Part shown: positions 1 to 60,063 of the stretch, one piece after another
Numbering within the stretch: position 1 is the first letter of the stretch
How the letters are laid out: every line of letters starts with the position of its first letter
Assembly: GCA_013152945.1 (NCBI GenBank)
Contig: JAADFL010000107.1
Span: 1 to 60,063, forward strand
Direction of reading: 5' to 3'
Length of the DNA: 60,063 nt
From: Deltaproteobacteria bacterium
GTDB taxonomy: Bacteria > Myxococcota_A > JAADFL01
The notes under the pieces: model-generated
The model's database searches: none
The model's input: only the letters and a program-made list of their open reading frames with translations
Told to the model about the DNA's origin: nothing
Translations under genes and position numbers: made by a program

Positions 1-218
1 GCAGGCTATATTTCGATCCTGTCTGGAAAATCAGGCAGGCTGTCTTCGATGCCTTTTCCAGGCTGGTCCAAAGAGGAATCCTTGAACCCGGCGTGGCAAG
101 GCAGGAAATGAACAAGGTATTGATAACCAGCTACGGCTTCATGGCCGATTACCCGCTCAAGCAATCTTATAACAACCTGCTCGCCGCCATCGACCGGTCC
201 GGCGATAAGGGGGGCTGA
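1..218 (+). CDS. C-terminal end of an unidentified protein (cut by window edge)
   Basis: An open frame runs in from the left edge and ends at TGA 216-218, two bases before the mraY start, so the two genes are probably co-transcribed. About 71 residues are visible. The stretch is mostly helical-looking and amphipathic, with no membrane segment or motif that I recognise, and ends in a Gly/Lys-rich tail. I cannot name the family. The upstream part would be needed to identify it. Confidence 0.55.
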   Translation, partial: RLYFDPVWKIRQAVFDAFSRLVQRGILEPGVARQEMNKVLITSYGFMADYPLKQSYNNLLAAIDRSGDKGG

Positions 219-220
219 AG

Positions 221-1318
221 GTGTTTTACTGGCTTGCGGAATTCATAGAAAAGAACGGAGGGCCAGCCCTGTTCAGGTACATCACGGTCAGGTCGGTATC
301 CGCTTTTTTCACAGCCTTTCTCGTAACCCTGCTGATTGGCAGACAGGTAATCAACAGCCTTTACAAAAGAGGATACCGGTCCAAGGAACGCTCGTACGGT
401 GATATCAATACTGCATCAAAAACTGGCACTCCCGTAATGGGAGGAGTGCTGTTGCTCATATCCGGGATCGGTGCGGCATTACTGTGGTGCAACCTGGAAA
501 ACGCCTTTGTCCTGGCACTATTTGCATCATCCTTGTGGTTCTCTGCAATGGGCGCTCTCGACGACCTTCTCAAGGTCAAACGAGGTGATTCGGACAAGGG
601 CTTGGCCCGTCCGGCCAAGTACTTCGGACAGATTGCCTTTGGGCTGGCACTTGGAATACTGGTGGTTTCCAAGGCCTATTCCCCTCTTCCCGCCCAGCTC
701 ACCAGCCAACTCCATGTTCCGTTCTACAAGCATGCCCTCGTTGATTTGAGCTGGTTGTACGTTGCCTTCATAGTAGTCATGATCGTCTATTCAGCCAATG
801 CGGTCAATTTTGCGGACGGCATGGACGGACTTGCAGTTGTCCCGTCTTTCTTTGTACTGGTCGTTTTGGGAATCTTCGGCTATGTCATGGGAAACGCAAA
901 GATGTCTGCCTACTTGTTCTATCCCTACCTGCCCGGAGCCGGTGAGATTGCTGTTTTCTGCTCCGCCCTTGGTGGTGCAGCCATTGGATTTTTATGGTTC
1001 AACGCCCATCCGGCAGAGGTCTTTATGGGGGACACCGGGTCACTCCTGCTTGGGGGAACCATGGGCACGGCGGCAGTGCTTCTCAAACAGGAATTGCTGT
1101 TCATCCTTGCAGGAGGAATATTTGCAATCGAGATTCTCTCCACGGCAATTCAGGAATGGTTCGGCCTGGGCATGCTGGGCCGCCGCATATTTGCGCGGGC
1201 ACCCTTGCACCACACGTTTGCACACAGGGGAATGGCTGAATCGAAAATAGTGGTTCGTTTCTGGATCGTGTCGGCCATACTCGCAGCCCTGGCCGTTGCA
1301 ACACTCAAGATAAGGTAA
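221..1318 (+). CDS. mraY: Phospho-N-acetylmuramoyl-pentapeptide transferase (MraY)
   Basis: Integral membrane enzyme that transfers phospho-MurNAc-pentapeptide from UDP to undecaprenyl phosphate, giving lipid I in peptidoglycan synthesis. The 365-residue length is usual for MraY, with about ten hydrophobic segments. Family motifs are clear: KTGTPVMGG near residue 67, the Asp pair D114-D115, NAVNFADGMDG at 193-203, FMGDTGS around D271 and a VVRFWI segment near the C-terminus. The usual PLHHHF motif reads PLHHTF here (residues 328-333). The start is GTG at 221, preceded by a G-rich ribosome binding site. Unusually, no other division/cell-wall (dcw) genes flank it: downstream is an aldolase. A paralogue of a dcw-located mraY cannot be excluded. 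Confidence 0.9.
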   Translation: MFYWLAEFIEKNGGPALFRYITVRSVSAFFTAFLVTLLIGRQVINSLYKRGYRSKERSYGDINTASKTGTPVMGGVLLLISGIGAALLWCNLENAFVLALFASSLWFSAMGALDDLLKVKRGDSDKGLARPAKYFGQIAFGLALGILVVSKAYSPLPAQLTSQLHVPFYKHALVDLSWLYVAFIVVMIVYSANAVNFADGMDGLAVVPSFFVLVVLGIFGYVMGNAKMSAYLFYPYLPGAGEIAVFCSALGGAAIGFLWFNAHPAEVFMGDTGSLLLGGTMGTAAVLLKQELLFILAGGIFAIEILSTAIQEWFGLGMLGRRIFARAPLHHTFAHRGMAESKIVVRFWIVSAILAALAVATLKIR

Positions 1319-1345
1319 AAATACTTAAATATCGGAGGGCTCCAA

Positions 1346-2383
1346 ATGAAACACATCGACTTGAGGAGCGATACGGTCACAAGACCCGACCAGGGCATGA
1401 GAGCCGCCATGGCCCGGGCAGAGGTGGGAGACGACGTCCTTGGTGACGACCCCACGGTCAACAGGCTCCAGGAAATGGCCGCAAACCTTACTGGAAAGGA
1501 TTCAGCCCTGTTCGTTCCAAGCGGCACCATGGGCAATCAACTCGCAATAATGACGCATACCAATCGCGGCAATGAAGTCATTTGCGGCAGGCCTTGTCAC
1601 ATACAGGAACACGAAGTAGGCGCCGCAGCAATATTGTCGGCAGTAACACTTGTTACAATTGATGCCCCCCTTGGAACCATGGACCCGGTTCGTTTCGAAC
1701 AGTCGATCAGGGAGAAGGACATCCATCATCCTGAAACAGGTTTGCTTTGCCTTGAATGCGCCCATAGCTCGGGAGCTGTTCAGGATCCGGACGACCTGTC
1801 GGACCTGGTCAACATAGCCCATGGGCATGGTTTGCCCGTGCACATGGACGGCGCCAGGATCTTCAATGCAGCAATCCACCTCGGCTTGGACGTTATAGAC
1901 ATCGCCTCTCTTGCCGATTCGGTAATGTTCTGTGTTAGCAAGGGGCTGGGAGCTCCTGTGGGGTCCCTCCTATGCGGCGATTCGGACTTCATCGAATCGG
2001 CCAGGAAGAATCGAAAGATCCTTGGCGGCGGGATGAGACAGGCCGGGGTCCTTGCTGCAGCGGGCATTTACGCACTCGAACACAACGTGGAAAGCCTTGC
2101 CGAAGACCATGAAAAAGCAAAAATCCTTGCCACGGCACTTGCAAAGGTGCCGGGTTTGGATGTGTCCGAGGACAGGCTGGATATCAACATGGTATGGTTC
2201 AGTTTAGATTCAACCGTCGATCCGTACAGAATAGTCGAACACCTTGCCAAAGAGGGGTTACTCGTTCTTCCACCCATGGCCGGAATGTGGCGCCTTGTAG
2301 TTCACAGGGATATCGACGAAGAATCATTGGCGAATGCAATCGACATCATGGCGAATGTTCTTTCAGATGCAGCGACACCGTAG
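1346..2383 (+). CDS. ltaE: Low-specificity L-threonine aldolase
   Basis: PLP-dependent fold-type I enzyme cleaving L-threonine or L-allo-threonine to glycine and acetaldehyde in the cytoplasm. The 345-residue length fits the family. The N-terminus MKHIDLRSDTVT is the family hallmark. D168-G-A-R is the PLP-ring contact segment and K199 in the SKGLGAPVGS segment is the Schiff-base lysine. A GGAGGG ribosome binding site lies 6 bases before ATG 1346. It follows mraY by 27 bases and may share its transcript, although there is no functional link. Its last 38 bases overlap the end of the convergent lipoprotein gene. The symbol is assigned by family; the exact stereochemical preference is not visible. 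Confidence 0.9.
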   Translation: MKHIDLRSDTVTRPDQGMRAAMARAEVGDDVLGDDPTVNRLQEMAANLTGKDSALFVPSGTMGNQLAIMTHTNRGNEVICGRPCHIQEHEVGAAAILSAVTLVTIDAPLGTMDPVRFEQSIREKDIHHPETGLLCLECAHSSGAVQDPDDLSDLVNIAHGHGLPVHMDGARIFNAAIHLGLDVIDIASLADSVMFCVSKGLGAPVGSLLCGDSDFIESARKNRKILGGGMRQAGVLAAAGIYALEHNVESLAEDHEKAKILATALAKVPGLDVSEDRLDINMVWFSLDSTVDPYRIVEHLAKEGLLVLPPMAGMWRLVVHRDIDEESLANAIDIMANVLSDAATP

Positions 2384-3260
2384 TTGAAAAAGTCTCACCC
2401 TTTGCCGGCAGAGGAAAAGTCCACGTCCGGGTTTTACCCTCAATGCAATTTACCACACTGTCGGAAACTCCTGCGCCTGCGTCCGTATCTATCTGAACCT
2501 CGCCGTTTTCACTGACTTCTACTGAAATCTCAATGGATGATTCCATAGAGGACGAACCTTTTTCACAGCCGCATGCCCCCAGAGAATCCGCAAGCCTGTC
2601 CATGGCTTCCTTAAAAGAAGCGAAGGACTCTCCCCTCCTTTCATCCTTGGACGAAGCCTCTTGATCTTGTTGAAGGGGAACAGCCATGGCCTGCCTTCGC
2701 TTCAACATGTACGAAGCCTGCTGTATGGCCGTCTTTGCAGCAACGGCAATGGGCCTGGAAAGTCCCCTTTCCGTGCATCCACGCCTGGCCTCTCCCACCT
2801 CTTCCACCAGTAATTGTTCCGACTCGATCTCGATTACTCTCACACCGTACGAGCAGCCTTGCGCGGTCTTATGCCATTTCTTGAACAGCACCAGGTTTGC
2901 CTTTGCGAACCGCGCTGCATCCAAGGCGCAATTCTTTCCCGTGCACCCAGCGAAGGACGATTGTTCGATCTCCCTTGAGGACGGGCCGTAAGGGGCCGGC
3001 ACAACCGGATCGAAGCCGTCTTCTCTGCACTCTTCGATCAACTCCTTATAAACGTCATTCTGCCATGCATTATTTGTTATTGAGGGCGGCAGATCCAGCC
3101 ACAACAACAAACTTGCCGGTTTGCCGTCGACAATGACCTTGACAACCTTTTTCGGACCTGCACAGGAAACAAAAGCAAGAATCAACAGGGCAAAGGCAGG
3201 TTCTAAAACAGAAACATGTTTTCCGCACCCGGCGATCTTTCTTTGTATCACAAGGGACAT
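2346..3260 (-). CDS. Putative lipoprotein with an AgmX/PglI-like C-terminal segment
   Basis: About 304 residues from ATG 3260, which has a GAGGGG ribosome binding site. An in-frame TTG lies 27 bases upstream, directly after the helicase stop. An N-terminal hydrophobic stretch ends in a cysteine (AFVSCAG), suggesting a lipidated periplasmic protein. The middle is Cys-containing and low in recognisable motifs, followed by a Lys/Glu/Gln-rich linker. The last ~70 residues contain a V-x2-C-I ... W-x-FP-x-P pattern. This resembles the TonB-like AgmX/PglI C-terminal domain common in Myxococcota; the resemblance is by eye. It is downstream of, and probably co-transcribed with, the DEAD-box helicase. 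Function unknown. Confidence 0.7.
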   Translation of the reverse strand: MSLVIQRKIAGCGKHVSVLEPAFALLILAFVSCAGPKKVVKVIVDGKPASLLLWLDLPPSITNNAWQNDVYKELIEECREDGFDPVVPAPYGPSSREIEQSSFAGCTGKNCALDAARFAKANLVLFKKWHKTAQGCSYGVRVIEIESEQLLVEEVGEARRGCTERGLSRPIAVAAKTAIQQASYMLKRRQAMAVPLQQDQEASSKDERRGESFASFKEAMDRLADSLGACGCEKGSSSMESSIEISVEVSENGEVQIDTDAGAGVSDSVVNCIEGKTRTWTFPLPAKGETFSTTVSLHLKEHSP

Positions 3261-3287
3261 TCCCACACCCCTCAACAATTGAGCCAA

Positions 3288-4709
3288 TTACCTCTTGCCG
3301 GAACGTTTACGCCTTTTGGCTCTTCCGGCTCTTCCCGAGGCTGCCTGTTTCTCTTTTTCCCGGACCTTGTTCCCTGCCACGGCCGCTGTCTTCTTGTATT
3401 CCCATTCATCAAGCTCCTGTAACAAGCTTGCCACCAGCCGCTCGGCGTCACCGTCGCCGAGGATTGCCTTTGCAACAGCCAAGTGCTCCTCGGTCAGCAT
3501 GGCTTCCGATAACCGCCTCAATTCCTTTAAACGTCTATCGGCCAACATTTCAAGAGTCTCCCTTCTTCCCGGAGCAGGCCTTTGCTCGAAACGTAACTTG
3601 AAATTGCTCTCGAGCTTTCTCCTTGTAAAGACATCCCTCAAATCCTGCTCGGAGAACAATGAAACCGCGACTCCGACCTTGCCTATTCTCCCGGTCCTTC
3701 CGGACCTGTGAATGTAAACATGGGCATCCTTTGGCAGGCTGTAATGAATCACGTGCGACAAATCGGAAATATCGATTCCCCTGGCTGCTATGTCTGTTGC
3801 AACAAGGTACTTGAGAGCCCCCTTTTTTACCATGTTCATTACATTCTCGCGCCTCGACTGGACCAGATCCGAGTTCAACAGAGCTGCATTATATCCGCGC
3901 CTGACAAGATAATTCGTCACCAGTTCGGTATCGGCCCTCGTGTTGCAAAAAATAATAGCCGACTTCGGTCGTTCGGCCTCCAATAAAGACAATAACTGAC
4001 GCGGCCTGGATTCTCCCGGATCAACGATGTACAATTTGTTTTCTATACTTTGAACAGCGACCTGATCACCTGAAAGCTCGATGCGTAAAGGCCTGTGCAT
4101 ATACCTCTTTGCTATTCTCTCAATCTCTTCGGGTATGGTAGCCGAGAACAGCAAGGTTTGCCTATCAGGACACCTGGAGAGGATTGCTATTATGTCAGGC
4201 AGGAACCCTCTCGACAGCATCTCGTCTGCTTCATCCAGCACCAATACCTTGAGCTTGGAAAGCACGAGGGTGCCTCGGTCGATGTGATCCAGTATCCGCC
4301 CCGGGGTTCCCACTATGATTGGATTCTCTTCCCTCAATCCATCTAACTGGCGGCCGTAACCCACGCCTCCGTACACGGCCAATACCTTCACACCCTTGGG
4401 CCCGCCGAGTTTGGACAACTCCAGAGACACCTGCAATGCAAGTTCTCTTGTAGGCGTAATGACAAGAGCCTGCACGCCGTTACCAGGAGTTGTCATCTCC
4501 ACCAGGGGGATTCCAAAAGCTGCGGTTTTGCCGGTGCCGGTTCTTGATTGAACAACCAGATCTCTCCCGGCAAGACTGGGTTCTATGCATGTTGCCTGCA
4601 CTTCCGTCGGTTCCACGAATCCACATGCCGCTATTCCCCTTCTCACATCATTGGAAACCGGTATTCCGGTGAAGACATCTTGTCTCTTGGTTTTACCATG
4701 TTCCTTCAA
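3288..4709 (-). CDS. DEAD-box ATP-dependent RNA helicase
   Basis: RNA helicase of superfamily 2, probably acting in ribosome assembly or RNA turnover. All core motifs are present in order: Q motif around residues 31-38, Walker A SRTGTGKT (55-62), PTRELA, TPGR, DEAD (159-162), SAT, then in the second RecA domain IIFCN, ATDIAARGID and HRSGRTGRIGK. After the core comes a basic tail (KRRKRSGKR) rather than a DbpA-type RNA-binding domain, so the paralogue (RhlE/CsdA/SrmB-like) is not fixed. The start is TTG 4709 with AGGGG seven bases upstream; no in-frame ATG or GTG fits. It lies 18 bases after purF and directly before the lipoprotein gene. Confidence 0.9.
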   Translation of the reverse strand: MKEHGKTKRQDVFTGIPVSNDVRRGIAACGFVEPTEVQATCIEPSLAGRDLVVQSRTGTGKTAAFGIPLVEMTTPGNGVQALVITPTRELALQVSLELSKLGGPKGVKVLAVYGGVGYGRQLDGLREENPIIVGTPGRILDHIDRGTLVLSKLKVLVLDEADEMLSRGFLPDIIAILSRCPDRQTLLFSATIPEEIERIAKRYMHRPLRIELSGDQVAVQSIENKLYIVDPGESRPRQLLSLLEAERPKSAIIFCNTRADTELVTNYLVRRGYNAALLNSDLVQSRRENVMNMVKKGALKYLVATDIAARGIDISDLSHVIHYSLPKDAHVYIHRSGRTGRIGKVGVAVSLFSEQDLRDVFTRRKLESNFKLRFEQRPAPGRRETLEMLADRRLKELRRLSEAMLTEEHLAVAKAILGDGDAERLVASLLQELDEWEYKKTAAVAGNKVREKEKQAASGRAGRAKRRKRSGKR

Positions 4710-4727
4710 GGCCGTTCCCCTTGATAC

Positions 4728-6239
4728 TCACCCCGCATCAATAAACCTGAACCGCAGATCGAACTGTCTTTGGTCACGGCCGGACCGCCTGTCGTTCTCG
4801 ATTGCTTTCTTTTTCTCCTCGCTTAAAGGTATGGGATATCTGCCGTCGAAGCAGGCTGCGCATCTTTCGCTGTTCCAAGTGCCGTCCATTTTTTCCACGG
4901 ACAGGTAAGTAAGTGTGTCCAGGCCCAACTGCCCTGCAAACTCTTCTTCAAGCCGCCTCTGCCTCTCCATGTCCAGGCCTCCTTTTGGAGGAGAAGGTTC
5001 GAAAATCCTTGCAGCCAATTCTTCCCTCGTAGACATGTCTATGCCGTAATAACATGGGAACAGCACCGGAGGCGAATATATGGCCAGATGCACTTTTTCC
5101 GCGCCCTGTCCCCTTACAATTGAAATGGTCCTGGCCAGGGTAGTTCCCCTAACAATTGAATCATCCACCAACAGTACATCCTTGCCTTCGAATTCACTCC
5201 TGATAGGGTTCAGCTTTAATCTTAACTCGCTCCTCCTTTTAGCCTGATCTCCCATAATGAAAGTTCTGCCCGTATACCTATTCTTGATGAATCCTTCCCT
5301 GTAAGGAATGGAAAGCTCTTCGGCAAGGGCCATTGCAGCCGGCCGGGATGTATCAGGTATCGGTATGACCACCTCCGCCTGTATTCCCTTTTCCACCAGC
5401 TCGCCTGCCAGGGCCCTTCCCAGGGCCAACCTTTGCGAATATACACTTCGGCCCTCTACGTTCGAGTCCGGCCGGGCGAAATATATTTGTTCGAATATAC
5501 ATGGGGCCGGATCGCCGGGTGCAATCTTCTTCCTCACAGGCTGCTTGCCTGCCTGGAAAAATATCACTTCACCGGCCTCGATATCTCCACGCGCCTTGAA
5601 GCCCAGCGCATCCAGGGCCGGTGACTCGGAAGCCACCATGAAGGCGCCCTTCCTCTCCCCCCAGACCGCGGGCCTGATTCCCCTGTAATCCCTTGCCGCG
5701 ATAAGGGTTTCCTTTCCATCCAATATCATGGCAGCCACTATTGAATATGCTCCGTCTACAACCTTCCAGGTCTTACAAAGGGCATTGTACGCATCTTCAA
5801 TCGTGTGGTCTCTGTCCCTGATCTCCATGAGGTTCAGGGCAAATTCACACAATAACGGCTCTGCATCACAATTGGTCAGAAGATGCACGGACTTGTCATG
5901 CAGCCTTTGAACAAGATCCGAGTAATTGACCAGGTTGCCATTGTGGGCCAATAGAACGCCCGGTTGCCTGTAGAAAAGGGGTTGTGCATCGGCCAGGCTT
6001 CCGCGACCGACCGTTGGATACCTCGTGTGCCCCACCGAGATGATTCCAGGCAAACGTGACAAGTCCTCTTCATTGAAGGCCCGTCCGGCCAGCCCCAGCT
6101 TTCGAATAAACGGAAACCTTTCACCATTGATAGTGGCTATGCCGCAGGAATCCTGTCCCCTGTGCTGCACTGCCTGAAGCGCTATCAATACTTCTCTCGA
6201 AGCTTCCCGGGACCCGACAATTCCAACTATGCCGCACAT
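4728..6239 (-). CDS. purF: Amidophosphoribosyltransferase (PurF)
   Basis: Catalyses the first committed step of purine synthesis, PRPP plus glutamine to phosphoribosylamine. The start is placed at ATG 6239, not at an in-frame upstream codon. This leaves the glutaminase nucleophile Cys as residue 2 (MCGIVGIVG), and an AGGAGGG ribosome binding site precedes it. The protein is then 503 residues. The N-terminal Ntn domain holds HRGQDS and HTRYPT-type motifs. The C-terminal phosphoribosyltransferase domain has the PRPP loop VLLVDDSIVRGTT. Cysteines in the CYYGIDM segment and the C-A-A-C motif near the C-terminus match the 4Fe-4S ligands of the Bacillus-type enzyme, so an oxygen-sensitive cluster is likely. 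No propeptide is needed beyond Met removal. Confidence 0.95.
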   Translation of the reverse strand: MCGIVGIVGSREASREVLIALQAVQHRGQDSCGIATINGERFPFIRKLGLAGRAFNEEDLSRLPGIISVGHTRYPTVGRGSLADAQPLFYRQPGVLLAHNGNLVNYSDLVQRLHDKSVHLLTNCDAEPLLCEFALNLMEIRDRDHTIEDAYNALCKTWKVVDGAYSIVAAMILDGKETLIAARDYRGIRPAVWGERKGAFMVASESPALDALGFKARGDIEAGEVIFFQAGKQPVRKKIAPGDPAPCIFEQIYFARPDSNVEGRSVYSQRLALGRALAGELVEKGIQAEVVIPIPDTSRPAAMALAEELSIPYREGFIKNRYTGRTFIMGDQAKRRSELRLKLNPIRSEFEGKDVLLVDDSIVRGTTLARTISIVRGQGAEKVHLAIYSPPVLFPCYYGIDMSTREELAARIFEPSPPKGGLDMERQRRLEEEFAGQLGLDTLTYLSVEKMDGTWNSERCAACFDGRYPIPLSEEKKKAIENDRRSGRDQRQFDLRFRFIDAG

Positions 6240-6290
6240 CTCGAATCGACCCTCCTGTGATTTTCCTTCGGAATAATCGTACCGTCCAAT

Positions 6291-6320
6291 AATATAGAAC
6301 AAATCCAAAGACCATGTCAC
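6291..6320 (-). promoter_or_regulatory. Candidate sigma-70 promoter of purF
   Basis: On the minus strand GTGACA (6320-6315) and TATATT (6296-6291) are separated by 18 bases, about 50 bases upstream of the purF start. The -35 overlaps the stop codon of murF-alr. Match by eye only. Confidence 0.4.
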
Positions 6321-8830
6321 GCCCTGCTTGAATGCACCCTTGGGACCCTGGCATCTATCCTGGCCAACACTTCGTACGGAATGGTGCCGGCAAGGGACGC
6401 GATCTCGCGAATATCGAGGTACGCATTACCCTGCCTTCCAAAAAGCACTACTTCATCTCCGACCTCGACTCCGGGCACGTGGGTAACATCCACCATGGTT
6501 TGATCCATACAAATCATTCCTACAATTGGAGCTCTCTCTCCTTTGACCAAGACAACTCCCTTGTTCGACAGGGAACGAAATAATCCGTCCACGTAACCAA
6601 GCGGCAATGTGGCGATAATGCTTTCCCGCGGCGTTTTATATGTCATTCCATAAGAAATCGGCGTACCCTTGCTTACCTTTTTAAGGTATGAGATCTTGGT
6701 AACAAGACTCGCTACAGGATGTAATTGTGGAGCTCCTCTTGGAACATCATGGGAACTCCACATGCCATACAGAGCAAGGCCGGGCCTCACCATGTCCAGA
6801 CGGGCTTCAGGAAACCTGATCAGCCCGATGCTGTTTGCAGCATGCTTGTAACGAATCCTGAAACCCGCTGCTTCCAGTTTCTTTGCCACATCCAACAATG
6901 TTTGGACCTGGGCCCTGGTGAAATCATCGGCCCCGGGATCGTCCGCACTTGGAAAATGTGTCATCAAGCCCTGTATCTTCACCCTGTCCAGCCTGGAAAC
7001 CTCTCTTGCAAAAGACAATACTTCATCCGGCTTTAGTCCCAACCTGCCCATTCCCGTGTCCACCTTCAGGTGAATATCTATTTCCTTGTTCCTAGCCATG
7101 GCCTCTTCTGCAAGAGCTTTTACCATGGAACGTTTGGATACGATCGGCGTCAGGTCAAAGGCTGCAATCTTGTCCGCTTCCTCCGGCAGCGGACCACCCA
7201 ATACCAAAATAGGAGCCTTGATTCCTTCTTTGCGGAGTCTCACTCCCTCGTCCGGTATTGCCACGGCAAGCCAGTCTACCCCGTTATCCAGGAGCACTCC
7301 GGCAATCCTCCTGGAATCCAAACCATAACCATGGCTCTTTATTACCCCGCAAACCGTTGTTTCATTGCCCACCACCTTCCTGACGACCCTTGCATTGGCA
7401 GCCACTGCATTAAGGTCTATGACCAACCTCGTGGGCCTCAACGATTTCAGGTAATCCCTGGCAACACGTTCCAGTTTCAATGCCCTGGAGCCTTTTATCA
7501 GCAGCACATCCCCCGGGTTAAGAACCCGGCTTTCAAGTAACCTGGAAGCTTCCGAGGCATCCATGCACATTGTGACCGATTCTGAAGGCAATCCAAGTTT
7601 AACCGCCTCCTCGGCAGTCCATTTCGACATCCTCCCCACTGTAACGAGTTCGTGTACACCAGCCTCCATTACAGAAGCTGCAAGCGATCTATGAGCCTTT
7701 TCAGACAGCTTGCCCAGTTCGAGCATATCTCCAAGGACAGCGACCTTCCTCCTGTTGCCTGCAACCTTTGCCAGTGTGAGCAACGCCCTTCTTGACGACA
7801 AGGGATCCGCAACATAGGCATCGTTCAACACCGTAACATCTTCGTCGGTTTCGATTAATTCGAGTCGCATCGGCGCAGGAACATATGCTCTCAAACCGGC
7901 AGCCACTTCATCCAAGCCTATACCCAGACCGGCAATGGCCAGACCGGCTGCTGAAAGAGCATTGTGTACGGCCTGCTCTCCAACCGCCCGGAGTTCAACT
8001 TCCTTTTTTCGGCCGCCATAGCAGAGGACAAAAGAGCTGCTTTCTCTATGCGAGCGGATATGCTCCGCCCTTACGTCATTGCTCTTTGAAAAACCGAACT
8101 TGATTGTCCTGCACTCTAGTAACGACTCGATATAGCCGGAATGTTTGTCCTCGCCGTTCAACAGCACGATTCCATCACCACGGATGTTCTTGAACAGGAC
8201 GGCCTTTTCTTTTGCCGTCGATTCCCCTCCTCCCAAAAATTCGGCATGTGCATCACCAATCAATGTTATGATCCCCATTGTCGGCCTAATCATGGAAGCA
8301 AGGCGTAACATCTCGCCGGGCCGGCTTATACCGGCTTCTATCACCGCCACTTCATGCTCCGGTCTCAAGTCAAGTAATGTAAGGGCCGTTCCAAGCTGAC
8401 TGTTCCTGGTTCCGGATGTTGACAGCACGGTCAGACCGGCATTCGCCAATATAGAGGTCAACATGTCCTTTGCCGCGGTTTTTCCATTGCTTCCGGTAAT
8501 GCCTACAACCTCGAGTTTCTTCATTGAAGCCCTTCCGGCTGCAGCAAGCGCCTGTACACTTGCCAATGGATTCGGCACCTCGAAAACCGCGGGACCTCTC
8601 ACGTGAGGCGCAGAGCCAACCTGCACGATTCCGCCACATGCCCCTGACGCCAGGGCATCCTCCAGGAAATCCGCACCATCGAAAAACGCGCCCTTCAAGC
8701 AAACGAACAAATCTCCCCTGGACATGGTTCTCGTATCCGTTGAGATGCCATGGACCTCGACCATGGGATCATAGTCACCTCTTGGAACAGCGCCGGTTAT
8801 CTCGATCACCCGGCCCAAAGTAAGATACAT
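6317..8830 (-). CDS. murF-alr: Fused MurF ligase and alanine racemase
   Basis: One 837-residue frame joins two cell-wall enzymes. Residues 1 to about 462 are UDP-MurNAc-tripeptide:D-Ala-D-Ala ligase, with the ATP loop GITGSNGKT near 110 and NDAYVADP in place of the usual DxYNANP. Residues from about 466 are PLP alanine racemase, with the Schiff-base lysine K498 in VIKSHGYG (usual motif KADAYGHG), KVDTGMGRLG, the catalytic-Tyr segment ISYGMTY and CMDQTMVDVT. It could make D-alanine and attach D-Ala-D-Ala in one polypeptide. MurF-Alr fusions are known from Bacteroidetes. The start is ATG 8830, sharing its A with the upstream TGA stop; a TTG one codon earlier is less likely. Confidence 0.93.
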   Translation of the reverse strand: MYLTLGRVIEITGAVPRGDYDPMVEVHGISTDTRTMSRGDLFVCLKGAFFDGADFLEDALASGACGGIVQVGSAPHVRGPAVFEVPNPLASVQALAAAGRASMKKLEVVGITGSNGKTAAKDMLTSILANAGLTVLSTSGTRNSQLGTALTLLDLRPEHEVAVIEAGISRPGEMLRLASMIRPTMGIITLIGDAHAEFLGGGESTAKEKAVLFKNIRGDGIVLLNGEDKHSGYIESLLECRTIKFGFSKSNDVRAEHIRSHRESSSFVLCYGGRKKEVELRAVGEQAVHNALSAAGLAIAGLGIGLDEVAAGLRAYVPAPMRLELIETDEDVTVLNDAYVADPLSSRRALLTLAKVAGNRRKVAVLGDMLELGKLSEKAHRSLAASVMEAGVHELVTVGRMSKWTAEEAVKLGLPSESVTMCMDASEASRLLESRVLNPGDVLLIKGSRALKLERVARDYLKSLRPTRLVIDLNAVAANARVVRKVVGNETTVCGVIKSHGYGLDSRRIAGVLLDNGVDWLAVAIPDEGVRLRKEGIKAPILVLGGPLPEEADKIAAFDLTPIVSKRSMVKALAEEAMARNKEIDIHLKVDTGMGRLGLKPDEVLSFAREVSRLDRVKIQGLMTHFPSADDPGADDFTRAQVQTLLDVAKKLEAAGFRIRYKHAANSIGLIRFPEARLDMVRPGLALYGMWSSHDVPRGAPQLHPVASLVTKISYLKKVSKGTPISYGMTYKTPRESIIATLPLGYVDGLFRSLSNKGVVLVKGERAPIVGMICMDQTMVDVTHVPGVEVGDEVVLFGRQGNAYLDIREIASLAGTIPYEVLARIDARVPRVHSSRA

Positions 8831-9633
8831 CAATCCACGACCTCCTGGGCCAGAGTCAACAATTCTTTATGAAGCTCTTTTGAACAGGCAGCTAAATTTC
8901 CGGAATCCACCCCGACATCCCTGCCATCCAGCCTGGAAAAAGACCCTCCCGCTTCCTGGACAAGCAATTTTCCAGCACCGGTATCCCATGGCTCCAGTCC
9001 CGCCGGATTCACGTACGCATCCAACCTTCCACACGCCACATATGCCTGTGCCAGGGCGGCAGAACCCAGAAGCCTCACCCCTCTGACCCTGGGCGCAAGC
9101 ACGGAAAATAAAGATGCAGCCCTTGATCTCTGTGATATTGATATTCCGCTGTCAATTGATACATATGCATCGGGTATTTCGGACACATGGGTAACCTTTA
9201 TCGTCTTGCCGTTAAGAGTGGCTCCCCGGCCCTTTATCGCCAAGAAGAGTTCCATCCTGTCCCAAGCAGCAATAGTACCTGCAACAACCGGCTCTCCATG
9301 CATCCAAAGGCTGCCTGTAACACAAAAATATGGGATGCCCTGCCTGAAATTATTGGTTCCATCCAGGGGATCCAGAAGCCACAGCCGTTTCGAACCGCCT
9401 TTTTCCAATATGCCCCTTTCCTCGGATATGATTCGATCTTCGGGAAACGCATTTTTAATCCCGTGAATCAGGATTTCCTCGGATAACAGATCCGCCTCTG
9501 TGACAGCATCTCTTCCAAGTTCATCCTTGAGATCGAATCTCATCTCCTTCCTGAATCTCGATTCGATTTCAACAGCAGCCTTGTTGAGAAGCTGCACAAG
9601 TAATTCTTTTTCTTTACGCATGAAATCTTTCAA
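8830..9633 (-). CDS. Inositol-monophosphatase (SuhB) family phosphatase
   Basis: A 267-residue metal-dependent phosphatase of the IMPase/FIG superfamily. Metal-binding motifs are present: SEERG around residues 70-74, WLLDPLDGTNNF at 85-96 and EPWDTGAGKLLVQEAGG near the C-terminus. The substrate (inositol-1-phosphate, 3'-phosphoadenosine phosphate or fructose bisphosphate) cannot be read from sequence. TTG 9633 has GGAG seven bases upstream and is preferred; ATG 9621 is the alternative, with a poor binding site. It overlaps the following murF-alr by one base (TGATG), so the two are translationally coupled. Confidence 0.88.
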   Translation of the reverse strand: MKDFMRKEKELLVQLLNKAAVEIESRFRKEMRFDLKDELGRDAVTEADLLSEEILIHGIKNAFPEDRIISEERGILEKGGSKRLWLLDPLDGTNNFRQGIPYFCVTGSLWMHGEPVVAGTIAAWDRMELFLAIKGRGATLNGKTIKVTHVSEIPDAYVSIDSGISISQRSRAASLFSVLAPRVRGVRLLGSAALAQAYVACGRLDAYVNPAGLEPWDTGAGKLLVQEAGGSFSRLDGRDVGVDSGNLAACSKELHKELLTLAQEVVD

Positions 9634-9695
9634 TCATCAACTCCGGAAAAACATTTTGGTTTTACCACCAAAAACATTAAAAGCAAGAATGGCTT

Positions 9696-10097
9696 TCACC
9701 GAGCCCTTGAAAGCCTTGCTATCCTCCATGTCGCAAAAACAACCATAATAAAAAACGCGCCTTTGGCCATAGCATACAAGGGTTGGTGAAACTGTGCCCC
9801 TGTGTTCAACATGAACCTCAAAACCAAGTAATATATGCCGCTGACAATAAGACTTGATATTGCGACCCTGGGGCCGGCATCATCCATCAACTTTCCGCAT
9901 CCATAGGCCAAGACAACAGCACCAGGCACCCTGGCTGTTTCCTGTACCAATGCAATGAACAAGGGAGCCAAGCCATCAAGGCCAAAGAGCCAATTGCCGA
10001 ATATCTTGGAAAACACAGTATTAAATAGAACTTGAGCCAAAAAGGGGAATACCCCCAGGATCAATGAAAGGGCACCTGTTACAACAATCGTCCTCAT
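9696..10097 (-). CDS. Small integral membrane protein, unknown function
   Basis: A 133-residue hydrophobic protein with about four predicted membrane segments and a short basic C-terminus (RIARLSRAR). It starts at ATG 10097, three bases after the truA stop, so it is co-transcribed with truA and lies in the same run as the phosphatase and murF-alr genes. The layout, with a long hydrophobic N-terminus and a mid-protein charged loop, loosely resembles MreD-like or colicin-V-like small membrane proteins, but I do not recognise the family and assign no function. Confidence 0.65.
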   Translation of the reverse strand: MRTIVVTGALSLILGVFPFLAQVLFNTVFSKIFGNWLFGLDGLAPLFIALVQETARVPGAVVLAYGCGKLMDDAGPRVAISSLIVSGIYYLVLRFMLNTGAQFHQPLYAMAKGAFFIMVVFATWRIARLSRAR

Positions 10098-10835
10098 TCA
10101 ATAATAAACCTCGACCAGGTACAGCCCATAAGGCGGCGCAGTTATTCCTGCTTCGGCTCTTTGCCCTTTCTCAATCAGGTCCTCGATCCAGGATATGTTC
10201 CTGTACCCTCTTCCCACTTCGACCAGGGCGCCGGTAATCCTCCTTACCATTTGCCTTAGGAAACCTTTTCCCTTTATCTCCAGGCAAATCAGGCCTTCGT
10301 GAGATACTGCGAGCTGTATGGAAAAGATCTCTCGAACCGTGGTTTTGACATCTGCCTTTGCAGCACAAAACGCCTTGAAATCATGAACTCCTGGAAACAA
10401 CTTACAGGCCTTGGACATCAAATCCAGGTCCAGGTCATATTTAATCCGCCATGCCCGCCCCCAGTAAAGAGGCCTCTTGATGGGCGATACGAACATCTTA
10501 TAACGATAATGTTTGCCTTTGGAGCTCCTTAACGCGTGAAAGGAGGGTTGTACTTCTTCGATCTTTATAACAGCCACGGTTTCCGGCAGTATTGAATTGA
10601 GCCCATCTCTTAATTTCGTGATATCATGTGGGAAATTGGTGCTGAAAGATGCGACTTGGCCGAGCGCATGTACTCCGGAATCCGTTCTTCCGGCTCCTAT
10701 CACCTTTATTTCCTCGCCTGTCATTTTTTCAAGAGCATTTTCTATAACTTCTTGTACAGCTATTCCGTTCTTCTGCCTTTGCCAGCCAACAAACAACGAT
10801 CCTTCGTATTCTATGGTCAACTTTATTGTACGCAC
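10098..10835 (-). CDS. truA: tRNA pseudouridine(38-40) synthase TruA
   Basis: Converts uridines 38-40 of the tRNA anticodon stem-loop to pseudouridine. The 245-residue length fits TruA. Seen: YEGSLFVGWQRQ at the N-terminus and the catalytic motif GAGRTDSGVHA with Asp52. Also present are the TruA segments around HALRSSKGKHYRY and KGFLRQMVRRITG. The start is GTG 10835 with AGAGG seven bases upstream. It is the first gene of a leftward run. Its promoter should lie in the 368-base gap to atpC. Confidence 0.95.
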   Translation of the reverse strand: MRTIKLTIEYEGSLFVGWQRQKNGIAVQEVIENALEKMTGEEIKVIGAGRTDSGVHALGQVASFSTNFPHDITKLRDGLNSILPETVAVIKIEEVQPSFHALRSSKGKHYRYKMFVSPIKRPLYWGRAWRIKYDLDLDLMSKACKLFPGVHDFKAFCAAKADVKTTVREIFSIQLAVSHEGLICLEIKGKGFLRQMVRRITGALVEVGRGYRNISWIEDLIEKGQRAEAGITAPPYGLYLVEVYY

Positions 10836-11203
10836 GATAAACCTCTACAAAGACATCTTTACTTTGTACTCCCGGAAGGGTTAAAAAACAACATCAACAT
10901 TTACATCAATATTCATACTTTCAGGGTAACACTCAATAATTATGACTCAAGCAAAACAGCATAACCGGAAAAGGTAAAAAAGTAGCTGTTCGAGCTAAAG
11001 CATTTTTACCGGCGACAGAGTTTTAACCCTGGAATCATCAGGCAATCGGTATTGTGTAGGCTAATTAATTGCCATACGTACATGGCACAAAACGCCTCTG
11101 AATATATTGTTTCGTGGGGGAAAATACTTCCAGCTAGGGCGCAACACCCTGCTGCTGCTGACTCTTTGAACAGCCTGAATTGCTTAAAAAGCAATCTCCT
11201 GGT
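10836..11203. other. Gene-free stretch between atpC and truA
   Basis: 368 bases with no convincing gene. It holds two hairpins: one across the atpC stop (11179-11195, ATTGCTT/AAGCAAT) and the larger one described at 10973-11010. A near-palindrome GCCATACGTACATGGC sits at 11071-11086. Small frames on either strand have no binding site or recognisable product. A truA promoter must lie here, but no good -35/-10 pair stood out. Confidence 0.6.
10973..11010 (-). terminator. Probable terminator of the atp operon
   Basis: A nested inverted repeat: outer arms GGTAAAAA (10973-10980) and TTTTTACC (11003-11010), inner arms TAGCT (10983-10987) and AGCTA (10993-10997). On the minus strand the inner stem is followed by six T residues. 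It lies about 195 bases beyond the atpC stop, before truA. The inner stem is only 5 bp, so efficiency is uncertain. Confidence 0.5.
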
Positions 11204-11632
11204 TCAGGTGTCTGACTTGCCGCTCTTTCGTGCGACCTGTATTCTCACCAGTGCCCGTTGCAGTTTCAGTTCGTTTTTCTTGTATTCCTGCGTGGATGTA
11301 TCTGATATTTTTGCTAATTCCTTTTCAGCTTTTTCTTTTGCCCTTTTTGCCCGTTCCACGTCTATTGCATCAGCAGTTTCTGCAGTATCAGCCAGGAGAT
11401 TTACCTTTCCTTCCCGGGAGACCTCGACAAACCCCCAGGACACGGCCAAGCTTTTCTTGTTCTTCCGGCTCTTGTAAACAATTTCTCCTGGCTTGAGACT
11501 GGAAGCTATAGGTAGATGGCCAGGAAGTATCCCCATCTCTCCGAGTGCCCCCGGAACAACAACCTCATCTACCGATTCCGAAATAAGCGGGCCAGAAGGA
11601 GTTACTATTTCCAGGTCTAATTTGCCATCCAT
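11204..11632 (-). CDS. atpC: ATP synthase F1 subunit epsilon
   Basis: A 142-residue central-stalk subunit of F1 that couples rotation and inhibits ATP hydrolysis. The N-terminal beta-sandwich shows the usual VTPSGPL start and the GxxGxxPGHLP motif near residue 35. The C-terminal part is a charged two-helix hairpin ending in a long basic helix. It follows atpD by three bases as the last gene of the leftward atp operon. Confidence 0.95.
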   Translation of the reverse strand: MDGKLDLEIVTPSGPLISESVDEVVVPGALGEMGILPGHLPIASSLKPGEIVYKSRKNKKSLAVSWGFVEVSREGKVNLLADTAETADAIDVERAKRAKEKAEKELAKISDTSTQEYKKNELKLQRALVRIQVARKSGKSDT

Positions 11633-11635
11633 TTT

Positions 11636-13084
<1,449 letters not shown>

Positions 13085-13951
13085 CTAGTCCTTCAGTGCC
13101 TCGGCGCCACCTACGATGTCCAGCAATTCTTTTGTAATAGACTCTTGCCTGGCCCTGTTCATCTTCAACGTTAGATTGTCGATCATCTCATTGGCATTCT
13201 TGGTTGCATTCTCCATGGCTGTCATTCTGGCTCCATGCTCGCTTGCAGATGACTCCAGCAAGGCCCGCCAGATTTCGGTCTCAATATATTTCGGCAGGAG
13301 CTCGGATAACAGCTCTCTTTTCCCCGGCTCGAAAATATAGTCACTTTCCCCCTCTGCTATTGTCTTTTCCTCCGGCCTGATCGGTAAAAGATCTTCAACT
13401 ACTATTCTTTGCACGAGTGCGGATTTGAATTCATGATATATCATGAAAAACGCATCGAGTGAATTACCTATATAGCCTTCGATAACCACCTTGGTAATAT
13501 TTTTTGCATCCTGGTAAGACAGGCTTCCCAGAATTTCGGTAAAACTCGGATCCACGTTGTACCCTTGCTTTGATAAAAAGCGGTAAACCTTTTTGCCCAC
13601 TGTATAAAGGATTATCTCCTCGTATCGTTCCTTGTTCTCCTTTATGAAATTTTCAGCCTTTTTATTGAGGTTGGTGTTGAATCCTCCGCATAGACCCCGA
13701 TCACTTGTAATGACCAGAACTCCTATCCTTTTTGGTTCCCTTGTTCTCAACAACGGATGAATTGAAGGCTCAACACCTTGAGCCAGGTCTGAAACCACAT
13801 CGTGAATTTTCTTTGCATAAGGCCTTGCATTTTCAATAGCAGCCTGGGCCCTGCGAAGTTTGGCAGCAGAGACCATTTTCATGGCCTTGGTTATCTGCTC
13901 CGTACCCTTGACGCTTGAGATACGTTTCCTTATCGCCCTCAACGTCGCCAT
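13085..13951 (-). CDS. atpG: ATP synthase F1 subunit gamma
   Basis: The rotating central shaft of F1. 288 residues, with the two long terminal coiled helices (RKRISSVKGTEQITKAMKMV at the start, ARQESITKELLDIVGGAEAL at the end) and the ITSDRGLCGGFN motif in the Rossmann-like middle. It lies 44 bases after atpA. No cyanobacterial-type redox insertion is seen. Confidence 0.96.
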   Translation of the reverse strand: MATLRAIRKRISSVKGTEQITKAMKMVSAAKLRRAQAAIENARPYAKKIHDVVSDLAQGVEPSIHPLLRTREPKRIGVLVITSDRGLCGGFNTNLNKKAENFIKENKERYEEIILYTVGKKVYRFLSKQGYNVDPSFTEILGSLSYQDAKNITKVVIEGYIGNSLDAFFMIYHEFKSALVQRIVVEDLLPIRPEEKTIAEGESDYIFEPGKRELLSELLPKYIETEIWRALLESSASEHGARMTAMENATKNANEMIDNLTLKMNRARQESITKELLDIVGGAEALKD

Positions 13952-13995
13952 ACATCAACCTCCATCAACAAGGAATTCCCGTGAATTCTATGGTT

Positions 13996-15510
13996 TCAAT
14001 CAGCAGAGAATTCCTTTGCAAATTCTTCAAAGGCTGCATCAATCTTTTTTTCCAAATCCTCGCTCAACACGCCCTTTTCCCTGATTTCCCGTAGAATTTC
14101 AGGCTTTCTGTTCTCCATAAAGGAATATAATTCTTTCTCCAACCCGGCCAGGGATGTTACAGGGAACTTGTCCAGGAATCCACTTGTGCCTGCATAGAGA
14201 ATGACAACCTGTTTCTCCACCGGTACCGGTTGATACTGTGGCTGCTTCAATATCTCGACCATTCTTTGTCCTCTAGCAAGCTGTGCCTGGGTAGCCTTGT
14301 CAAGATCTGATCCAAACTGTGCAAAGGCCGCCAGTTCCCTGAATTGGGCCAGGTCCAGCCGGAGAGAACCGGCAACTTGTTTCATGGCCTTTATCTGTGC
14401 GTTCCCACCTACGCGGGAAACCGATATGCCTGCATTCATAGCCGGCCGCTGGCCTGCATAAAACAAGTCCGATTCCAGGAAAATCTGCCCGTCCGTGATA
14501 GATATGACATTGGTCGGAATATAAGCAGAGACATCTCCGGCCTGGGTTTCAATCACCGGCAAGGCGGTAAGTGATCCGCCACCTTCCTTTTCCGAAAGTT
14601 TTGCAGCCCTCTCCAAGAGCCTTGAGTGCAGGTAGAACACATCTCCGGGATAGGCTTCACGTCCTGGAGGCCTTCTAAGCAACAGAGACAAATTTCGATA
14701 GGCAACTGCATGTTTCGATAGATCATCGTAGATGCAAAGTGCATGTTCCCCCTTGTCTCTAAAGTATTCGCCCATCGTGCATCCTGCATACGGCGCAATG
14801 AATTGCAATGGAGCGAGTTCGCTGGCGCTCGATGCCACCACGGTTGTGTATTCCATGGCGCCGTGCTTCTCCAGCCTTGCCACGACCTGAGCCACGGTTG
14901 ATTGCTTTTGACCGATCGCAATATAAAAACAGTATACCCCCTGACCTTTCTGGTTGATTATGGTATCCACTGCGATTGCTGTTTTACCTGTCCCTCGGTC
15001 ACCGATGATCAGCTCGCGCTGTCCCCTGCCGATTGGAGTCATTGCATCGATGCATTTCAGCCCGGTTTGAAGCGGTTCCTTGACCGGCTGCCTTTTCACT
15101 ATGCCCGGGGCCTTTACTTCGATTACCCTGGTTTCTTTGGAGTCGACAGGCCCTTTTCCATCTATAGGATGGCCCAGAGCATTGACAACCCTTCCTACCA
15201 AGGCTTCTCCCACGGGAACCTGGGCAATACGGCCAGTTCTCTTGACCTTGTCACCCTCTTTTATCTCCGTAGCTTCAGCCATGAGGGCGACCCCGACATT
15301 GTCTGTTTCAAGGTTTAGAACAATCCCGTAGATCTGGTTGGGGAATTCCAACAACTCACCGGCCATTGCTCCCTCGAGGCCATAGACCCTGGCTATACCG
15401 TCACCTACCGATAAAACACTCCCGGTCTCTGAAACCTCCACCTTTTGGTCATAATCTTCTATTTGCTGACGAATTAATGCACTTATTTCCTCTGCCTTGA
15501 TTTTCTGCAT
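13996..15510 (-). CDS. atpA: ATP synthase F1 subunit alpha
   Basis: Regulatory nucleotide-binding subunit of F1. 504 residues of normal layout: N-terminal beta barrel, Walker A GDRGTGKT (usually GDRQTGKT, so Gln is Gly here), Walker [13 protein letters not shown], and [15 protein letters not shown] followed by the C-terminal helices. It starts at ATG 15510, six bases after atpH. Confidence 0.97.
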
Positions 15511-15516
15511 AACGCC

Positions 15517-16059
15517 TTACTCCCTACTTAAGACCTGGCGAAACCTGTCCAACTGTGAACGCAGACTGCCGTCGAAAACCAAATCTCCAATCTTTACAAC
15601 AAGACCACCCAAAAGATTCCTGTCCACTTCTTTTTCTATCTGAACCTTTTTTCTGGAAAGTTTTTCAAGCGAATCCACCACTGATTGCACCACACTATCA
15701 TCAAGCTCCTTGGCTGATAATACTGTTGCACGAACGCGTCCTGCCTTTGCATCTGCAAGCATAGAATAGGTTTGAGAAATACCCGGCAGCTCGTTTATCC
15801 GGTCTTTTTTCAGCAAGGTCTTCAAGAAATTCGTAGTGGTTTGGTGCAAGTCCAATCTCCGGGACAATGCCTTTATGAGAGCCTCCCTGTTATCCTTGGA
15901 GAACACCGGGTTCATCAATGCCTCTTTCAATTCCCTGTGAGAAGAAAAAAGCTGCGCAATTACACTGACTTCCTCCCCAATCCTATCTGCCACACCGCCA
16001 GTGGATGCAACTTCCAGCAAAGCTGATGCATAACGCCTGTCGAGTTCGGAACCAATCAC
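15517..16059 (-). CDS. atpH: ATP synthase F1 subunit delta
   Basis: Peripheral-stalk subunit capping F1 and binding the b subunits. 180 residues, with the family start ELDRRYASALLEVA and the C-terminal LLGGLVVKIGDLVFDGSLRSQL signature. The start is GTG 16059, with AGGAGG six bases upstream. It overlaps the atpF stop (TGA 16058-16056), which suggests coupled translation. Confidence 0.95.
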   Translation of the reverse strand: MIGSELDRRYASALLEVASTGGVADRIGEEVSVIAQLFSSHRELKEALMNPVFSKDNREALIKALSRRLDLHQTTTNFLKTLLKKDRINELPGISQTYSMLADAKAGRVRATVLSAKELDDSVVQSVVDSLEKLSRKKVQIEKEVDRNLLGGLVVKIGDLVFDGSLRSQLDRFRQVLSRE

Positions 16060-16652
16060 GCGTTACCTCCTCTTTTCCCAAGCTGTTCAACCGTGGTTTT
16101 TACCAAGATCAAATCATCGTCTCTTGAAAGGTTCTCTTTTAAGATCTTGGCTGCTGCTTCCACGGCTTCTGATACTGCTTCCTTTTTTAACGAGAGCTTG
16201 GCGGACCTTAATTCCTGTTCGACCATCCTGCCGGCATCCCTCTTTATTTTCTCTGCTGTTCGCTCGGCTTCCTCGATGATTTTCTGTTTTTCCCGCTCCC
16301 CGTCACTGCGAGCATCTTTCAGTATTTGTTCCACCTCCTCGTCCAAGTGTTTCAACCTTTGCTCGTACTCCTTGTACTTGGACTCGGCCTCTTGCTTTAT
16401 TTTCCTTGCTTCCTCGATTCGACTCGAAATCTCCTTGTGCCTTTGTGAAAAGAAATCCTTGGCAGGCTTCTTTAGAAGAAATACCAAAAGAAGGATAAAC
16501 AATACAAAATTGATTGCAGAAAGCCCCAATGTCAGCCAATCAGGAGAAGCATGTTCTTGGTTTGATGCAAAAGAATTAATGGGCAACAAGAGGAACAGGA
16601 ATAGCAAAGTAAAGAAAGTTTCTTTTGTACTAGAAGGCTTTCCCGCTGTCAT
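16056..16652 (-). CDS. atpF: ATP synthase F0 subunit b
   Basis: Membrane-anchored stator subunit. 198 residues with two hydrophobic segments. The first (about 14-29) looks like a cleavable signal peptide ending SFA-SN; the second (about 44-61) is the membrane anchor. A long charged coiled coil with many Glu, Lys and Arg follows. The extra N-terminal signal makes it longer than the ~156-residue E. coli b. It overlaps atpF' upstream and atpH downstream by four bases each. Confidence 0.92.
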   Translation of the reverse strand: MTAGKPSSTKETFFTLLFLFLLLPINSFASNQEHASPDWLTLGLSAINFVLFILLLVFLLKKPAKDFFSQRHKEISSRIEEARKIKQEAESKYKEYEQRLKHLDEEVEQILKDARSDGEREKQKIIEEAERTAEKIKRDAGRMVEQELRSAKLSLKKEAVSEAVEAAAKILKENLSRDDDLILVKTTVEQLGKRGGNA

Positions 16653-17092
16653 GCGTTCTTCCCCTTTCCAAAATTTCTACCACCCAGCTTTGATGCAATT
16701 TCCAGGGCCAGGTCCCCAATCTGCGCCTTGATCTCTTTCCTCGCTATCTCCATTTCCTTTTGAATCTCCTTGGAAGCTTTTGAAATCACTTCCTCGGTTT
16801 TTTTCCGCGCGTCATTCGTCTGTTTTTGTTCCAACTCCCGCCCTTCTGCTATCATACGTTGTTTTTCTTCCTTGGCCTGCTGCCTTGCGGCAATAATTCT
16901 TCGATTATAAGAATGTATCTTTATCTCTGTTTTTTTATTGAGTTTATCAGCCTCGTCCCGTGCTCCGTCGATTAGCTTGTATCTCTTTTCAAGTGTTCTG
17001 AATATAGGTTTGAACATGAACACATTGATAACCAGAACCGTGAGTAAAAATATCACAATTTGGATGAAAATCGTCTGATCTACGGATACCAT
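16649..17092 (-). CDS. atpF': ATP synthase F0 subunit b'
   Basis: Second stator b-type subunit. 147 residues: one N-terminal membrane segment (about 7-27), then a continuous highly charged coiled coil. Paired b and b' genes point to a b/b' heterodimer, as in other deltaproteobacterial and photosynthetic ATP synthases. It lies 18 bases after the bactofilin gene and overlaps atpF. Confidence 0.9.
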   Translation of the reverse strand: MVSVDQTIFIQIVIFLLTVLVINVFMFKPIFRTLEKRYKLIDGARDEADKLNKKTEIKIHSYNRRIIAARQQAKEEKQRMIAEGRELEQKQTNDARKKTEEVISKASKEIQKEMEIARKEIKAQIGDLALEIASKLGGRNFGKGKNA

Positions 17093-17110
17093 TTTACATC
17101 CACCTCTTGC

Positions 17111-17566
17111 CTATTTATCATCCATGGCTTCTGGAGGAACAACAGGTTCGAGTACTTGCTCTCCCCTGGTGATTAGTTCGCCCAGGTTTTCCATCTGGCA
17201 TTTGCCCTCGAAAACAACACCTTCATCAATTGTCAGCGATGGCGTGAAAATATTTCCCCTAAGCTGGGCCGGCGCATGTATCTGCACAGATTCCTTGGCC
17301 CTAACATCTCCCCATACCTTGCCATTTATTATTACTGTTCCAACACTGATCTCGGCCCTGACCTCGGCACTCTCGCCTACCACGAGAACATCGTCGCTCA
17401 AAACCTCTCCCTTGAATTTGCCATCTATTCTGACTGTTCCCTGGAAAGAGAGTTTACCCTCGAATTCGCTCCCCTGACCGAGAATTGCGTTCATATCTCC
17501 GCCAATTGTATTCTTGGGCATATCCTTCTCCTCTCCTTCCCTTTCAGGCCTGCGAAAGACGCCCAT
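17111..17566 (-). CDS. Bactofilin (polymer-forming cytoskeletal protein)
   Basis: Bactofilins self-assemble into filaments without nucleotide and act as scaffolds for cell-wall and segregation proteins. The 151-residue protein has the right-handed beta-helix core (about 25-125) with repeated hydrophobic/Gly patterns such as GTVRIDGKFKGEV and GTVIINGKVWGDV. ATG 17566 with GAGG is used. ATG 17521 has an even stronger GGAGAAGG site and would give 136 residues. It sits directly after parB and before the atp genes. In Myxococcus, bactofilins tether ParAB, so a segregation role is plausible here but inferred. Confidence 0.9.
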   Translation of the reverse strand: MGVFRRPEREGEEKDMPKNTIGGDMNAILGQGSEFEGKLSFQGTVRIDGKFKGEVLSDDVLVVGESAEVRAEISVGTVIINGKVWGDVRAKESVQIHAPAQLRGNIFTPSLTIDEGVVFEGKCQMENLGELITRGEQVLEPVVPPEAMDDK

Positions 17567-17569
17567 GGC

Positions 17570-18424
17570 TTAGTGCCTCTTCTTTGCTATCAGAATTTCA
17601 ATTAGGCGTTCTCTCTCGGCCATAGAAGAATAACCTATTTCTATCCTGCCCTTACCATTGCGGTCGACTATTTTCACCTTTGTACCCATCGCACGTTGAA
17701 GCTTCTCTACCACAACCTTTATTTGGGGGGAAGAACTTTCTTTCCCCTTGACCTTCCTTTTTGATCGCTTGGCCGTGACTTTTGATTCAAGTTCCCGTAC
17801 TGTAAGTCCTTTTTCTACGATATCCCTGGCGGTTTTTTCAATAATCAAGTCATCCTTGAATGCAAGTAATGTCCTTGCATGACTCCCGGATAATTTGCCA
17901 TCCAGAACGAGTTGCTTGACTTTCTTCGGAAGATCTAAAAGACGCATGCTGTTTGCTACTGTTGACCTATCCTTTCCAACCTTGGAAGCAATCTCCTCCT
18001 GGGTCAAACTGAACTCTTTTTGTAGTCTCGCATATGATTCAGCTTCTTCCATTGGATTGAGATCCTCTCTTTGGAGGTTCTCGATAAGTGCCAATACAAG
18101 AGCCTGTTGATTGGTAATATCTTTGAATATTATCGCCGGGACCTCACCTACGCCGGCTTTTTGAGCAGCCCGCCAACGTCTCTCTCCTGCAATTATTTCG
18201 TACTTATGTCCCTTCTTCCTAACCCATAAGGGTTGCAGGACGCCTTGTTCCCTTACTGATGCCACGAGTTCTTCTATGTCTCTCAGGGGCTCGCCTCGTG
18301 GTTGACCGATTGACAGGGGTTCCAGTTGTTCTACTCCCAGTCTTGCATTCCTCCTGGCCGGATCCTCGGCTGCATCAGAGATCAGAGCATCAATTCCCCT
18401 ACCAAGGGCTTTCCTCTTTGCCAT
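17570..18424 (-). CDS. parB: Chromosome partitioning protein ParB
   Basis: CTP-dependent DNA clamp that loads at parS and drives origin segregation with ParA. 284 residues. In order: N-terminal ParA-interacting basic stretch (KRKALGRGIDALI), the CTP-binding GERRWRAAQKAG motif, a helix-turn-helix region around SLTQEEIASKVGKDRSTVANSMRLL (written here as two motifs, SLTQEEIASKVGK and RSTVANSMRLL), and a C-terminal dimer domain. It overlaps parA by one base (TGATG). Two perfect parS sites lie upstream. Confidence 0.96.
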   Translation of the reverse strand: MAKRKALGRGIDALISDAAEDPARRNARLGVEQLEPLSIGQPRGEPLRDIEELVASVREQGVLQPLWVRKKGHKYEIIAGERRWRAAQKAGVGEVPAIIFKDITNQQALVLALIENLQREDLNPMEEAESYARLQKEFSLTQEEIASKVGKDRSTVANSMRLLDLPKKVKQLVLDGKLSGSHARTLLAFKDDLIIEKTARDIVEKGLTVRELESKVTAKRSKRKVKGKESSSPQIKVVVEKLQRAMGTKVKIVDRNGKGRIEIGYSSMAERERLIEILIAKKRH

Positions 18425-19203
18425 CAGGCAGCCTCTCCCTTTTGTGCCAGGAATTCCTTTGCAAGCTGAAGGTAACTCCTGCTTCCTGTTGAGGTAACAT
18501 CATAAAGGACTATTGGCTTACCATGTGAAGGAGCCTCCGATAACCTTACATTTCGTGGAACAGTTGTGTTATATACGGGTATTCTGGAATTGGACCTGAC
18601 CTCGTACTCCACCTCTCGTGCAAGGTTTGTCCTCAAATCCACCATGGTCAGCAATATTCCTTCGAAAAATAACGATGGATTTAACGATTCCTTTACCTTT
18701 TCAACTGTCGAGACAAGAGAAGACAGGCCCTCCAGGGAGAGGTATTCACACTGAACCGGCACCAGTACCGAATCTGAAGCAACCAAGGCGTTCAATGTCA
18801 ATAAACCCAGGGATGGCGGACAATCTATAAAAATATATTTGTAACTCTGTCTCACCTGTTCGAGTATTTTTTTTAATACGCGTACGCGATCGTGCGCGTT
18901 CATCATATAAAGTTCTGCCTCTGCCCCGGCCAAATCTCTTCCCGCTGGAACCACATCCAAAAAATCCAGCTCGCTCTTCCTAACTATCTCGCGGATCCCA
19001 CATTCACCAACAAGTGCATGATAGATATGCTTATCCCCTGAATCCAACCTAATCCCAAGGCCTGAAGAAGCATTGGATTGCGGATCCATGTCGACGAGCA
19101 ATGTCTTCCTTTCCGCCACTGCCAAAGACGCTCCGAGATTCACTGCAGTTGTTGTTTTGCCTACACCGCCTTTTTGGTTAGCTATTGCAATTACGTTACT
19201 CAT
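18424..19203 (-). CDS. parA: Chromosome partitioning ATPase ParA (Soj)
   Basis: MinD/ParA-family ATPase whose DNA-bound gradient moves ParB-parS complexes. From ATG 19203 it is 259 residues. It begins MSNVIAIANQKGGVGKTTT, the deviant Walker A with signature lysine. The VDMDPQSNASSGLG and FIDCPPSLGLL (Walker B) motifs follow. ATG 19203 has AGAAGGTGG upstream; the GTG at 19218 has its binding site too close. It is the first gene of the par-bactofilin-atp transcript. Confidence 0.96.
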   Translation of the reverse strand: MSNVIAIANQKGGVGKTTTAVNLGASLAVAERKTLLVDMDPQSNASSGLGIRLDSGDKHIYHALVGECGIREIVRKSELDFLDVVPAGRDLAGAEAELYMMNAHDRVRVLKKILEQVRQSYKYIFIDCPPSLGLLTLNALVASDSVLVPVQCEYLSLEGLSSLVSTVEKVKESLNPSLFFEGILLTMVDLRTNLAREVEYEVRSNSRIPVYNTTVPRNVRLSEAPSHGKPIVLYDVTSTGSRSYLQLAKEFLAQKGEAA

Positions 19204-19236
19204 TGACCAATGTGCCACCTTCTAGTGAAAATGGGG

Positions 19237-19264
19237 ATTATCACAACCTTCCAGTGAATGTCAA
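19237..19264 (-). promoter_or_regulatory. Probable sigma-70 promoter of parA
   Basis: On the minus strand a perfect TTGACA (19264-19259) is followed after 16 bases by GATAAT (19242-19237), 34 bases upstream of the parA start. A parS site lies 30 bases beyond the -35, so ParB bound there could influence this promoter. Confidence 0.65.
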
Positions 19265-19294
19265 AGCCAAAATCGGCTCTTTTTATTTATCTAA

Positions 19295-19310
19295 TGTTTC
19301 ACGTGAAACA
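19295..19310. promoter_or_regulatory. parS site 1 (ParB binding)
   Basis: A perfect 16-bp palindrome, TGTTTCACGTGAAACA, identical to the widely conserved chromosomal parS consensus. It lies between rsmG and parA, just upstream of the parA promoter. Confidence 0.95.
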
Positions 19311-19402
19311 TCCATGTACCGACCCTGTAACCTGGTGATTCACCACGATTCAGGGAACTTGAAATCATTTCCGGTTTTATCCGGGCTCATACCTGTATTG
19401 AA

Positions 19403-20050
19403 TTAGTCTTTCTCTATACAGCAAATCCATCTCTTTATTCCATCGTCCGGGAGGATGTATTCCTTGATTTCCTCCATATGGAAACCATTAATTTTTTCTC
19501 GATCAGAAAGGAAAACAGGAGCCGTATTTTTCCCGAGATATAAGACCAGCTTGGCTTTTGGCTTTAATATCTCATTTGCCAGTTTGACCATTTCGAGGGG
19601 TTTCAACGAGGCCCTGCCGATCATGACATTCCATGATTTTGTACGTAAAATACGAGCTTTTGCATCTAGTTGGAGGATTTCTATTCTGTCCATGCCTAGT
19701 TCCTTTTTCGCCAAGGACAGAAACCTACAGGCATTTTTGGAACGGTCCACCAAGGTCATTGTCAGGTCCGGCCTGGCAATGGAAATGAGGATTCCTGGAA
19801 ACCCGCCGCCCGTGCCGATATCCACGACCCGGTTCTCTTTGGGAATAAAGGATACTGCTTGCAATGAATCCAATATGTGTCGGGAAATAGCTTCGTCTCT
19901 TGGCACTGCAGTCAACCTCCTGCCGGATTCCATGCCATAGACCAAGTCCATAAACTTAAAAAACATATCAATGGAGCGATCAGGCAATTCCAACCCGAGC
20001 ATTTCTGCGTGTTTCTTTAATTTTTCCCTGTTTCCATTATCGGCTGTCAT
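19403..20050 (-). CDS. rsmG: 16S rRNA (guanine527-N7) methyltransferase RsmG
   Basis: Methylates G527 of 16S rRNA using SAM; loss gives low-level streptomycin resistance in other bacteria. 215 residues. The RHILDSL motif, the SAM loop VVDIGTGGGFPGI and the GRASLKPLE segment (RAVA-type) are visible. It overlaps the upstream mnmG stop by four bases (ATGA). A 199-base gap with parS site 1 and the parA promoter separates it from parA. Confidence 0.94.
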   Translation of the reverse strand: MTADNGNREKLKKHAEMLGLELPDRSIDMFFKFMDLVYGMESGRRLTAVPRDEAISRHILDSLQAVSFIPKENRVVDIGTGGGFPGILISIARPDLTMTLVDRSKNACRFLSLAKKELGMDRIEILQLDAKARILRTKSWNVMIGRASLKPLEMVKLANEILKPKAKLVLYLGKNTAPVFLSDREKINGFHMEEIKEYILPDDGIKRWICCIEKD

Positions 20051-21903
20051 AATAGGCCCTTTTTCACGAGTTCCGCCGCCAACCTGGACAAAGCAGCCGG
20101 TGTCACACCCGGTATCCTCGATGCCTGGCCGAGATCAGATGGTCTTACACTGGAAAGCTTTTCCACTACCTCCTTGGACAATCCAATTATTTTTGAATAG
20201 TCAAATTCTCGAGGCAGTTTTTTATTTTCCAGTTTTTTCATCTTGTTGATCTCACGTTCCTGCTTCGAAATATATCCTTGATATTTTATTTCTATCTCTG
20301 CTTCTTCGGCCACATCCTTGTCTATTTCCTGTAATTCCGGATATATTGTTGACAACGAACGCATGGTAACTCCCGGCATTTTCAATAGATCTAATAAGCT
20401 TGACGGCCGATTCAACGAACCGATGCCTATCCTTTCCAATGCCTCTTGCTCAACATCTCCCTTTTTCATCACCTTTTTAGCAAGATCTTTCTTCAACTTG
20501 TCTATTGCTTGTATCTTTTGCCTGGTACGTTGAACCTGTGCTTCGCTGACCAGTCCAATTTCATATCCTTTCTCTCGAAGGCGCTGATCCGCGTTATCCT
20601 CTCTTAATAACAGCCTGTACTCGGCCCTGCTCGTCAATAACCTGTACGGTTCACTTGTTCCCTTTGTCACAAGATCATCTACCATCAAACCAATATATGC
20701 ATCGGACCTCGACAACAAGAAACTACCTTTCCTTTTTACGAACCGTGCTGCATTGATACCAGCCAACAACCCCTGTCCCGCAGCTTCTTCATATCCTGAT
20801 GTTCCGTTGATCTGGCCGGCAAGGAACAAACCCTTTATACCTTTTACTTCAAGTGAATGTTCCAGTTGTGTAGGTTCCACGAAATCATATTCAACTGCAT
20901 AACCATACCGTACTATCTCGGCAGACTCCAGGCCTGGAATATTTCTTATCATGCGCTCCTGGACATCTTCGGGCATACTCGATGATATTCCATTCGGGTA
21001 AATAACAGAATAGGTCCTGTCTTCGGGTTCGAGAAATACCTGGTGCCTTTGCCTGTCCGGAAAACGCACAACCTTATCCTCTATTGAAGGACAATAACGA
21101 GGACCGATCCCTTCTATCTTGCCGGAGTACAAAGGAGACCTTTTCATGTTGTCTATGAGTAATTTATTGATATCTGTATTCGTATACGTAATGTAACACG
21201 AAATCTGGTCTTCAACTATCCTTTTGTTATCAAAAGAAAACGGCTTACAATCAGGATCGCCGCGCTCTTCCTGCAAATTCGAAAAATCTATTGTCCTTCC
21301 GTTCAGTCTTGCTGGTGTTCCTGTTTTCAATCTTCCCATTTTCAAGCCAAGGTTTACAAGAGAAGCTGAAAGCCTTGATGCCGGCGGCTCACCATACCTT
21401 CCTTCAGGCCAAACCTTATCTCCAACAAAACAAACTCCCTTGAGAAAGGTGCCGGTCGTCAGCACAACGGACTTGGAATTAAAGACACCGTGTTTGGAAG
21501 TATGCAGTTCGAAACCCCCTCTATCCCTATCAAGATATTCCACCTCGTCTTCGATGATATCCAATCCGGGCTGGCTTTCCAGGGCCTTCCTCATACGTTT
21601 CTCATAAGCTTTACGGTCTGCCTGTGCTCTTGTTGCCCTGACTGCCGGACCTTTTCTTGTGTTCAGCATCCTGTATTGTATTGCCGTATCATCTATGGCC
21701 TTTGCCATCTCTCCACCCAGGGCGTCTACTTCTTTTACCACCTGGCTCTTTGCCGTTCCGCCAATCGATGGATTGCAAGCCATATGTGCCACTCTGTGCT
21801 TTGAAATGGTTATTACAAGAGTAGTGCAACCAAGTCTTGCTGAAGCCAGTGCAGCTTCAACACCGGCATGACCGCCCCCGACTATGATAATATCCCATTT
21901 CAT
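20047..21903 (-). CDS. mnmG: tRNA uridine-5-carboxymethylaminomethyl modification enzyme MnmG (GidA)
   Basis: FAD/NADH enzyme that acts with MnmE to make cmnm5U34 or nm5U34 in tRNAs. 618 residues. Present: the N-terminal FAD loop IIVGGGHAGVEAALASARLG, MACNPSIGGTAK, the EGRYGEPPASRLS segment and GTSGYEEAAGQGLLAGINAAR. The C-terminal helical domain has the YQGYIxKQ motif. It starts at ATG 21903. The 66-base gap to mnmE holds parS site 2. Confidence 0.97.
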   Translation of the reverse strand: MKWDIIIVGGGHAGVEAALASARLGCTTLVITISKHRVAHMACNPSIGGTAKSQVVKEVDALGGEMAKAIDDTAIQYRMLNTRKGPAVRATRAQADRKAYEKRMRKALESQPGLDIIEDEVEYLDRDRGGFELHTSKHGVFNSKSVVLTTGTFLKGVCFVGDKVWPEGRYGEPPASRLSASLVNLGLKMGRLKTGTPARLNGRTIDFSNLQEERGDPDCKPFSFDNKRIVEDQISCYITYTNTDINKLLIDNMKRSPLYSGKIEGIGPRYCPSIEDKVVRFPDRQRHQVFLEPEDRTYSVIYPNGISSSMPEDVQERMIRNIPGLESAEIVRYGYAVEYDFVEPTQLEHSLEVKGIKGLFLAGQINGTSGYEEAAGQGLLAGINAARFVKRKGSFLLSRSDAYIGLMVDDLVTKGTSEPYRLLTSRAEYRLLLREDNADQRLREKGYEIGLVSEAQVQRTRQKIQAIDKLKKDLAKKVMKKGDVEQEALERIGIGSLNRPSSLLDLLKMPGVTMRSLSTIYPELQEIDKDVAEEAEIEIKYQGYISKQEREINKMKKLENKKLPREFDYSKIIGLSKEVVEKLSSVRPSDLGQASRIPGVTPAALSRLAAELVKKGLL

Positions 21904-21930
21904 GTCGCTATTCCGTGTGATCCAAGTTAT

Positions 21931-21946
21931 TGTTTCACGTGAAACA
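21931..21946. promoter_or_regulatory. parS site 2 (ParB binding)
   Basis: Second perfect TGTTTCACGTGAAACA palindrome, in the mnmG-mnmE gap, 28 bases before the mnmG start and about 2.6 kb from site 1. No third perfect copy was seen in the window. Confidence 0.95.
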
Positions 21947-21969
21947 ATGAGTCTTTCATGAGCCTGCTG

Positions 21970-23352
21970 CTACTTGCCGATACAAAACCTGGAAAAAATT
22001 TTTTCCAGCATAGCTTCCGTATAACTCCTGCCTGTCAATTCATCCATTATTTTTGCACCGCTTCTTAAATCCTCTGCAGCCATGTCTGTAGACTCTTCGT
22101 ATCTAAATCTCATCAATGCACGGTTTAAGAAATCCTTAAGTTCTTGTAAAGCACCCCTATGACGCAGTAGCGCAATCGCGTGGTTCATGGGCTCAATTTT
22201 CTTGATTGCTTCCACGATTGCCCTTTTGAGTTCATCAATACCTTTTCCTTCAATTGCTGATATTTCTATTTTATTGCTTTCTCTGCACAATGTTGCTGCC
22301 GGTTCTTGTTGTTCGACAAGCCCCTTGTCTAACTTGTTTACTACTACAATTTTTCTCAATCCCTTTATATTCAATAATATTTCATTAAGCCCTTGCTGCC
22401 TTTCATTACTTCCGTCTATCACTATTATTGCAAGAAATGCTTTTCCAAATTCCCTTATCAATAAGCTTCGTCCCTTTTCCTCAAGATCCGTGGGGGCCTC
22501 ATTCCATCCTGCTCCATCTACAAGCAACACCGGGTATCCACTGACAACCAGTTTTTCTCTAATCATATCCCTGGTTGTTCCTGGTTCGTCATGTACCAAT
22601 GCCCTCTCTTCTCCCACCAGTTTGTTGAATAGTGTTGACTTGCCGGTATTAGCAGGTCCTACCAGAACGACTTCGAAACCATTGATGATCTTTTCATACC
22701 AGTCGCAAGACTCAATAAGTTGGTTGGTTCTCTCGATAATATCCCCTGTTCTTTTTTTCCAACCATCGATGTAGCTTGGGCTGATTGCCTCTTCCATGTC
22801 TTGTGGAAAATCCAATGACGCCTCTACTTCCATCAATATGGAAATCAATTTTTCCCTGATCTTTTCATAATCTCTATCCATTGTCCCGGACAGTCTTCTT
22901 CTTGCCAGATTTGCCGCCACCTCTGTTTCAGCATCTATCAAATCTCCAACCGCTTCTGCCTCGTTCAATGACAATTTGTTGTTTAGAAAAGCCCTTAAAC
23001 TGAACTCTCCAGGCTCTGCAAGCCTGGCTCCGCTCGAAAGCACGATATCCAGTATCCTTAGAATGTTTTTTTCGCCTCCATGCCCATGTATTTCCAACAT
23101 GTCCTGTCCGGTATATGATCCAGGTGCTTTGAAATTTATTCCAATAACCCTGTCAATGAATTCTCCACTTTCAGGATCAATCAAATCAGCAAGCACAGCT
23201 TTTCTGTCCGGCCATGAGAACCCTTTTAATGGTAACAATAATTTATCTCTGATATTATCTGAATCAGATCCAGATATCCTTACAACTCCAATTGCAGCCT
23301 TTCCTTTGGCGGTTGATATTGCTGCAATGGTATCTCCTTCTCTTTCATACAG
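21970..23352 (-). CDS. mnmE: tRNA modification GTPase MnmE (TrmE), non-standard start codon
   Basis: Potassium-type GTPase partnering MnmG in tRNA wobble-uridine modification. The conserved N-terminus (GDTIAAISTAKGKAAIGVVR then ISGS) is encoded upstream of the first in-frame ATG/GTG/TTG (a TTG at 23238), so the gene must begin earlier. CTG 23352 (GGGAG ten bases upstream) gives 460 residues, the usual length; ATT 23361 is another option. An ATG at 23348 is out of frame. The G domain has GPANTGKS, GTTRD, VDGAG (usually DTAG) and NKLD. The C-terminus is the family FCIGK, including the catalytic cysteine. A frameshift or base-call error near 23340 is possible. Confidence 0.9.
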   Translation of the reverse strand: MYEREGDTIAAISTAKGKAAIGVVRISGSDSDNIRDKLLLPLKGFSWPDRKAVLADLIDPESGEFIDRVIGINFKAPGSYTGQDMLEIHGHGGEKNILRILDIVLSSGARLAEPGEFSLRAFLNNKLSLNEAEAVGDLIDAETEVAANLARRRLSGTMDRDYEKIREKLISILMEVEASLDFPQDMEEAISPSYIDGWKKRTGDIIERTNQLIESCDWYEKIINGFEVVLVGPANTGKSTLFNKLVGEERALVHDEPGTTRDMIREKLVVSGYPVLLVDGAGWNEAPTDLEEKGRSLLIREFGKAFLAIIVIDGSNERQQGLNEILLNIKGLRKIVVVNKLDKGLVEQQEPAATLCRESNKIEISAIEGKGIDELKRAIVEAIKKIEPMNHAIALLRHRGALQELKDFLNRALMRFRYEESTDMAAEDLRSGAKIMDELTGRSYTEAMLEKIFSRFCIGK

Positions 23353-23366
23353 TTTAACAATACTCC

Positions 23367-23576
23367 CTATTCTTGTTTTAACTCAACCGGCTCGATCATC
23401 TCCAGCAATGCTTCTTTATTTTCCTCAATATAGCGAGAAACGTCTTCCTCCTTTAAACAAAGATCATTCAATAACTCTCTGTAAAATCCGGAATCTTTCG
23501 TTAAACCGCTTTTCTCCAGAGCCAGCCACGCCAAGGCTGCTCCCTTTAACGGGTTATTACCCATACCTTTGCTCAT
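23367..23576 (-). CDS. Small orphan protein (69 aa)
   Basis: A 69-residue frame from ATG 23576 to TAG 23367, immediately upstream of mnmE. Composition is acidic in the second half, with predicted helices (EEDVSRYIEENKEALLEMIEP) preceded by an Ala/Leu-rich helix. No signal peptide and no family recognised. The ribosome binding site is weak. It is supported mainly by position in a tight leftward operon and by bacterial-looking sequence. In most genomes jag/khpB occupies this place; it has no KH or R3H motif and is not that protein. Confidence 0.55.
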   Translation of the reverse strand: MSKGMGNNPLKGAALAWLALEKSGLTKDSGFYRELLNDLCLKEEDVSRYIEENKEALLEMIEPVELKQE

Positions 23577-23606
23577 CTCGATTAGTATCCAGGGACCAAC
23601 AAAGGA

Positions 23607-23870
23607 TCAATAAAAGAACTTCTTTTTGTCTGTTAGCTTTACTTTTCCTTCTTTGTTGACCATGAAAACCATAATAGTCTGTGAATCACCGTGATCTTTT
23701 ATCGTAACCAGACTGTCCTCTGAAAGACCAACTACTTCCATTGCATGATTCACCTGACTTGGTATCACCTTTGTACTCTGCGCCCATGATACTGCAGCAA
23801 CCGCTCCAACAACCAACATCATGACAGTTACCAATAAAGCAATTAATTTACCCCTTTTGGTTTCTTTCAT
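23607..23870 (-). CDS. Small exported or membrane-anchored protein (87 aa)
   Basis: 87 residues from ATG 23870 with an excellent GGAGG site six bases upstream. A basic N-terminus (KETKRGK) is followed by a 20-residue hydrophobic helix ending AVSWAQS, which could be cleaved or stay as an anchor. The remaining ~55 residues are polar with a short beta-like end (TIMVFMVNKEGKVKLTDKKK). Family not recognised. Its place between yidC and mnmE suggests a link to envelope biogenesis, but that is only context. Confidence 0.65.
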   Translation of the reverse strand: MKETKRGKLIALLVTVMMLVVGAVAAVSWAQSTKVIPSQVNHAMEVVGLSEDSLVTIKDHGDSQTIMVFMVNKEGKVKLTDKKKFFY

Positions 23871-24004
23871 CTCTTTCCTCCCTTATTCCAGCCTTTAACT
23901 TTCTTATTCCTCTTTTCCATCCTTTTCAGTCTATTAAATGCCTTGTAACATTTTAACAAGATCCACACAATATTAATTAGCGCTCTTGCCAAAATATCAG
24001 GCTC

Positions 24005-25876
24005 TTATCTATTCTCTCTCTTTTCTTTTTTTCTTTTTCTCTTGTCGGCTATCCTTTTCAATCTCTCTTCTCGTCTTTTCTTTGCCTCTTCTTCCATGCC
24101 TTTCAGGCGTTGCATCTGCTCCGAGCTGGCCTGGACCTTGTTCATCAACTTATAGAATATTCCATCTTTTGCCGGAGTATATTCGGGTTCGGGCATCTTC
24201 AACATCAATCCTTGATGTATTATCTGTAAAATGCTGTTAGCCAATATATAGAGTACGAGTCCGGATGGAAGCATAAACATCATGAAACCAAATACTATTG
24301 GCATCATCCACTGCATCATCTTTGCCTGAATATCATCTCCTGTGGTTGGAGTCATCCTCTGCGAAATTACCATTGCAATAACCAATAATATTGGAAGTAC
24401 ATAATATGGATCGGGCGCTGAAAGATCTTTAATCCATAAGCCCATTGGTTCTTGGTATAACTCTACTGCTGAAAACAATGCCCGCCATAATGCTATGTAC
24501 ACAGGCATTTGAATAAACATTGGAAGGCATCCGCCAAGTGGATTTACTCCTTCCCTTTTCATCAACTCCATCTGCTCACGTTGAAAGGCTTCTTTGTCAT
24601 CTCCCAATTTTTCTTTCAATGCTTTTATCTTGGGTTGTATTTTCTTCATTCTGTTCATGGATCTATACATTTTCTGTGTTATAGGTAAAAGTATTATCTT
24701 AATCACAATTGTCAATAAGATAATAGCGATACCATAGTTTCCAAAAACAGAATAAAAGAATTGCATCAACACCAACATGGGAATTGCAATAAACCAGAAC
24801 CAACCGAAATCTATTGATTTATCGAGACCTGCGTTCACTTTTTTCAACAAGTCTCTGTACTTTGGCCCTGCAAAGATTCTAAATTCGAATGATTTTTCCT
24901 CTCCCGGACCAAGTTTCAATTCAGGAAGTCTAAGTTCGCCCACAACCATCCTGTCATTTTTCAACTTGTAATTTACTATTCCATTGTAACCACCTTCCTT
25001 TGAAATCAAGGCCAGCATAAAGTAGTGCCTGTCTATTCCGATCCACTTGACATCTCCCTGTACCGGGCGGAGTTCTCTTATGTCATCGTCTTTTTGTGCT
25101 TCGATTAATTCATCACCAACAAGAAATTTCGGAGATGCAAGGTCGACCAATTTCCTGCCATCAGAATGTTCGGAACATCCCGAGGCACACCCACCACCGC
25201 CATTCCCTTCAAAATTCCTGAATCCTGAAATCGATATAATCGGTGTGCCCAGGTTTTTAGCACTATTTGAGCTATTTTTGACAACAATATTGTAATTGAA
25301 TACATCTTTTTCCGATCCAACCGAAATTTTTTTACTAACCTCGAGACCATTACCTGAAGACCAAGAAAAATCTATCTCACCCGGGTTAGGTGTCGCTACA
25401 TTGTATTCGCTCAAATAATCCAGTTTTTGTTCACCACCTTCGAGTTTAAAATTTAGTGGATAATCAGCAATATTTCTTCCTTGAACCAATTCCACGGGTT
25501 TGTTTCTAGTATCAAGGTAATTAGAAAGTACATAGCTCTTAAGCCTGCCACCGATCGTGGTGAATTCTATCTTATAATCAGGACCATTCACATCAACTAT
25601 TCTCTCGGTAAGAGTCTTTTTCGAATTAACTTGTTTTTTTTCATCCGGGGTCTTTACATTTTTAACTTGTTTTTTTTCATCCAGACTTTTAACATTTTTT
25701 TTAATAACATTTTTTTTAATAACGTTTTTTTTAATAACGTTATTTTTAATAATATTATTCTTAGTTACTTTGGCTGTTTCTTCCTTTTTATTACCTGAAC
25801 CTGATCCAAAAAGCAGTTCTATGGTGATAAATAGCGCAAAAGTTATCACGAGTATAGATATCCATCTTCTTTCCAT
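24005..25876 (-). CDS. yidC: Membrane protein insertase YidC
   Basis: Inserts and folds inner-membrane proteins, alone or with SecYEG. 623 residues of Gram-negative layout: an N-terminal membrane anchor (about 7-24), a low-complexity Lys/Asn linker (about 30-90) with a repeated VIKKN pentapeptide, a large periplasmic beta-super-sandwich domain, and the conserved five-helix core. The core contains the cytoplasmic MKKIQPKIKALKEKLGDDKE-type loop (MKRIQPKIKALKEK in seen form MKKIQPKIKALKEK), PLGGCLPMFIQMPVYIALW and FMLPSGLVLYILANS. The C-terminal tail is strongly basic (KRKRKKEKR). It lies 7 bases after yidD. Confidence 0.95.
   Translation of the reverse strand: MERRWISILVITFALFITIELLFGSGSGNKKEETAKVTKNNIIKNNVIKKNVIKKNVIKKNVKSLDEKKQVKNVKTPDEKKQVNSKKTLTERIVDVNGPDYKIEFTTIGGRLKSYVLSNYLDTRNKPVELVQGRNIADYPLNFKLEGGEQKLDYLSEYNVATPNPGEIDFSWSSGNGLEVSKKISVGSEKDVFNYNIVVKNSSNSAKNLGTPIISISGFRNFEGNGGGGCASGCSEHSDGRKLVDLASPKFLVGDELIEAQKDDDIRELRPVQGDVKWIGIDRHYFMLALISKEGGYNGIVNYKLKNDRMVVGELRLPELKLGPGEEKSFEFRIFAGPKYRDLLKKVNAGLDKSIDFGWFWFIAIPMLVLMQFFYSVFGNYGIAIILLTIVIKIILLPITQKMYRSMNRMKKIQPKIKALKEKLGDDKEAFQREQMELMKREGVNPLGGCLPMFIQMPVYIALWRALFSAVELYQEPMGLWIKDLSAPDPYYVLPILLVIAMVISQRMTPTTGDDIQAKMMQWMMPIVFGFMMFMLPSGLVLYILANSILQIIHQGLMLKMPEPEYTPAKDGIFYKLMNKVQASSEQMQRLKGMEEEAKKRREERLKRIADKRKRKKEKRENR
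25692..25751. repeat. Four 15-bp tandem repeats inside yidC
   Basis: Four near-identical 15-base units (ACATTTTTTTTAATA and variants) at 25692-25706, 25707-25721, 25722-25736 and 25737-25751. They encode repeated VIKKN pentapeptides in the periplasmic linker after the first membrane helix. Unit-length changes would keep frame. A second repeat with 36-bp spacing (TAACTTG plus T-run, at 25627 and 25663) lies just beside it. Confidence 0.85.
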
Positions 25877-25882
25877 TATAAA

Positions 25883-26158
25883 TCACAAACCTTTCTGAAT
25901 AACATTTTTCCCTCGTTTGAAAGGCACTGGATCATAACCGCCTGCTCCCAATGGATTACACCTCAACACCCTCCATATGGCTAAAACTGCGCCTCTTATC
26001 GCCCCATGAATTAAAATCGCCTCCCTTGCATAGTTCGAGCAAGTCGGGTAAAATCTACACTGCCTTCCAATAAAGGGACTTAAAAAAAACTGATATATAT
26101 CTATAATAAATACCAATACCATCCGTGGCAACAATAACAGCTTCATTAACAATGACAA
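25883..26158 (-). CDS. yidD: Membrane protein insertion efficiency factor YidD
   Basis: A 91-residue YidD/Haemolysin-domain protein thought to help YidC-dependent insertion. Seen: a hydrophobic N-terminal segment, [20 protein letters not shown] with Cys-containing [10 protein letters not shown], then [17 protein letters not shown], all family hallmarks. It starts one base after the rnpA stop and precedes yidC. Confidence 0.93.
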
Positions 26159-26159
26159 A

Positions 26160-26537
26160 TTAGTGTCCTTTTTTTCTACTTGTTAAGAATATTTCTTTCA
26201 ACATTCCTCTCATATTTTTACTTTCCTGCTTTGAAACCGGTCTTTTCACCATTATAATCAGGTCATGCCTCTCAACTACATTGGCGTCATTCCTTCTAAA
26301 GGTTTCCCTAATATTTCTTTTTATCCAGTTTCTTTGTACTGCATTGCCTACTCTTTTCGAAACAGAGATACCCAGTCTGGACTGTTTATCATGTAAATCT
26401 TTATTCATCATCTGTACCAAAATGATAGGTCCATAATATATCCTTGTACCAGCTTTCAGTACTCTCCTATATTCTTTTGATGATGTTAATCTTGAGTTCC
26501 GTGGAAGGCCCTCATTGTTTCTACGGGCATTGCCCAA
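26160..26537 (-). CDS. rnpA: Ribonuclease P protein component
   Basis: Protein subunit that helps RNase P RNA process tRNA 5' ends. 125 residues, strongly basic. The family segment with [20 protein letters not shown] followed by RNIRETFRR is clear. It lies 12 bases after rpmH in the classic rpmH-rnpA-yidD-yidC order. Confidence 0.94.
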
Positions 26538-26549
26538 TTCACCGCACCA

Positions 26550-26702
26550 TTACTTTTTTGTAACCGTTACGCTCAATTGGTATCTTCCTTTTGCCCGCCT
26601 TGCTTTTATTACCTTCCTTCCACCCCTTGTCTTCATTCTGGCTCTGAAACCGTGTACCCTCTTTCTTCTTATTCTACTCGGTTGATATGTCCTCTTACTC
26701 AT
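26550..26702 (-). CDS. rpmH: 50S ribosomal protein L34
   Basis: 50 residues from ATG 26702, with GGAG nine bases upstream; an in-frame codon further upstream is unlikely. It carries the L34 signature [13 protein letters not shown] then [20 protein letters not shown]. It is a few residues longer than the usual 44-46 at the C-terminus ([10 protein letters not shown]). First gene of the leftward operon from the origin. Confidence 0.96.
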
Positions 26703-26762
26703 TGTCTTCTTCTCCAATACATGTAGAAAAAATTCCAGTGAACCTAATTTCAAAGACTAGCA

Positions 26763-26791
26763 AATTTACTTTCCAAGACATCCATTGTCAA
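26763..26791 (-). promoter_or_regulatory. Probable sigma-70 promoter of rpmH
   Basis: On the minus strand a perfect TTGACA (26791-26786) and TAAATT (26768-26763) are spaced by 17 bases, about 60 bases upstream of the L34 start. Confidence 0.55.
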
Positions 26792-26917
26792 GCCATTACT
26801 CTTAATTCTGTGAATAAATTGCAATGTATAACAGGCCGGAGTAAGTCAACGCCACATTTGGGGCCGAAACAGTTCGATCTTCTACCAGGCAGGGCATTTT
26901 TCTTTTTTTTTAATAGG

Positions 26918-26949
26918 TTATCCACAGTTGTTGATATTTCTGTTGATAT
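26918..26949. promoter_or_regulatory. DnaA box cluster upstream of dnaA
   Basis: A perfect TTATCCACA at 26918-26926 is followed by two TGTTGATAT copies (26929-26937, 26941-26949), which are weaker boxes (ATATCAACA) on the other strand, spaced 12 bp apart. This likely serves dnaA autoregulation and/or origin function. Confidence 0.75.
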
Positions 26950-27044
26950 TTATTTCTTATCCTGCAATATTTTTCCTGGATTATTTTTGGTTCTTTTATG
27001 CAGGTACTTTAAGATGGTGGCACGAAAGTTTAGGAGTTCCAAGA

Positions 27045-28358
27045 ATGGATGACCTCTGGAGCCAGGTCTTGAAATATTTGAAGGAAAGGTTATCCCCTTC
27101 GGATTTCAATACATGGATAGTTCCCATAAATCACGTTGACATCAGAGGAGACATAATTGATATATACGTTCCAAACAAGGATTTTGCGAATAGAATACTA
27201 AATAACTTCTATCAAATAATCACAAATGGTCTTTTTTCGGTTGGCGGCAAGAAATTCTATTTGGAAGTTTCTGTTGATGAAAATAATGAAAATGTAAGCG
27301 AGCCTGACCGTACGCTCGATCCTCCACCTTTTTTCAGGGGAATAAAAAGATTCACCTTTTCTACCTTTGTTGTGGGATCAAGCAACCAGTTCGCTCATGC
27401 TGCTTGTTACAATGTAGCAAACTCTCCTGGTGAAAACTATAACCCGCTTTTCATATACGGCGGTGTCGGTCTTGGTAAGACACACCTTCTAAATGCTATC
27501 GGTCATATGATAACCGAAAATCACCCGGACTGGAAAATATTCTACCTTTCTTCAGAACAATTTATGAATGAACTAATACAAGCTCTTCAATTTGAAAAGA
27601 TGATAGACTTTAGGAGGAGATATAGAGAACAGTGTGACGTAATATTAATTGATGACATTCAGTTCATGTCCGGCAAGGATCGTACGCAGGAAGAATTTTT
27701 TCATACTTTCAACGCATTACACCAATCCGGAAAGCAAATAGTTGTTACAAGCGACCTTTTCCCGCAGGATATACCCGAACTTGAAGAAAGATTGAGATCA
27801 AGATTTCAATGGGGACTTATAGCTGATATAAAACCGCCTGAAATGGAAACAAGGGTAGCCATATTAAAAAAGAAAGCTGAAGTAGATAAAATTTTCTTAC
27901 CTGATGATGTTGCAATATACATTGCATTAGAGATAAAATCCAACGTCAGAGAACTTGAAGGTTGTTTAACTCGCTTATTTTCTTATTCTAAAGTCATGAA
28001 CAGTCCAATTACAAAAGACCTTGCCAAGCAAGTTCTGCGTGGCATCATCAAGGATAAACCACAAAAAGTATCAATCGAAAAGATACAATCCTTCGTATGT
28101 TCATATTTTGGCATAACAATTAAAGAACTTTGCTCCAATAGAAGAACAAAACAGCTTGTTTTTCCGAGACAAATAGCAATGTACCTATGCAGAAAAAATA
28201 CATCCGCGTCTTTTCCAGAAATAGGCTCCAAGTTCGGCGGTAAGGATCATACCACTGTAATGTTTGGTGTAAAACGTATCGATAAATCAATAGAATCCGG
28301 CGATAACGAAGTTATTGACGTGATTGACTCAATTGAGTCTTCACTTGGTTTGAAGTAG
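27045..28358 (+). CDS. dnaA: Chromosomal replication initiator DnaA
   Basis: AAA+ initiator that binds DnaA boxes and melts the origin. The start is ATG 27045 (MDDLWSQVLKYLKERLS) with AGGAG upstream, giving 437 residues; open frame upstream encodes a hydrophobic non-DnaA stretch and is not counted. Domain I is at 1-78, domain II is reduced to a short acidic linker (about 79-100), and domain III has Walker A GGVGLGKT (139-146) and Walker B ILIDDIQF. Domain IV carries the DNA-binding signature GGKDHTTVMFGVKRI. It is the first rightward gene, followed by a 248-base AT-rich gap and dnaN. Confidence 0.98.
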   Translation: MDDLWSQVLKYLKERLSPSDFNTWIVPINHVDIRGDIIDIYVPNKDFANRILNNFYQIITNGLFSVGGKKFYLEVSVDENNENVSEPDRTLDPPPFFRGIKRFTFSTFVVGSSNQFAHAACYNVANSPGENYNPLFIYGGVGLGKTHLLNAIGHMITENHPDWKIFYLSSEQFMNELIQALQFEKMIDFRRRYREQCDVILIDDIQFMSGKDRTQEEFFHTFNALHQSGKQIVVTSDLFPQDIPELEERLRSRFQWGLIADIKPPEMETRVAILKKKAEVDKIFLPDDVAIYIALEIKSNVRELEGCLTRLFSYSKVMNSPITKDLAKQVLRGIIKDKPQKVSIEKIQSFVCSYFGITIKELCSNRRTKQLVFPRQIAMYLCRKNTSASFPEIGSKFGGKDHTTVMFGVKRIDKSIESGDNEVIDVIDSIESSLGLK

Positions 28359-28606
28359 TTTTTAAACTGTGGATAACTATATGTTAGTTAGCTTTAAAGA
28401 AAAAAATATATTACTTTCAAAGGCTATAAGAACCATTTTTGAAAAATGTCTTAATCACTTATTAAACAAATTATCAACAGTACATAAATTAATAATTTCA
28501 AGATCTTCATTAACTTTTCAACAAGATCTTATGTACTTATTAATAATGTATTACTGTATATATTTAAGTAATAACAATGTTTTTAAAACCTGAACAGGAG
28601 AAAAAA
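28359..28606. other. oriC: dnaA-dnaN intergenic region, probable oriC core
   Basis: 248 very AT-rich bases without a gene. It holds a perfect DnaA box TGTGGATAA (28368-28376), TTATCAACA (28471-28479), a weaker TTTTCAACA (28515-28523) and two copies of CAAGATCTT (28499-28507 and 28522-28530). An almost pure AT stretch (about 28529-28578) would suit duplex unwinding. Gene orientation switches at rpmH/dnaA, which agrees with an origin here. Confidence 0.75.
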
Positions 28607-29725
28607 ATGGAATTAAAAATTGCGAGAGATGAAATTTTACCACTGGTATCCAAGACACTTGGCATAGTAGAGAAAAAAACTACTATGCCCATTCTTTCCA
28701 ACTTATACCTTGAAGCTACAAATTCAGGGGAAGTCGTTGTCAATGCAACCGACCTTGAAGTTGGAATCTCTGACAAATGTTCAGGTGAAGTCGTTAAACA
28801 GGGTTCTATCACAATTAGAGCCAAAAACTTCTATGATGTATTGAAGTCACTGCCTGATGAACCCATAGTGATATCTTCGGACACAGGAGATTGGATACAT
28901 ATCGAGTGTGGTAAAATAGAGTTCAATCTTGTTGGTCTACCTGTCGATGATTTTCCAAAGTTTCCCGAGATATCAACTATAGACTATATACAATTACCTC
29001 CGGCTGACTTGTCTGCTATGTTTCGAAAAGTATATTTTGCTGTTTCTACAGATGAAACACGTTATAATCTAAATGGTGTGTATATAAGAATAATAGATGG
29101 GAAACTTGTAATGGTTTCTACAGATGGGCATAGGTTATGTAAGATAGAGAATGATATAGAAATTAAAGATATTCCTGAATATCTCGATAAAGGTATAATA
29201 CTTCCAAGGAAAGGAATATTGGAGCTTAATAAGATAATTGAAGAATATAAAGGTGATTCAATAAAGTTCAGTGTTTATGAAAATAATGCGTTTTTCATTA
29301 TAGATCAATTAATATTTGTAATGAGAATTATAGATGGTGATTTTCCGGATTTCCATAAGGTACTTCCTGAAAGTTTTTCCTGCAAGGCAGTTATTGACAG
29401 AGACGTACTTGCACAATCGCTAAAAAGAATTTCAGTACTTTCATATGACAATGCCTGGGGTTTGAGATTGGTTTTTCGAGGTGATGAATTGGAGATACAG
29501 TCAAATAATCCCGATCTTGGTGAAGCAAAGGAGATTGTTTCACTTGGCAGCTATGAAGGGGATGAACTTACCATCGGCTTTAATTCAAAATATTTACTCG
29601 AGGCGATAAACGCGATGGACAATGGTGATATTGATTTAACCTTCACTGACGACCTAAAGCCCGGACTTTTCAAAAATTCAGGGGAAGATAATTACCTTTG
29701 TGTAATAATGCCAATGAGAATTTAA
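28607..29725 (+). CDS. dnaN: DNA polymerase III sliding clamp (beta subunit)
   Basis: Dimeric ring that tethers polymerase III and other partners to DNA. From ATG 28607 (AGGAG seven bases upstream) it is 372 residues with three repeated clamp domains. Recognisable: TMPILSNLYLEA, the STDGHRL segment, and the C-terminal MPMRI that forms part of the peptide-binding pocket. Markedly AT-rich codon use, like dnaA and gyrB. Confidence 0.97.
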   Translation: MELKIARDEILPLVSKTLGIVEKKTTMPILSNLYLEATNSGEVVVNATDLEVGISDKCSGEVVKQGSITIRAKNFYDVLKSLPDEPIVISSDTGDWIHIECGKIEFNLVGLPVDDFPKFPEISTIDYIQLPPADLSAMFRKVYFAVSTDETRYNLNGVYIRIIDGKLVMVSTDGHRLCKIENDIEIKDIPEYLDKGIILPRKGILELNKIIEEYKGDSIKFSVYENNAFFIIDQLIFVMRIIDGDFPDFHKVLPESFSCKAVIDRDVLAQSLKRISVLSYDNAWGLRLVFRGDELEIQSNNPDLGEAKEIVSLGSYEGDELTIGFNSKYLLEAINAMDNGDIDLTFTDDLKPGLFKNSGEDNYLCVIMPMRI

Positions 29726-29764
29726 TGTTATTTTTATTGCTTCAAAAAAATTGTAGAGAAGTAA

Positions 29765-32224
<2,460 letters not shown>

Positions 32225-32241
32225 TTTGGAGATTATGGTTT

Positions 32242-33240
32242 ATGAGGAGTAAAATAATAGCTACAGGAAGGTATATTCCGGAAAGACTGGTTACCAATGA
32301 AGACCTCTCGAACATGTTCGATACGAGTGATGAGTGGATTAAAGACAGAACAGGAATAGAACAAAGATACTATATAAAAGATGAAATGGGTGCCTCGGAT
32401 ATGGCCTTCAATGCATGTGAAAATGTATTCAATGAAGGAATTGTTAAGAGGGAAGATATTGATTTTATTATTTTTGCTACATTGAGCCCGGATCATACGT
32501 TTCCAGGTTCCGGTTGTTTTTTGCAGGGAAAACTTGGATTGGCGGATGTTCCATCAATGGACATACGCAACCAGTGTACCGGTTTCTTGTACAGTTTAAG
32601 AATGGGCGATTTGCTGATCAAGAGCGGTGATTATAAGCGAGTGCTTATCGCAGGGGCTGAAGTTCATTCCACCGGCCTTGATTTTTCAAACAATGGTAGG
32701 GACGTGACTGTTCTTTTCGGTGACGGCGCAGGTGTTGTGGTACTTGGTCCTTGTGAAGATAATGAAGGTGGATTTTTATCATTTGCATTACATTCTGACG
32801 GAACTCACGCAAAGGACTTGTGGCTTGATTGTCCGGGAAGCAGGTACACACCCAGCAGAATAAATAAAACCATGATAGACGAAGGAAGGCATTTCCCTAA
32901 AATGAACGGACGGAGAGTTTTTTCACACGCGGTCAAGAAAATGCCGGAAGTATTGATGGAAGCTCTTGAATCATCGGGGACTGATTTAAAGGAATTGGAT
33001 TTGATTGTACCACATCAAGCAAACAAGAGAATTAACGAGAAATTCGCAGAAATGTTGGGCATTTCTTTCGGGAAGGTGTATAGCAACATCGAGAGGTATG
33101 GAAATACTACAGCAGCATCTATTCCAATTGCATTAGATGAACTTCGAAGACAAGGAAGATTAAAAAAAGGTGACATGATTGGATTGGTGGCTTTCGGCTC
33201 TGGATTCACGTGGGCCGCATCAATAGTCAAGTGGGTATAA
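32242..33240 (+). CDS. Beta-ketoacyl-ACP synthase III (FabH family)
   Basis: Thiolase-fold enzyme condensing an acyl-CoA with malonyl-ACP to start fatty-acid synthesis, or a specialised relative. 332 residues. The catalytic triad is complete: C112 (IRNQCTGFLYSL), H258 (VPHQANKRI) and N288 (GNTTAASIPIAL). Other family segments are SDEWIKDRTGIEQR and FGDGAGVVVL. The start is ATG 32242, TTGGAG ten bases upstream. It lies alone between gyrB and gyrA with no other lipid gene near, so whether it is the housekeeping fabH is open; the symbol is left blank for that reason. Confidence 0.88.
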   Translation: MRSKIIATGRYIPERLVTNEDLSNMFDTSDEWIKDRTGIEQRYYIKDEMGASDMAFNACENVFNEGIVKREDIDFIIFATLSPDHTFPGSGCFLQGKLGLADVPSMDIRNQCTGFLYSLRMGDLLIKSGDYKRVLIAGAEVHSTGLDFSNNGRDVTVLFGDGAGVVVLGPCEDNEGGFLSFALHSDGTHAKDLWLDCPGSRYTPSRINKTMIDEGRHFPKMNGRRVFSHAVKKMPEVLMEALESSGTDLKELDLIVPHQANKRINEKFAEMLGISFGKVYSNIERYGNTTAASIPIALDELRRQGRLKKGDMIGLVAFGSGFTWAASIVKWV

Positions 33241-33290
33241 CATAACGTAATAACTATAGATATTTATTCCAATAAAGTAGGAAATCCATA

Positions 33291-33319
33291 TTGACACACG
33301 CGCGCGCGATCGCTATATT
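33291..33319 (+). promoter_or_regulatory. Strong sigma-70 promoter of gyrA with alternating CG spacer
   Basis: A perfect TTGACA (33291-33296) and TATATT (33314-33319) are spaced exactly 17 bases. The spacer is CACGCGCGCGCGATCGC, an alternating purine-pyrimidine tract of the kind that can adopt Z-DNA under negative supercoiling. The gyrA start is 45 bases beyond the -10. Confidence 0.75.
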
Positions 33320-33336
33320 ACATGCGCGTAAGAAGG

Positions 33337-33356
33337 CCTTTATGAAAAAATAAAGG
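33337..33356 (+). promoter_or_regulatory. Leader hairpin overlapping the gyrA ribosome binding site
   Basis: CCTTTAT (33337-33343) can pair with ATAAAGG (33350-33356), loop GAAAAA. The right arm contains the start of the AAAGGG binding site of gyrA, so the hairpin would hide it. The stem is AT-rich and weak, so any effect would be mild. Confidence 0.35.
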
Positions 33357-33363
33357 GAAAGAT

Positions 33364-35844
33364 ATGGATGGAAGCGAATTAGAAAAAGCAGGAAGAAGGT
33401 ATCCGGTATCAATAGAAGCGGAGATGAAATCTTCGTACATGGATTACGCCATGAGCGTAATAATCGGAAGGGCGCTCCCTGATGTACGTGATGGTCTCAA
33501 GCCTGTGCATAGGCGAATACTGTACTCGATGTATGAACTGGGAAATGAGTGGAACAAGCCATATAAAAAATCGGCCAGAGTGGTCGGAGATGTAATAGGA
33601 AAATACCACCCACACGGAGATGCAGCAGTCTATGATGCGCTTGTAAGAATGGCTCAGGATTTCTCCATGAGGATGCCGCTGGTTGATGGACAGGGTAATT
33701 TCGGATCAATAGACGGCGACCCGCCGGCAGCAATGAGGTACACAGAGGTTCGAATGGCCAAGGTAGCACAGCAATTGCTGGCTGATTTGGCCAAGGAAAC
33801 TGTTGATTTCGTTCCCAACTACGACGGTACACAAAAGGAGCCATTGGTTTTGCCGACCAGGGTTCCTAATTTATTGGTCAACGGTAGTTCAGGTATTGCT
33901 GTTGGAATGGCAACCAATATACCTCCGCATAACCTGGTGGAAGTATGTGACGCAGCAATCATGCTGATAAAGAAACCATCTATTACCTTAGATGAACTAA
34001 TGGAGATAATTCCCGGGCCCGATTTTCCAACCGGGGCCTTCATTTATGGAAGGGCAGGCATAAAGGAGGCCTATACGTCAGGCAGGGGTGTAATTAAACT
34101 TAGGGCCAGAGCATTTATTGAAAAGGAGAAGCATCTAGACAAGAAAAAGATAATAGTTACAGAAATCCCGTTTCAGCAGAATAAGGCGAGACTGATAGAG
34201 AAAATAGCGGAACTCGTTAAAGACAAACGTATCGAAGGAATATCAGATGTAAGAGATGAATCCGACAGGGAAGGCCTAAGGGTGGCTGTCGAGCTGAAGA
34301 GGGATGCTGTTCCGGAAGTAGTATTGAACCAACTTTTCAAGCACACATCCCTGCAGACATCTTTCGGCGTGACAATGCTGGCAATAGTAGGGAAGAGGCC
34401 CAAGGTCATGGGCCTGAAGGAAATGCTCCATGAGTTTGTACAGCACCGCCGGGAGGTGGTGACCAAGCGATGTATATTCGAATTGAGAAAGGCAGAGGAA
34501 AGGGCTCATATACTTGAAGGGTTGAAAATAGCCCTTGAGAATATCGATGAAGTAGTCGCTCTTATAAAGAAGGCGTCAAGCGTTTCAGATGCAAGGGAAA
34601 GCTTGATGCAAAGATTTTCTCTAACAAAGATCCAGTCCCAGGCGATACTGGATATGAAACTCCAAAGACTTACTGCTTTGGAGCAGGATAAGCTAATCAA
34701 TGAATATAACCAGGTACAGGAAGAAATAGCCAAACTAAAGAAAATACTTGCGGATGAAAGGTTGCTCTTCGAAATCATAATCAATGAATTAAAGGAGGTG
34801 AGAGACAAGTTCGGAAACGATCGAAGGAGTGAGATTATCGATGAAGAAGGTGAATTATCCGTAGAGGATCTGATTGCAGAAGAGGAAATGGTGGTAACGG
34901 TCTCCCATCAGGGATATATCAAGAGGAATCCCATCAGCATGTATAGGGCACAAAGGCGCGGGGGAAGGGGAAAGACCGGTATGGCTACAAAATCAGAAGA
35001 TTTTGTAGAGGATCTTTTCATTGCAACTACACACAGTTATATATTGGTATTTACCGATCTCGGACGAGTATATTGGTTGAAGGTTCACGAAATACCCCAG
35101 GCAGGCCGGGCTGCAAAAGGAAAGGCCATAGTAAACCTTGTCAACCTGCAGAAAGGAGAGAATGTATCGGCTATTTTACCTGTAAAGGCATTCGAGGAGG
35201 ACCATTACGTCCTTATGGCAACTGAAAATGGAATAATAAAAAAGACAAAACTTATGGCCTACTCGAATCCCAGGTCTACCGGCATTGTTGCTGCTTTGTT
35301 GGACAAGGGAGACCGCCTGGTCTCTGTTAGATTGACCGATGGATCGCAAGATGTATTCCTGGGCACCATGAAGGGCAAGTCAATACGTTTCAGGGAAGAA
35401 CAGGTCCGTGACACAGGAAGGGCAACCAGGGGAGTTAAAGGCATAGAATTGGAACAAGGAGACAAAGTTGTGGGCATGGGGGTATTTGAACCGGGTTCGG
35501 ATTTAACTATATTGACTGCATGTCGGCGTGGATATGGTAAACGTACGGTAATAAGTGAGTACCCGGTCCAGTCAAGGGCGGGAAAGGGTGTAATAACCAT
35601 CAAAACCACGGAGCGTAACGGCAAGGTCATAGGTTTTCTCAAGGTCATGGAAGAGGACCACATTATGTTCGTTACGAGGTCTGGTGTTGTAATGCGTACG
35701 ATTGCCTCTGATATCTCCAAGATTAGCAGGAATACACAAGGAGTAAGGCTGATAAAACTCGATGAAGATGACGAGCTTGTTGCATTGGCGAGGTTGGCTG
35801 AAAAGGATAATGGTGCCGAAGAGGGTGAGAATGGTAATGACTGA
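33364..35844 (+). CDS. gyrA: DNA gyrase subunit A
   Basis: DNA-cleaving subunit of gyrase. 826 residues. The catalytic tyrosine is Y126 ([10 protein letters not shown]). The quinolone-contact region reads [10 protein letters not shown] (82-91): Ala87 replaces the Ser83 of E. coli, while Asp91 matches Asp87. The C-terminal beta-pinwheel has the GyrA box [10 protein letters not shown], which identifies gyrase rather than ParC. It has its own strong promoter, although fabH and gyrB lie upstream on the same strand. Confidence 0.97.
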
Positions 35845-35889
35845 TATAGATTACTAAAAGGTGTAGGTAAAGGAGCACAATCAGACGAT

Positions 35890-36696
35890 ATGTATGGAAA
35901 ATCAGCATATTTATTATTGCAATTCTTGCTGATATTTTTTTCCTTGGGTAATTCATCTTGTTCCAAGCCTGGAGAAAAGCAACTGGCGCTTGCGTCCTCG
36001 CTCGCTTTCAAGGGTGAATATACAAAGGCAGTACAAGCATACGATGCTGCTTTGAATAAACTGCCGAAGGCGGCTTATTATCAGCGTGTTTCCGCCAACC
36101 TGCGGGCAGGGGAACTTTCAAGATTATTTTTGAAAGATTACAGGCGAGCTATTTCTTATTTCCGCAAGGTTAGGGAATTAGACAAGGGCGAGCTTGGATT
36201 CAAGGCCAGGGTTGCGATTGCCGAAATCATGAGATTCGATCTGGGTGATATAAGAGCGGCGATTGTGGAATACCAAAATCTGGTCAAGGCATATCCCGGA
36301 CATCCGAACCTGGCAAATTACCAGTTGGAGATAAGCCGATGTTACAACAGCATCGGGGACCATCGCCAAGCCAGGGTTGAGGCCGAAGTCGTAAGGAAAA
36401 GGTACAAAGGAACAAGGTTAGAACAACAAGCGGTAATCCTGATCGCCGACAGCCTGTCGCTGGATGGAAACACCAGGGCAGCTATAAAGGAATATGAAGG
36501 TTTTTTAAAAAGATTTCCAGACAGCCGGTATATTGCAGATGTAGCATTTTCACTTGCGAATTGTTATGAAGATCTTGGGGAATCCGATCTGGCCCAAACA
36601 AGATTGGCTGAAATTGCTGCAAAAATCAGGAATCCCAAGATGATTGAAAAAAAGATGCAAAGGATCAAGGCCAGGGCCAGGAATATGGGAAGATGA
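35890..36696 (+). CDS. Tetratricopeptide-repeat protein, probably periplasmic
   Basis: 268 residues. The N-terminal hydrophobic segment ends GNSSC, which could be a lipobox (poor at -3) or a plain signal peptide. The rest is a series of about five to six TPR-like helical hairpins, for example ALASSLAFKGEYTKAVQAYD, RARVEAEVVRKRY-like (written RQARVEAEVVRKRY) and NCYEDLGESDLAQTRL. The pattern is that of BamD/YbgF-type scaffolds that bind other envelope proteins. Partner unknown. It follows gyrA by 45 bases and precedes the F0 genes. Confidence 0.75.
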   Translation: MYGKSAYLLLQFLLIFFSLGNSSCSKPGEKQLALASSLAFKGEYTKAVQAYDAALNKLPKAAYYQRVSANLRAGELSRLFLKDYRRAISYFRKVRELDKGELGFKARVAIAEIMRFDLGDIRAAIVEYQNLVKAYPGHPNLANYQLEISRCYNSIGDHRQARVEAEVVRKRYKGTRLEQQAVILIADSLSLDGNTRAAIKEYEGFLKRFPDSRYIADVAFSLANCYEDLGESDLAQTRLAEIAAKIRNPKMIEKKMQRIKARARNMGR

Positions 36697-36697
36697 T

Positions 36698-36720
36698 ATT
36701 AGGAGAAATTTACTCCTAAT
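36698..36720 (+). repeat. 8-bp inverted repeat after the TPR gene
   Basis: ATTAGGAG (36698-36705) and CTCCTAAT (36713-36720) form a perfect hairpin with a 7-base loop, starting over the end of the TPR gene. No T-run follows, so it is not a classic terminator; it may separate the TPR gene from the atpZ-atpB-atpE transcript. Confidence 0.45.
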
Positions 36721-36745
36721 TACTGATTGACACGTAGGACTCATT

Positions 36746-37015
36746 ATGCTAGCTAGTCCGAACGATGAAGATGGCAGGAATTCCGATTCCCATGTTAATG
36801 AATCAAAAGCACAATACAAGGGCTTGCAATACATTGCCTTGGGTACAGAAATTGCCTTTACCGTTGCAGGGTCTGCGTGGTTAGGATGGTGGCTCGACAA
36901 GAGATTCGGTTCAGGGCCCTGGTTGCTCTTGTCTTTGCTTTTGCTTGGCGGAGCATCTTCAATGTTTATGCTTTTTAAGCTGGCGTCCAAGCTGTCAAAA
37001 GAAGATGATGGCTGA
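36746..37015 (+). CDS. atpZ: AtpZ/AtpI-family F0 assembly protein
   Basis: 89 residues with two membrane helices (about 33-49 and 57-77) joined by the family motif WLGWWLDKRFGSGPW, preceded by a polar N-terminus. Proteins of this family sit before atpB in ATP-synthase loci and are linked to c-ring assembly or Mg2+/Ca2+ supply. No separate longer atpI is present between it and atpB. Confidence 0.8.
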   Translation: MLASPNDEDGRNSDSHVNESKAQYKGLQYIALGTEIAFTVAGSAWLGWWLDKRFGSGPWLLLSLLLLGGASSMFMLFKLASKLSKEDDG

Positions 37016-37089
37016 ATAAAATGATGCACGGCAGAAGGAATAGATGGCGGTTTTTTTCATGACAAATTTCGTAGGGTTGGAGTGAAAAG

Positions 37090-37779
37090 ATGGGGCATCA
37101 TTGGACATGGTACTCCCTTGTTCCGGGACTTGACAAAGTACCGGCCCACGTTACCGGCGCAGCAACGGTTTTAGTGTTACTAACAATAATTTCTTTGGTA
37201 GTACGAAGGAAATATGCGGCTTCGGACGGTACAATTCCAGACCAGGGAATTTCGTTAAGATCAATAGCGGAAGTCAGCATTGAAAAGTTGATCGACCTTA
37301 CCGAGGGTGTTATCGGAAAGGAGGGGAGAGACTTTTTCCCATTTCTGGGGGCACTTTTCATTTATATATTTATATCGAATATGATGGGCTTGATACCGGG
37401 CTTTCTGCCTCCTACCGACAGTCTGAATACAAACGGGGCTTGTGCAATAATAGTTTTCATATATTACAACTACCTGGGCTTTAAGAAAAACGGTGCATCT
37501 TACCTGAAACACTTCACTGGTCCTATTTGGTGGCTGGCGATCTTGATGATACCAATCGAGATAGTAGGGCACCTTGCAAGGCCGTTTTCATTGTCTGTTC
37601 GTCTTTTCGGCAACATAAACGGCGATCACATGGTGCTTTCAATCTTTACAGACCTCACCAAGTTGGTAATACCAGTGGCTTTTTATGCGCTTGGGCTTTT
37701 TGTGGCATTCATTCAAGCCCTGGTGTTTACGCTGTTGAGCATGGTCTATATCAATATTTCAATTAGTCATGAACACTAG
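37090..37779 (+). CDS. atpB: ATP synthase F0 subunit a
   Basis: Ion-channel half of the F0 motor. 229 residues, with five to six membrane helices. The essential arginine lies in RPFSLSVRLFGNINGDHM. The C-terminal helix holds LGLFVAFIQALVFTLLSMVY. The start is ATG 37090 after atpZ. It must work with the F1 and b/b' subunits encoded about 20 kb away on the other replication arm. Confidence 0.95.
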   Translation: MGHHWTWYSLVPGLDKVPAHVTGAATVLVLLTIISLVVRRKYAASDGTIPDQGISLRSIAEVSIEKLIDLTEGVIGKEGRDFFPFLGALFIYIFISNMMGLIPGFLPPTDSLNTNGACAIIVFIYYNYLGFKKNGASYLKHFTGPIWWLAILMIPIEIVGHLARPFSLSVRLFGNINGDHMVLSIFTDLTKLVIPVAFYALGLFVAFIQALVFTLLSMVYINISISHEH

Positions 37780-37802
37780 ACAAGCCGGATCGGGGTAAAG
37801 CG

Positions 37803-37895
37803 GTGGCACAGGATGGTAGAGAGAGAGAAGAGGATGCCGCAACGGCCGTCGATCCTTTTACGTTCTTTTCACTCTCCATGAAAGGAGGAGAATAA
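37803..37895 (+). CDS. Possible 30-codon ORF coupled to atpE
   Basis: A GTG-started frame of 30 codons ends with TAA whose last A is the first base of the atpE ATG (TAATG). A GGGG-containing stretch lies upstream of the GTG. The acidic peptide ([17 protein letters not shown] then [12 protein letters not shown]) resembles nothing I know. It may be a leader allowing translational coupling, or chance. Confidence 0.25.
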
Positions 37896-38224
37896 TGAAT
37901 CGTACGAAGATGTTCTGGGGTTTTCTGTTTGCATTGCTTGTCATGGCATTTTCAGGCGTAGCACTGGCAGGTGAAGGTGGAGCGGCAGCGCTGGAGGTGC
38001 AGACCTGGATAGCTATTTCCGCACCCTTTGGTATTGCAATCGCCGCCTTTGGAGGGGCCTTTGGCCAGGGCCGGGCCGCAAGCGCGGCTTTGGAAGGTAT
38101 TGCGAGGAATCCAGGCGCTGCTTCAAAGATTCAAACACCAATGATTATTGCTCTGGCCCTGATAGAATCTCTCGTTATCTATGCATTTGTAATAGCCATC
38201 ATGTTCACTCTCAAGGTTGGATAA
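37895..38224 (+). CDS. atpE: ATP synthase F0 subunit c
   Basis: Subunit of the rotating membrane ring. 109 residues, longer than the usual 70-90 because of an N-terminal signal-peptide-like segment (1-25, ending VALAG). Two membrane helices follow, joined by the polar loop ARNP. The ion-binding carboxylate is E91 in [11 protein letters not shown]58 in helix 1, S92 and Y96 line up by eye with the sodium ligands Q32, S66 and Y70 of Ilyobacter, while the Thr67 equivalent is Leu. A strong AAAGGAGGAG site precedes ATG 37895. Coupling ion therefore uncertain. Confidence 0.95.
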
Positions 38225-38280
38225 AACACCATATTTACTTTCTACTGGCCCCATTCTGATTTTTCCGCAAATTTCTTGTG

Positions 38281-41115
38281 TTATAAAAGCATGTTGAGGT
38301 AACGACCCGTATAAGAATTATCACAAGCGGCGATTTCCTCGGGCGGGCCGCTCTTTACGATCATGCCCCCTCGATCTCCTCCCTCTGGTCCAAGGTCTAT
38401 AATCCAGTCGGCGGTCTTTATGACCTCGAGGTTGTGCTCGATGATTATGACGGTATTACCCTTGTCGACCAGCTTATGCAGCACATCCAGAAGATTTCGA
38501 ACATCGTGGAAATGCAGTCCTGTTGTCGGCTCATCAAGTATATAAAGAGTCCTGCCGGTCCCTCTTTTCGACAGTTCCCTTGAGAGCTTGATTCGTTGGG
38601 CTTCGCCTCCGGAAAGCGTAGTTGCAGATTGTCCGAGCTGAATATAACCAAGGCCCACATCCTCAAGCAGGGCGAGTTTCTTTTCTATGGCCGGGACATT
38701 GGTAAAGAGTTCTTTTGCTTGACTGACAGTCATCCGAAGCACTTCTGCAATGTCGAAGCCCTTATATTTAATGTCCAGGGTTTCACGGTTGAACCTGGAA
38801 CCCTTACATTGTTCACATCGAACGTAAACATCGGGAAGGAAGTGCATCTCGATCCTTATGGTTCCGTCTCCTCTGCATGCCTCACACCTCCCCCCCTTTA
38901 CATTGAATGAAAACCTGCCCGGGCCATATCCCCTGGCCCGTGATTCAGGTAAACTTGAGAAAAGCTCTCTTATTGGAGTGAACACCCCTGTGTAAGTAGC
39001 TGGGTTAGACCTTGGAGTCCTTCCGATAGGGCTTTGGTCTACATGTATTACCTTGTCCAGGTAGCCGGCTCCTTTTATTGATTCGTAATAGGCTGATTTC
39101 TTTAAAGAGCCGTGTGCGGCCGATCCACGAAGTTTTTTTGAAAGCACGGGAGAAAGCGCGGGATATAGTGTATCAAGAACCAAGGAACTCTTACCGGAAC
39201 CTGATACTCCTGTTACGGCAATGAAACAACCAATGGGAAAGGTAACGTCGATATGTTTCAGGTTGTTCCTACAGGCTTTTTCAAGCTTAAGAAATTTCCC
39301 TGCAGGTTTTCGCCTGACCTTCGGTAAATCGATTTTCAGTCTGCCGGAAAGGTATTTTCCTGTCAGGGAACGAGGGTTTTTTTCAATTTCACTTGGAGTT
39401 CCCTGGGCCGTAATTTTCCCTCCTGATTCACCGGCTCCGGGTCCGAGATCGATTACATGGTCGGCTTTCCTGATAGTATCCTCGTCGTGTTCGACCACAA
39501 CAACGGTGTTACCAAGATTCTTTAGATTTTCCAGGGTATCGAGTAGCCTGGAGTTGTCCTTTGGATGCAGTCCAACCGATGGTTCGTCGAGCACGTAGAG
39601 GACTCCGACCAAGGCAGAACCTATCTGGGTTGCGAGGCGTATCCTCTGTGCTTCTCCTCCGGACAGCGAGGCCGTGGGTCTGTCCAAGGTGAGATAGTCA
39701 AGGCCGACATTTGACAGGAAGCCCAAACGTTCGGTGATTTCCTTTACCGGTCTTCTGGCTATTTCTTTTTCTCTTTGTTTTAAGGGAAGCTTTGAAAGGA
39801 ATTCGATTGCGCCGGATACGGGCAATGCCGCGATTTCAGCAATGTTCTTACCGCCGATAAGCACACTCAATGCTTCGGGTCTAAGCCTTTTGCCTGTACA
39901 GGCGGGACAAGGTTCGAGGCTCATGAATTTTTCTATTTCTTCCCTGGCCCTTTCGGATTCGGTTTCCCTGTGTCTTCTCTCCATGGATGGAATGACTCCC
40001 TCGAAAGAACGGATGAATGTATGTCCCTGCCCCATTCTTCCGCTGAGTTTGAATTTGAATACTTTCGTACCAGACCCATTGAGTATGGTTTCCCTGGCCT
40101 TTTTTGAGAGATCCTTCCACCTTGTGTCCAGGTCGATGCCCATTGTTTCAAACATTTGTTTTACATATTCACTTCCAGGAAAGGCCCAGGGAGCTATTGC
40201 ACCCTGTCGAAGGGTCAAATTCGGATCAGCCACCACTTTTTCCGGATCCACACTCATCCTGATTCCAAGGCCCTGGCACAGTGGGCATGCGCCGTGAGGA
40301 CTGTTGAACGAAAAGGTTCTTGGCTGGAGCTCAGGGAAAGAAACGCCGCAAACAGGACATGCGAAGCGTTCACTAAGCAGAATCGGTTCCCGGTTTTCAG
40401 GTTCGGCGAGAACCAGTCCATCAGAGAGCTTAAGGCAGGTTTCAAGGGAATCGGCGATTCGGCTGAAAGAATTATTTTTTATCTTTAGGCGATCTACGAA
40501 AATTTCAATAGTATGTTTTTTTTTCTTATCCAGCTCTATTTCATGTTCCAATGGAAAAATTTTTCCATCAATTCTTGCCTTGACAAACCCCTGTTTTCGA
40601 AAGCTCTCTAGTTTTGTCTTGTAATTTCCCTTTCTGTCTCTCACTACCGGTGCAAGCAGGTCCAGCTTTGTGCCGGTTTCAAGTTTCATGAGCATGTCCG
40701 TCATTTCCTGAATGGTCCAGTGCTCTATCTTTTTACCGCATTTCCAGCAGTAGGGAGTACCTACTCGTGCAAAGAGCAACCTCAAATGATCATATATTTC
40801 AGTGGCAGTGCCTACAGTAGACCTCGGATTCTTGGATACGCTCCTTTGTTCTATCGAAATTGCAGGAGAAAGGCCCTCCACCAGGTCCACGTCCGGTTTA
40901 TCCATCTGCTCCAGGAATTGTCTTGCATAGGCGGATAGGGATTCTACATACCTTCGCTGTCCTTCTGCGTACAGCGTATCGAAAGCAAGGGAACTCTTGC
41001 CTGACCCTGAAACACCTGTTATGACAACTAATTTGTTCCTCGGGATATTCACGTTTATGTTTTTTAGATTGTGTTCCCTTGCACCGCGAATAACTATTTG
41101 CTTTTTCTCTGTCAT
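38281..41115 (-). CDS. uvrA: Excinuclease ABC subunit A (UvrA)
   Basis: Damage-sensing ATPase of nucleotide-excision repair. From ATG 41115 it is 944 residues, the family norm. Two ABC ATPase modules each have Walker A ([16 protein letters not shown] and [16 protein letters not shown]) and LSGGEAQRI signatures. Zinc-binding CxxC pairs appear at [25 protein letters not shown] and [14 protein letters not shown]. An in-frame TTG at 41166 lies inside pdxA and is less likely. No clear ribosome binding site precedes 41115; coupling to pdxA, 14 bases upstream, may compensate. Confidence 0.96.
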
Positions 41116-41128
41116 TGCCAAAAGGGTA

Positions 41129-42133
41129 TCACGGATGCCGTGATTTTCTCCTGGATGCGATTTCAATTGCGAGTGAAATCGCCATTTTCATGGACGTGGG
41201 ATCCGCTGAATTTTTGTCCGCCAGGTCATACGCAGGACCGTGAGATGGCGATGTCCTGACGATTGGAAGATTCAATGTAATGTTTACAGCAGTGTTGAAC
41301 TCCAGCGCCTTCAATGGAGCAAGACCCTGGTCGTGGTAACACGCAAGGACAGCGTCGAAACGGTCGAGCGCAGAAGGGGTGAACAAGGTATCTGCAGGAA
41401 ACGGCCCTTTGATATCGACCCCGATTGCAACAGCATCCCTGACAGCAGGAACCAGTTTTTCTATTTCTTCCCTTCCGAATCTGCCCGAGTCACCTGCATG
41501 CGGGTTCAGGCCGGCAAGCGCTATAGATGGTGATTCTATTCCCAGGTCATGTTTCAGCCCCTTGTTCAGGGTCTGGATGGACTCCAAGGTTTTCGGCCTG
41601 TCAATAAGAGCCGGTACGTTACCAAGGGCAACGTGGGTCGTCAAAAGCGCTACACGGGCCTTTTTTCCTGCAAGCAACATCATGGGTGAATCTGCACCGG
41701 TAAGTGTAGCAAGAAGCTCGGTGTGGCCGGGCTCGTTACGACCGCATATTTCAAGGGATCTCTTGTCAATCGGTCCGGTCACCATGGCTTGAGCTTTTGC
41801 CTCCATGCAAAGACCGGCTGCTTCTTTTATCCAGTCTATTGTTGTACCTGACGACTCTGGAGAGAAGAATCCGGGCCTGGTATTACCCGAACAAGCCCTG
41901 TGCAGAACAAATATCTTTTTTCGTGTGTTTCTTGTTTCCTCGATAGAGTCGATGCGCTCGATTGCCGATTCCATTCCGATGCGCCGGGCCATCTTGTCGA
42001 TGATGTCGGCATCACCCAAAATAACCGGGGTAAAATCAATATCCGGAGCTACAAAGATCTCGGCCAGAGCCTTTAGTGCAACTTCTGCTCCAATGCCTGA
42101 GGGCTCGCCCTGGGTTATGAGTAGCCTGGGCAT
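41129..42133 (-). CDS. pdxA: 4-hydroxythreonine-4-phosphate dehydrogenase (PdxA)
   Basis: NAD-dependent enzyme of the DXP-dependent vitamin B6 pathway. 334 residues from ATG 42133, with GAAGG seven bases upstream. Seen: [23 protein letters not shown], the PGHTELLA metal-His segment, [27 protein letters not shown] and [12 protein letters not shown]. It follows the SurA-type gene; a surA-pdxA arrangement is also known in E. coli. No other pdx gene is in the window. Confidence 0.94.
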
Positions 42134-42143
42134 CAAACGACCT

Positions 42144-43130
42144 TCAAAGTTTATATTCTATCTGGACTTTTTTCTTGATTTCATCCAGCCATGCCTTGAG
42201 CTTCTTGTCTACTTCAATATTAAAGAGTTTCTGTTTTATCTTATCACGTTCGGACTTGTCAGGGTTTGCTACCTGGCGCCGTTCCAGCACCTTGATTATG
42301 TGTATTCCATAAGCTGTTCGAACAGGGCCTGATATTTCTCCAGGTTTAAGAGCAAAGGCGGCTTTTTCAAAAGCCGGTACCATTTGACCCTTCTTAAAGA
42401 ATCCCAGGTCTCCTCCCTTGGGACCGGAAGGACCTTGGGAATACTTTTTTGCAAGTTCGGTAAAATTTTCCCCTTTTCGTGCAAGGGCCGCAATTTGTTT
42501 CGCCTTTTTTATCGTGTCCTGTACTTCCTTTTCAGAGGCATTTTTGGGAAGGGTAAGCAATATATGTTGTGCATGGACTTCTTCTTGTCCCTTTGAGATA
42601 TTTTGGGCAATGTAGTTTTCTATGTCTTCATCAGAGATCTTGACCTGGCTCTTGATTTTCATATTTATCAATTTCAGTCGTGCCAGTTGTTTCCTGACCT
42701 GCTCCCTGTAAGTTTTAAGGGACTGTCCTTGCTGTTCCAGGAAAGATTTCAGCTTGGACATATCGAGGTTGTTTCTTTGCAGTATATCTTTGACAGCCAG
42801 GTCCACCTCGTGATCGCTTACCTTTATTCCGAGCTTTTTCAATTGTTGATTGAGTAACCGCTTGTTTATTAGCTGGTCCAATATTAATTCTTTCAGGTTT
42901 TGCTCTTTTTCAGCTCTCTTGTCAGGATCGCTAATAGACTTGAGGTTATCCATAAAAGGAGCCATTGCATTTTTCATTTCAGATAGGAGAATTGGTTCAC
43001 CTTCGACAACTGCTATTACCTTGTCGATGAGTTCCTCGTTATGTTCGCTTGCATAAGTGATTTGCGGCAAAACCAGGATTATTATTGCTGAAAATATCTT
43101 TTTGGGAATAGCAGGCATCTTGTTGCTCAT
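42144..43130 (-). CDS. SurA-like periplasmic chaperone/peptidyl-prolyl isomerase
   Basis: 328 residues. A signal peptide (about 1-28, ending TYAS) is followed by a SurA-type N-terminal chaperone domain that begins IDKVIAVVEGEPILLSEM. Then comes one parvulin domain with AQHILL, FTELAKKYSQGPSGPKGGDLG, MVPAFEKAAFALKPGEIS and YGIHIIKV, and a short C-terminal helix. It likely assists outer-membrane protein folding. It starts one base after the next chaperone gene and is the closest of the three to true SurA, although with one parvulin domain instead of two. Confidence 0.9.
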   Translation of the reverse strand: MSNKMPAIPKKIFSAIIILVLPQITYASEHNEELIDKVIAVVEGEPILLSEMKNAMAPFMDNLKSISDPDKRAEKEQNLKELILDQLINKRLLNQQLKKLGIKVSDHEVDLAVKDILQRNNLDMSKLKSFLEQQGQSLKTYREQVRKQLARLKLINMKIKSQVKISDEDIENYIAQNISKGQEEVHAQHILLTLPKNASEKEVQDTIKKAKQIAALARKGENFTELAKKYSQGPSGPKGGDLGFFKKGQMVPAFEKAAFALKPGEISGPVRTAYGIHIIKVLERRQVANPDKSERDKIKQKLFNIEVDKKLKAWLDEIKKKVQIEYKL

Positions 43131-43131
43131 T

Positions 43132-44163
43132 TCATTGCACCTCTTGCTTTTTCAAAAATGTTTCTATGACCTTGGGTTGTTTGAGGATCTTGTGACTTGA
43201 GAGCACCTCTGCAAGAAATGATTTCCTTTGTGCTTCGGCTTGCTTGGCCTCCAGGAGTCTTCTGATTTTGTCTCTTACCTTTGCAAGCGGAAGTATGGTG
43301 GGCTTGGTTCTGTCCACCACAAGGAACAGGTGGTACCCGTAGTCGCTCTCAACCACATCGGAAACTTTGCCCAATTTGGCCGAGAAGGCAATTTCATCAA
43401 AAATTTTGGGCATTACGCCTCTTTCAAAGTACCCCAAATCTCCTCCAAGAGCACTGTCGGGCGTAGTGGAATACTTTTTCGCAGCCTTGGTAAAATCCAG
43501 GCCGGAGAGTATTTCTTCCCTGATTTGACGGGCCTCCTCCCTTGTCGGCACGAGGATTTGGCGCATTCTCGCTCTTTCAGGCTCCTTGAACTCATCCTGA
43601 TGTCTATTGTAATAATTTTCTACGTCCAGCTCGTTTATCGGCTTTTTCGTATGTTTTATAACAGAAGAAAGCAGTCTTTGTATGGTCAGTCGATCACTTA
43701 AATGCTCCTTGAGATCTTGTTGATTTATTCCCCTTTTCAGTAAGAGCAACTTGAAATTGTCGGATTTGTAAGCGGATTTGAGTTCCGACAGCGCCTTGTC
43801 AACCTCTTGTTTTGAAACGATTATATTTCTTTTTTTCGCTTCTTCGAGCAAAACCCTGCGTTCCACCTCTTGATCCAGGAAATTCAACATCAATATCTTT
43901 TTTGCCGAGGTTTTTGTTAGAGGATCGAGATCGGCGCCGGGGCCGTTGCTTTTAAAAGAGCGAAGGAAATCGTCGAGAGTTATTTCGTGGCCGTCGACCA
44001 TGGCAACGCATGGTTGCTCCTCGGTTGAACCCTTGTCTTCATCGTGCTCCAAGCATCCCGGGGATACGAACAATAAATTAAATGCCGTAAAAACAATAAT
44101 CCGCGAAAATCCACGTAAGAAGGGGTAACTCAAGCGGTTATCTCGAATGAAAAAATTTGCCAA
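43132..44163 (-). CDS. PpiC/SurA-type peptidyl-prolyl isomerase lipoprotein
   Basis: 343 residues. An N-terminal hydrophobic segment ends VSPGC, a probable lipobox. Then come a SurA-N-like helical region starting AMVDGHEITLDDFL, and one parvulin domain with MRQILVPT, AAKKYSTTPDSALGGDLGYF and YGYHLFLV. It probably folds or escorts exported proteins in the periplasm. It is the middle of three consecutive related genes on the minus strand, with gaps of 1 and 3 bases. Confidence 0.87.
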   Translation of the reverse strand: MANFFIRDNRLSYPFLRGFSRIIVFTAFNLLFVSPGCLEHDEDKGSTEEQPCVAMVDGHEITLDDFLRSFKSNGPGADLDPLTKTSAKKILMLNFLDQEVERRVLLEEAKKRNIIVSKQEVDKALSELKSAYKSDNFKLLLLKRGINQQDLKEHLSDRLTIQRLLSSVIKHTKKPINELDVENYYNRHQDEFKEPERARMRQILVPTREEARQIREEILSGLDFTKAAKKYSTTPDSALGGDLGYFERGVMPKIFDEIAFSAKLGKVSDVVESDYGYHLFLVVDRTKPTILPLAKVRDKIRRLLEAKQAEAQRKSFLAEVLSSHKILKQPKVIETFLKKQEVQ

Positions 44164-44166
44164 GCT

Positions 44167-45360
44167 CTACTTTGTTTTTTTTGCAGGCACATGAACTGCA
44201 GGAGCAGCTTTTTTTACCTGAATTTTTGCTCCTGCCTTTTTTACAGGAACGACCTTCAAGATTGCCTTACCTGTCTTCTTTGCAGGAGAAACGTGGTTCA
44301 TACCGCGGGTTGTGTGTGCTTTTTGTGCTTTGCCGGGTGTAGGAACAGGCCTGGGCAACGGTGAATGCATCGGTCTCATCATGGGAGGTCTGACTCCCTC
44401 GATCTGTATCGTTCCAAGCAGCTTCTCATCTATTTTTATGTTGGCCTTGTGCTTTAGGTCTTCAAGGAACTGTTTGAATAGTTCTTTTCGCTTCTTGCGG
44501 TAAAGCGTGCTCTTGATGGTTGCCCTCACCTGTTCAAGCGTCCTGTGTATCGCCTTGCGTTTGGCGGTCAGTTGAATGATGTGAAAACCCTTTTCGCCCT
44601 TGATGATGCCGGATATGTCATTTACTTTTGCCAATTTGAATGCAGCTTCAGCAACCGCCTTTTCAACACTCCCGCCCTGTTCGGGCATGGCAAAGTATCC
44701 CAAGTCTCCTCCCCTGTTCTTCGTACGGTTATCTTCGGAATATTTTCTTGCCAGCTTTACGAATGCCTCTGGATCCTTTCTTTGTTTTTTAAGCAGTTTT
44801 ATAACTTCCCTTGCCTTTTTTTTCGCGTTCCTTACGGCCTTTTTATCCTTAAAATCAGTTACCTGGAAAAAGATATGTCTCGCTCTGACCATCTCGGGCT
44901 TGTTGTAGTCCCGTTCATGCTCCTTGTAGTAACTCTCTACTTCCTGATCTGTAATGTCTTCGGGTTTCAACTTGTTTTCGAAGATCTGTCTGGTGAGCTT
45001 TTGTATCATGACCTGTTTCATCGTGCGAATTACGTCGGGATCTTTATCAAAGCCTTTCCTGGCCGCTTCGCGGGCCTGGAGTTCGAAACGTATCATGTTT
45101 TCCAGGAACTCTTTCTTTTTTCGAGGAGTGTTGTACCTGGCCCTGATATAGGGCGACTGTCTGTTCATCCTGGCCTTGAAATCGCCGACTGTGATTACCT
45201 GGTCGTCGATTACAGCCAAAACCTTGTCGTCACCTTGGCCCGCACCAAGTTTGGCAGGTGTCTTTTTCTTGGTTTTGTTTTTGTTTCCAGGCTGACAGCC
45301 GGAAGCAACCACAAAAGCGAGTAAAAAAGAAAGAGAAATTTTTAATATGCGCATCATCAC
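44167..45360 (-). CDS. PpiC/SurA-type lipoprotein with a basic Lys/Ala/Pro tail
   Basis: 397 residues. The lipobox is ASGC near residue 22. A Lys/Thr-rich linker, a SurA-N-like region (VLAVIDDQVITVGDF) and one parvulin domain (RARHIFFQV, LARKYSEDNRTKNRGGDLGYF, GFHIIQL) follow. The last ~70 residues are a low-complexity tail with repeated AKK, VKKA and PAKK motifs, reminiscent of histone H1-like tails, which is odd on an exported protein and may bind acidic polymers. First gene of the chaperone-pdxA-uvrA run. Confidence 0.85.
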   Translation of the reverse strand: MMMRILKISLSFLLAFVVASGCQPGNKNKTKKKTPAKLGAGQGDDKVLAVIDDQVITVGDFKARMNRQSPYIRARYNTPRKKKEFLENMIRFELQAREAARKGFDKDPDVIRTMKQVMIQKLTRQIFENKLKPEDITDQEVESYYKEHERDYNKPEMVRARHIFFQVTDFKDKKAVRNAKKKAREVIKLLKKQRKDPEAFVKLARKYSEDNRTKNRGGDLGYFAMPEQGGSVEKAVAEAAFKLAKVNDISGIIKGEKGFHIIQLTAKRKAIHRTLEQVRATIKSTLYRKKRKELFKQFLEDLKHKANIKIDEKLLGTIQIEGVRPPMMRPMHSPLPRPVPTPGKAQKAHTTRGMNHVSPAKKTGKAILKVVPVKKAGAKIQVKKAAPAVHVPAKKTK

Positions 45361-45442
45361 CCTCCTGTCAAAAAAGGCCTTTTCGACCTATTTTCTCCAA
45401 AACAGGATCGTTACCACACAGCCTTGGACCATACAAGAATTT

Positions 45443-45472
45443 TTTATGTGCCAAAGTAAATCGCTTTGTCAA
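45443..45472 (-). promoter_or_regulatory. Candidate promoter of the chaperone-pdxA-uvrA run
   Basis: On the minus strand TTGACA (45472-45467) and CATAAA (45448-45443) are spaced by 18 bases, about 80 bases upstream of the first chaperone gene. The -10 is a weak match. Confidence 0.35.
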
Positions 45473-45553
45473 TAAGGACCGGCATTTTTCATGTATGATT
45501 GGTCCCAACCAAATAGTTGTCAATCCCGCCGATCCTGTGACATATTTAGGTTT

Positions 45554-46591
45554 ATGAAGAGATGTCCGGTTTCACAGGTCTCCAGGTGGAATGGAACTAT
45601 CAACAGGGCATGCTTCTTTTTTCTTTGCCTGTTTTTTGCGACAGGGCTGTCGTGCACGGGTCAGAGGCACGTATTGAAATCCAACCTGAAAGTAACACAT
45701 TTCATCCCCTTGGAGGACATGCCTCAAAACCGGAAAGAGGACAAGCACTCCCCGGTTGTCAAGGTCCTGCCGGTTGAAAAACCGAACCGGACCTACAGGA
45801 TAGACGGCATTTTGCCCGAACAGGCAAGAGACCGGTCCTTTGGCACAACCCGGCCCAATAGACAGGCCCAAAAGGTTCCTCCTTTGCCTGCAACGTACCT
45901 TGCCGCAGGAGCGGGCGACGGACCCTGGCAAAGGTACCTGGGAGAAGTGGCCGCATACCTGGATTCACCGGCCAGGGGAGATGGGCCATACCTGCTTCGG
46001 CTCAGGGCTGCAATCGATTCCGAGAGGTGGATGGCTTTGAGCGGCAAGAGCAGGCCGCTTTCAGATGCTGTAATCGACAAGATGAACGACGTGATGGCCG
46101 GGATCGACCAGAGACTTTCCACGTCCATGTCCCTGGGCACGTACAGCTTTAAGAATTACGATCCCTATGCCATGGGGGGGCCCCCGCTTTCAGGGCCTTT
46201 TGTATGGCCCCTTGAGAGAATGCATATAACGTCTCCTTTCGGGTTCAGGCGAGATCCGTTTTTGGGTACGACCAAGTTCCACGATGGAATAGACCTTTCT
46301 GCGGTTCCAGGCACCATCGTGCATGCTGCGGCAGATGGCCGGGTCATACACGCCGGGAAAAAGGGTCTTTACGGCCTGGCAGTGATATTGGATCACGGCG
46401 ACGGTCACAGAACTCTGTACGGGCACATGGAGACAGTATTGGTTCATATAGGTGCATATGTGAGGAGAGGGGATCCTCTTGGCCAAGTAGGATCGACCGG
46501 AAGGTCCACTGGACCACACCTGCATTTTTCTGTGTATTACAGGGGAAGGGCTATCGATCCGCTGGAGGTTCTGCCCGGGCTGTTGAAGTAG
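45554..46591 (+). CDS. M23 (LytM) family peptidoglycan endopeptidase
   Basis: 345 residues from ATG 45554. The N-terminal hydrophobic segment (about 18-34) ending LSC marks export, possibly as a lipoprotein. The middle is Pro-rich and unstructured-looking, followed by a helical stretch. The C-terminal LytM domain has the complete zinc set: FHDGIDLSA (HxxxD), the YGHM segment and HLHF (HxH), so it should be active in cleaving peptidoglycan cross-bridges. A longer in-frame start at 45491 is unlikely because that stretch is not signal-like. A TTGTCA (45517)/CATATT (45541) pair just upstream would give an almost leaderless transcript. Confidence 0.87.
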   Translation: MKRCPVSQVSRWNGTINRACFFFLCLFFATGLSCTGQRHVLKSNLKVTHFIPLEDMPQNRKEDKHSPVVKVLPVEKPNRTYRIDGILPEQARDRSFGTTRPNRQAQKVPPLPATYLAAGAGDGPWQRYLGEVAAYLDSPARGDGPYLLRLRAAIDSERWMALSGKSRPLSDAVIDKMNDVMAGIDQRLSTSMSLGTYSFKNYDPYAMGGPPLSGPFVWPLERMHITSPFGFRRDPFLGTTKFHDGIDLSAVPGTIVHAAADGRVIHAGKKGLYGLAVILDHGDGHRTLYGHMETVLVHIGAYVRRGDPLGQVGSTGRSTGPHLHFSVYYRGRAIDPLEVLPGLLK

Positions 46592-46636
46592 AAACCGGGA
46601 AAGTTGAGCAGGCAGGCAGGTTACAAATTGGGTGTA

Positions 46637-47170
46637 ATGAAAACGCGCAGTCTCTTGAACGACATGTTTTTTGCGGTCCTGGTAGTCTTGGCCGCATGTT
46701 CAATGGGAATTGTCTTCAACCTTTCTTCTGCAGCCGGAATCGATCCCTTCGCATCCTATCAAGGATACGGCCCCGCCCCCTTGCCCACCAAGGACAATCC
46801 GCATCCGTACCCGCCTGTAGGATTACATTCTCCCATATCCGTGGAGCAGGCGCTGAAGGTATATGGACATGCCTTGTTTGTAGATGCACGAAGCAAGGCG
46901 GATTTCGACCAGGGTCATGTGCCTGGAGCGGTCAATGTTCCCTATTCGATAATGCGGCTCATGCCCAAGGAGCAGGGGGGGGGATACAGCGAGGAAGAGC
47001 TTGAGCTTCTTAAAAAGGCTTGCCTGGTAATAGTTTACGATTCCGGGGACGGCAGCGCTGAATCACTTCATGCCGACCTAAAATCCGTACTCCCGGTTTT
47101 CAGGGTCCTGGACAAGGGCATAAGAGGGTGGAGGCAGGCAGGTGGGCCCTTTTGGCAAAGACGGGAATAA
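46637..47170 (+). CDS. Membrane-anchored rhodanese-like protein lacking the catalytic Cys
   Basis: 177 residues from ATG 46637; a TTG at 46604 is possible. An N-terminal hydrophobic helix contains LAAC, so lipidation or a membrane anchor are both possible. The C-terminal rhodanese fold is recognisable (FVDARSKADFDQGHVPGAVN, then the active-site loop). The loop reads VYDSGDGSAES, with Asp where the sulphur-carrying Cys should be, so it is probably not a sulphurtransferase. It is paired with the MauE-like gene nine bases downstream, a combination also seen in other deltaproteobacteria. Confidence 0.8.
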   Translation: MKTRSLLNDMFFAVLVVLAACSMGIVFNLSSAAGIDPFASYQGYGPAPLPTKDNPHPYPPVGLHSPISVEQALKVYGHALFVDARSKADFDQGHVPGAVNVPYSIMRLMPKEQGGGYSEEELELLKKACLVIVYDSGDGSAESLHADLKSVLPVFRVLDKGIRGWRQAGGPFWQRRE

Positions 47171-47179
47171 TAGTCGGCC

Positions 47180-47659
47180 ATGAGCGGGAATATGAAATCG
47201 AGATTTCAAGTTGTTCTGTCACACCCTTTGTTATTGCTCCTCTTGAGGTTGTTCTTGGCTTTTGTATTGATTGGTGCTGCTTGGCCCAAGATACTGTGCC
47301 CGGCTTCTTTCAGCGTGTCAGTTGCCGCCTATAGGGTTGCCCCTGCCTCTATTATTAACCTGGCGGCCGTGTGCATTCCCTGGATAGAGTTTCTCACCGG
47401 GCTCGGCCTGCTGGCTGGTTACAGGACAAGGTCTTTCGCTGTCCTCACTGTTCTGCTTATGACACTGTTTTGCGCGGTGATAGTGCTTGCCCTCGCAAGG
47501 GGCGTGACTGCAGAATCTTGCGGTTGCAATGTGCCCGGCTTTTCCGAGGAACTGGGCCCGGGTACTTTGGCAAGAGATGTCCTGTTTTTATCGGCGGCAC
47601 TTTACCTGGTGTTTTTCAAGGGCGGCAAATGGTCGTTGGACCGGATTATCAAGAGCTAG
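47180..47659 (+). CDS. MauE/DoxX-type membrane protein
   Basis: 159 residues with four membrane helices. Family-like features are the Pro-Lys pair after helix 1 (AAWPKILCPASF), EFLTGLGLLAG, and a Cys motif ESCGCN before the last helix. MauE and relatives are linked to disulphide or sulphur chemistry in the periplasm. With the upstream rhodanese-like protein this suggests a redox or sulphur-handling pair, but substrate is unknown. Its stop overlaps the end of the convergent polyprenyl synthase by four bases. Confidence 0.78.
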   Translation: MSGNMKSRFQVVLSHPLLLLLLRLFLAFVLIGAAWPKILCPASFSVSVAAYRVAPASIINLAAVCIPWIEFLTGLGLLAGYRTRSFAVLTVLLMTLFCAVIVLALARGVTAESCGCNVPGFSEELGPGTLARDVLFLSAALYLVFFKGGKWSLDRIIKS

Positions 47660-48648
47660 AAATTCCGATCCGTGCAAAAACGGGCGAGATCCTTCAAGGC
47701 CGTCCTTTCTCTTGACGCAGGCAGAGTTGCGATGCTCTCGATCGCCTTTCGACTGTAATCCTTTGCCCGCCTCAAGGTTATCTCGTGTGCACCCGTGTTT
47801 TTAATAAGGTTGGCGGCCAGTGTAATATCGTCTTCCCTGATTTCTCCAAAAACCATTCGATCCAAAAGAGCTTTTGCCTCGTTTCCGCTTTTCTTAAAGG
47901 CCAACAACAAAGGCAGGGTGAGTTTTCCCTCGGCAAGGTCTCCACCCACCGGTTTGCCGAGCATATCTTTTGTGCCCAAGTAATCCAGAAGATCGTCCAC
48001 GAGTTGGAATGCCATGCCAAAGCCCATTCCATATTCCCACAGGGGTTTTCTGGCTTCTTTTACTCCAGCCAGAATGGCTGCGGCCTCGCAGCTTGCTGCA
48101 AAGAGTACGGCTGTTTTTTCCGATATCACTTCAAGGTAATGCTTCTCATCCGGAACATCCGATGACGTAAGGGAAAGCTCCAGTGCTTCGCCCTCGGCCA
48201 TCCTGGCAGTGATATCGGCGATTAGCGAGAGCAGGTCCAGGTCACCGTCTTCGACAAGAATACCGAAAACCCGCGTTACCAGGAAATCACCAGTAAGTAC
48301 ACTCTGCTGGTTGCCGTAACGGAGGTTTGCCGCCTGTTTGCCGCGTCTCAAGTCGGCTCCGTCCACTACGTCATCGTGCAGCAAGGTGGCATTATGGAGA
48401 AACTCCAGGGCCGCAGCCACGGGGATTGCCCTGTTTCCCTTACCGTTGCATAGCCTGAAGGAGAGCAGGTGCAAGGCCGGTCGAATTCTCTTGCCTCCTC
48501 CTTCAAGCAGGTAAGAGGCCACATTGCGGATAAGGGGAACCTTGGAACGAAATCTTTTTCTTATTTCATCCTCGACCAAGTCCAGTTCATCTTTGACCAG
48601 ACCGGTCGCCAGTTCCAGGATTTGTTTGCCGGCTTCAGCTTCTTTCAA
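47656..48648 (-). CDS. Polyprenyl diphosphate synthase
   Basis: Trans-prenyltransferase making a long-chain isoprenyl diphosphate, for quinone tails or similar. From TTG 48648 (GGAGG four bases upstream) it is 330 residues, the family norm; longer frames would run into the DUF3467 gene. Both Asp-rich motifs are present: LLHDDVVD and LVDDLLDYLG, plus GGGKRIRPAL. Product length (C40 octaprenyl or other) is not readable. Downstream of DUF3467. Confidence 0.9.
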   Translation of the reverse strand: MKEAEAGKQILELATGLVKDELDLVEDEIRKRFRSKVPLIRNVASYLLEGGGKRIRPALHLLSFRLCNGKGNRAIPVAAALEFLHNATLLHDDVVDGADLRRGKQAANLRYGNQQSVLTGDFLVTRVFGILVEDGDLDLLSLIADITARMAEGEALELSLTSSDVPDEKHYLEVISEKTAVLFAASCEAAAILAGVKEARKPLWEYGMGFGMAFQLVDDLLDYLGTKDMLGKPVGGDLAEGKLTLPLLLAFKKSGNEAKALLDRMVFGEIREDDITLAANLIKNTGAHEITLRRAKDYSRKAIESIATLPASRERTALKDLARFCTDRNF

Positions 48649-48674
48649 GATACCTCCGGAAACAATAGCTTGGT

Positions 48675-48995
48675 CTAGTGTATCTGCCCGTGTGCTATTG
48701 GCTGTATAGTGGATATCCTTATGGTCCCATACTTCTTTTCGTACTTGGCAATGTTTTCGTTCAACGCGGTTGCGATTCTCTTTGCATGCGCCGGGCTGGT
48801 CAAGACCCTGGCCCTGACCCTTGCCTTGGGCTGTTGAGGTTGAACAAATATGAAGTCCATGCAGAACTCGCCCTCGTTGTGATTTATCATGGCGAGATTG
48901 CAATACACGCCTTGGGCAATTTGGTCGTCAAGTTGTATCTCGAGCTTTATTTCTTTCTTTTTCTCTTGTCCCTGGTTATTCAGAAAATCGGCCAT
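48675..48995 (-). CDS. DUF3467 protein
   Basis: 106 residues from ATG 48995 with GGAGG seven bases upstream. The whole protein matches the DUF3467 pattern as I know it: QGVYCNLAMINHNEGEF, FCMDFIFVQPQ and RVLTSPAHAKRIATAL. This is a small cytoplasmic protein of unknown function, common in deltaproteobacteria and also in Bacteroidetes. It precedes the polyprenyl synthase by 26 bases. Confidence 0.88.
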   Translation of the reverse strand: MADFLNNQGQEKKKEIKLEIQLDDQIAQGVYCNLAMINHNEGEFCMDFIFVQPQQPKARVRARVLTSPAHAKRIATALNENIAKYEKKYGTIRISTIQPIAHGQIH

Positions 48996-49080
48996 ATCGA
49001 TGCCTCCAGTTCCGGCGGGCTCTGTTCGCCGGAGAACGCAATGCTAACCCAAAGAGGGTTTCATGTTCCAGACATAAATA

Positions 49081-49941
49081 TCAAACTGGATTGGCATAGC
49101 AATACGTGCAAGAGTTGGGGCATGGTTCGTAAGAACCTATGTCTATGGATTTTGTACAACCGCATCCCTTTCGGCTGGGGTGCGGTCTTGTATCGACCAG
49201 GTTCGGATCGACCCCAAACGTTTCCGCTACATGCCTGCCGTCTATGCATGCCCCGTGCACAACATTCTGATGGGCCTTGACCAATTCCGGTTGGCAGCAT
49301 GACATGAGTGTTATTCCCAGGTCCATTGCAAAGTCCGCCATGTTGCGAACTTTTTCCAACTTGTATCCCATATCCGGATCAATGAATCTGATTCCAAGCT
49401 TTTTTTGCCTCTTTATTACCTTGCCGTATATCTGGGCGAACGAAAAGACACACCTTGTTACACCCAATGCCGCCATCTTTTCGGCGATGAAATCGAAAGG
49501 CTCAAGGTTGTTCTTGAATTCACCCGAAGGCGTGATCCAGTGAACAATGGGATCGAAACGCCAGAGCAACCTGGCCTCACCGTATTGGTCGATAATACGT
49601 GCAGCCTGCTCGATCCGTTCATCCAAGCTGGTTTGCAGGCCGGGTTCCAGCTCCGGAGAATCGTTTATCGTAAATATGAAATAAGGATTCATTGGTTCCA
49701 GGATGCTGGATGCGCGTGGGCTTGCCAGGTACGGGCCGAAATCTTTGGACCAGAGCACGATGGACAATATGTCATGGTTTTTCATGGTAAGAGTCATTTC
49801 TTTACCTGAATACGGCTGTGTCCACCGAAAACAACCCTCTTTTACCTGGTCCAGAAGCCTGGTCAGTCTATAGGCCGGAATGTCTTGCCGCCTGCTTGCC
49901 GATACGATGATCTTCTTGCTGCTTCTTTTTATCTCGGGCAT
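49081..49941 (-). CDS. DUF1848 protein with a C-terminal CxxxCxxC motif
   Basis: 286 residues from ATG 49941, AGGA seven bases upstream. It has the N-terminal family motif ASRRQDIPAY and WRFDPIVH in the middle. The C-terminus holds C260, C262, C274, C278 and C281; C274-x3-C278-x2-C281 is exactly the spacing of a radical-SAM iron-sulphur motif, but at the wrong end of the protein. DUF1848 members are predicted metal-cluster proteins related to spore-photoproduct-lyase-like folds; activity is unproven. Confidence 0.88.
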   Translation of the reverse strand: MPEIKRSSKKIIVSASRRQDIPAYRLTRLLDQVKEGCFRWTQPYSGKEMTLTMKNHDILSIVLWSKDFGPYLASPRASSILEPMNPYFIFTINDSPELEPGLQTSLDERIEQAARIIDQYGEARLLWRFDPIVHWITPSGEFKNNLEPFDFIAEKMAALGVTRCVFSFAQIYGKVIKRQKKLGIRFIDPDMGYKLEKVRNMADFAMDLGITLMSCCQPELVKAHQNVVHGACIDGRHVAETFGVDPNLVDTRPHPSRKGCGCTKSIDIGSYEPCPNSCTYCYANPV

Positions 49942-49955
49942 TACAAGTTCCTGCC

Positions 49956-49966
49956 CGAATATTATA
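49956..49966 (-). promoter_or_regulatory. Possible -10 element of the DUF1848 gene
   Basis: A perfect TATAAT on the minus strand (49966-49961) lies about 20 bases before the DUF1848 start. No convincing -35 at standard spacing was found. Confidence 0.3.
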
Positions 49967-50002
49967 ACGTAACGAAGATGCAATTGGAGAAAATAAACCT
50001 AC

Positions 50003-50032
50003 TTGAAAATGTCGGTTCTACAGAGTTAGTAT
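50003..50032 (+). promoter_or_regulatory. Candidate promoter of the outer-membrane protein gene
   Basis: TTGAAA (50003-50008) and TAGTAT (50027-50032) are spaced by 18 bases, about 60 bases before the gene start. Weak match. Confidence 0.3.
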
Positions 50033-50092
50033 TACAAATATGTACATTATTTTATTGATGGTGTGACAAGTTAGCCGCCTTTGGAGGTAGTG

Positions 50093-51589
50093 ATGATCTT
50101 TCGTATCAGGTTTCAGAAGTTGTTTGTGATTGCATTGGTGCTGGGATTGGTGCCTGCATCATTTGCAGCAGACAAGGAAAAGTTGGCAGTAACCAGGCTT
50201 ACCGCCAAGGGAGGCATCAGCCAGGACCAACTGGATGTACTGGCCGACATGGTGGCCACCGAGCTTCGTAAGACCGGCAGGTACGAGGTCATATCAAAAG
50301 AAGATATCGAGTCAATGCTCGGACTGGAAAAATCCAAGGAATTCCTGGGATGCGACGATGCCTCGTGCATGGCCGAAATAGGTGGAGCCCTTGGCGTGGA
50401 TCTCGTAGTTTCAGGCAACGTCGCCAAGTTCGGACACGTGTTCGCCGTGAACCTCAAGCTCATCAACATAAAAAAGGCAAAGGTTATCAGCAGCGTTTTC
50501 AGAAAGGTGAATGGAGAACAGGCCTTGTTGGATGACATGGGAGGGGCGGTAAAGGAAATGGTGGCCCAGGCCGGGGGCGGCAAAGACGCAAAGGAAGTTG
50601 TTTCGAAAAAGGAGCCTGAACCCGGGCAGAAGACAAAGGCAGGGGCGGGGCAGGCCGCAAAGGCGGAGAAAACAGGTGGAGGCAAGTTTGCCGGGGCCGG
50701 AACAATTAAGGTAAGGCCACAAGGTAAGGCCAAGGAGCAGGCGGTGCCTCGTAAATCAGGTGAAAAAGAGAAAGAAAGAGTGCCACTATATTGGTTAGGG
50801 CCGTTGGAGTTTTCCATATTGCAGGGCTCAATCGGCCCCATGAGCCCTGTGCCGGAATCCAGGTTTGGGCTCGGTATACGGTACCTGAATCTCGCAGTGG
50901 ATAACTTTGATCCGGCTGCACCGGGAGCAGATCTTGAAAGCGAGACCGTGACGCTGGAGGCTATTGCCAGGGTAGCCATTGGCAGGCATTTCGAGGTTGG
51001 GGCACAGGTGGATTTATTGAATCATGTATCTAATACGATCTCGCCGGGTGGTTTATCAAATTCATCGTCCGATTTCGGCTTCATATCGCCTTATGTCAAG
51101 GGCACGTTGTTCAGAAGGAAAAAATTGGCCCTTGCGGCGAGCCTAGGCATGCTCCTTCCGACAAACACGGCCCGGGAATTCAAGAATGTCAGCCTGGTTG
51201 TTATTGAACCGGCTCTTCATTTTATGTACAGGCCGGTTTATTTCCTGGATCTGCACATGTCCTTGCCATTTACGAGCCTGATCTTCATTCCGGACAACGG
51301 CTCGACAAGGAAAGAATATCATTTGCCCATGGCCTTTGGCGTTTCCACAATGCCGTGGAAGTACATCGGCGGTTTCCTGGACATGCAGGTAGACCTGGAC
51401 CTTAACCCGGACAATGGAACAGATACCTTCCAGCAGCTTAACTTGTTGCTTGGTGTAAGATCCAGGCCGATTCATTTGTTATATTTAGAGTTTGCAGCCT
51501 ATAGCATCCTGGCCGGGCAGTTGAACGATTATTATTCCTCGGATTACGGTATTATACTACGGTTACTCTTTACGCCGAACCTCTTCTGA
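50093..51589 (+). CDS. Outer-membrane protein with N-terminal CsgG-like domain and C-terminal beta-barrel
   Basis: 498 residues from ATG 50093 with GGAGG five bases upstream. A signal peptide (1-25, ending SFAAD) is followed by a CsgG/TolB-like alpha/beta domain (about 29-140): LAVTRLTAKGGI, a cysteine pair C87/C92 in FLGCDDASC, and GVDLVVSGNVAKFG. A disordered Gly/Lys/Ala linker spans about 160-228. The last ~265 residues show alternating amphipathic strands and end in a terminal Phe (TPNLF), the usual BAM signal. Such two-part proteins occur in Myxococcota-like genomes. Ligand unknown. Confidence 0.82.
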   Translation: MIFRIRFQKLFVIALVLGLVPASFAADKEKLAVTRLTAKGGISQDQLDVLADMVATELRKTGRYEVISKEDIESMLGLEKSKEFLGCDDASCMAEIGGALGVDLVVSGNVAKFGHVFAVNLKLINIKKAKVISSVFRKVNGEQALLDDMGGAVKEMVAQAGGGKDAKEVVSKKEPEPGQKTKAGAGQAAKAEKTGGGKFAGAGTIKVRPQGKAKEQAVPRKSGEKEKERVPLYWLGPLEFSILQGSIGPMSPVPESRFGLGIRYLNLAVDNFDPAAPGADLESETVTLEAIARVAIGRHFEVGAQVDLLNHVSNTISPGGLSNSSSDFGFISPYVKGTLFRRKKLALAASLGMLLPTNTAREFKNVSLVVIEPALHFMYRPVYFLDLHMSLPFTSLIFIPDNGSTRKEYHLPMAFGVSTMPWKYIGGFLDMQVDLDLNPDNGTDTFQQLNLLLGVRSRPIHLLYLEFAAYSILAGQLNDYYSSDYGIILRLLFTPNLF

Positions 51590-51778
51590 CAGGAAGACTG
51601 CGGCGGGGTAAACCAGGACTACCCGGGAACAAAGCCATTGCCGGGGATAGAGGGGAGATTCAGAAAGAAGGCCACCTTCAATCACATAAGGTGGCCTGAC
51701 GGCAAAGCATCCCTGGACTCGGTGGAAGTGGAACCGGATATGCTCGAGTTCTTGAAGAGACATCCCCAATCTATCTAA
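51590..51778. other. Gene-free stretch with a strong hairpin
   Basis: Between the outer-membrane gene and the AAA_14 remnant. AGGCCACCTT (51669-51678) and AAGGTGGCCT (51688-51697) form a perfect 10-bp stem with a 9-base loop. Read leftward it is followed by TCTTTCT, so it may terminate the hslU transcript. The plus frame stays open after the outer-membrane stop up to TAA 51776 and encodes a plausible 60-residue stretch without a proper start, possibly decayed coding sequence. Confidence 0.55.
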
Positions 51779-51949
51779 ATGAGCCTTCATGTCATTGCCT
51801 TTTACGAGCATTATCTCCATTGTGAAAATATATTGCTTTCCGGTCCGAGGCAGGTGGGCAATACCACGTTGTCGAAGATGCCGGTTGCCGATCATGATTA
51901 TCCAAGCCTTGATCACCCGGAACATCGCTTGCTGATCGGCAAGCCGTAA
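51779..51949 (+). pseudogene. Remnant of an AAA_14-type (DUF4143-partner) ATPase
   Basis: A 56-codon frame from ATG 51779 to TAA 51947. It reads like the very N-terminus of AAA_14 ATPases: EHYLHCENILLSGPRQVG, then a damaged P-loop (GPRQVGNTT, with Asn in place of the catalytic Lys, residue 28), then YPSLDHPEHRLLIGK. The full-length family is about 370-480 residues, so nearly all is missing. With both truncation and a dead Walker A it is almost certainly a decaying fragment. Full-length members often behave as antitoxin- or mobile-linked accessory genes. Confidence 0.7.
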
Positions 51950-51968
51950 TAAACAGGATGACCGGTTG

Positions 51969-53330
51969 CTACAGAATGTACTTGAAAAGATCCTGATCGT
52001 TAATCAGAGCATTCAACTTATCCCTGACCATCTTCCCAGTGATAGTTATTTCCTGCCCGGCCAAATCGGGCGCATCAAAGGAGATTTCATCGAGCAAGGC
52101 CTCCATGACCGTGTGGAGCCTCCTGGCACCTATATTCTCTGCTTTTGAATTTGCCTCTGCGGCAATGGATGCTATTTCTTCAACAGCATCTGTGGAAAAG
52201 ACGAGCCTGACCCTTTCTGTCTCGAGTAAAGCCTTATATTGCTTTACCAGCGAGTTTTCGGGCTCGGTCAATATTTTTACAAACTCGTCCTTGCCCAGGC
52301 TGGAAAGTTCCACCCTGATGGGAAACCTGCCCTGGAGTTCCGGTATAAGGTCGGAAACCTTGCTGACGTGAAATGCTCCGGCTGCTATGAATAGAATATG
52401 ATCCGTCTTTACCAGTCCATACTTGGTCTGGACCTTGGTGCCCTCTACTATGGGAAGCAGGTCTCTCTGCACTCCTTCGCGGGACACGTCCGGACCATGA
52501 CCGGTTTCCCTTCCCGCCACCTTGTCGAGTTCATCGAGGAACACAATACCTGATTCCTCGACGCGATCGATGGCTCTCTTTATGACATCGTCCTGATCTA
52601 TGAGTTTCTGGGCCTCCTCCTGGGTCAGCAAGGGCAATGCCTCGCCTACCTTGATCTTTCTTCGCCTGGTCTGCTTTGGAAACATTCCGCCCAGCATGTC
52701 CGGAATATTGAGCCCCATTTCTTCCATACCCTGACCTGAAAAGATTTTAAGGAAAGGCATGCTATTTGAAGTCACATCCATCTCGACTTCCCGGTCGTTG
52801 AGTTTTCCCTTTCTCAACATGTTGCGCAATTGCTCGATCGACTTGTTTCTCCTCTCCTCTTCCTGCTGTAATTCTTCGCTGCCTGCGGATGCAGGCGGTC
52901 TGGGCCTCGGCGGCAGGAGCATTTTCAACAGGCGATCTTCGGCCAGCTCCGCGGCTCTCACCTGAACCTTTTCAGTTTCCTCGGCCTTGACCATGGTCAC
53001 GGAAAGTTCGGTCAGATCGCGTATCATGGATTCAACGTCACGGCCTACGTATCCGACCTCGGTGTATTTTGTTGCTTCCACCTTGACAAACGGGGCTTGT
53101 GCGAGTTTTGCAAGCCTGCGGGCTATTTCGGTCTTGCCCACTCCTGTAGGGCCGATCATGACTATGTTCTTGGGGGCAATCTCATCCTTGAGATCTTCGG
53201 GAACCTGCCTCCTCCTCCATCGGTTACGAAGAGCTATGGCCACTGATCGCTTTGCCTTTTCCTGGCCCACGATGAACCTGTCGAGTTCGCTTACAACTTC
53301 TCTTGGAGTGAAAACTTTTTGTTCGTTCAT
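51969..53330 (-). CDS. hslU: HslU (ClpY) unfoldase of the HslUV protease
   Basis: AAA+ ring that recognises and feeds proteins to HslV. 453 residues. N-terminal [20 protein letters not shown], Walker A GPTGVGKT (60-67), a charged intermediate domain (about 110-240), Walker [11 protein letters not shown], and sensor segments including [17 protein letters not shown]. The C-terminus is DQDLFKYIL, the activating tail. An AGAGG site precedes ATG 53330. It lies 58 bases after hslV. Confidence 0.97.
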
Positions 53331-53388
53331 GATATACCTCTTTCAAGGGCACTCGAGCCTTTTTTCATAAACAGGAAAAGAGAACAGT

Positions 53389-53916
53389 TCAAAGTTCCTC
53401 GAATGTCACGTTGTCATTCGTATAGATACAGATTTCTCCTGCCAGCTTCATGGCTTCTCCTGCGATTGTCCGGGCATCCATGTCAGTGTGCGCGACCAAG
53501 GCCCTGGCCGCAGCCATGGCATACGGTCCGCCCGATCCGATGGCGATAACCTCGCCGTCTGGTTGTATGACGTCGCCCGAACCGGACAACAACAGGGTTT
53601 GCCCTTTGTCAGCCACCAGGAGTAATGCCTCGAGCCTGCGCAAGACCTTGTCGGTTCTCCAATCTTTTGCCAGTTCCACCGCTGCCCGCGTAAGGTTTCC
53701 TGAATACTCTTTCAGTTTTGCCTCGAATTTTTCAAACAGGGTGAATGCATCGGCCGTAGAGCCTGCAAAACCAGCCAGGATGTTTCCATCGGCCAGTCGC
53801 CGGACCTTGCTCGCGTTGTGCTTGAGAACCGTTGCACCATGTGTGACCTGGCCGTCACCGGCAAGCACGACCTTGCCCCCTTTTCTAACTGCAACAATGG
53901 TGGTTCCCTGAAACAT
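53389..53916 (-). CDS. hslV: HslV (ClpQ) peptidase of the HslUV protease
   Basis: Threonine peptidase, proteasome-beta-like. From ATG 53916 (GGAGG eight bases upstream) it is 175 residues. The N-terminus is [16 protein letters not shown], so the catalytic Thr is reached after removal of MFQG, as in several deltaproteobacteria. AGDGQVTHG, the Gly-rich [14 protein letters not shown] and [10 protein letters not shown] are family segments. Confidence 0.96.
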
Positions 53917-53948
53917 GATTACAACCTCCATAGCAGGAGCAAAAGCTT

Positions 53949-54902
53949 TCAGCCCTTTTTACTCCTCGGATGAGCCCGATCATATACCGCAGCAAGGTGG
54001 GCCGCGTCCAGGCTGGTATAGCGCTGGGTGGTTGAAAGGCTCGAGTGCCCCAAAAGTTCCTGAACGATTCTCAAGTCGGCTCCCGCCTCGACAAGGTGGG
54101 TGGCACAGGCATGCCTCAATTTGTGTGGACTGAAGTGTTTTTTTATGGCCGCCTGGATAATGCGTTTGTCGAGCCTTCTGGCGGCACTCCTCCTGGTAAG
54201 TCTTCCACCGCGGTTGTTCAGGAAAACCGCTGAAGAATCCTTGCCTCCTCCCTTTTTCAGGGCAAGGATGTTTCTGACTTTCAGGTACGATTGCACGGCT
54301 TGAACCGATGTGTCGGTAAGTGGAACTATTCTTTCTTTTCCGCCTTTTCCAAGAACTCTCACAACTGATTGGTCGAGTTCCAGGTCTTCAAGATCAAGAG
54401 CCATTGCCTCGCTGATGCGAAGGCCGCTGCTGTACAAGATTTCGAACAAGGCTCTATCCCTAAGCACCAGGGGGTCTCTTGATTTTTCAGGGCCGGGTTC
54501 CAGGTCAAGCAAGGCAAATACATCGTCAATGGAAGGGGCGCGAAAAAGATTTTTTTCCAGCTTGGGACTCTTGAGTCGCGAAGTAGGATCCCTGTCCAGG
54601 AATCCCTGCTTTTTTAAGTACCCGAAAAATGCTCTTATTGCAGCAAGCTTGCGTGCAATCGAGGAAGGCTTGAGCTTTCCACGCAAAGAAGCCAGGTAAT
54701 CGCGGAGATCGAGTATGTCTGTTTCCAAAAGATCCAAATCGGACTTGTCGATATTATTTTCCTTCTTCTTTTTCTTTACCAGGTAATCAAGCAATTGGTT
54801 GATGTCACGTCTATAGGCAGCCGTTGTATTTGCAGAGAGCCGGCGCTGATGCTCGATATATTCCAGGAATGCATCGAGGTTTTGATGCGCTGTTCTTTTC
54901 AT
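53949..54902 (-). CDS. xerC: Site-specific tyrosine recombinase XerC
   Basis: Resolves chromosome dimers at dif with a partner recombinase. 317 residues from ATG 54902. N-terminal SAM-like core-binding domain, then the catalytic domain with Arg in [10 protein letters not shown], Lys in [31 protein letters not shown] (nucleophilic Tyr). It lies 22 bases after trmFO and before hslV in the usual deltaproteobacterial order. XerC rather than XerD by context; no dif site was found. Confidence 0.92.
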
Positions 54903-54924
54903 GCAAGCCACCTGCTCGAACCGC

Positions 54925-56244
54925 CTAACCAATGCCGAAGGACCAGGTTCGGAGATCCCTGACAGCTCTATCGAACATCACCTTTCTCCTCTCCCTGCGG
55001 CCCTTGGCTTTTACCGCGGGTAGCAAACCATAATGAAAATGGCTTGGACAAAACGATTTGCCCTGACCGAATTTACCCGTAATGTAACCGAGGAGTCCTC
55101 CAATTGCGGTTGTTTCGGGTGGTGGCACAGGAGCGATGCACATGAGGCGGCAGTACAAGAAATGCGCTGCCAGCAATCCTGTGGTGATAGCCTCCACATA
55201 TCCCTCCGCACCGGTTAGCTGTCCGGCCAAAAAGACATCCGGCTCGTTTTTCATCGAAAGGTCGAAGTGCAGTACTTGCGGGCCTTCGATGAACATATTC
55301 CTGTGCACAGAACCATATCTCAAAAAAACAGCCTTTTCCAGTCCGGGCAACATCCGAAAGACTCTTTTTTGTTCCCTTGTGGTCATCCTGGTTTGGCATC
55401 CCACAAGGTTGTAGGCCGTGCCTTCCGCGTTTTCTTTTCTAAGCTGAACCACTGCATAAGGTCTTTTGCCTGTTTTTGGATTCGTGATGCCCACGGGTCT
55501 GAAGGGGCCGAATGCAAGGGATTTATCTCCCATTCGGGCAATTCTTTCTATCGGCTGGCAGGCATCGAATTGCACCTGTTCCTCGAAAGGGCGCGGCACG
55601 ACCTGATCTGCCTGCTTGAGCGCCTTGACAAGGGAAAGATAGCCTTCCTTGTCCAGGGGGGAATTCAGGTAATCGCTGTTTTTAGGATCTCTCCTGTTGG
55701 CAGGGAAGAGTGAGTCCATGTTAAGCGAATCCGCCTCCACGATGGGCGCGATGGCATCATAGAAATGGAGCTTTTTCGAACCAGCCTTTTCAGTGAGCCA
55801 GCTTGATATGTTGCCCAGGCTCAAAGGACCGGTTGCAATTATACACGGCCCTCCCGGAGGCTCGTTCACAACTCCTGTTATGGTATCAATCAATCGGTGT
55901 TTTTTTACTGCCGTGGTTACTGTGCGGGCAAATGCCGCCCTGTCTACGGCCAGGGCCGAGCCGGCGGGAACCCTGGTATTTTCCGCCAGTGAAAGCAGCT
56001 TTGAACCCAGGATCTTCAATTCAGCCTTGAGTAATGCCGGGCCGGCGGGCGGGATATCGGACTTGAGGGAGTTGGAGCATACAAGCTCCGCCAGGTTAGG
56101 GTCTTTGTGGGCTTGCGTAAAGCTTTTAGGCTTTGCCTCGTGCAAGATGACACGAATCCCCCTTTCGGCAAGTTGCAGAGCAGCTTCGCATCCAGCCAGG
56201 CCTCCTCCCACTATGTGCACCGCCATTATACTGGAATCGACCAT
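54925..56244 (-). CDS. trmFO: Folate-dependent tRNA(m5U54) methyltransferase TrmFO
   Basis: FAD and methylene-tetrahydrofolate-dependent enzyme making ribothymidine 54 in tRNA. From ATG 56244 it is 439 residues, the family length; ATG 56226 (433) is the alternative, and a longer open frame to 56331 overlaps topA. N-terminal FAD loop AVHIVGGGLAGCEAALQLAE; EAKPKSFTQAHKD, LAELVCSNSLKSD, YLNSPLDKEGY and the GAEGYVEAITTGLLAA segment are family hallmarks. Confidence 0.94.
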   Translation of the reverse strand: MVDSSIMAVHIVGGGLAGCEAALQLAERGIRVILHEAKPKSFTQAHKDPNLAELVCSNSLKSDIPPAGPALLKAELKILGSKLLSLAENTRVPAGSALAVDRAAFARTVTTAVKKHRLIDTITGVVNEPPGGPCIIATGPLSLGNISSWLTEKAGSKKLHFYDAIAPIVEADSLNMDSLFPANRRDPKNSDYLNSPLDKEGYLSLVKALKQADQVVPRPFEEQVQFDACQPIERIARMGDKSLAFGPFRPVGITNPKTGKRPYAVVQLRKENAEGTAYNLVGCQTRMTTREQKRVFRMLPGLEKAVFLRYGSVHRNMFIEGPQVLHFDLSMKNEPDVFLAGQLTGAEGYVEAITTGLLAAHFLYCRLMCIAPVPPPETTAIGGLLGYITGKFGQGKSFCPSHFHYGLLPAVKAKGRRERRKVMFDRAVRDLRTWSFGIG

Positions 56245-56302
56245 TTTCAGACCGTGTCCCTGATCCGTGTCAAGAGCTGGGAGGAAATGCCACGCGGTTT
56301 CA

Positions 56303-58621
56303 TCACGTCCTGGTATGTGCTGTTTTCCCACCCTTGACTGCGGTATCCCTTTTTTTCTTATGCCCGGTTTTTGGGTTATACGAGCGCCTCTTCGGAGGAG
56401 GGTCTCCGAAGCCGCAAACAGGGCATCGCTTGAGTGTCTTACCCCTGGACATCCTGGTCAAGAGGTATGGACTGTTGCAATTTTCGCATGTCTCTTTTTT
56501 AGGGGATTCCCAGGTGGCAAACGTGCATTTCGGGTAGTTCGAACACCCCCAGAACCTGCGGCCACCCTTACTTCTCCGTTCAACAAGGAAGCCGTTGCAT
56601 CCATCCACCGGGCATGAAAAGCCGCTGTTGATTGGCTTCGTATTCCTGCAATTGGGATATGAGCTGCATGCAAGGAACTTTCCGAATCTTCCCTTTTTTA
56701 CGACCATTGGTGAGCCGCATTTTTCACATACTTCATCTGTTGTCTCAGGCTCCACGGCCTGAATCGTACCTGATTCATCCCTTTTGAATTCCTTGGTATT
56801 CTTACATTCAGGGTAACCGGAGCAGGCCAGGAACTTTCCGGCTTTTCCCCAGCGCACCACCATTGGTTTGCCGCATTTCTCGCACACAATGTCGGTTTTT
56901 TCCACTTCCTGCTTCAGGTTTTTCATGTCGGTACGGGCTTTTTCGACCGCCTCCTTGAAGTGGGAATAAAAATCCCGGAGCATTTGCTTCCAGTCGACGG
57001 CTCCCTCCTGCACCTTGTCGAGACGGTCTTCCATGCTGGCGGTAAAGCTGATGTCCATGATTTTAGGAAAGTTTTCGATGAGAAGTCCTGTGACCAGTTC
57101 TCCTAACTCGGTCGGATGGAAGCGGCCCTCTATTTTTTCCACATAACCCTTGTCTTGTATGGTGGACAGGATGGTCGCATATGTGGAAGGCCGGCCGATT
57201 CCCTTTTCTTCGAGTTCCTTTATCAGTGAGCTTTCAAGGTATCTTGGTGGAGGCTGGGTGAATTTTTGTTCTGAGATAATATCCTTGAGAACAAGGACCT
57301 GGCCGACTTCCACCTTCGGCAATCCTGTATTTTCCTGTTCTTCTTCCTCGTCTTTTCCCTCGACATAGAGAGTGGAGAATCCCGGGAAAGCCAGCACGGA
57401 TCCGGTGGCACGAAGTAAAAAGGCTCCACACGAGATATCGATGACTATCTGGTCGTACACGGCAGGCTTCATTTGACTTGCTACGAACCTTTTCCAGATG
57501 AGGGAGTAGAGTCTCATCTCATCCCGGGGCAACTTGCCTTTCAGGCTCTCCGGGCTTGCCGTCACAGATGTCGGGCGAATCGCCTCATGTGCATCCTGGG
57601 CCTTGTTCTTACTCTTGTAACGGACCGGTTTTTCCGGAAGGTATTCTTTACCAAGAGACTGCTCGATGAAAGATCTTGCTTCGGCTATTGCTGATTCAGA
57701 AACTCTTGTCGAGTCGGTCCTCATGTAGGTGATGAGTCCCATTGGTCCTTCACCCCCCACCTCGAGTCCCTCGTAGAGTCGTTGGGCCACACGCATTGTT
57801 CGCTTGGCTGTAAATCTAAGCTTGCGGGCAGCCTCCTGCTGCATCGTGCTGGTGATGAAAGGCGGTGGAGCTCTCCTGGTGCGTTTCTTTTTTTCCACGC
57901 GGGAAATTTTGAATTCACCTTTGCGAAGTGAGGCCACCACAAGGTCGGCCTTTTCCTTGTTTCCCGCTTTGAATTTCTTTCCATTCTCCAAAACGAGTCT
58001 GGCCTTGATTTCAGGTGGATTTGATGCATCGAGAAGAGCTGTTATAGTCCAATATTCTTCTGAAATAAAAGCCTTAATCTCTTCTTCGCGTTGAACCACG
58101 AGCCGCACCGCAACAGATTGCACGCGCCCTGCAGAGAGGCCCTGGCTAACTTTTCTCCAGAGCAGTGGGCTTATTTCGTATCCAACGAGTCTGTCCAGGA
58201 CTCGCCTGGCTTGTTGTGAATCATACTTGTTTTGGTCCAATGAGCCGGGTTTGCTGATAGCCTCCCGCACTGCCTTTGGGGTTACCTCGTGAAACAGTAC
58301 ACGGAAAACTTTGGAGTTTACCTTGGCGACTTCCTGGGCGATATGCCATGCAATGGCTTCACCCTCTCTGTCCGGGTCAGGGGCGAGGAGGACCTGGTCC
58401 GCCTTGGATGCCTCTTTTCTGATTTCGTCGAGGATTTTTTTCTTGCCGCGTATGACAACGTACTCCGGTTCGAAATCATTGTCTATATCCACACCCAGTC
58501 TTTTCCTGGGAAGGTCTTTGACGTGTCCTATTGAAGCCTTGACCTGGTGCCCCTTGCCCAAGTACTTGGATATGGTACGTGCCTTTGCCGGCGATTCGAC
58601 GACTATTAGAGATCTCGACAT
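56303..58621 (-). CDS. topA: DNA topoisomerase I
   Basis: Type IA topoisomerase that relaxes negative supercoils. 772 residues with GGAGG before ATG 58621. TOPRIM domain at the N-terminus (SLIVVESPAKARTISKYLG, APDPDREGEAIAWH) and the active-site tyrosine in GLITYMRTDSTRVS. The C-terminus has four Cys4 zinc-finger modules: CEKCGKPM with CSGYPECKN, CEKCGSPM with CSSYPNCRN, CPVDGC with CSNYPKC, and CENCNSPY with CPVCGFG. It ends with a basic tail. Confidence 0.97.
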   Translation of the reverse strand: MSRSLIVVESPAKARTISKYLGKGHQVKASIGHVKDLPRKRLGVDIDNDFEPEYVVIRGKKKILDEIRKEASKADQVLLAPDPDREGEAIAWHIAQEVAKVNSKVFRVLFHEVTPKAVREAISKPGSLDQNKYDSQQARRVLDRLVGYEISPLLWRKVSQGLSAGRVQSVAVRLVVQREEEIKAFISEEYWTITALLDASNPPEIKARLVLENGKKFKAGNKEKADLVVASLRKGEFKISRVEKKKRTRRAPPPFITSTMQQEAARKLRFTAKRTMRVAQRLYEGLEVGGEGPMGLITYMRTDSTRVSESAIAEARSFIEQSLGKEYLPEKPVRYKSKNKAQDAHEAIRPTSVTASPESLKGKLPRDEMRLYSLIWKRFVASQMKPAVYDQIVIDISCGAFLLRATGSVLAFPGFSTLYVEGKDEEEEQENTGLPKVEVGQVLVLKDIISEQKFTQPPPRYLESSLIKELEEKGIGRPSTYATILSTIQDKGYVEKIEGRFHPTELGELVTGLLIENFPKIMDISFTASMEDRLDKVQEGAVDWKQMLRDFYSHFKEAVEKARTDMKNLKQEVEKTDIVCEKCGKPMVVRWGKAGKFLACSGYPECKNTKEFKRDESGTIQAVEPETTDEVCEKCGSPMVVKKGRFGKFLACSSYPNCRNTKPINSGFSCPVDGCNGFLVERRSKGGRRFWGCSNYPKCTFATWESPKKETCENCNSPYLLTRMSRGKTLKRCPVCGFGDPPPKRRSYNPKTGHKKKRDTAVKGGKTAHTRT

Positions 58622-58643
58622 TCACTCCTCCTTGGTACAACTG

Positions 58644-59486
58644 TTAAAGACAGCCTTCGTAGTACCCGCCGGGAAGCCTTTTTATCAGGCCCTTTATTTC
58701 CAGGTCCAACAAGTATGACGAAGCAAGAGACACGTCCATACCCAGTCTCGCAGCCAGGTCACTGGTTTCGGCCGGCCTTTTCGATATGATTTCCACCATG
58801 GATCTTTGCTCCTTGGATAGGTTCGTCAATGCCGGATTTTCGTTCCATGTCATTCGAACTCCTGCAAACTCCTCGGGATCTTCCAGAATTTGCGCCCCTT
58901 GCCGGATAAGCATGTATATGCCCCTGCTTCCCGGCCTTCCTATCGGGCCAGGCACGGCGTATACAGGTTTACCCGCCTCTTTGGCAAGTCTTGCAGTAAT
59001 CAAGGCTCCGCTTTTCAAAGGGGCCTCCACGACCACGACCCTGGATGAGAGCGCAACTATGGTCTTGTTTCTTTTCGGGAAACACCATGGCCTGGGAGGT
59101 GCGTCATCCGGAAACTCGGAGATGACGGCCCCATTTCGAGCAATTCGTTCAAGAAGTTCCCGGTGTTCCTTGGAGGACGCGTACCCTATGCCCTGGCCAA
59201 GGACTGCAATAGTTCTACCCCCTGCATCCATTGCCGCGATATGTGCTGCCTGATCAATTCCCCGTGCAGCTCCTGAAATCAATGTTGTTCCCCGGCGAGC
59301 AAGTGCCCGGGCTATTTTTTGAGCCGTAGTTATCCCATAAGGGCTCGCCTTCCTTGTTCCAACTACCGCGACTCCGTCCCGGTCCCGGGCTTTGATTTCA
59401 CCCGCAACCGAAATTTTGGCAGGTACATCAGGGGTGTCCAGCAGGTTACATGGGTGCTTAGGATCTGATTTCGTAAGTAATGCCAT
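58644..59486 (-). CDS. dprA: DNA processing protein DprA (Smf)
   Basis: Loads RecA on incoming single-stranded DNA during natural transformation. From ATG 59486 it is 280 residues, short for the family because the N-terminal SAM-like domain is missing. The Rossmann-like core is complete: VAVVGTRKASPYG, SGAARGIDQAAH, FPKRNKTIVALS, ALITARLAKEAGKPVYAVPGP and the GSRG loop. A winged-helix domain follows. A TTG at 59525 is possible and an in-frame stop lies a few codons beyond it. It lies 22 bases before topA. Confidence 0.92.
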   Translation of the reverse strand: MALLTKSDPKHPCNLLDTPDVPAKISVAGEIKARDRDGVAVVGTRKASPYGITTAQKIARALARRGTTLISGAARGIDQAAHIAAMDAGGRTIAVLGQGIGYASSKEHRELLERIARNGAVISEFPDDAPPRPWCFPKRNKTIVALSSRVVVVEAPLKSGALITARLAKEAGKPVYAVPGPIGRPGSRGIYMLIRQGAQILEDPEEFAGVRMTWNENPALTNLSKEQRSMVEIISKRPAETSDLAARLGMDVSLASSYLLDLEIKGLIKRLPGGYYEGCL

Positions 59487-59977
59487 TCTTTGTTTCACGC
59501 TCCCAAGCAAGCAAATAGTTCCCAAACAGGACTTGTCTCAAGACCGGCATGCTTAACCACAGAAACCCTGTTCGTCAAGCCTGAAAAATACGTGCTGTTT
59601 GGACGGTTCCTGAAATTATGGTCTGTTTTCCGGTTTTCCGCTCGGAGATGGGAGCGCATTAACCTTGTTGTGTCCCCGGGAAGCACTCAATTGTTGCGTT
59701 TCAGAAAGGTCCTTCGTGCTTTTTCCAAGACAGGGCTACTCCAAACCAAAAAGAGATCCAAACAGAATTACATTAAAGCTGTTGCCAACAATATTTTACG
59801 CATATAGCGGCTCTTGAAGCGCCTTGCCCTTCCTCGAAATACCAGCAGGTATTACTTCGTTGTCGTACCCTGCCGGTTACTCCGATCGTTCCATCGAATG
59901 ATGAAAAAAATATCAGTAACGGCCCCGGTATCCGGAACAGAAAAAATACGGCACGCAATTTTTCGGCTTTATTTTTT
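59487..59977. other. Gene-free stretch upstream of dprA
   Basis: About 490 bases with only short frames that lack ribosome binding sites and recognisable products. No tRNA-like cloverleaf or clear promoter was seen. The dprA-topA-trmFO-xerC-hslV-hslU promoter is expected here or further right. Confidence 0.5.
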
Positions 59978-60063
59978 TTACTGTGCCGCCCTCATTACCA
60001 CGCGGTCGCCTTTTTCCAAGGCTCGCAGGCTTCTCGTTACCATGGCAGTGGCAGTTTTTGGAA
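59978..60063 (-). CDS. C-terminal end of an unidentified protein (cut by window edge)
   Basis: A minus-strand frame enters from the right edge and stops at TAA 59980-59978. 27 residues are visible (ATAMVTRSLRALEKGDRVVM then RAAQ), which look coding but are too few to identify. A SAF/FlgA-like or LysM-type ending is only a guess. Confidence 0.4.
   Translation of the reverse strand, partial: PKTATAMVTRSLRALEKGDRVVMRAAQ

Follow-up and report, generated by a model that had tools for sequence, protein, structure and literature searches.

DNA gyrase is the enzyme that underwinds bacterial DNA. The gyrA promoter described here lies in a window of 60,063 bp, the whole stretch of DNA that was analysed, and raises the question of whether a promoter could gauge DNA twist from its own sequence. 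The original prediction took it for a possible built-in supercoiling sensor, on the grounds that alternating CG and CA between its two hexamers could flip to left-handed Z-DNA. The features of the locus are listed below.

29777–32224, + strand: gyrB, DNA gyrase subunit B (Pfam), upstream of gyrA with a fabH-like gene in between
32242–33240, + strand: fabH-like beta-ketoacyl-ACP synthase III gene between gyrB and gyrA (Pfam, NCBIfam)
33291–33296, + strand: -35 hexamer TTGACA of the gyrA promoter
33294–33308, unstranded: Z-prone alternating purine/pyrimidine run ACACACGCGCGCGCG, 15 bp, with a (CG)5 core at 33299–33308
33297–33313, + strand: 17-bp spacer CACGCGCGCGCGATCGC between -35 and -10, with the alternation broken by its last five bases, ATCGC
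33314–33319, + strand: -10 hexamer TATATT
33319–33330, unstranded: second alternating run TACATGCGCGTA, 12 bp, over the discriminator and predicted start
33325–33327, + strand: predicted transcription start, 6–8 bp after the -10, placed from the position of the -10
33337–33356, + strand: predicted leader RNA hairpin CCUUUAU-GAAAAA-AUAAAGG, 7-bp stem, with the AAGG ribosome site in its 3' arm
33364–35844, + strand: gyrA, DNA gyrase subunit A, 826 aa (Pfam; NCBIfam gyrA equivalog)

Judged by its sequence and setting, the gyrA promoter is real. It sits in the 123-bp gap behind the fabH-like gene, and TTGACA-17-TATATT (33291–33319) carries 11 of the 12 hexamer bases of the sigma-70-type consensus at a spacing within 17 ± 1 bp, confirming the predicted near-consensus promoter. 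The arrangement has no other exact match in the window, and its score is among the two best of the sigma-70 type in 24000–38000. Its assignment to gyrA also held, by position (the gene starts 44 bp beyond the -10) and by the Pfam and NCBIfam identification of the gene. A leader peptide frame (ATG at 33322 to TGA at 33345) was set aside because it begins before the predicted transcription start. In the surrounding DNA, no recF-like open reading frame was called between dnaN and gyrB (29725–33364). The GC skew turns from negative to positive at about 28 kb, next to dnaA and dnaN (26928–29725), so the replication origin is probably near 28 kb. The type I topoisomerase gene topA (56303–58621, - strand) shares the window with gyrA and gyrB, and since the next upstream open reading frame ends about 20 bp away, it has no evident separate promoter.

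The spacer had been described as alternating CG/CA throughout, which proved too generous: strict alternation is confined to 33294–33308, a run that begins inside the -35 and spans 12 of the 17 spacer base pairs. The 12-bp run directly after the -10, in turn, had been overlooked. The two runs share the same purine/pyrimidine phase by position and flank the gyrA -10; they are two of the six alternating runs of at least 12 bp in the window, the 15-bp run being the longest. The 4.84-Mb genome contains a single copy of the (CG)5 core of this run, CGCGCGCGCG, against about 0.98 expected under a dinucleotide model; what is odd about this core is thus its place rather than its existence. CGCGCGCG occurs at seven genome sites; of four others with their context examined, one is intergenic and three fall within long open frames.

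Z propensity was calculated over 459,063 bp of the source genome (the window plus 20 stretches), using the dinucleotide energies of the Z-Hunt table. Within this sample the tract at 33294–33308 had the lowest flip threshold (sigma* 0.0378, the next separate site being at 0.0408), and 1 of 162 upstream regions reached its Z level. Being CG-rich and alternating, with a low modelled flip threshold, the tract is by sequence a candidate Z-DNA-forming element. In a 5-kb competition model that treats one run and a single transition at a time, the probability of Z-DNA at the gyrA promoter was 0.007 at sigma -0.030, 0.095 at -0.035, 0.64 at -0.040 and 0.95 at -0.045. The modelled midpoint near -0.039 comes before strand melting, which takes over elsewhere at -0.055 and beyond. 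It also lies beyond the values of -0.023 to -0.032 that PMC8422995 uses for E. coli cells, so transcription-driven or unusually strong underwinding may be needed to flip the gyrA tract. According to the model, this short tract is close to the minimum that might be able to flip in cells.

Long alternating CG/CA/TG tracts were noticed upstream of gyrA in relatives, and then at two gyrB regions among the supposed controls. For the comparative test, we compared the 200 bp upstream of gyrA, gyrB and other genes (open reading frames of at least 300 codons) in genomes of the phylum, the nearest of which share only their phylum with the source. The gyrA set was drawn from 282 phylum genomes, 194 of them with a match at the cut-off; it was taken from the matches listed, mostly in listing order, and also includes genomes in which a tract had been seen beforehand. 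For gyrB the same procedure was followed. Upstream regions below 60 bases, same-gene duplicates from two loci and best matches below 47% identity were left out of the counts, the 47 gyrA genes with gyrB coding sequence directly upstream were kept as a separate class, and the control set was cleared of gyrA's own regions and of gyrB genes.

The results showed that calculated Z-prone tracts are enriched upstream of the gyrase genes of this phylum and nearly absent where gyrA directly follows gyrB. At sigma* ≤ 0.040, a Z-prone cut-off chosen, like the other thresholds, after seeing the data, tracts were found at 10/84 gyrA genes with their own upstream region (the 84 include one ParC-like paralogue, L148, which has no tract), at 10/106 gyrB genes (counting L211 and L254, the matches that prompted the gyrB test), at 1/47 gyrA genes directly behind gyrB and at 4/752 other genes. 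At sigma* ≤ 0.038 the corresponding counts were 8/84, 4/106, 0/47 and 0/752, and by dinucleotide shuffling at p ≤ 0.01 they were 10/84, 8/106, 0/47 and 2/752 (shuffle-based Fisher tests, 3.5e-9 for gyrA and 1.6e-6 for gyrB). The excess did not depend on the energies: after removal of the ParC-like gene, alternating runs of at least 14 bp were present in 15/189 gyrase and 2/752 control regions (Fisher 2e-9), and runs of that length with at least four CG steps in 14/189 gyrase regions against 0/752 others. GC-matched draws gave a mean of 1.7 against the 20 observed, and permuting labels within genomes (n=124) gave 5.3 expected against 17 observed, with p at the floor of 5e-6 and unchanged without the source genome. 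Earlier, smaller versions of the test pointed in the same direction. As a further control, topA upstream regions carried a tract in 1 of 30 cases (30 loci from 109 genomes with a match).

This comparative enrichment at gyrase genes is a new result, and it suggests a built-in gauge of DNA twist. The proposed sensor thereby gains indirect support; what did not generalise is the spacer position as such, and most gyrase genes have no tract. Matches at sigma* 0.040 span 15 genera and 18/141 genomes, and since the gyrase genes read in the other 123/141 have no such tract, it is not required. Where both gyrA and gyrB were read, the two carried tracts together in 2/48 genomes at 0.040, no excess over chance (Fisher 0.33), and the comparison of gyrA outside the phylum was not significant (2/61 against 0/205). 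In genus g10, a sister species had lost strict alternation at a conserved site (L015, L016); in g59, gyrA was aligned for four species, one of them without the tract. The gyrA upstream region L184 (genome G267) packs four alternating CG blocks into about 50 bp immediately ahead of a predicted TTGCAA-17-TAAAAG promoter. Strong alternating tracts were also seen in two non-gyrase regions of the earlier control set, L235 (upstream of 3414) and L240 (upstream of 1345–1860, a gidB-like gene).

We further located the tracts relative to predicted promoters. Of 24 gyrase tracts at sigma* ≤ 0.0415, only 3 fell within predicted spacers, while 7 preceded the -35 and 14 followed the -10. Tracts were 6–8 bp above the predicted -35 in gyrB of G029, G076, G142 and G228 and in gyrA of G228, and that of G114 gyrA lay against the predicted -35; other tracts were at or after the -10. 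Few gyrase tracts are thus in predicted spacers (3/24), but the (CG)5-N5-TATnnT register recurs and is nearly confined to gyrase genes. TnG-N5-(CG)5-N5-TATnnT was found at 7 sites in 282 genomes and its reversed control once; 5 of the 7 are at gyrase genes (source gyrA, gyrA of G041, and gyrB of G067, G068 and G069) and two at other genes, with the pattern itself defined from three of the sites, and G067 and G068 new but of the same genus as G069. In G067, G068 and G069 the (CG)5 was kept beside unlike -35 hexamers (TGGTAT, TGGAAA, TAGATT). Of two further species in that genus, the fourth carries (CG)4 ahead of TATGT-TACGGT and the fifth lacks such a tract. Relaxing the spacer pattern to (CG)4 and allowing one mismatch was uninformative, giving roughly as many matches as the reversed control; exact matching gave at least 4 sites across 45 selected genomes, including 2 at gyrA.

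Because the tracts had been picked by Z score, plain CGCGCG cores were also examined. Those at gyrase genes were longer, with an alternating extension (A/T included) of at least 4 in 23/78, against 9/117 control cores, while palindromes, palindrome length and homopurine runs showed no enrichment at gyrase regions; together these results argue for alternation rather than a fixed site. The tracts vary in length, sequence and position, for example CGCGCGTGCGCGCGTG, CACGCGCGTACACGCGTG and CGCGCGCATGCGTGCGCGCACG. Even within one genus, two gyrB promoters of the form TTTACA-17-TAnnAT carry unlike but wholly alternating tracts at the same place (14 bp in L298, 22 bp in L294). A k-mer search for a fixed motif returned CG repeats and gyrB coding words, with no clear motif.

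These data bear on a possible but rather unlikely alternative, in which the tracts are binding sites for a protein (some regulator, or gyrase) that recognises them as CG-rich B-form DNA or as Z-DNA and does the repressing or activating. It would account for the T-CGCG...CG-A flanks common to many tracts, for the recurrence of one register and for the k-mer GCGCGCGA, enriched about as much as CGCGCGCG, and PMC10341724 reports Z-DNA binding by human topoisomerase II alpha. The tracts are nevertheless so unlike one another that alternation is mainly what they share, and palindrome length, as noted, is not enriched. We consider it improbable that supercoiling sensitivity arises without Z-DNA, from the stiffness, twist or melting cost of a CG-rich spacer and a G+C-rich discriminator in B form. 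Discriminator and spacer effects on the supercoiling response are documented (PMC8422995, PMC4770202), but B-form effects do not account for tracts that lie above the -35 or within the leader, or for the enrichment of alternating runs in particular. According to PMC8422995, relaxation-activated gyrA-gyrB is also beyond what the discriminator model can explain by itself. Functionless slippage or drift of simple repeats, with the gyrase match a chance cluster or shared descent, would suit the single expected copy of CGCGCGCGCG, the many gyrase genes without tracts and the fact that some matches share a genus, but is very improbable in view of the within-genome permutation, the 15 genera, the GC-matched draws and the near absence of tracts at gyrA behind gyrB and at topA.

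The best reading, which we hold with no more than middling confidence, is a B–Z switch that turns gyrase transcription down once DNA becomes overly underwound. When the domain becomes too negatively supercoiled, the CA/CG tract of the spacer would flip to left-handed DNA, perhaps together with the second tract after the -10. The spacer flip would unwind the spacer by more than two turns and misplace the two hexamers, B–Z junctions would arise at the -35 and near the -10, local underwinding would be removed, and RNA polymerase would be unable to use the promoter. As gyrase activity falls and the DNA relaxes, the tract would return to B form, leaving the near-consensus promoter free to make gyrase. 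The same logic could operate from other promoter-near positions at a minority of the phylum's gyrA and gyrB genes: a tract just upstream of the promoter would absorb underwinding, as in the system of Sheridan and co-workers, and one downstream could block polymerase, as in that of Peck and Wang, so that from each of the three positions a flip would reduce gyrase expression in excessively underwound DNA. More tentatively, sequence-encoded left-handed DNA at the gyrase promoters of the phylum may be a protein-free supercoiling gauge that closes the homeostatic loop of gyrase, the switch being the spacer in the source species and, in the same register, for gyrase genes in another family. The sequence, the enrichment at gyrase genes, the scarcity of tracts where gyrA directly follows gyrB and the common register are observations; Z-DNA formation in cells, its effect on transcription and the sign of that effect are inferred.

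Both precedents are engineered or synthetic. Sheridan, Benham and Hatfield (1999) reportedly inhibited a supercoiling-activated promoter by a distant B–Z transition on an engineered plasmid; there, as proposed here, the transition competes for underwinding and lowers output, whereas the present tract is a native one, found within or next to a gyrase promoter. Peck and Wang (1985) are said to have shown that alternating CG, as a longer synthetic insert, blocks transcription under negative supercoiling, which fits the tracts downstream of the -10, whereas the source gyrA tract is in the spacer. We know of no Z-prone tract among the determinants of E. coli gyrA and gyrB. Transcription of these two genes rises on relaxation (Menzel and Gellert, cited in PMC4770202), and the proposal made here would concern the same genes with the same sign, more gyrase on relaxation. 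The same source describes a twist-sensitive spacer in mycobacterial topoisomerase I promoters, again a topoisomerase gene with supercoiling-sensing spacer geometry, but with an unusual spacer length, the opposite sign and no Z-DNA. Competition with nearby structural transitions is named as one possibility for gyrA-gyrB in PMC8422995, and the native gyrase promoters described here seem to contain a transition of this type. In E. coli, calculated Z-prone sites are depleted within 250 bp of gene starts (PMC3343103), a trend opposite to the excess seen here at gyrase genes; in the genomes studied, the upstream regions of other genes seldom contain Z-prone DNA. Our literature search, mainly of openly accessible papers, listed no paper on Z-DNA at bacterial gyrase promoters; the tracts allow a direct reporter test of a regulatory role of Z-DNA in bacteria.

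The leader of gyrA was also predicted to fold over its ribosome binding site, and as a fold this was upheld. The hairpin at 33337–33356 has a calculated energy of -5.7 kcal/mol, matched by 0/200 shuffles, and the leader at 33326–33366 one of -7.6 kcal/mol, matched by 3/200; with AAGG in the 3' arm of the 7-bp stem, the ribosome site of gyrA would be covered by the predicted hairpin. An Rfam search of 26000–37000 gave no family match. Elsewhere in the source genome, TTGACAATTTAGAAATGGTATCATATAGT occurs in identical form on contigs C20, C74, C93, C109 and C161, mostly at contig ends, and probably marks the terminus of a mobile element present in several copies.
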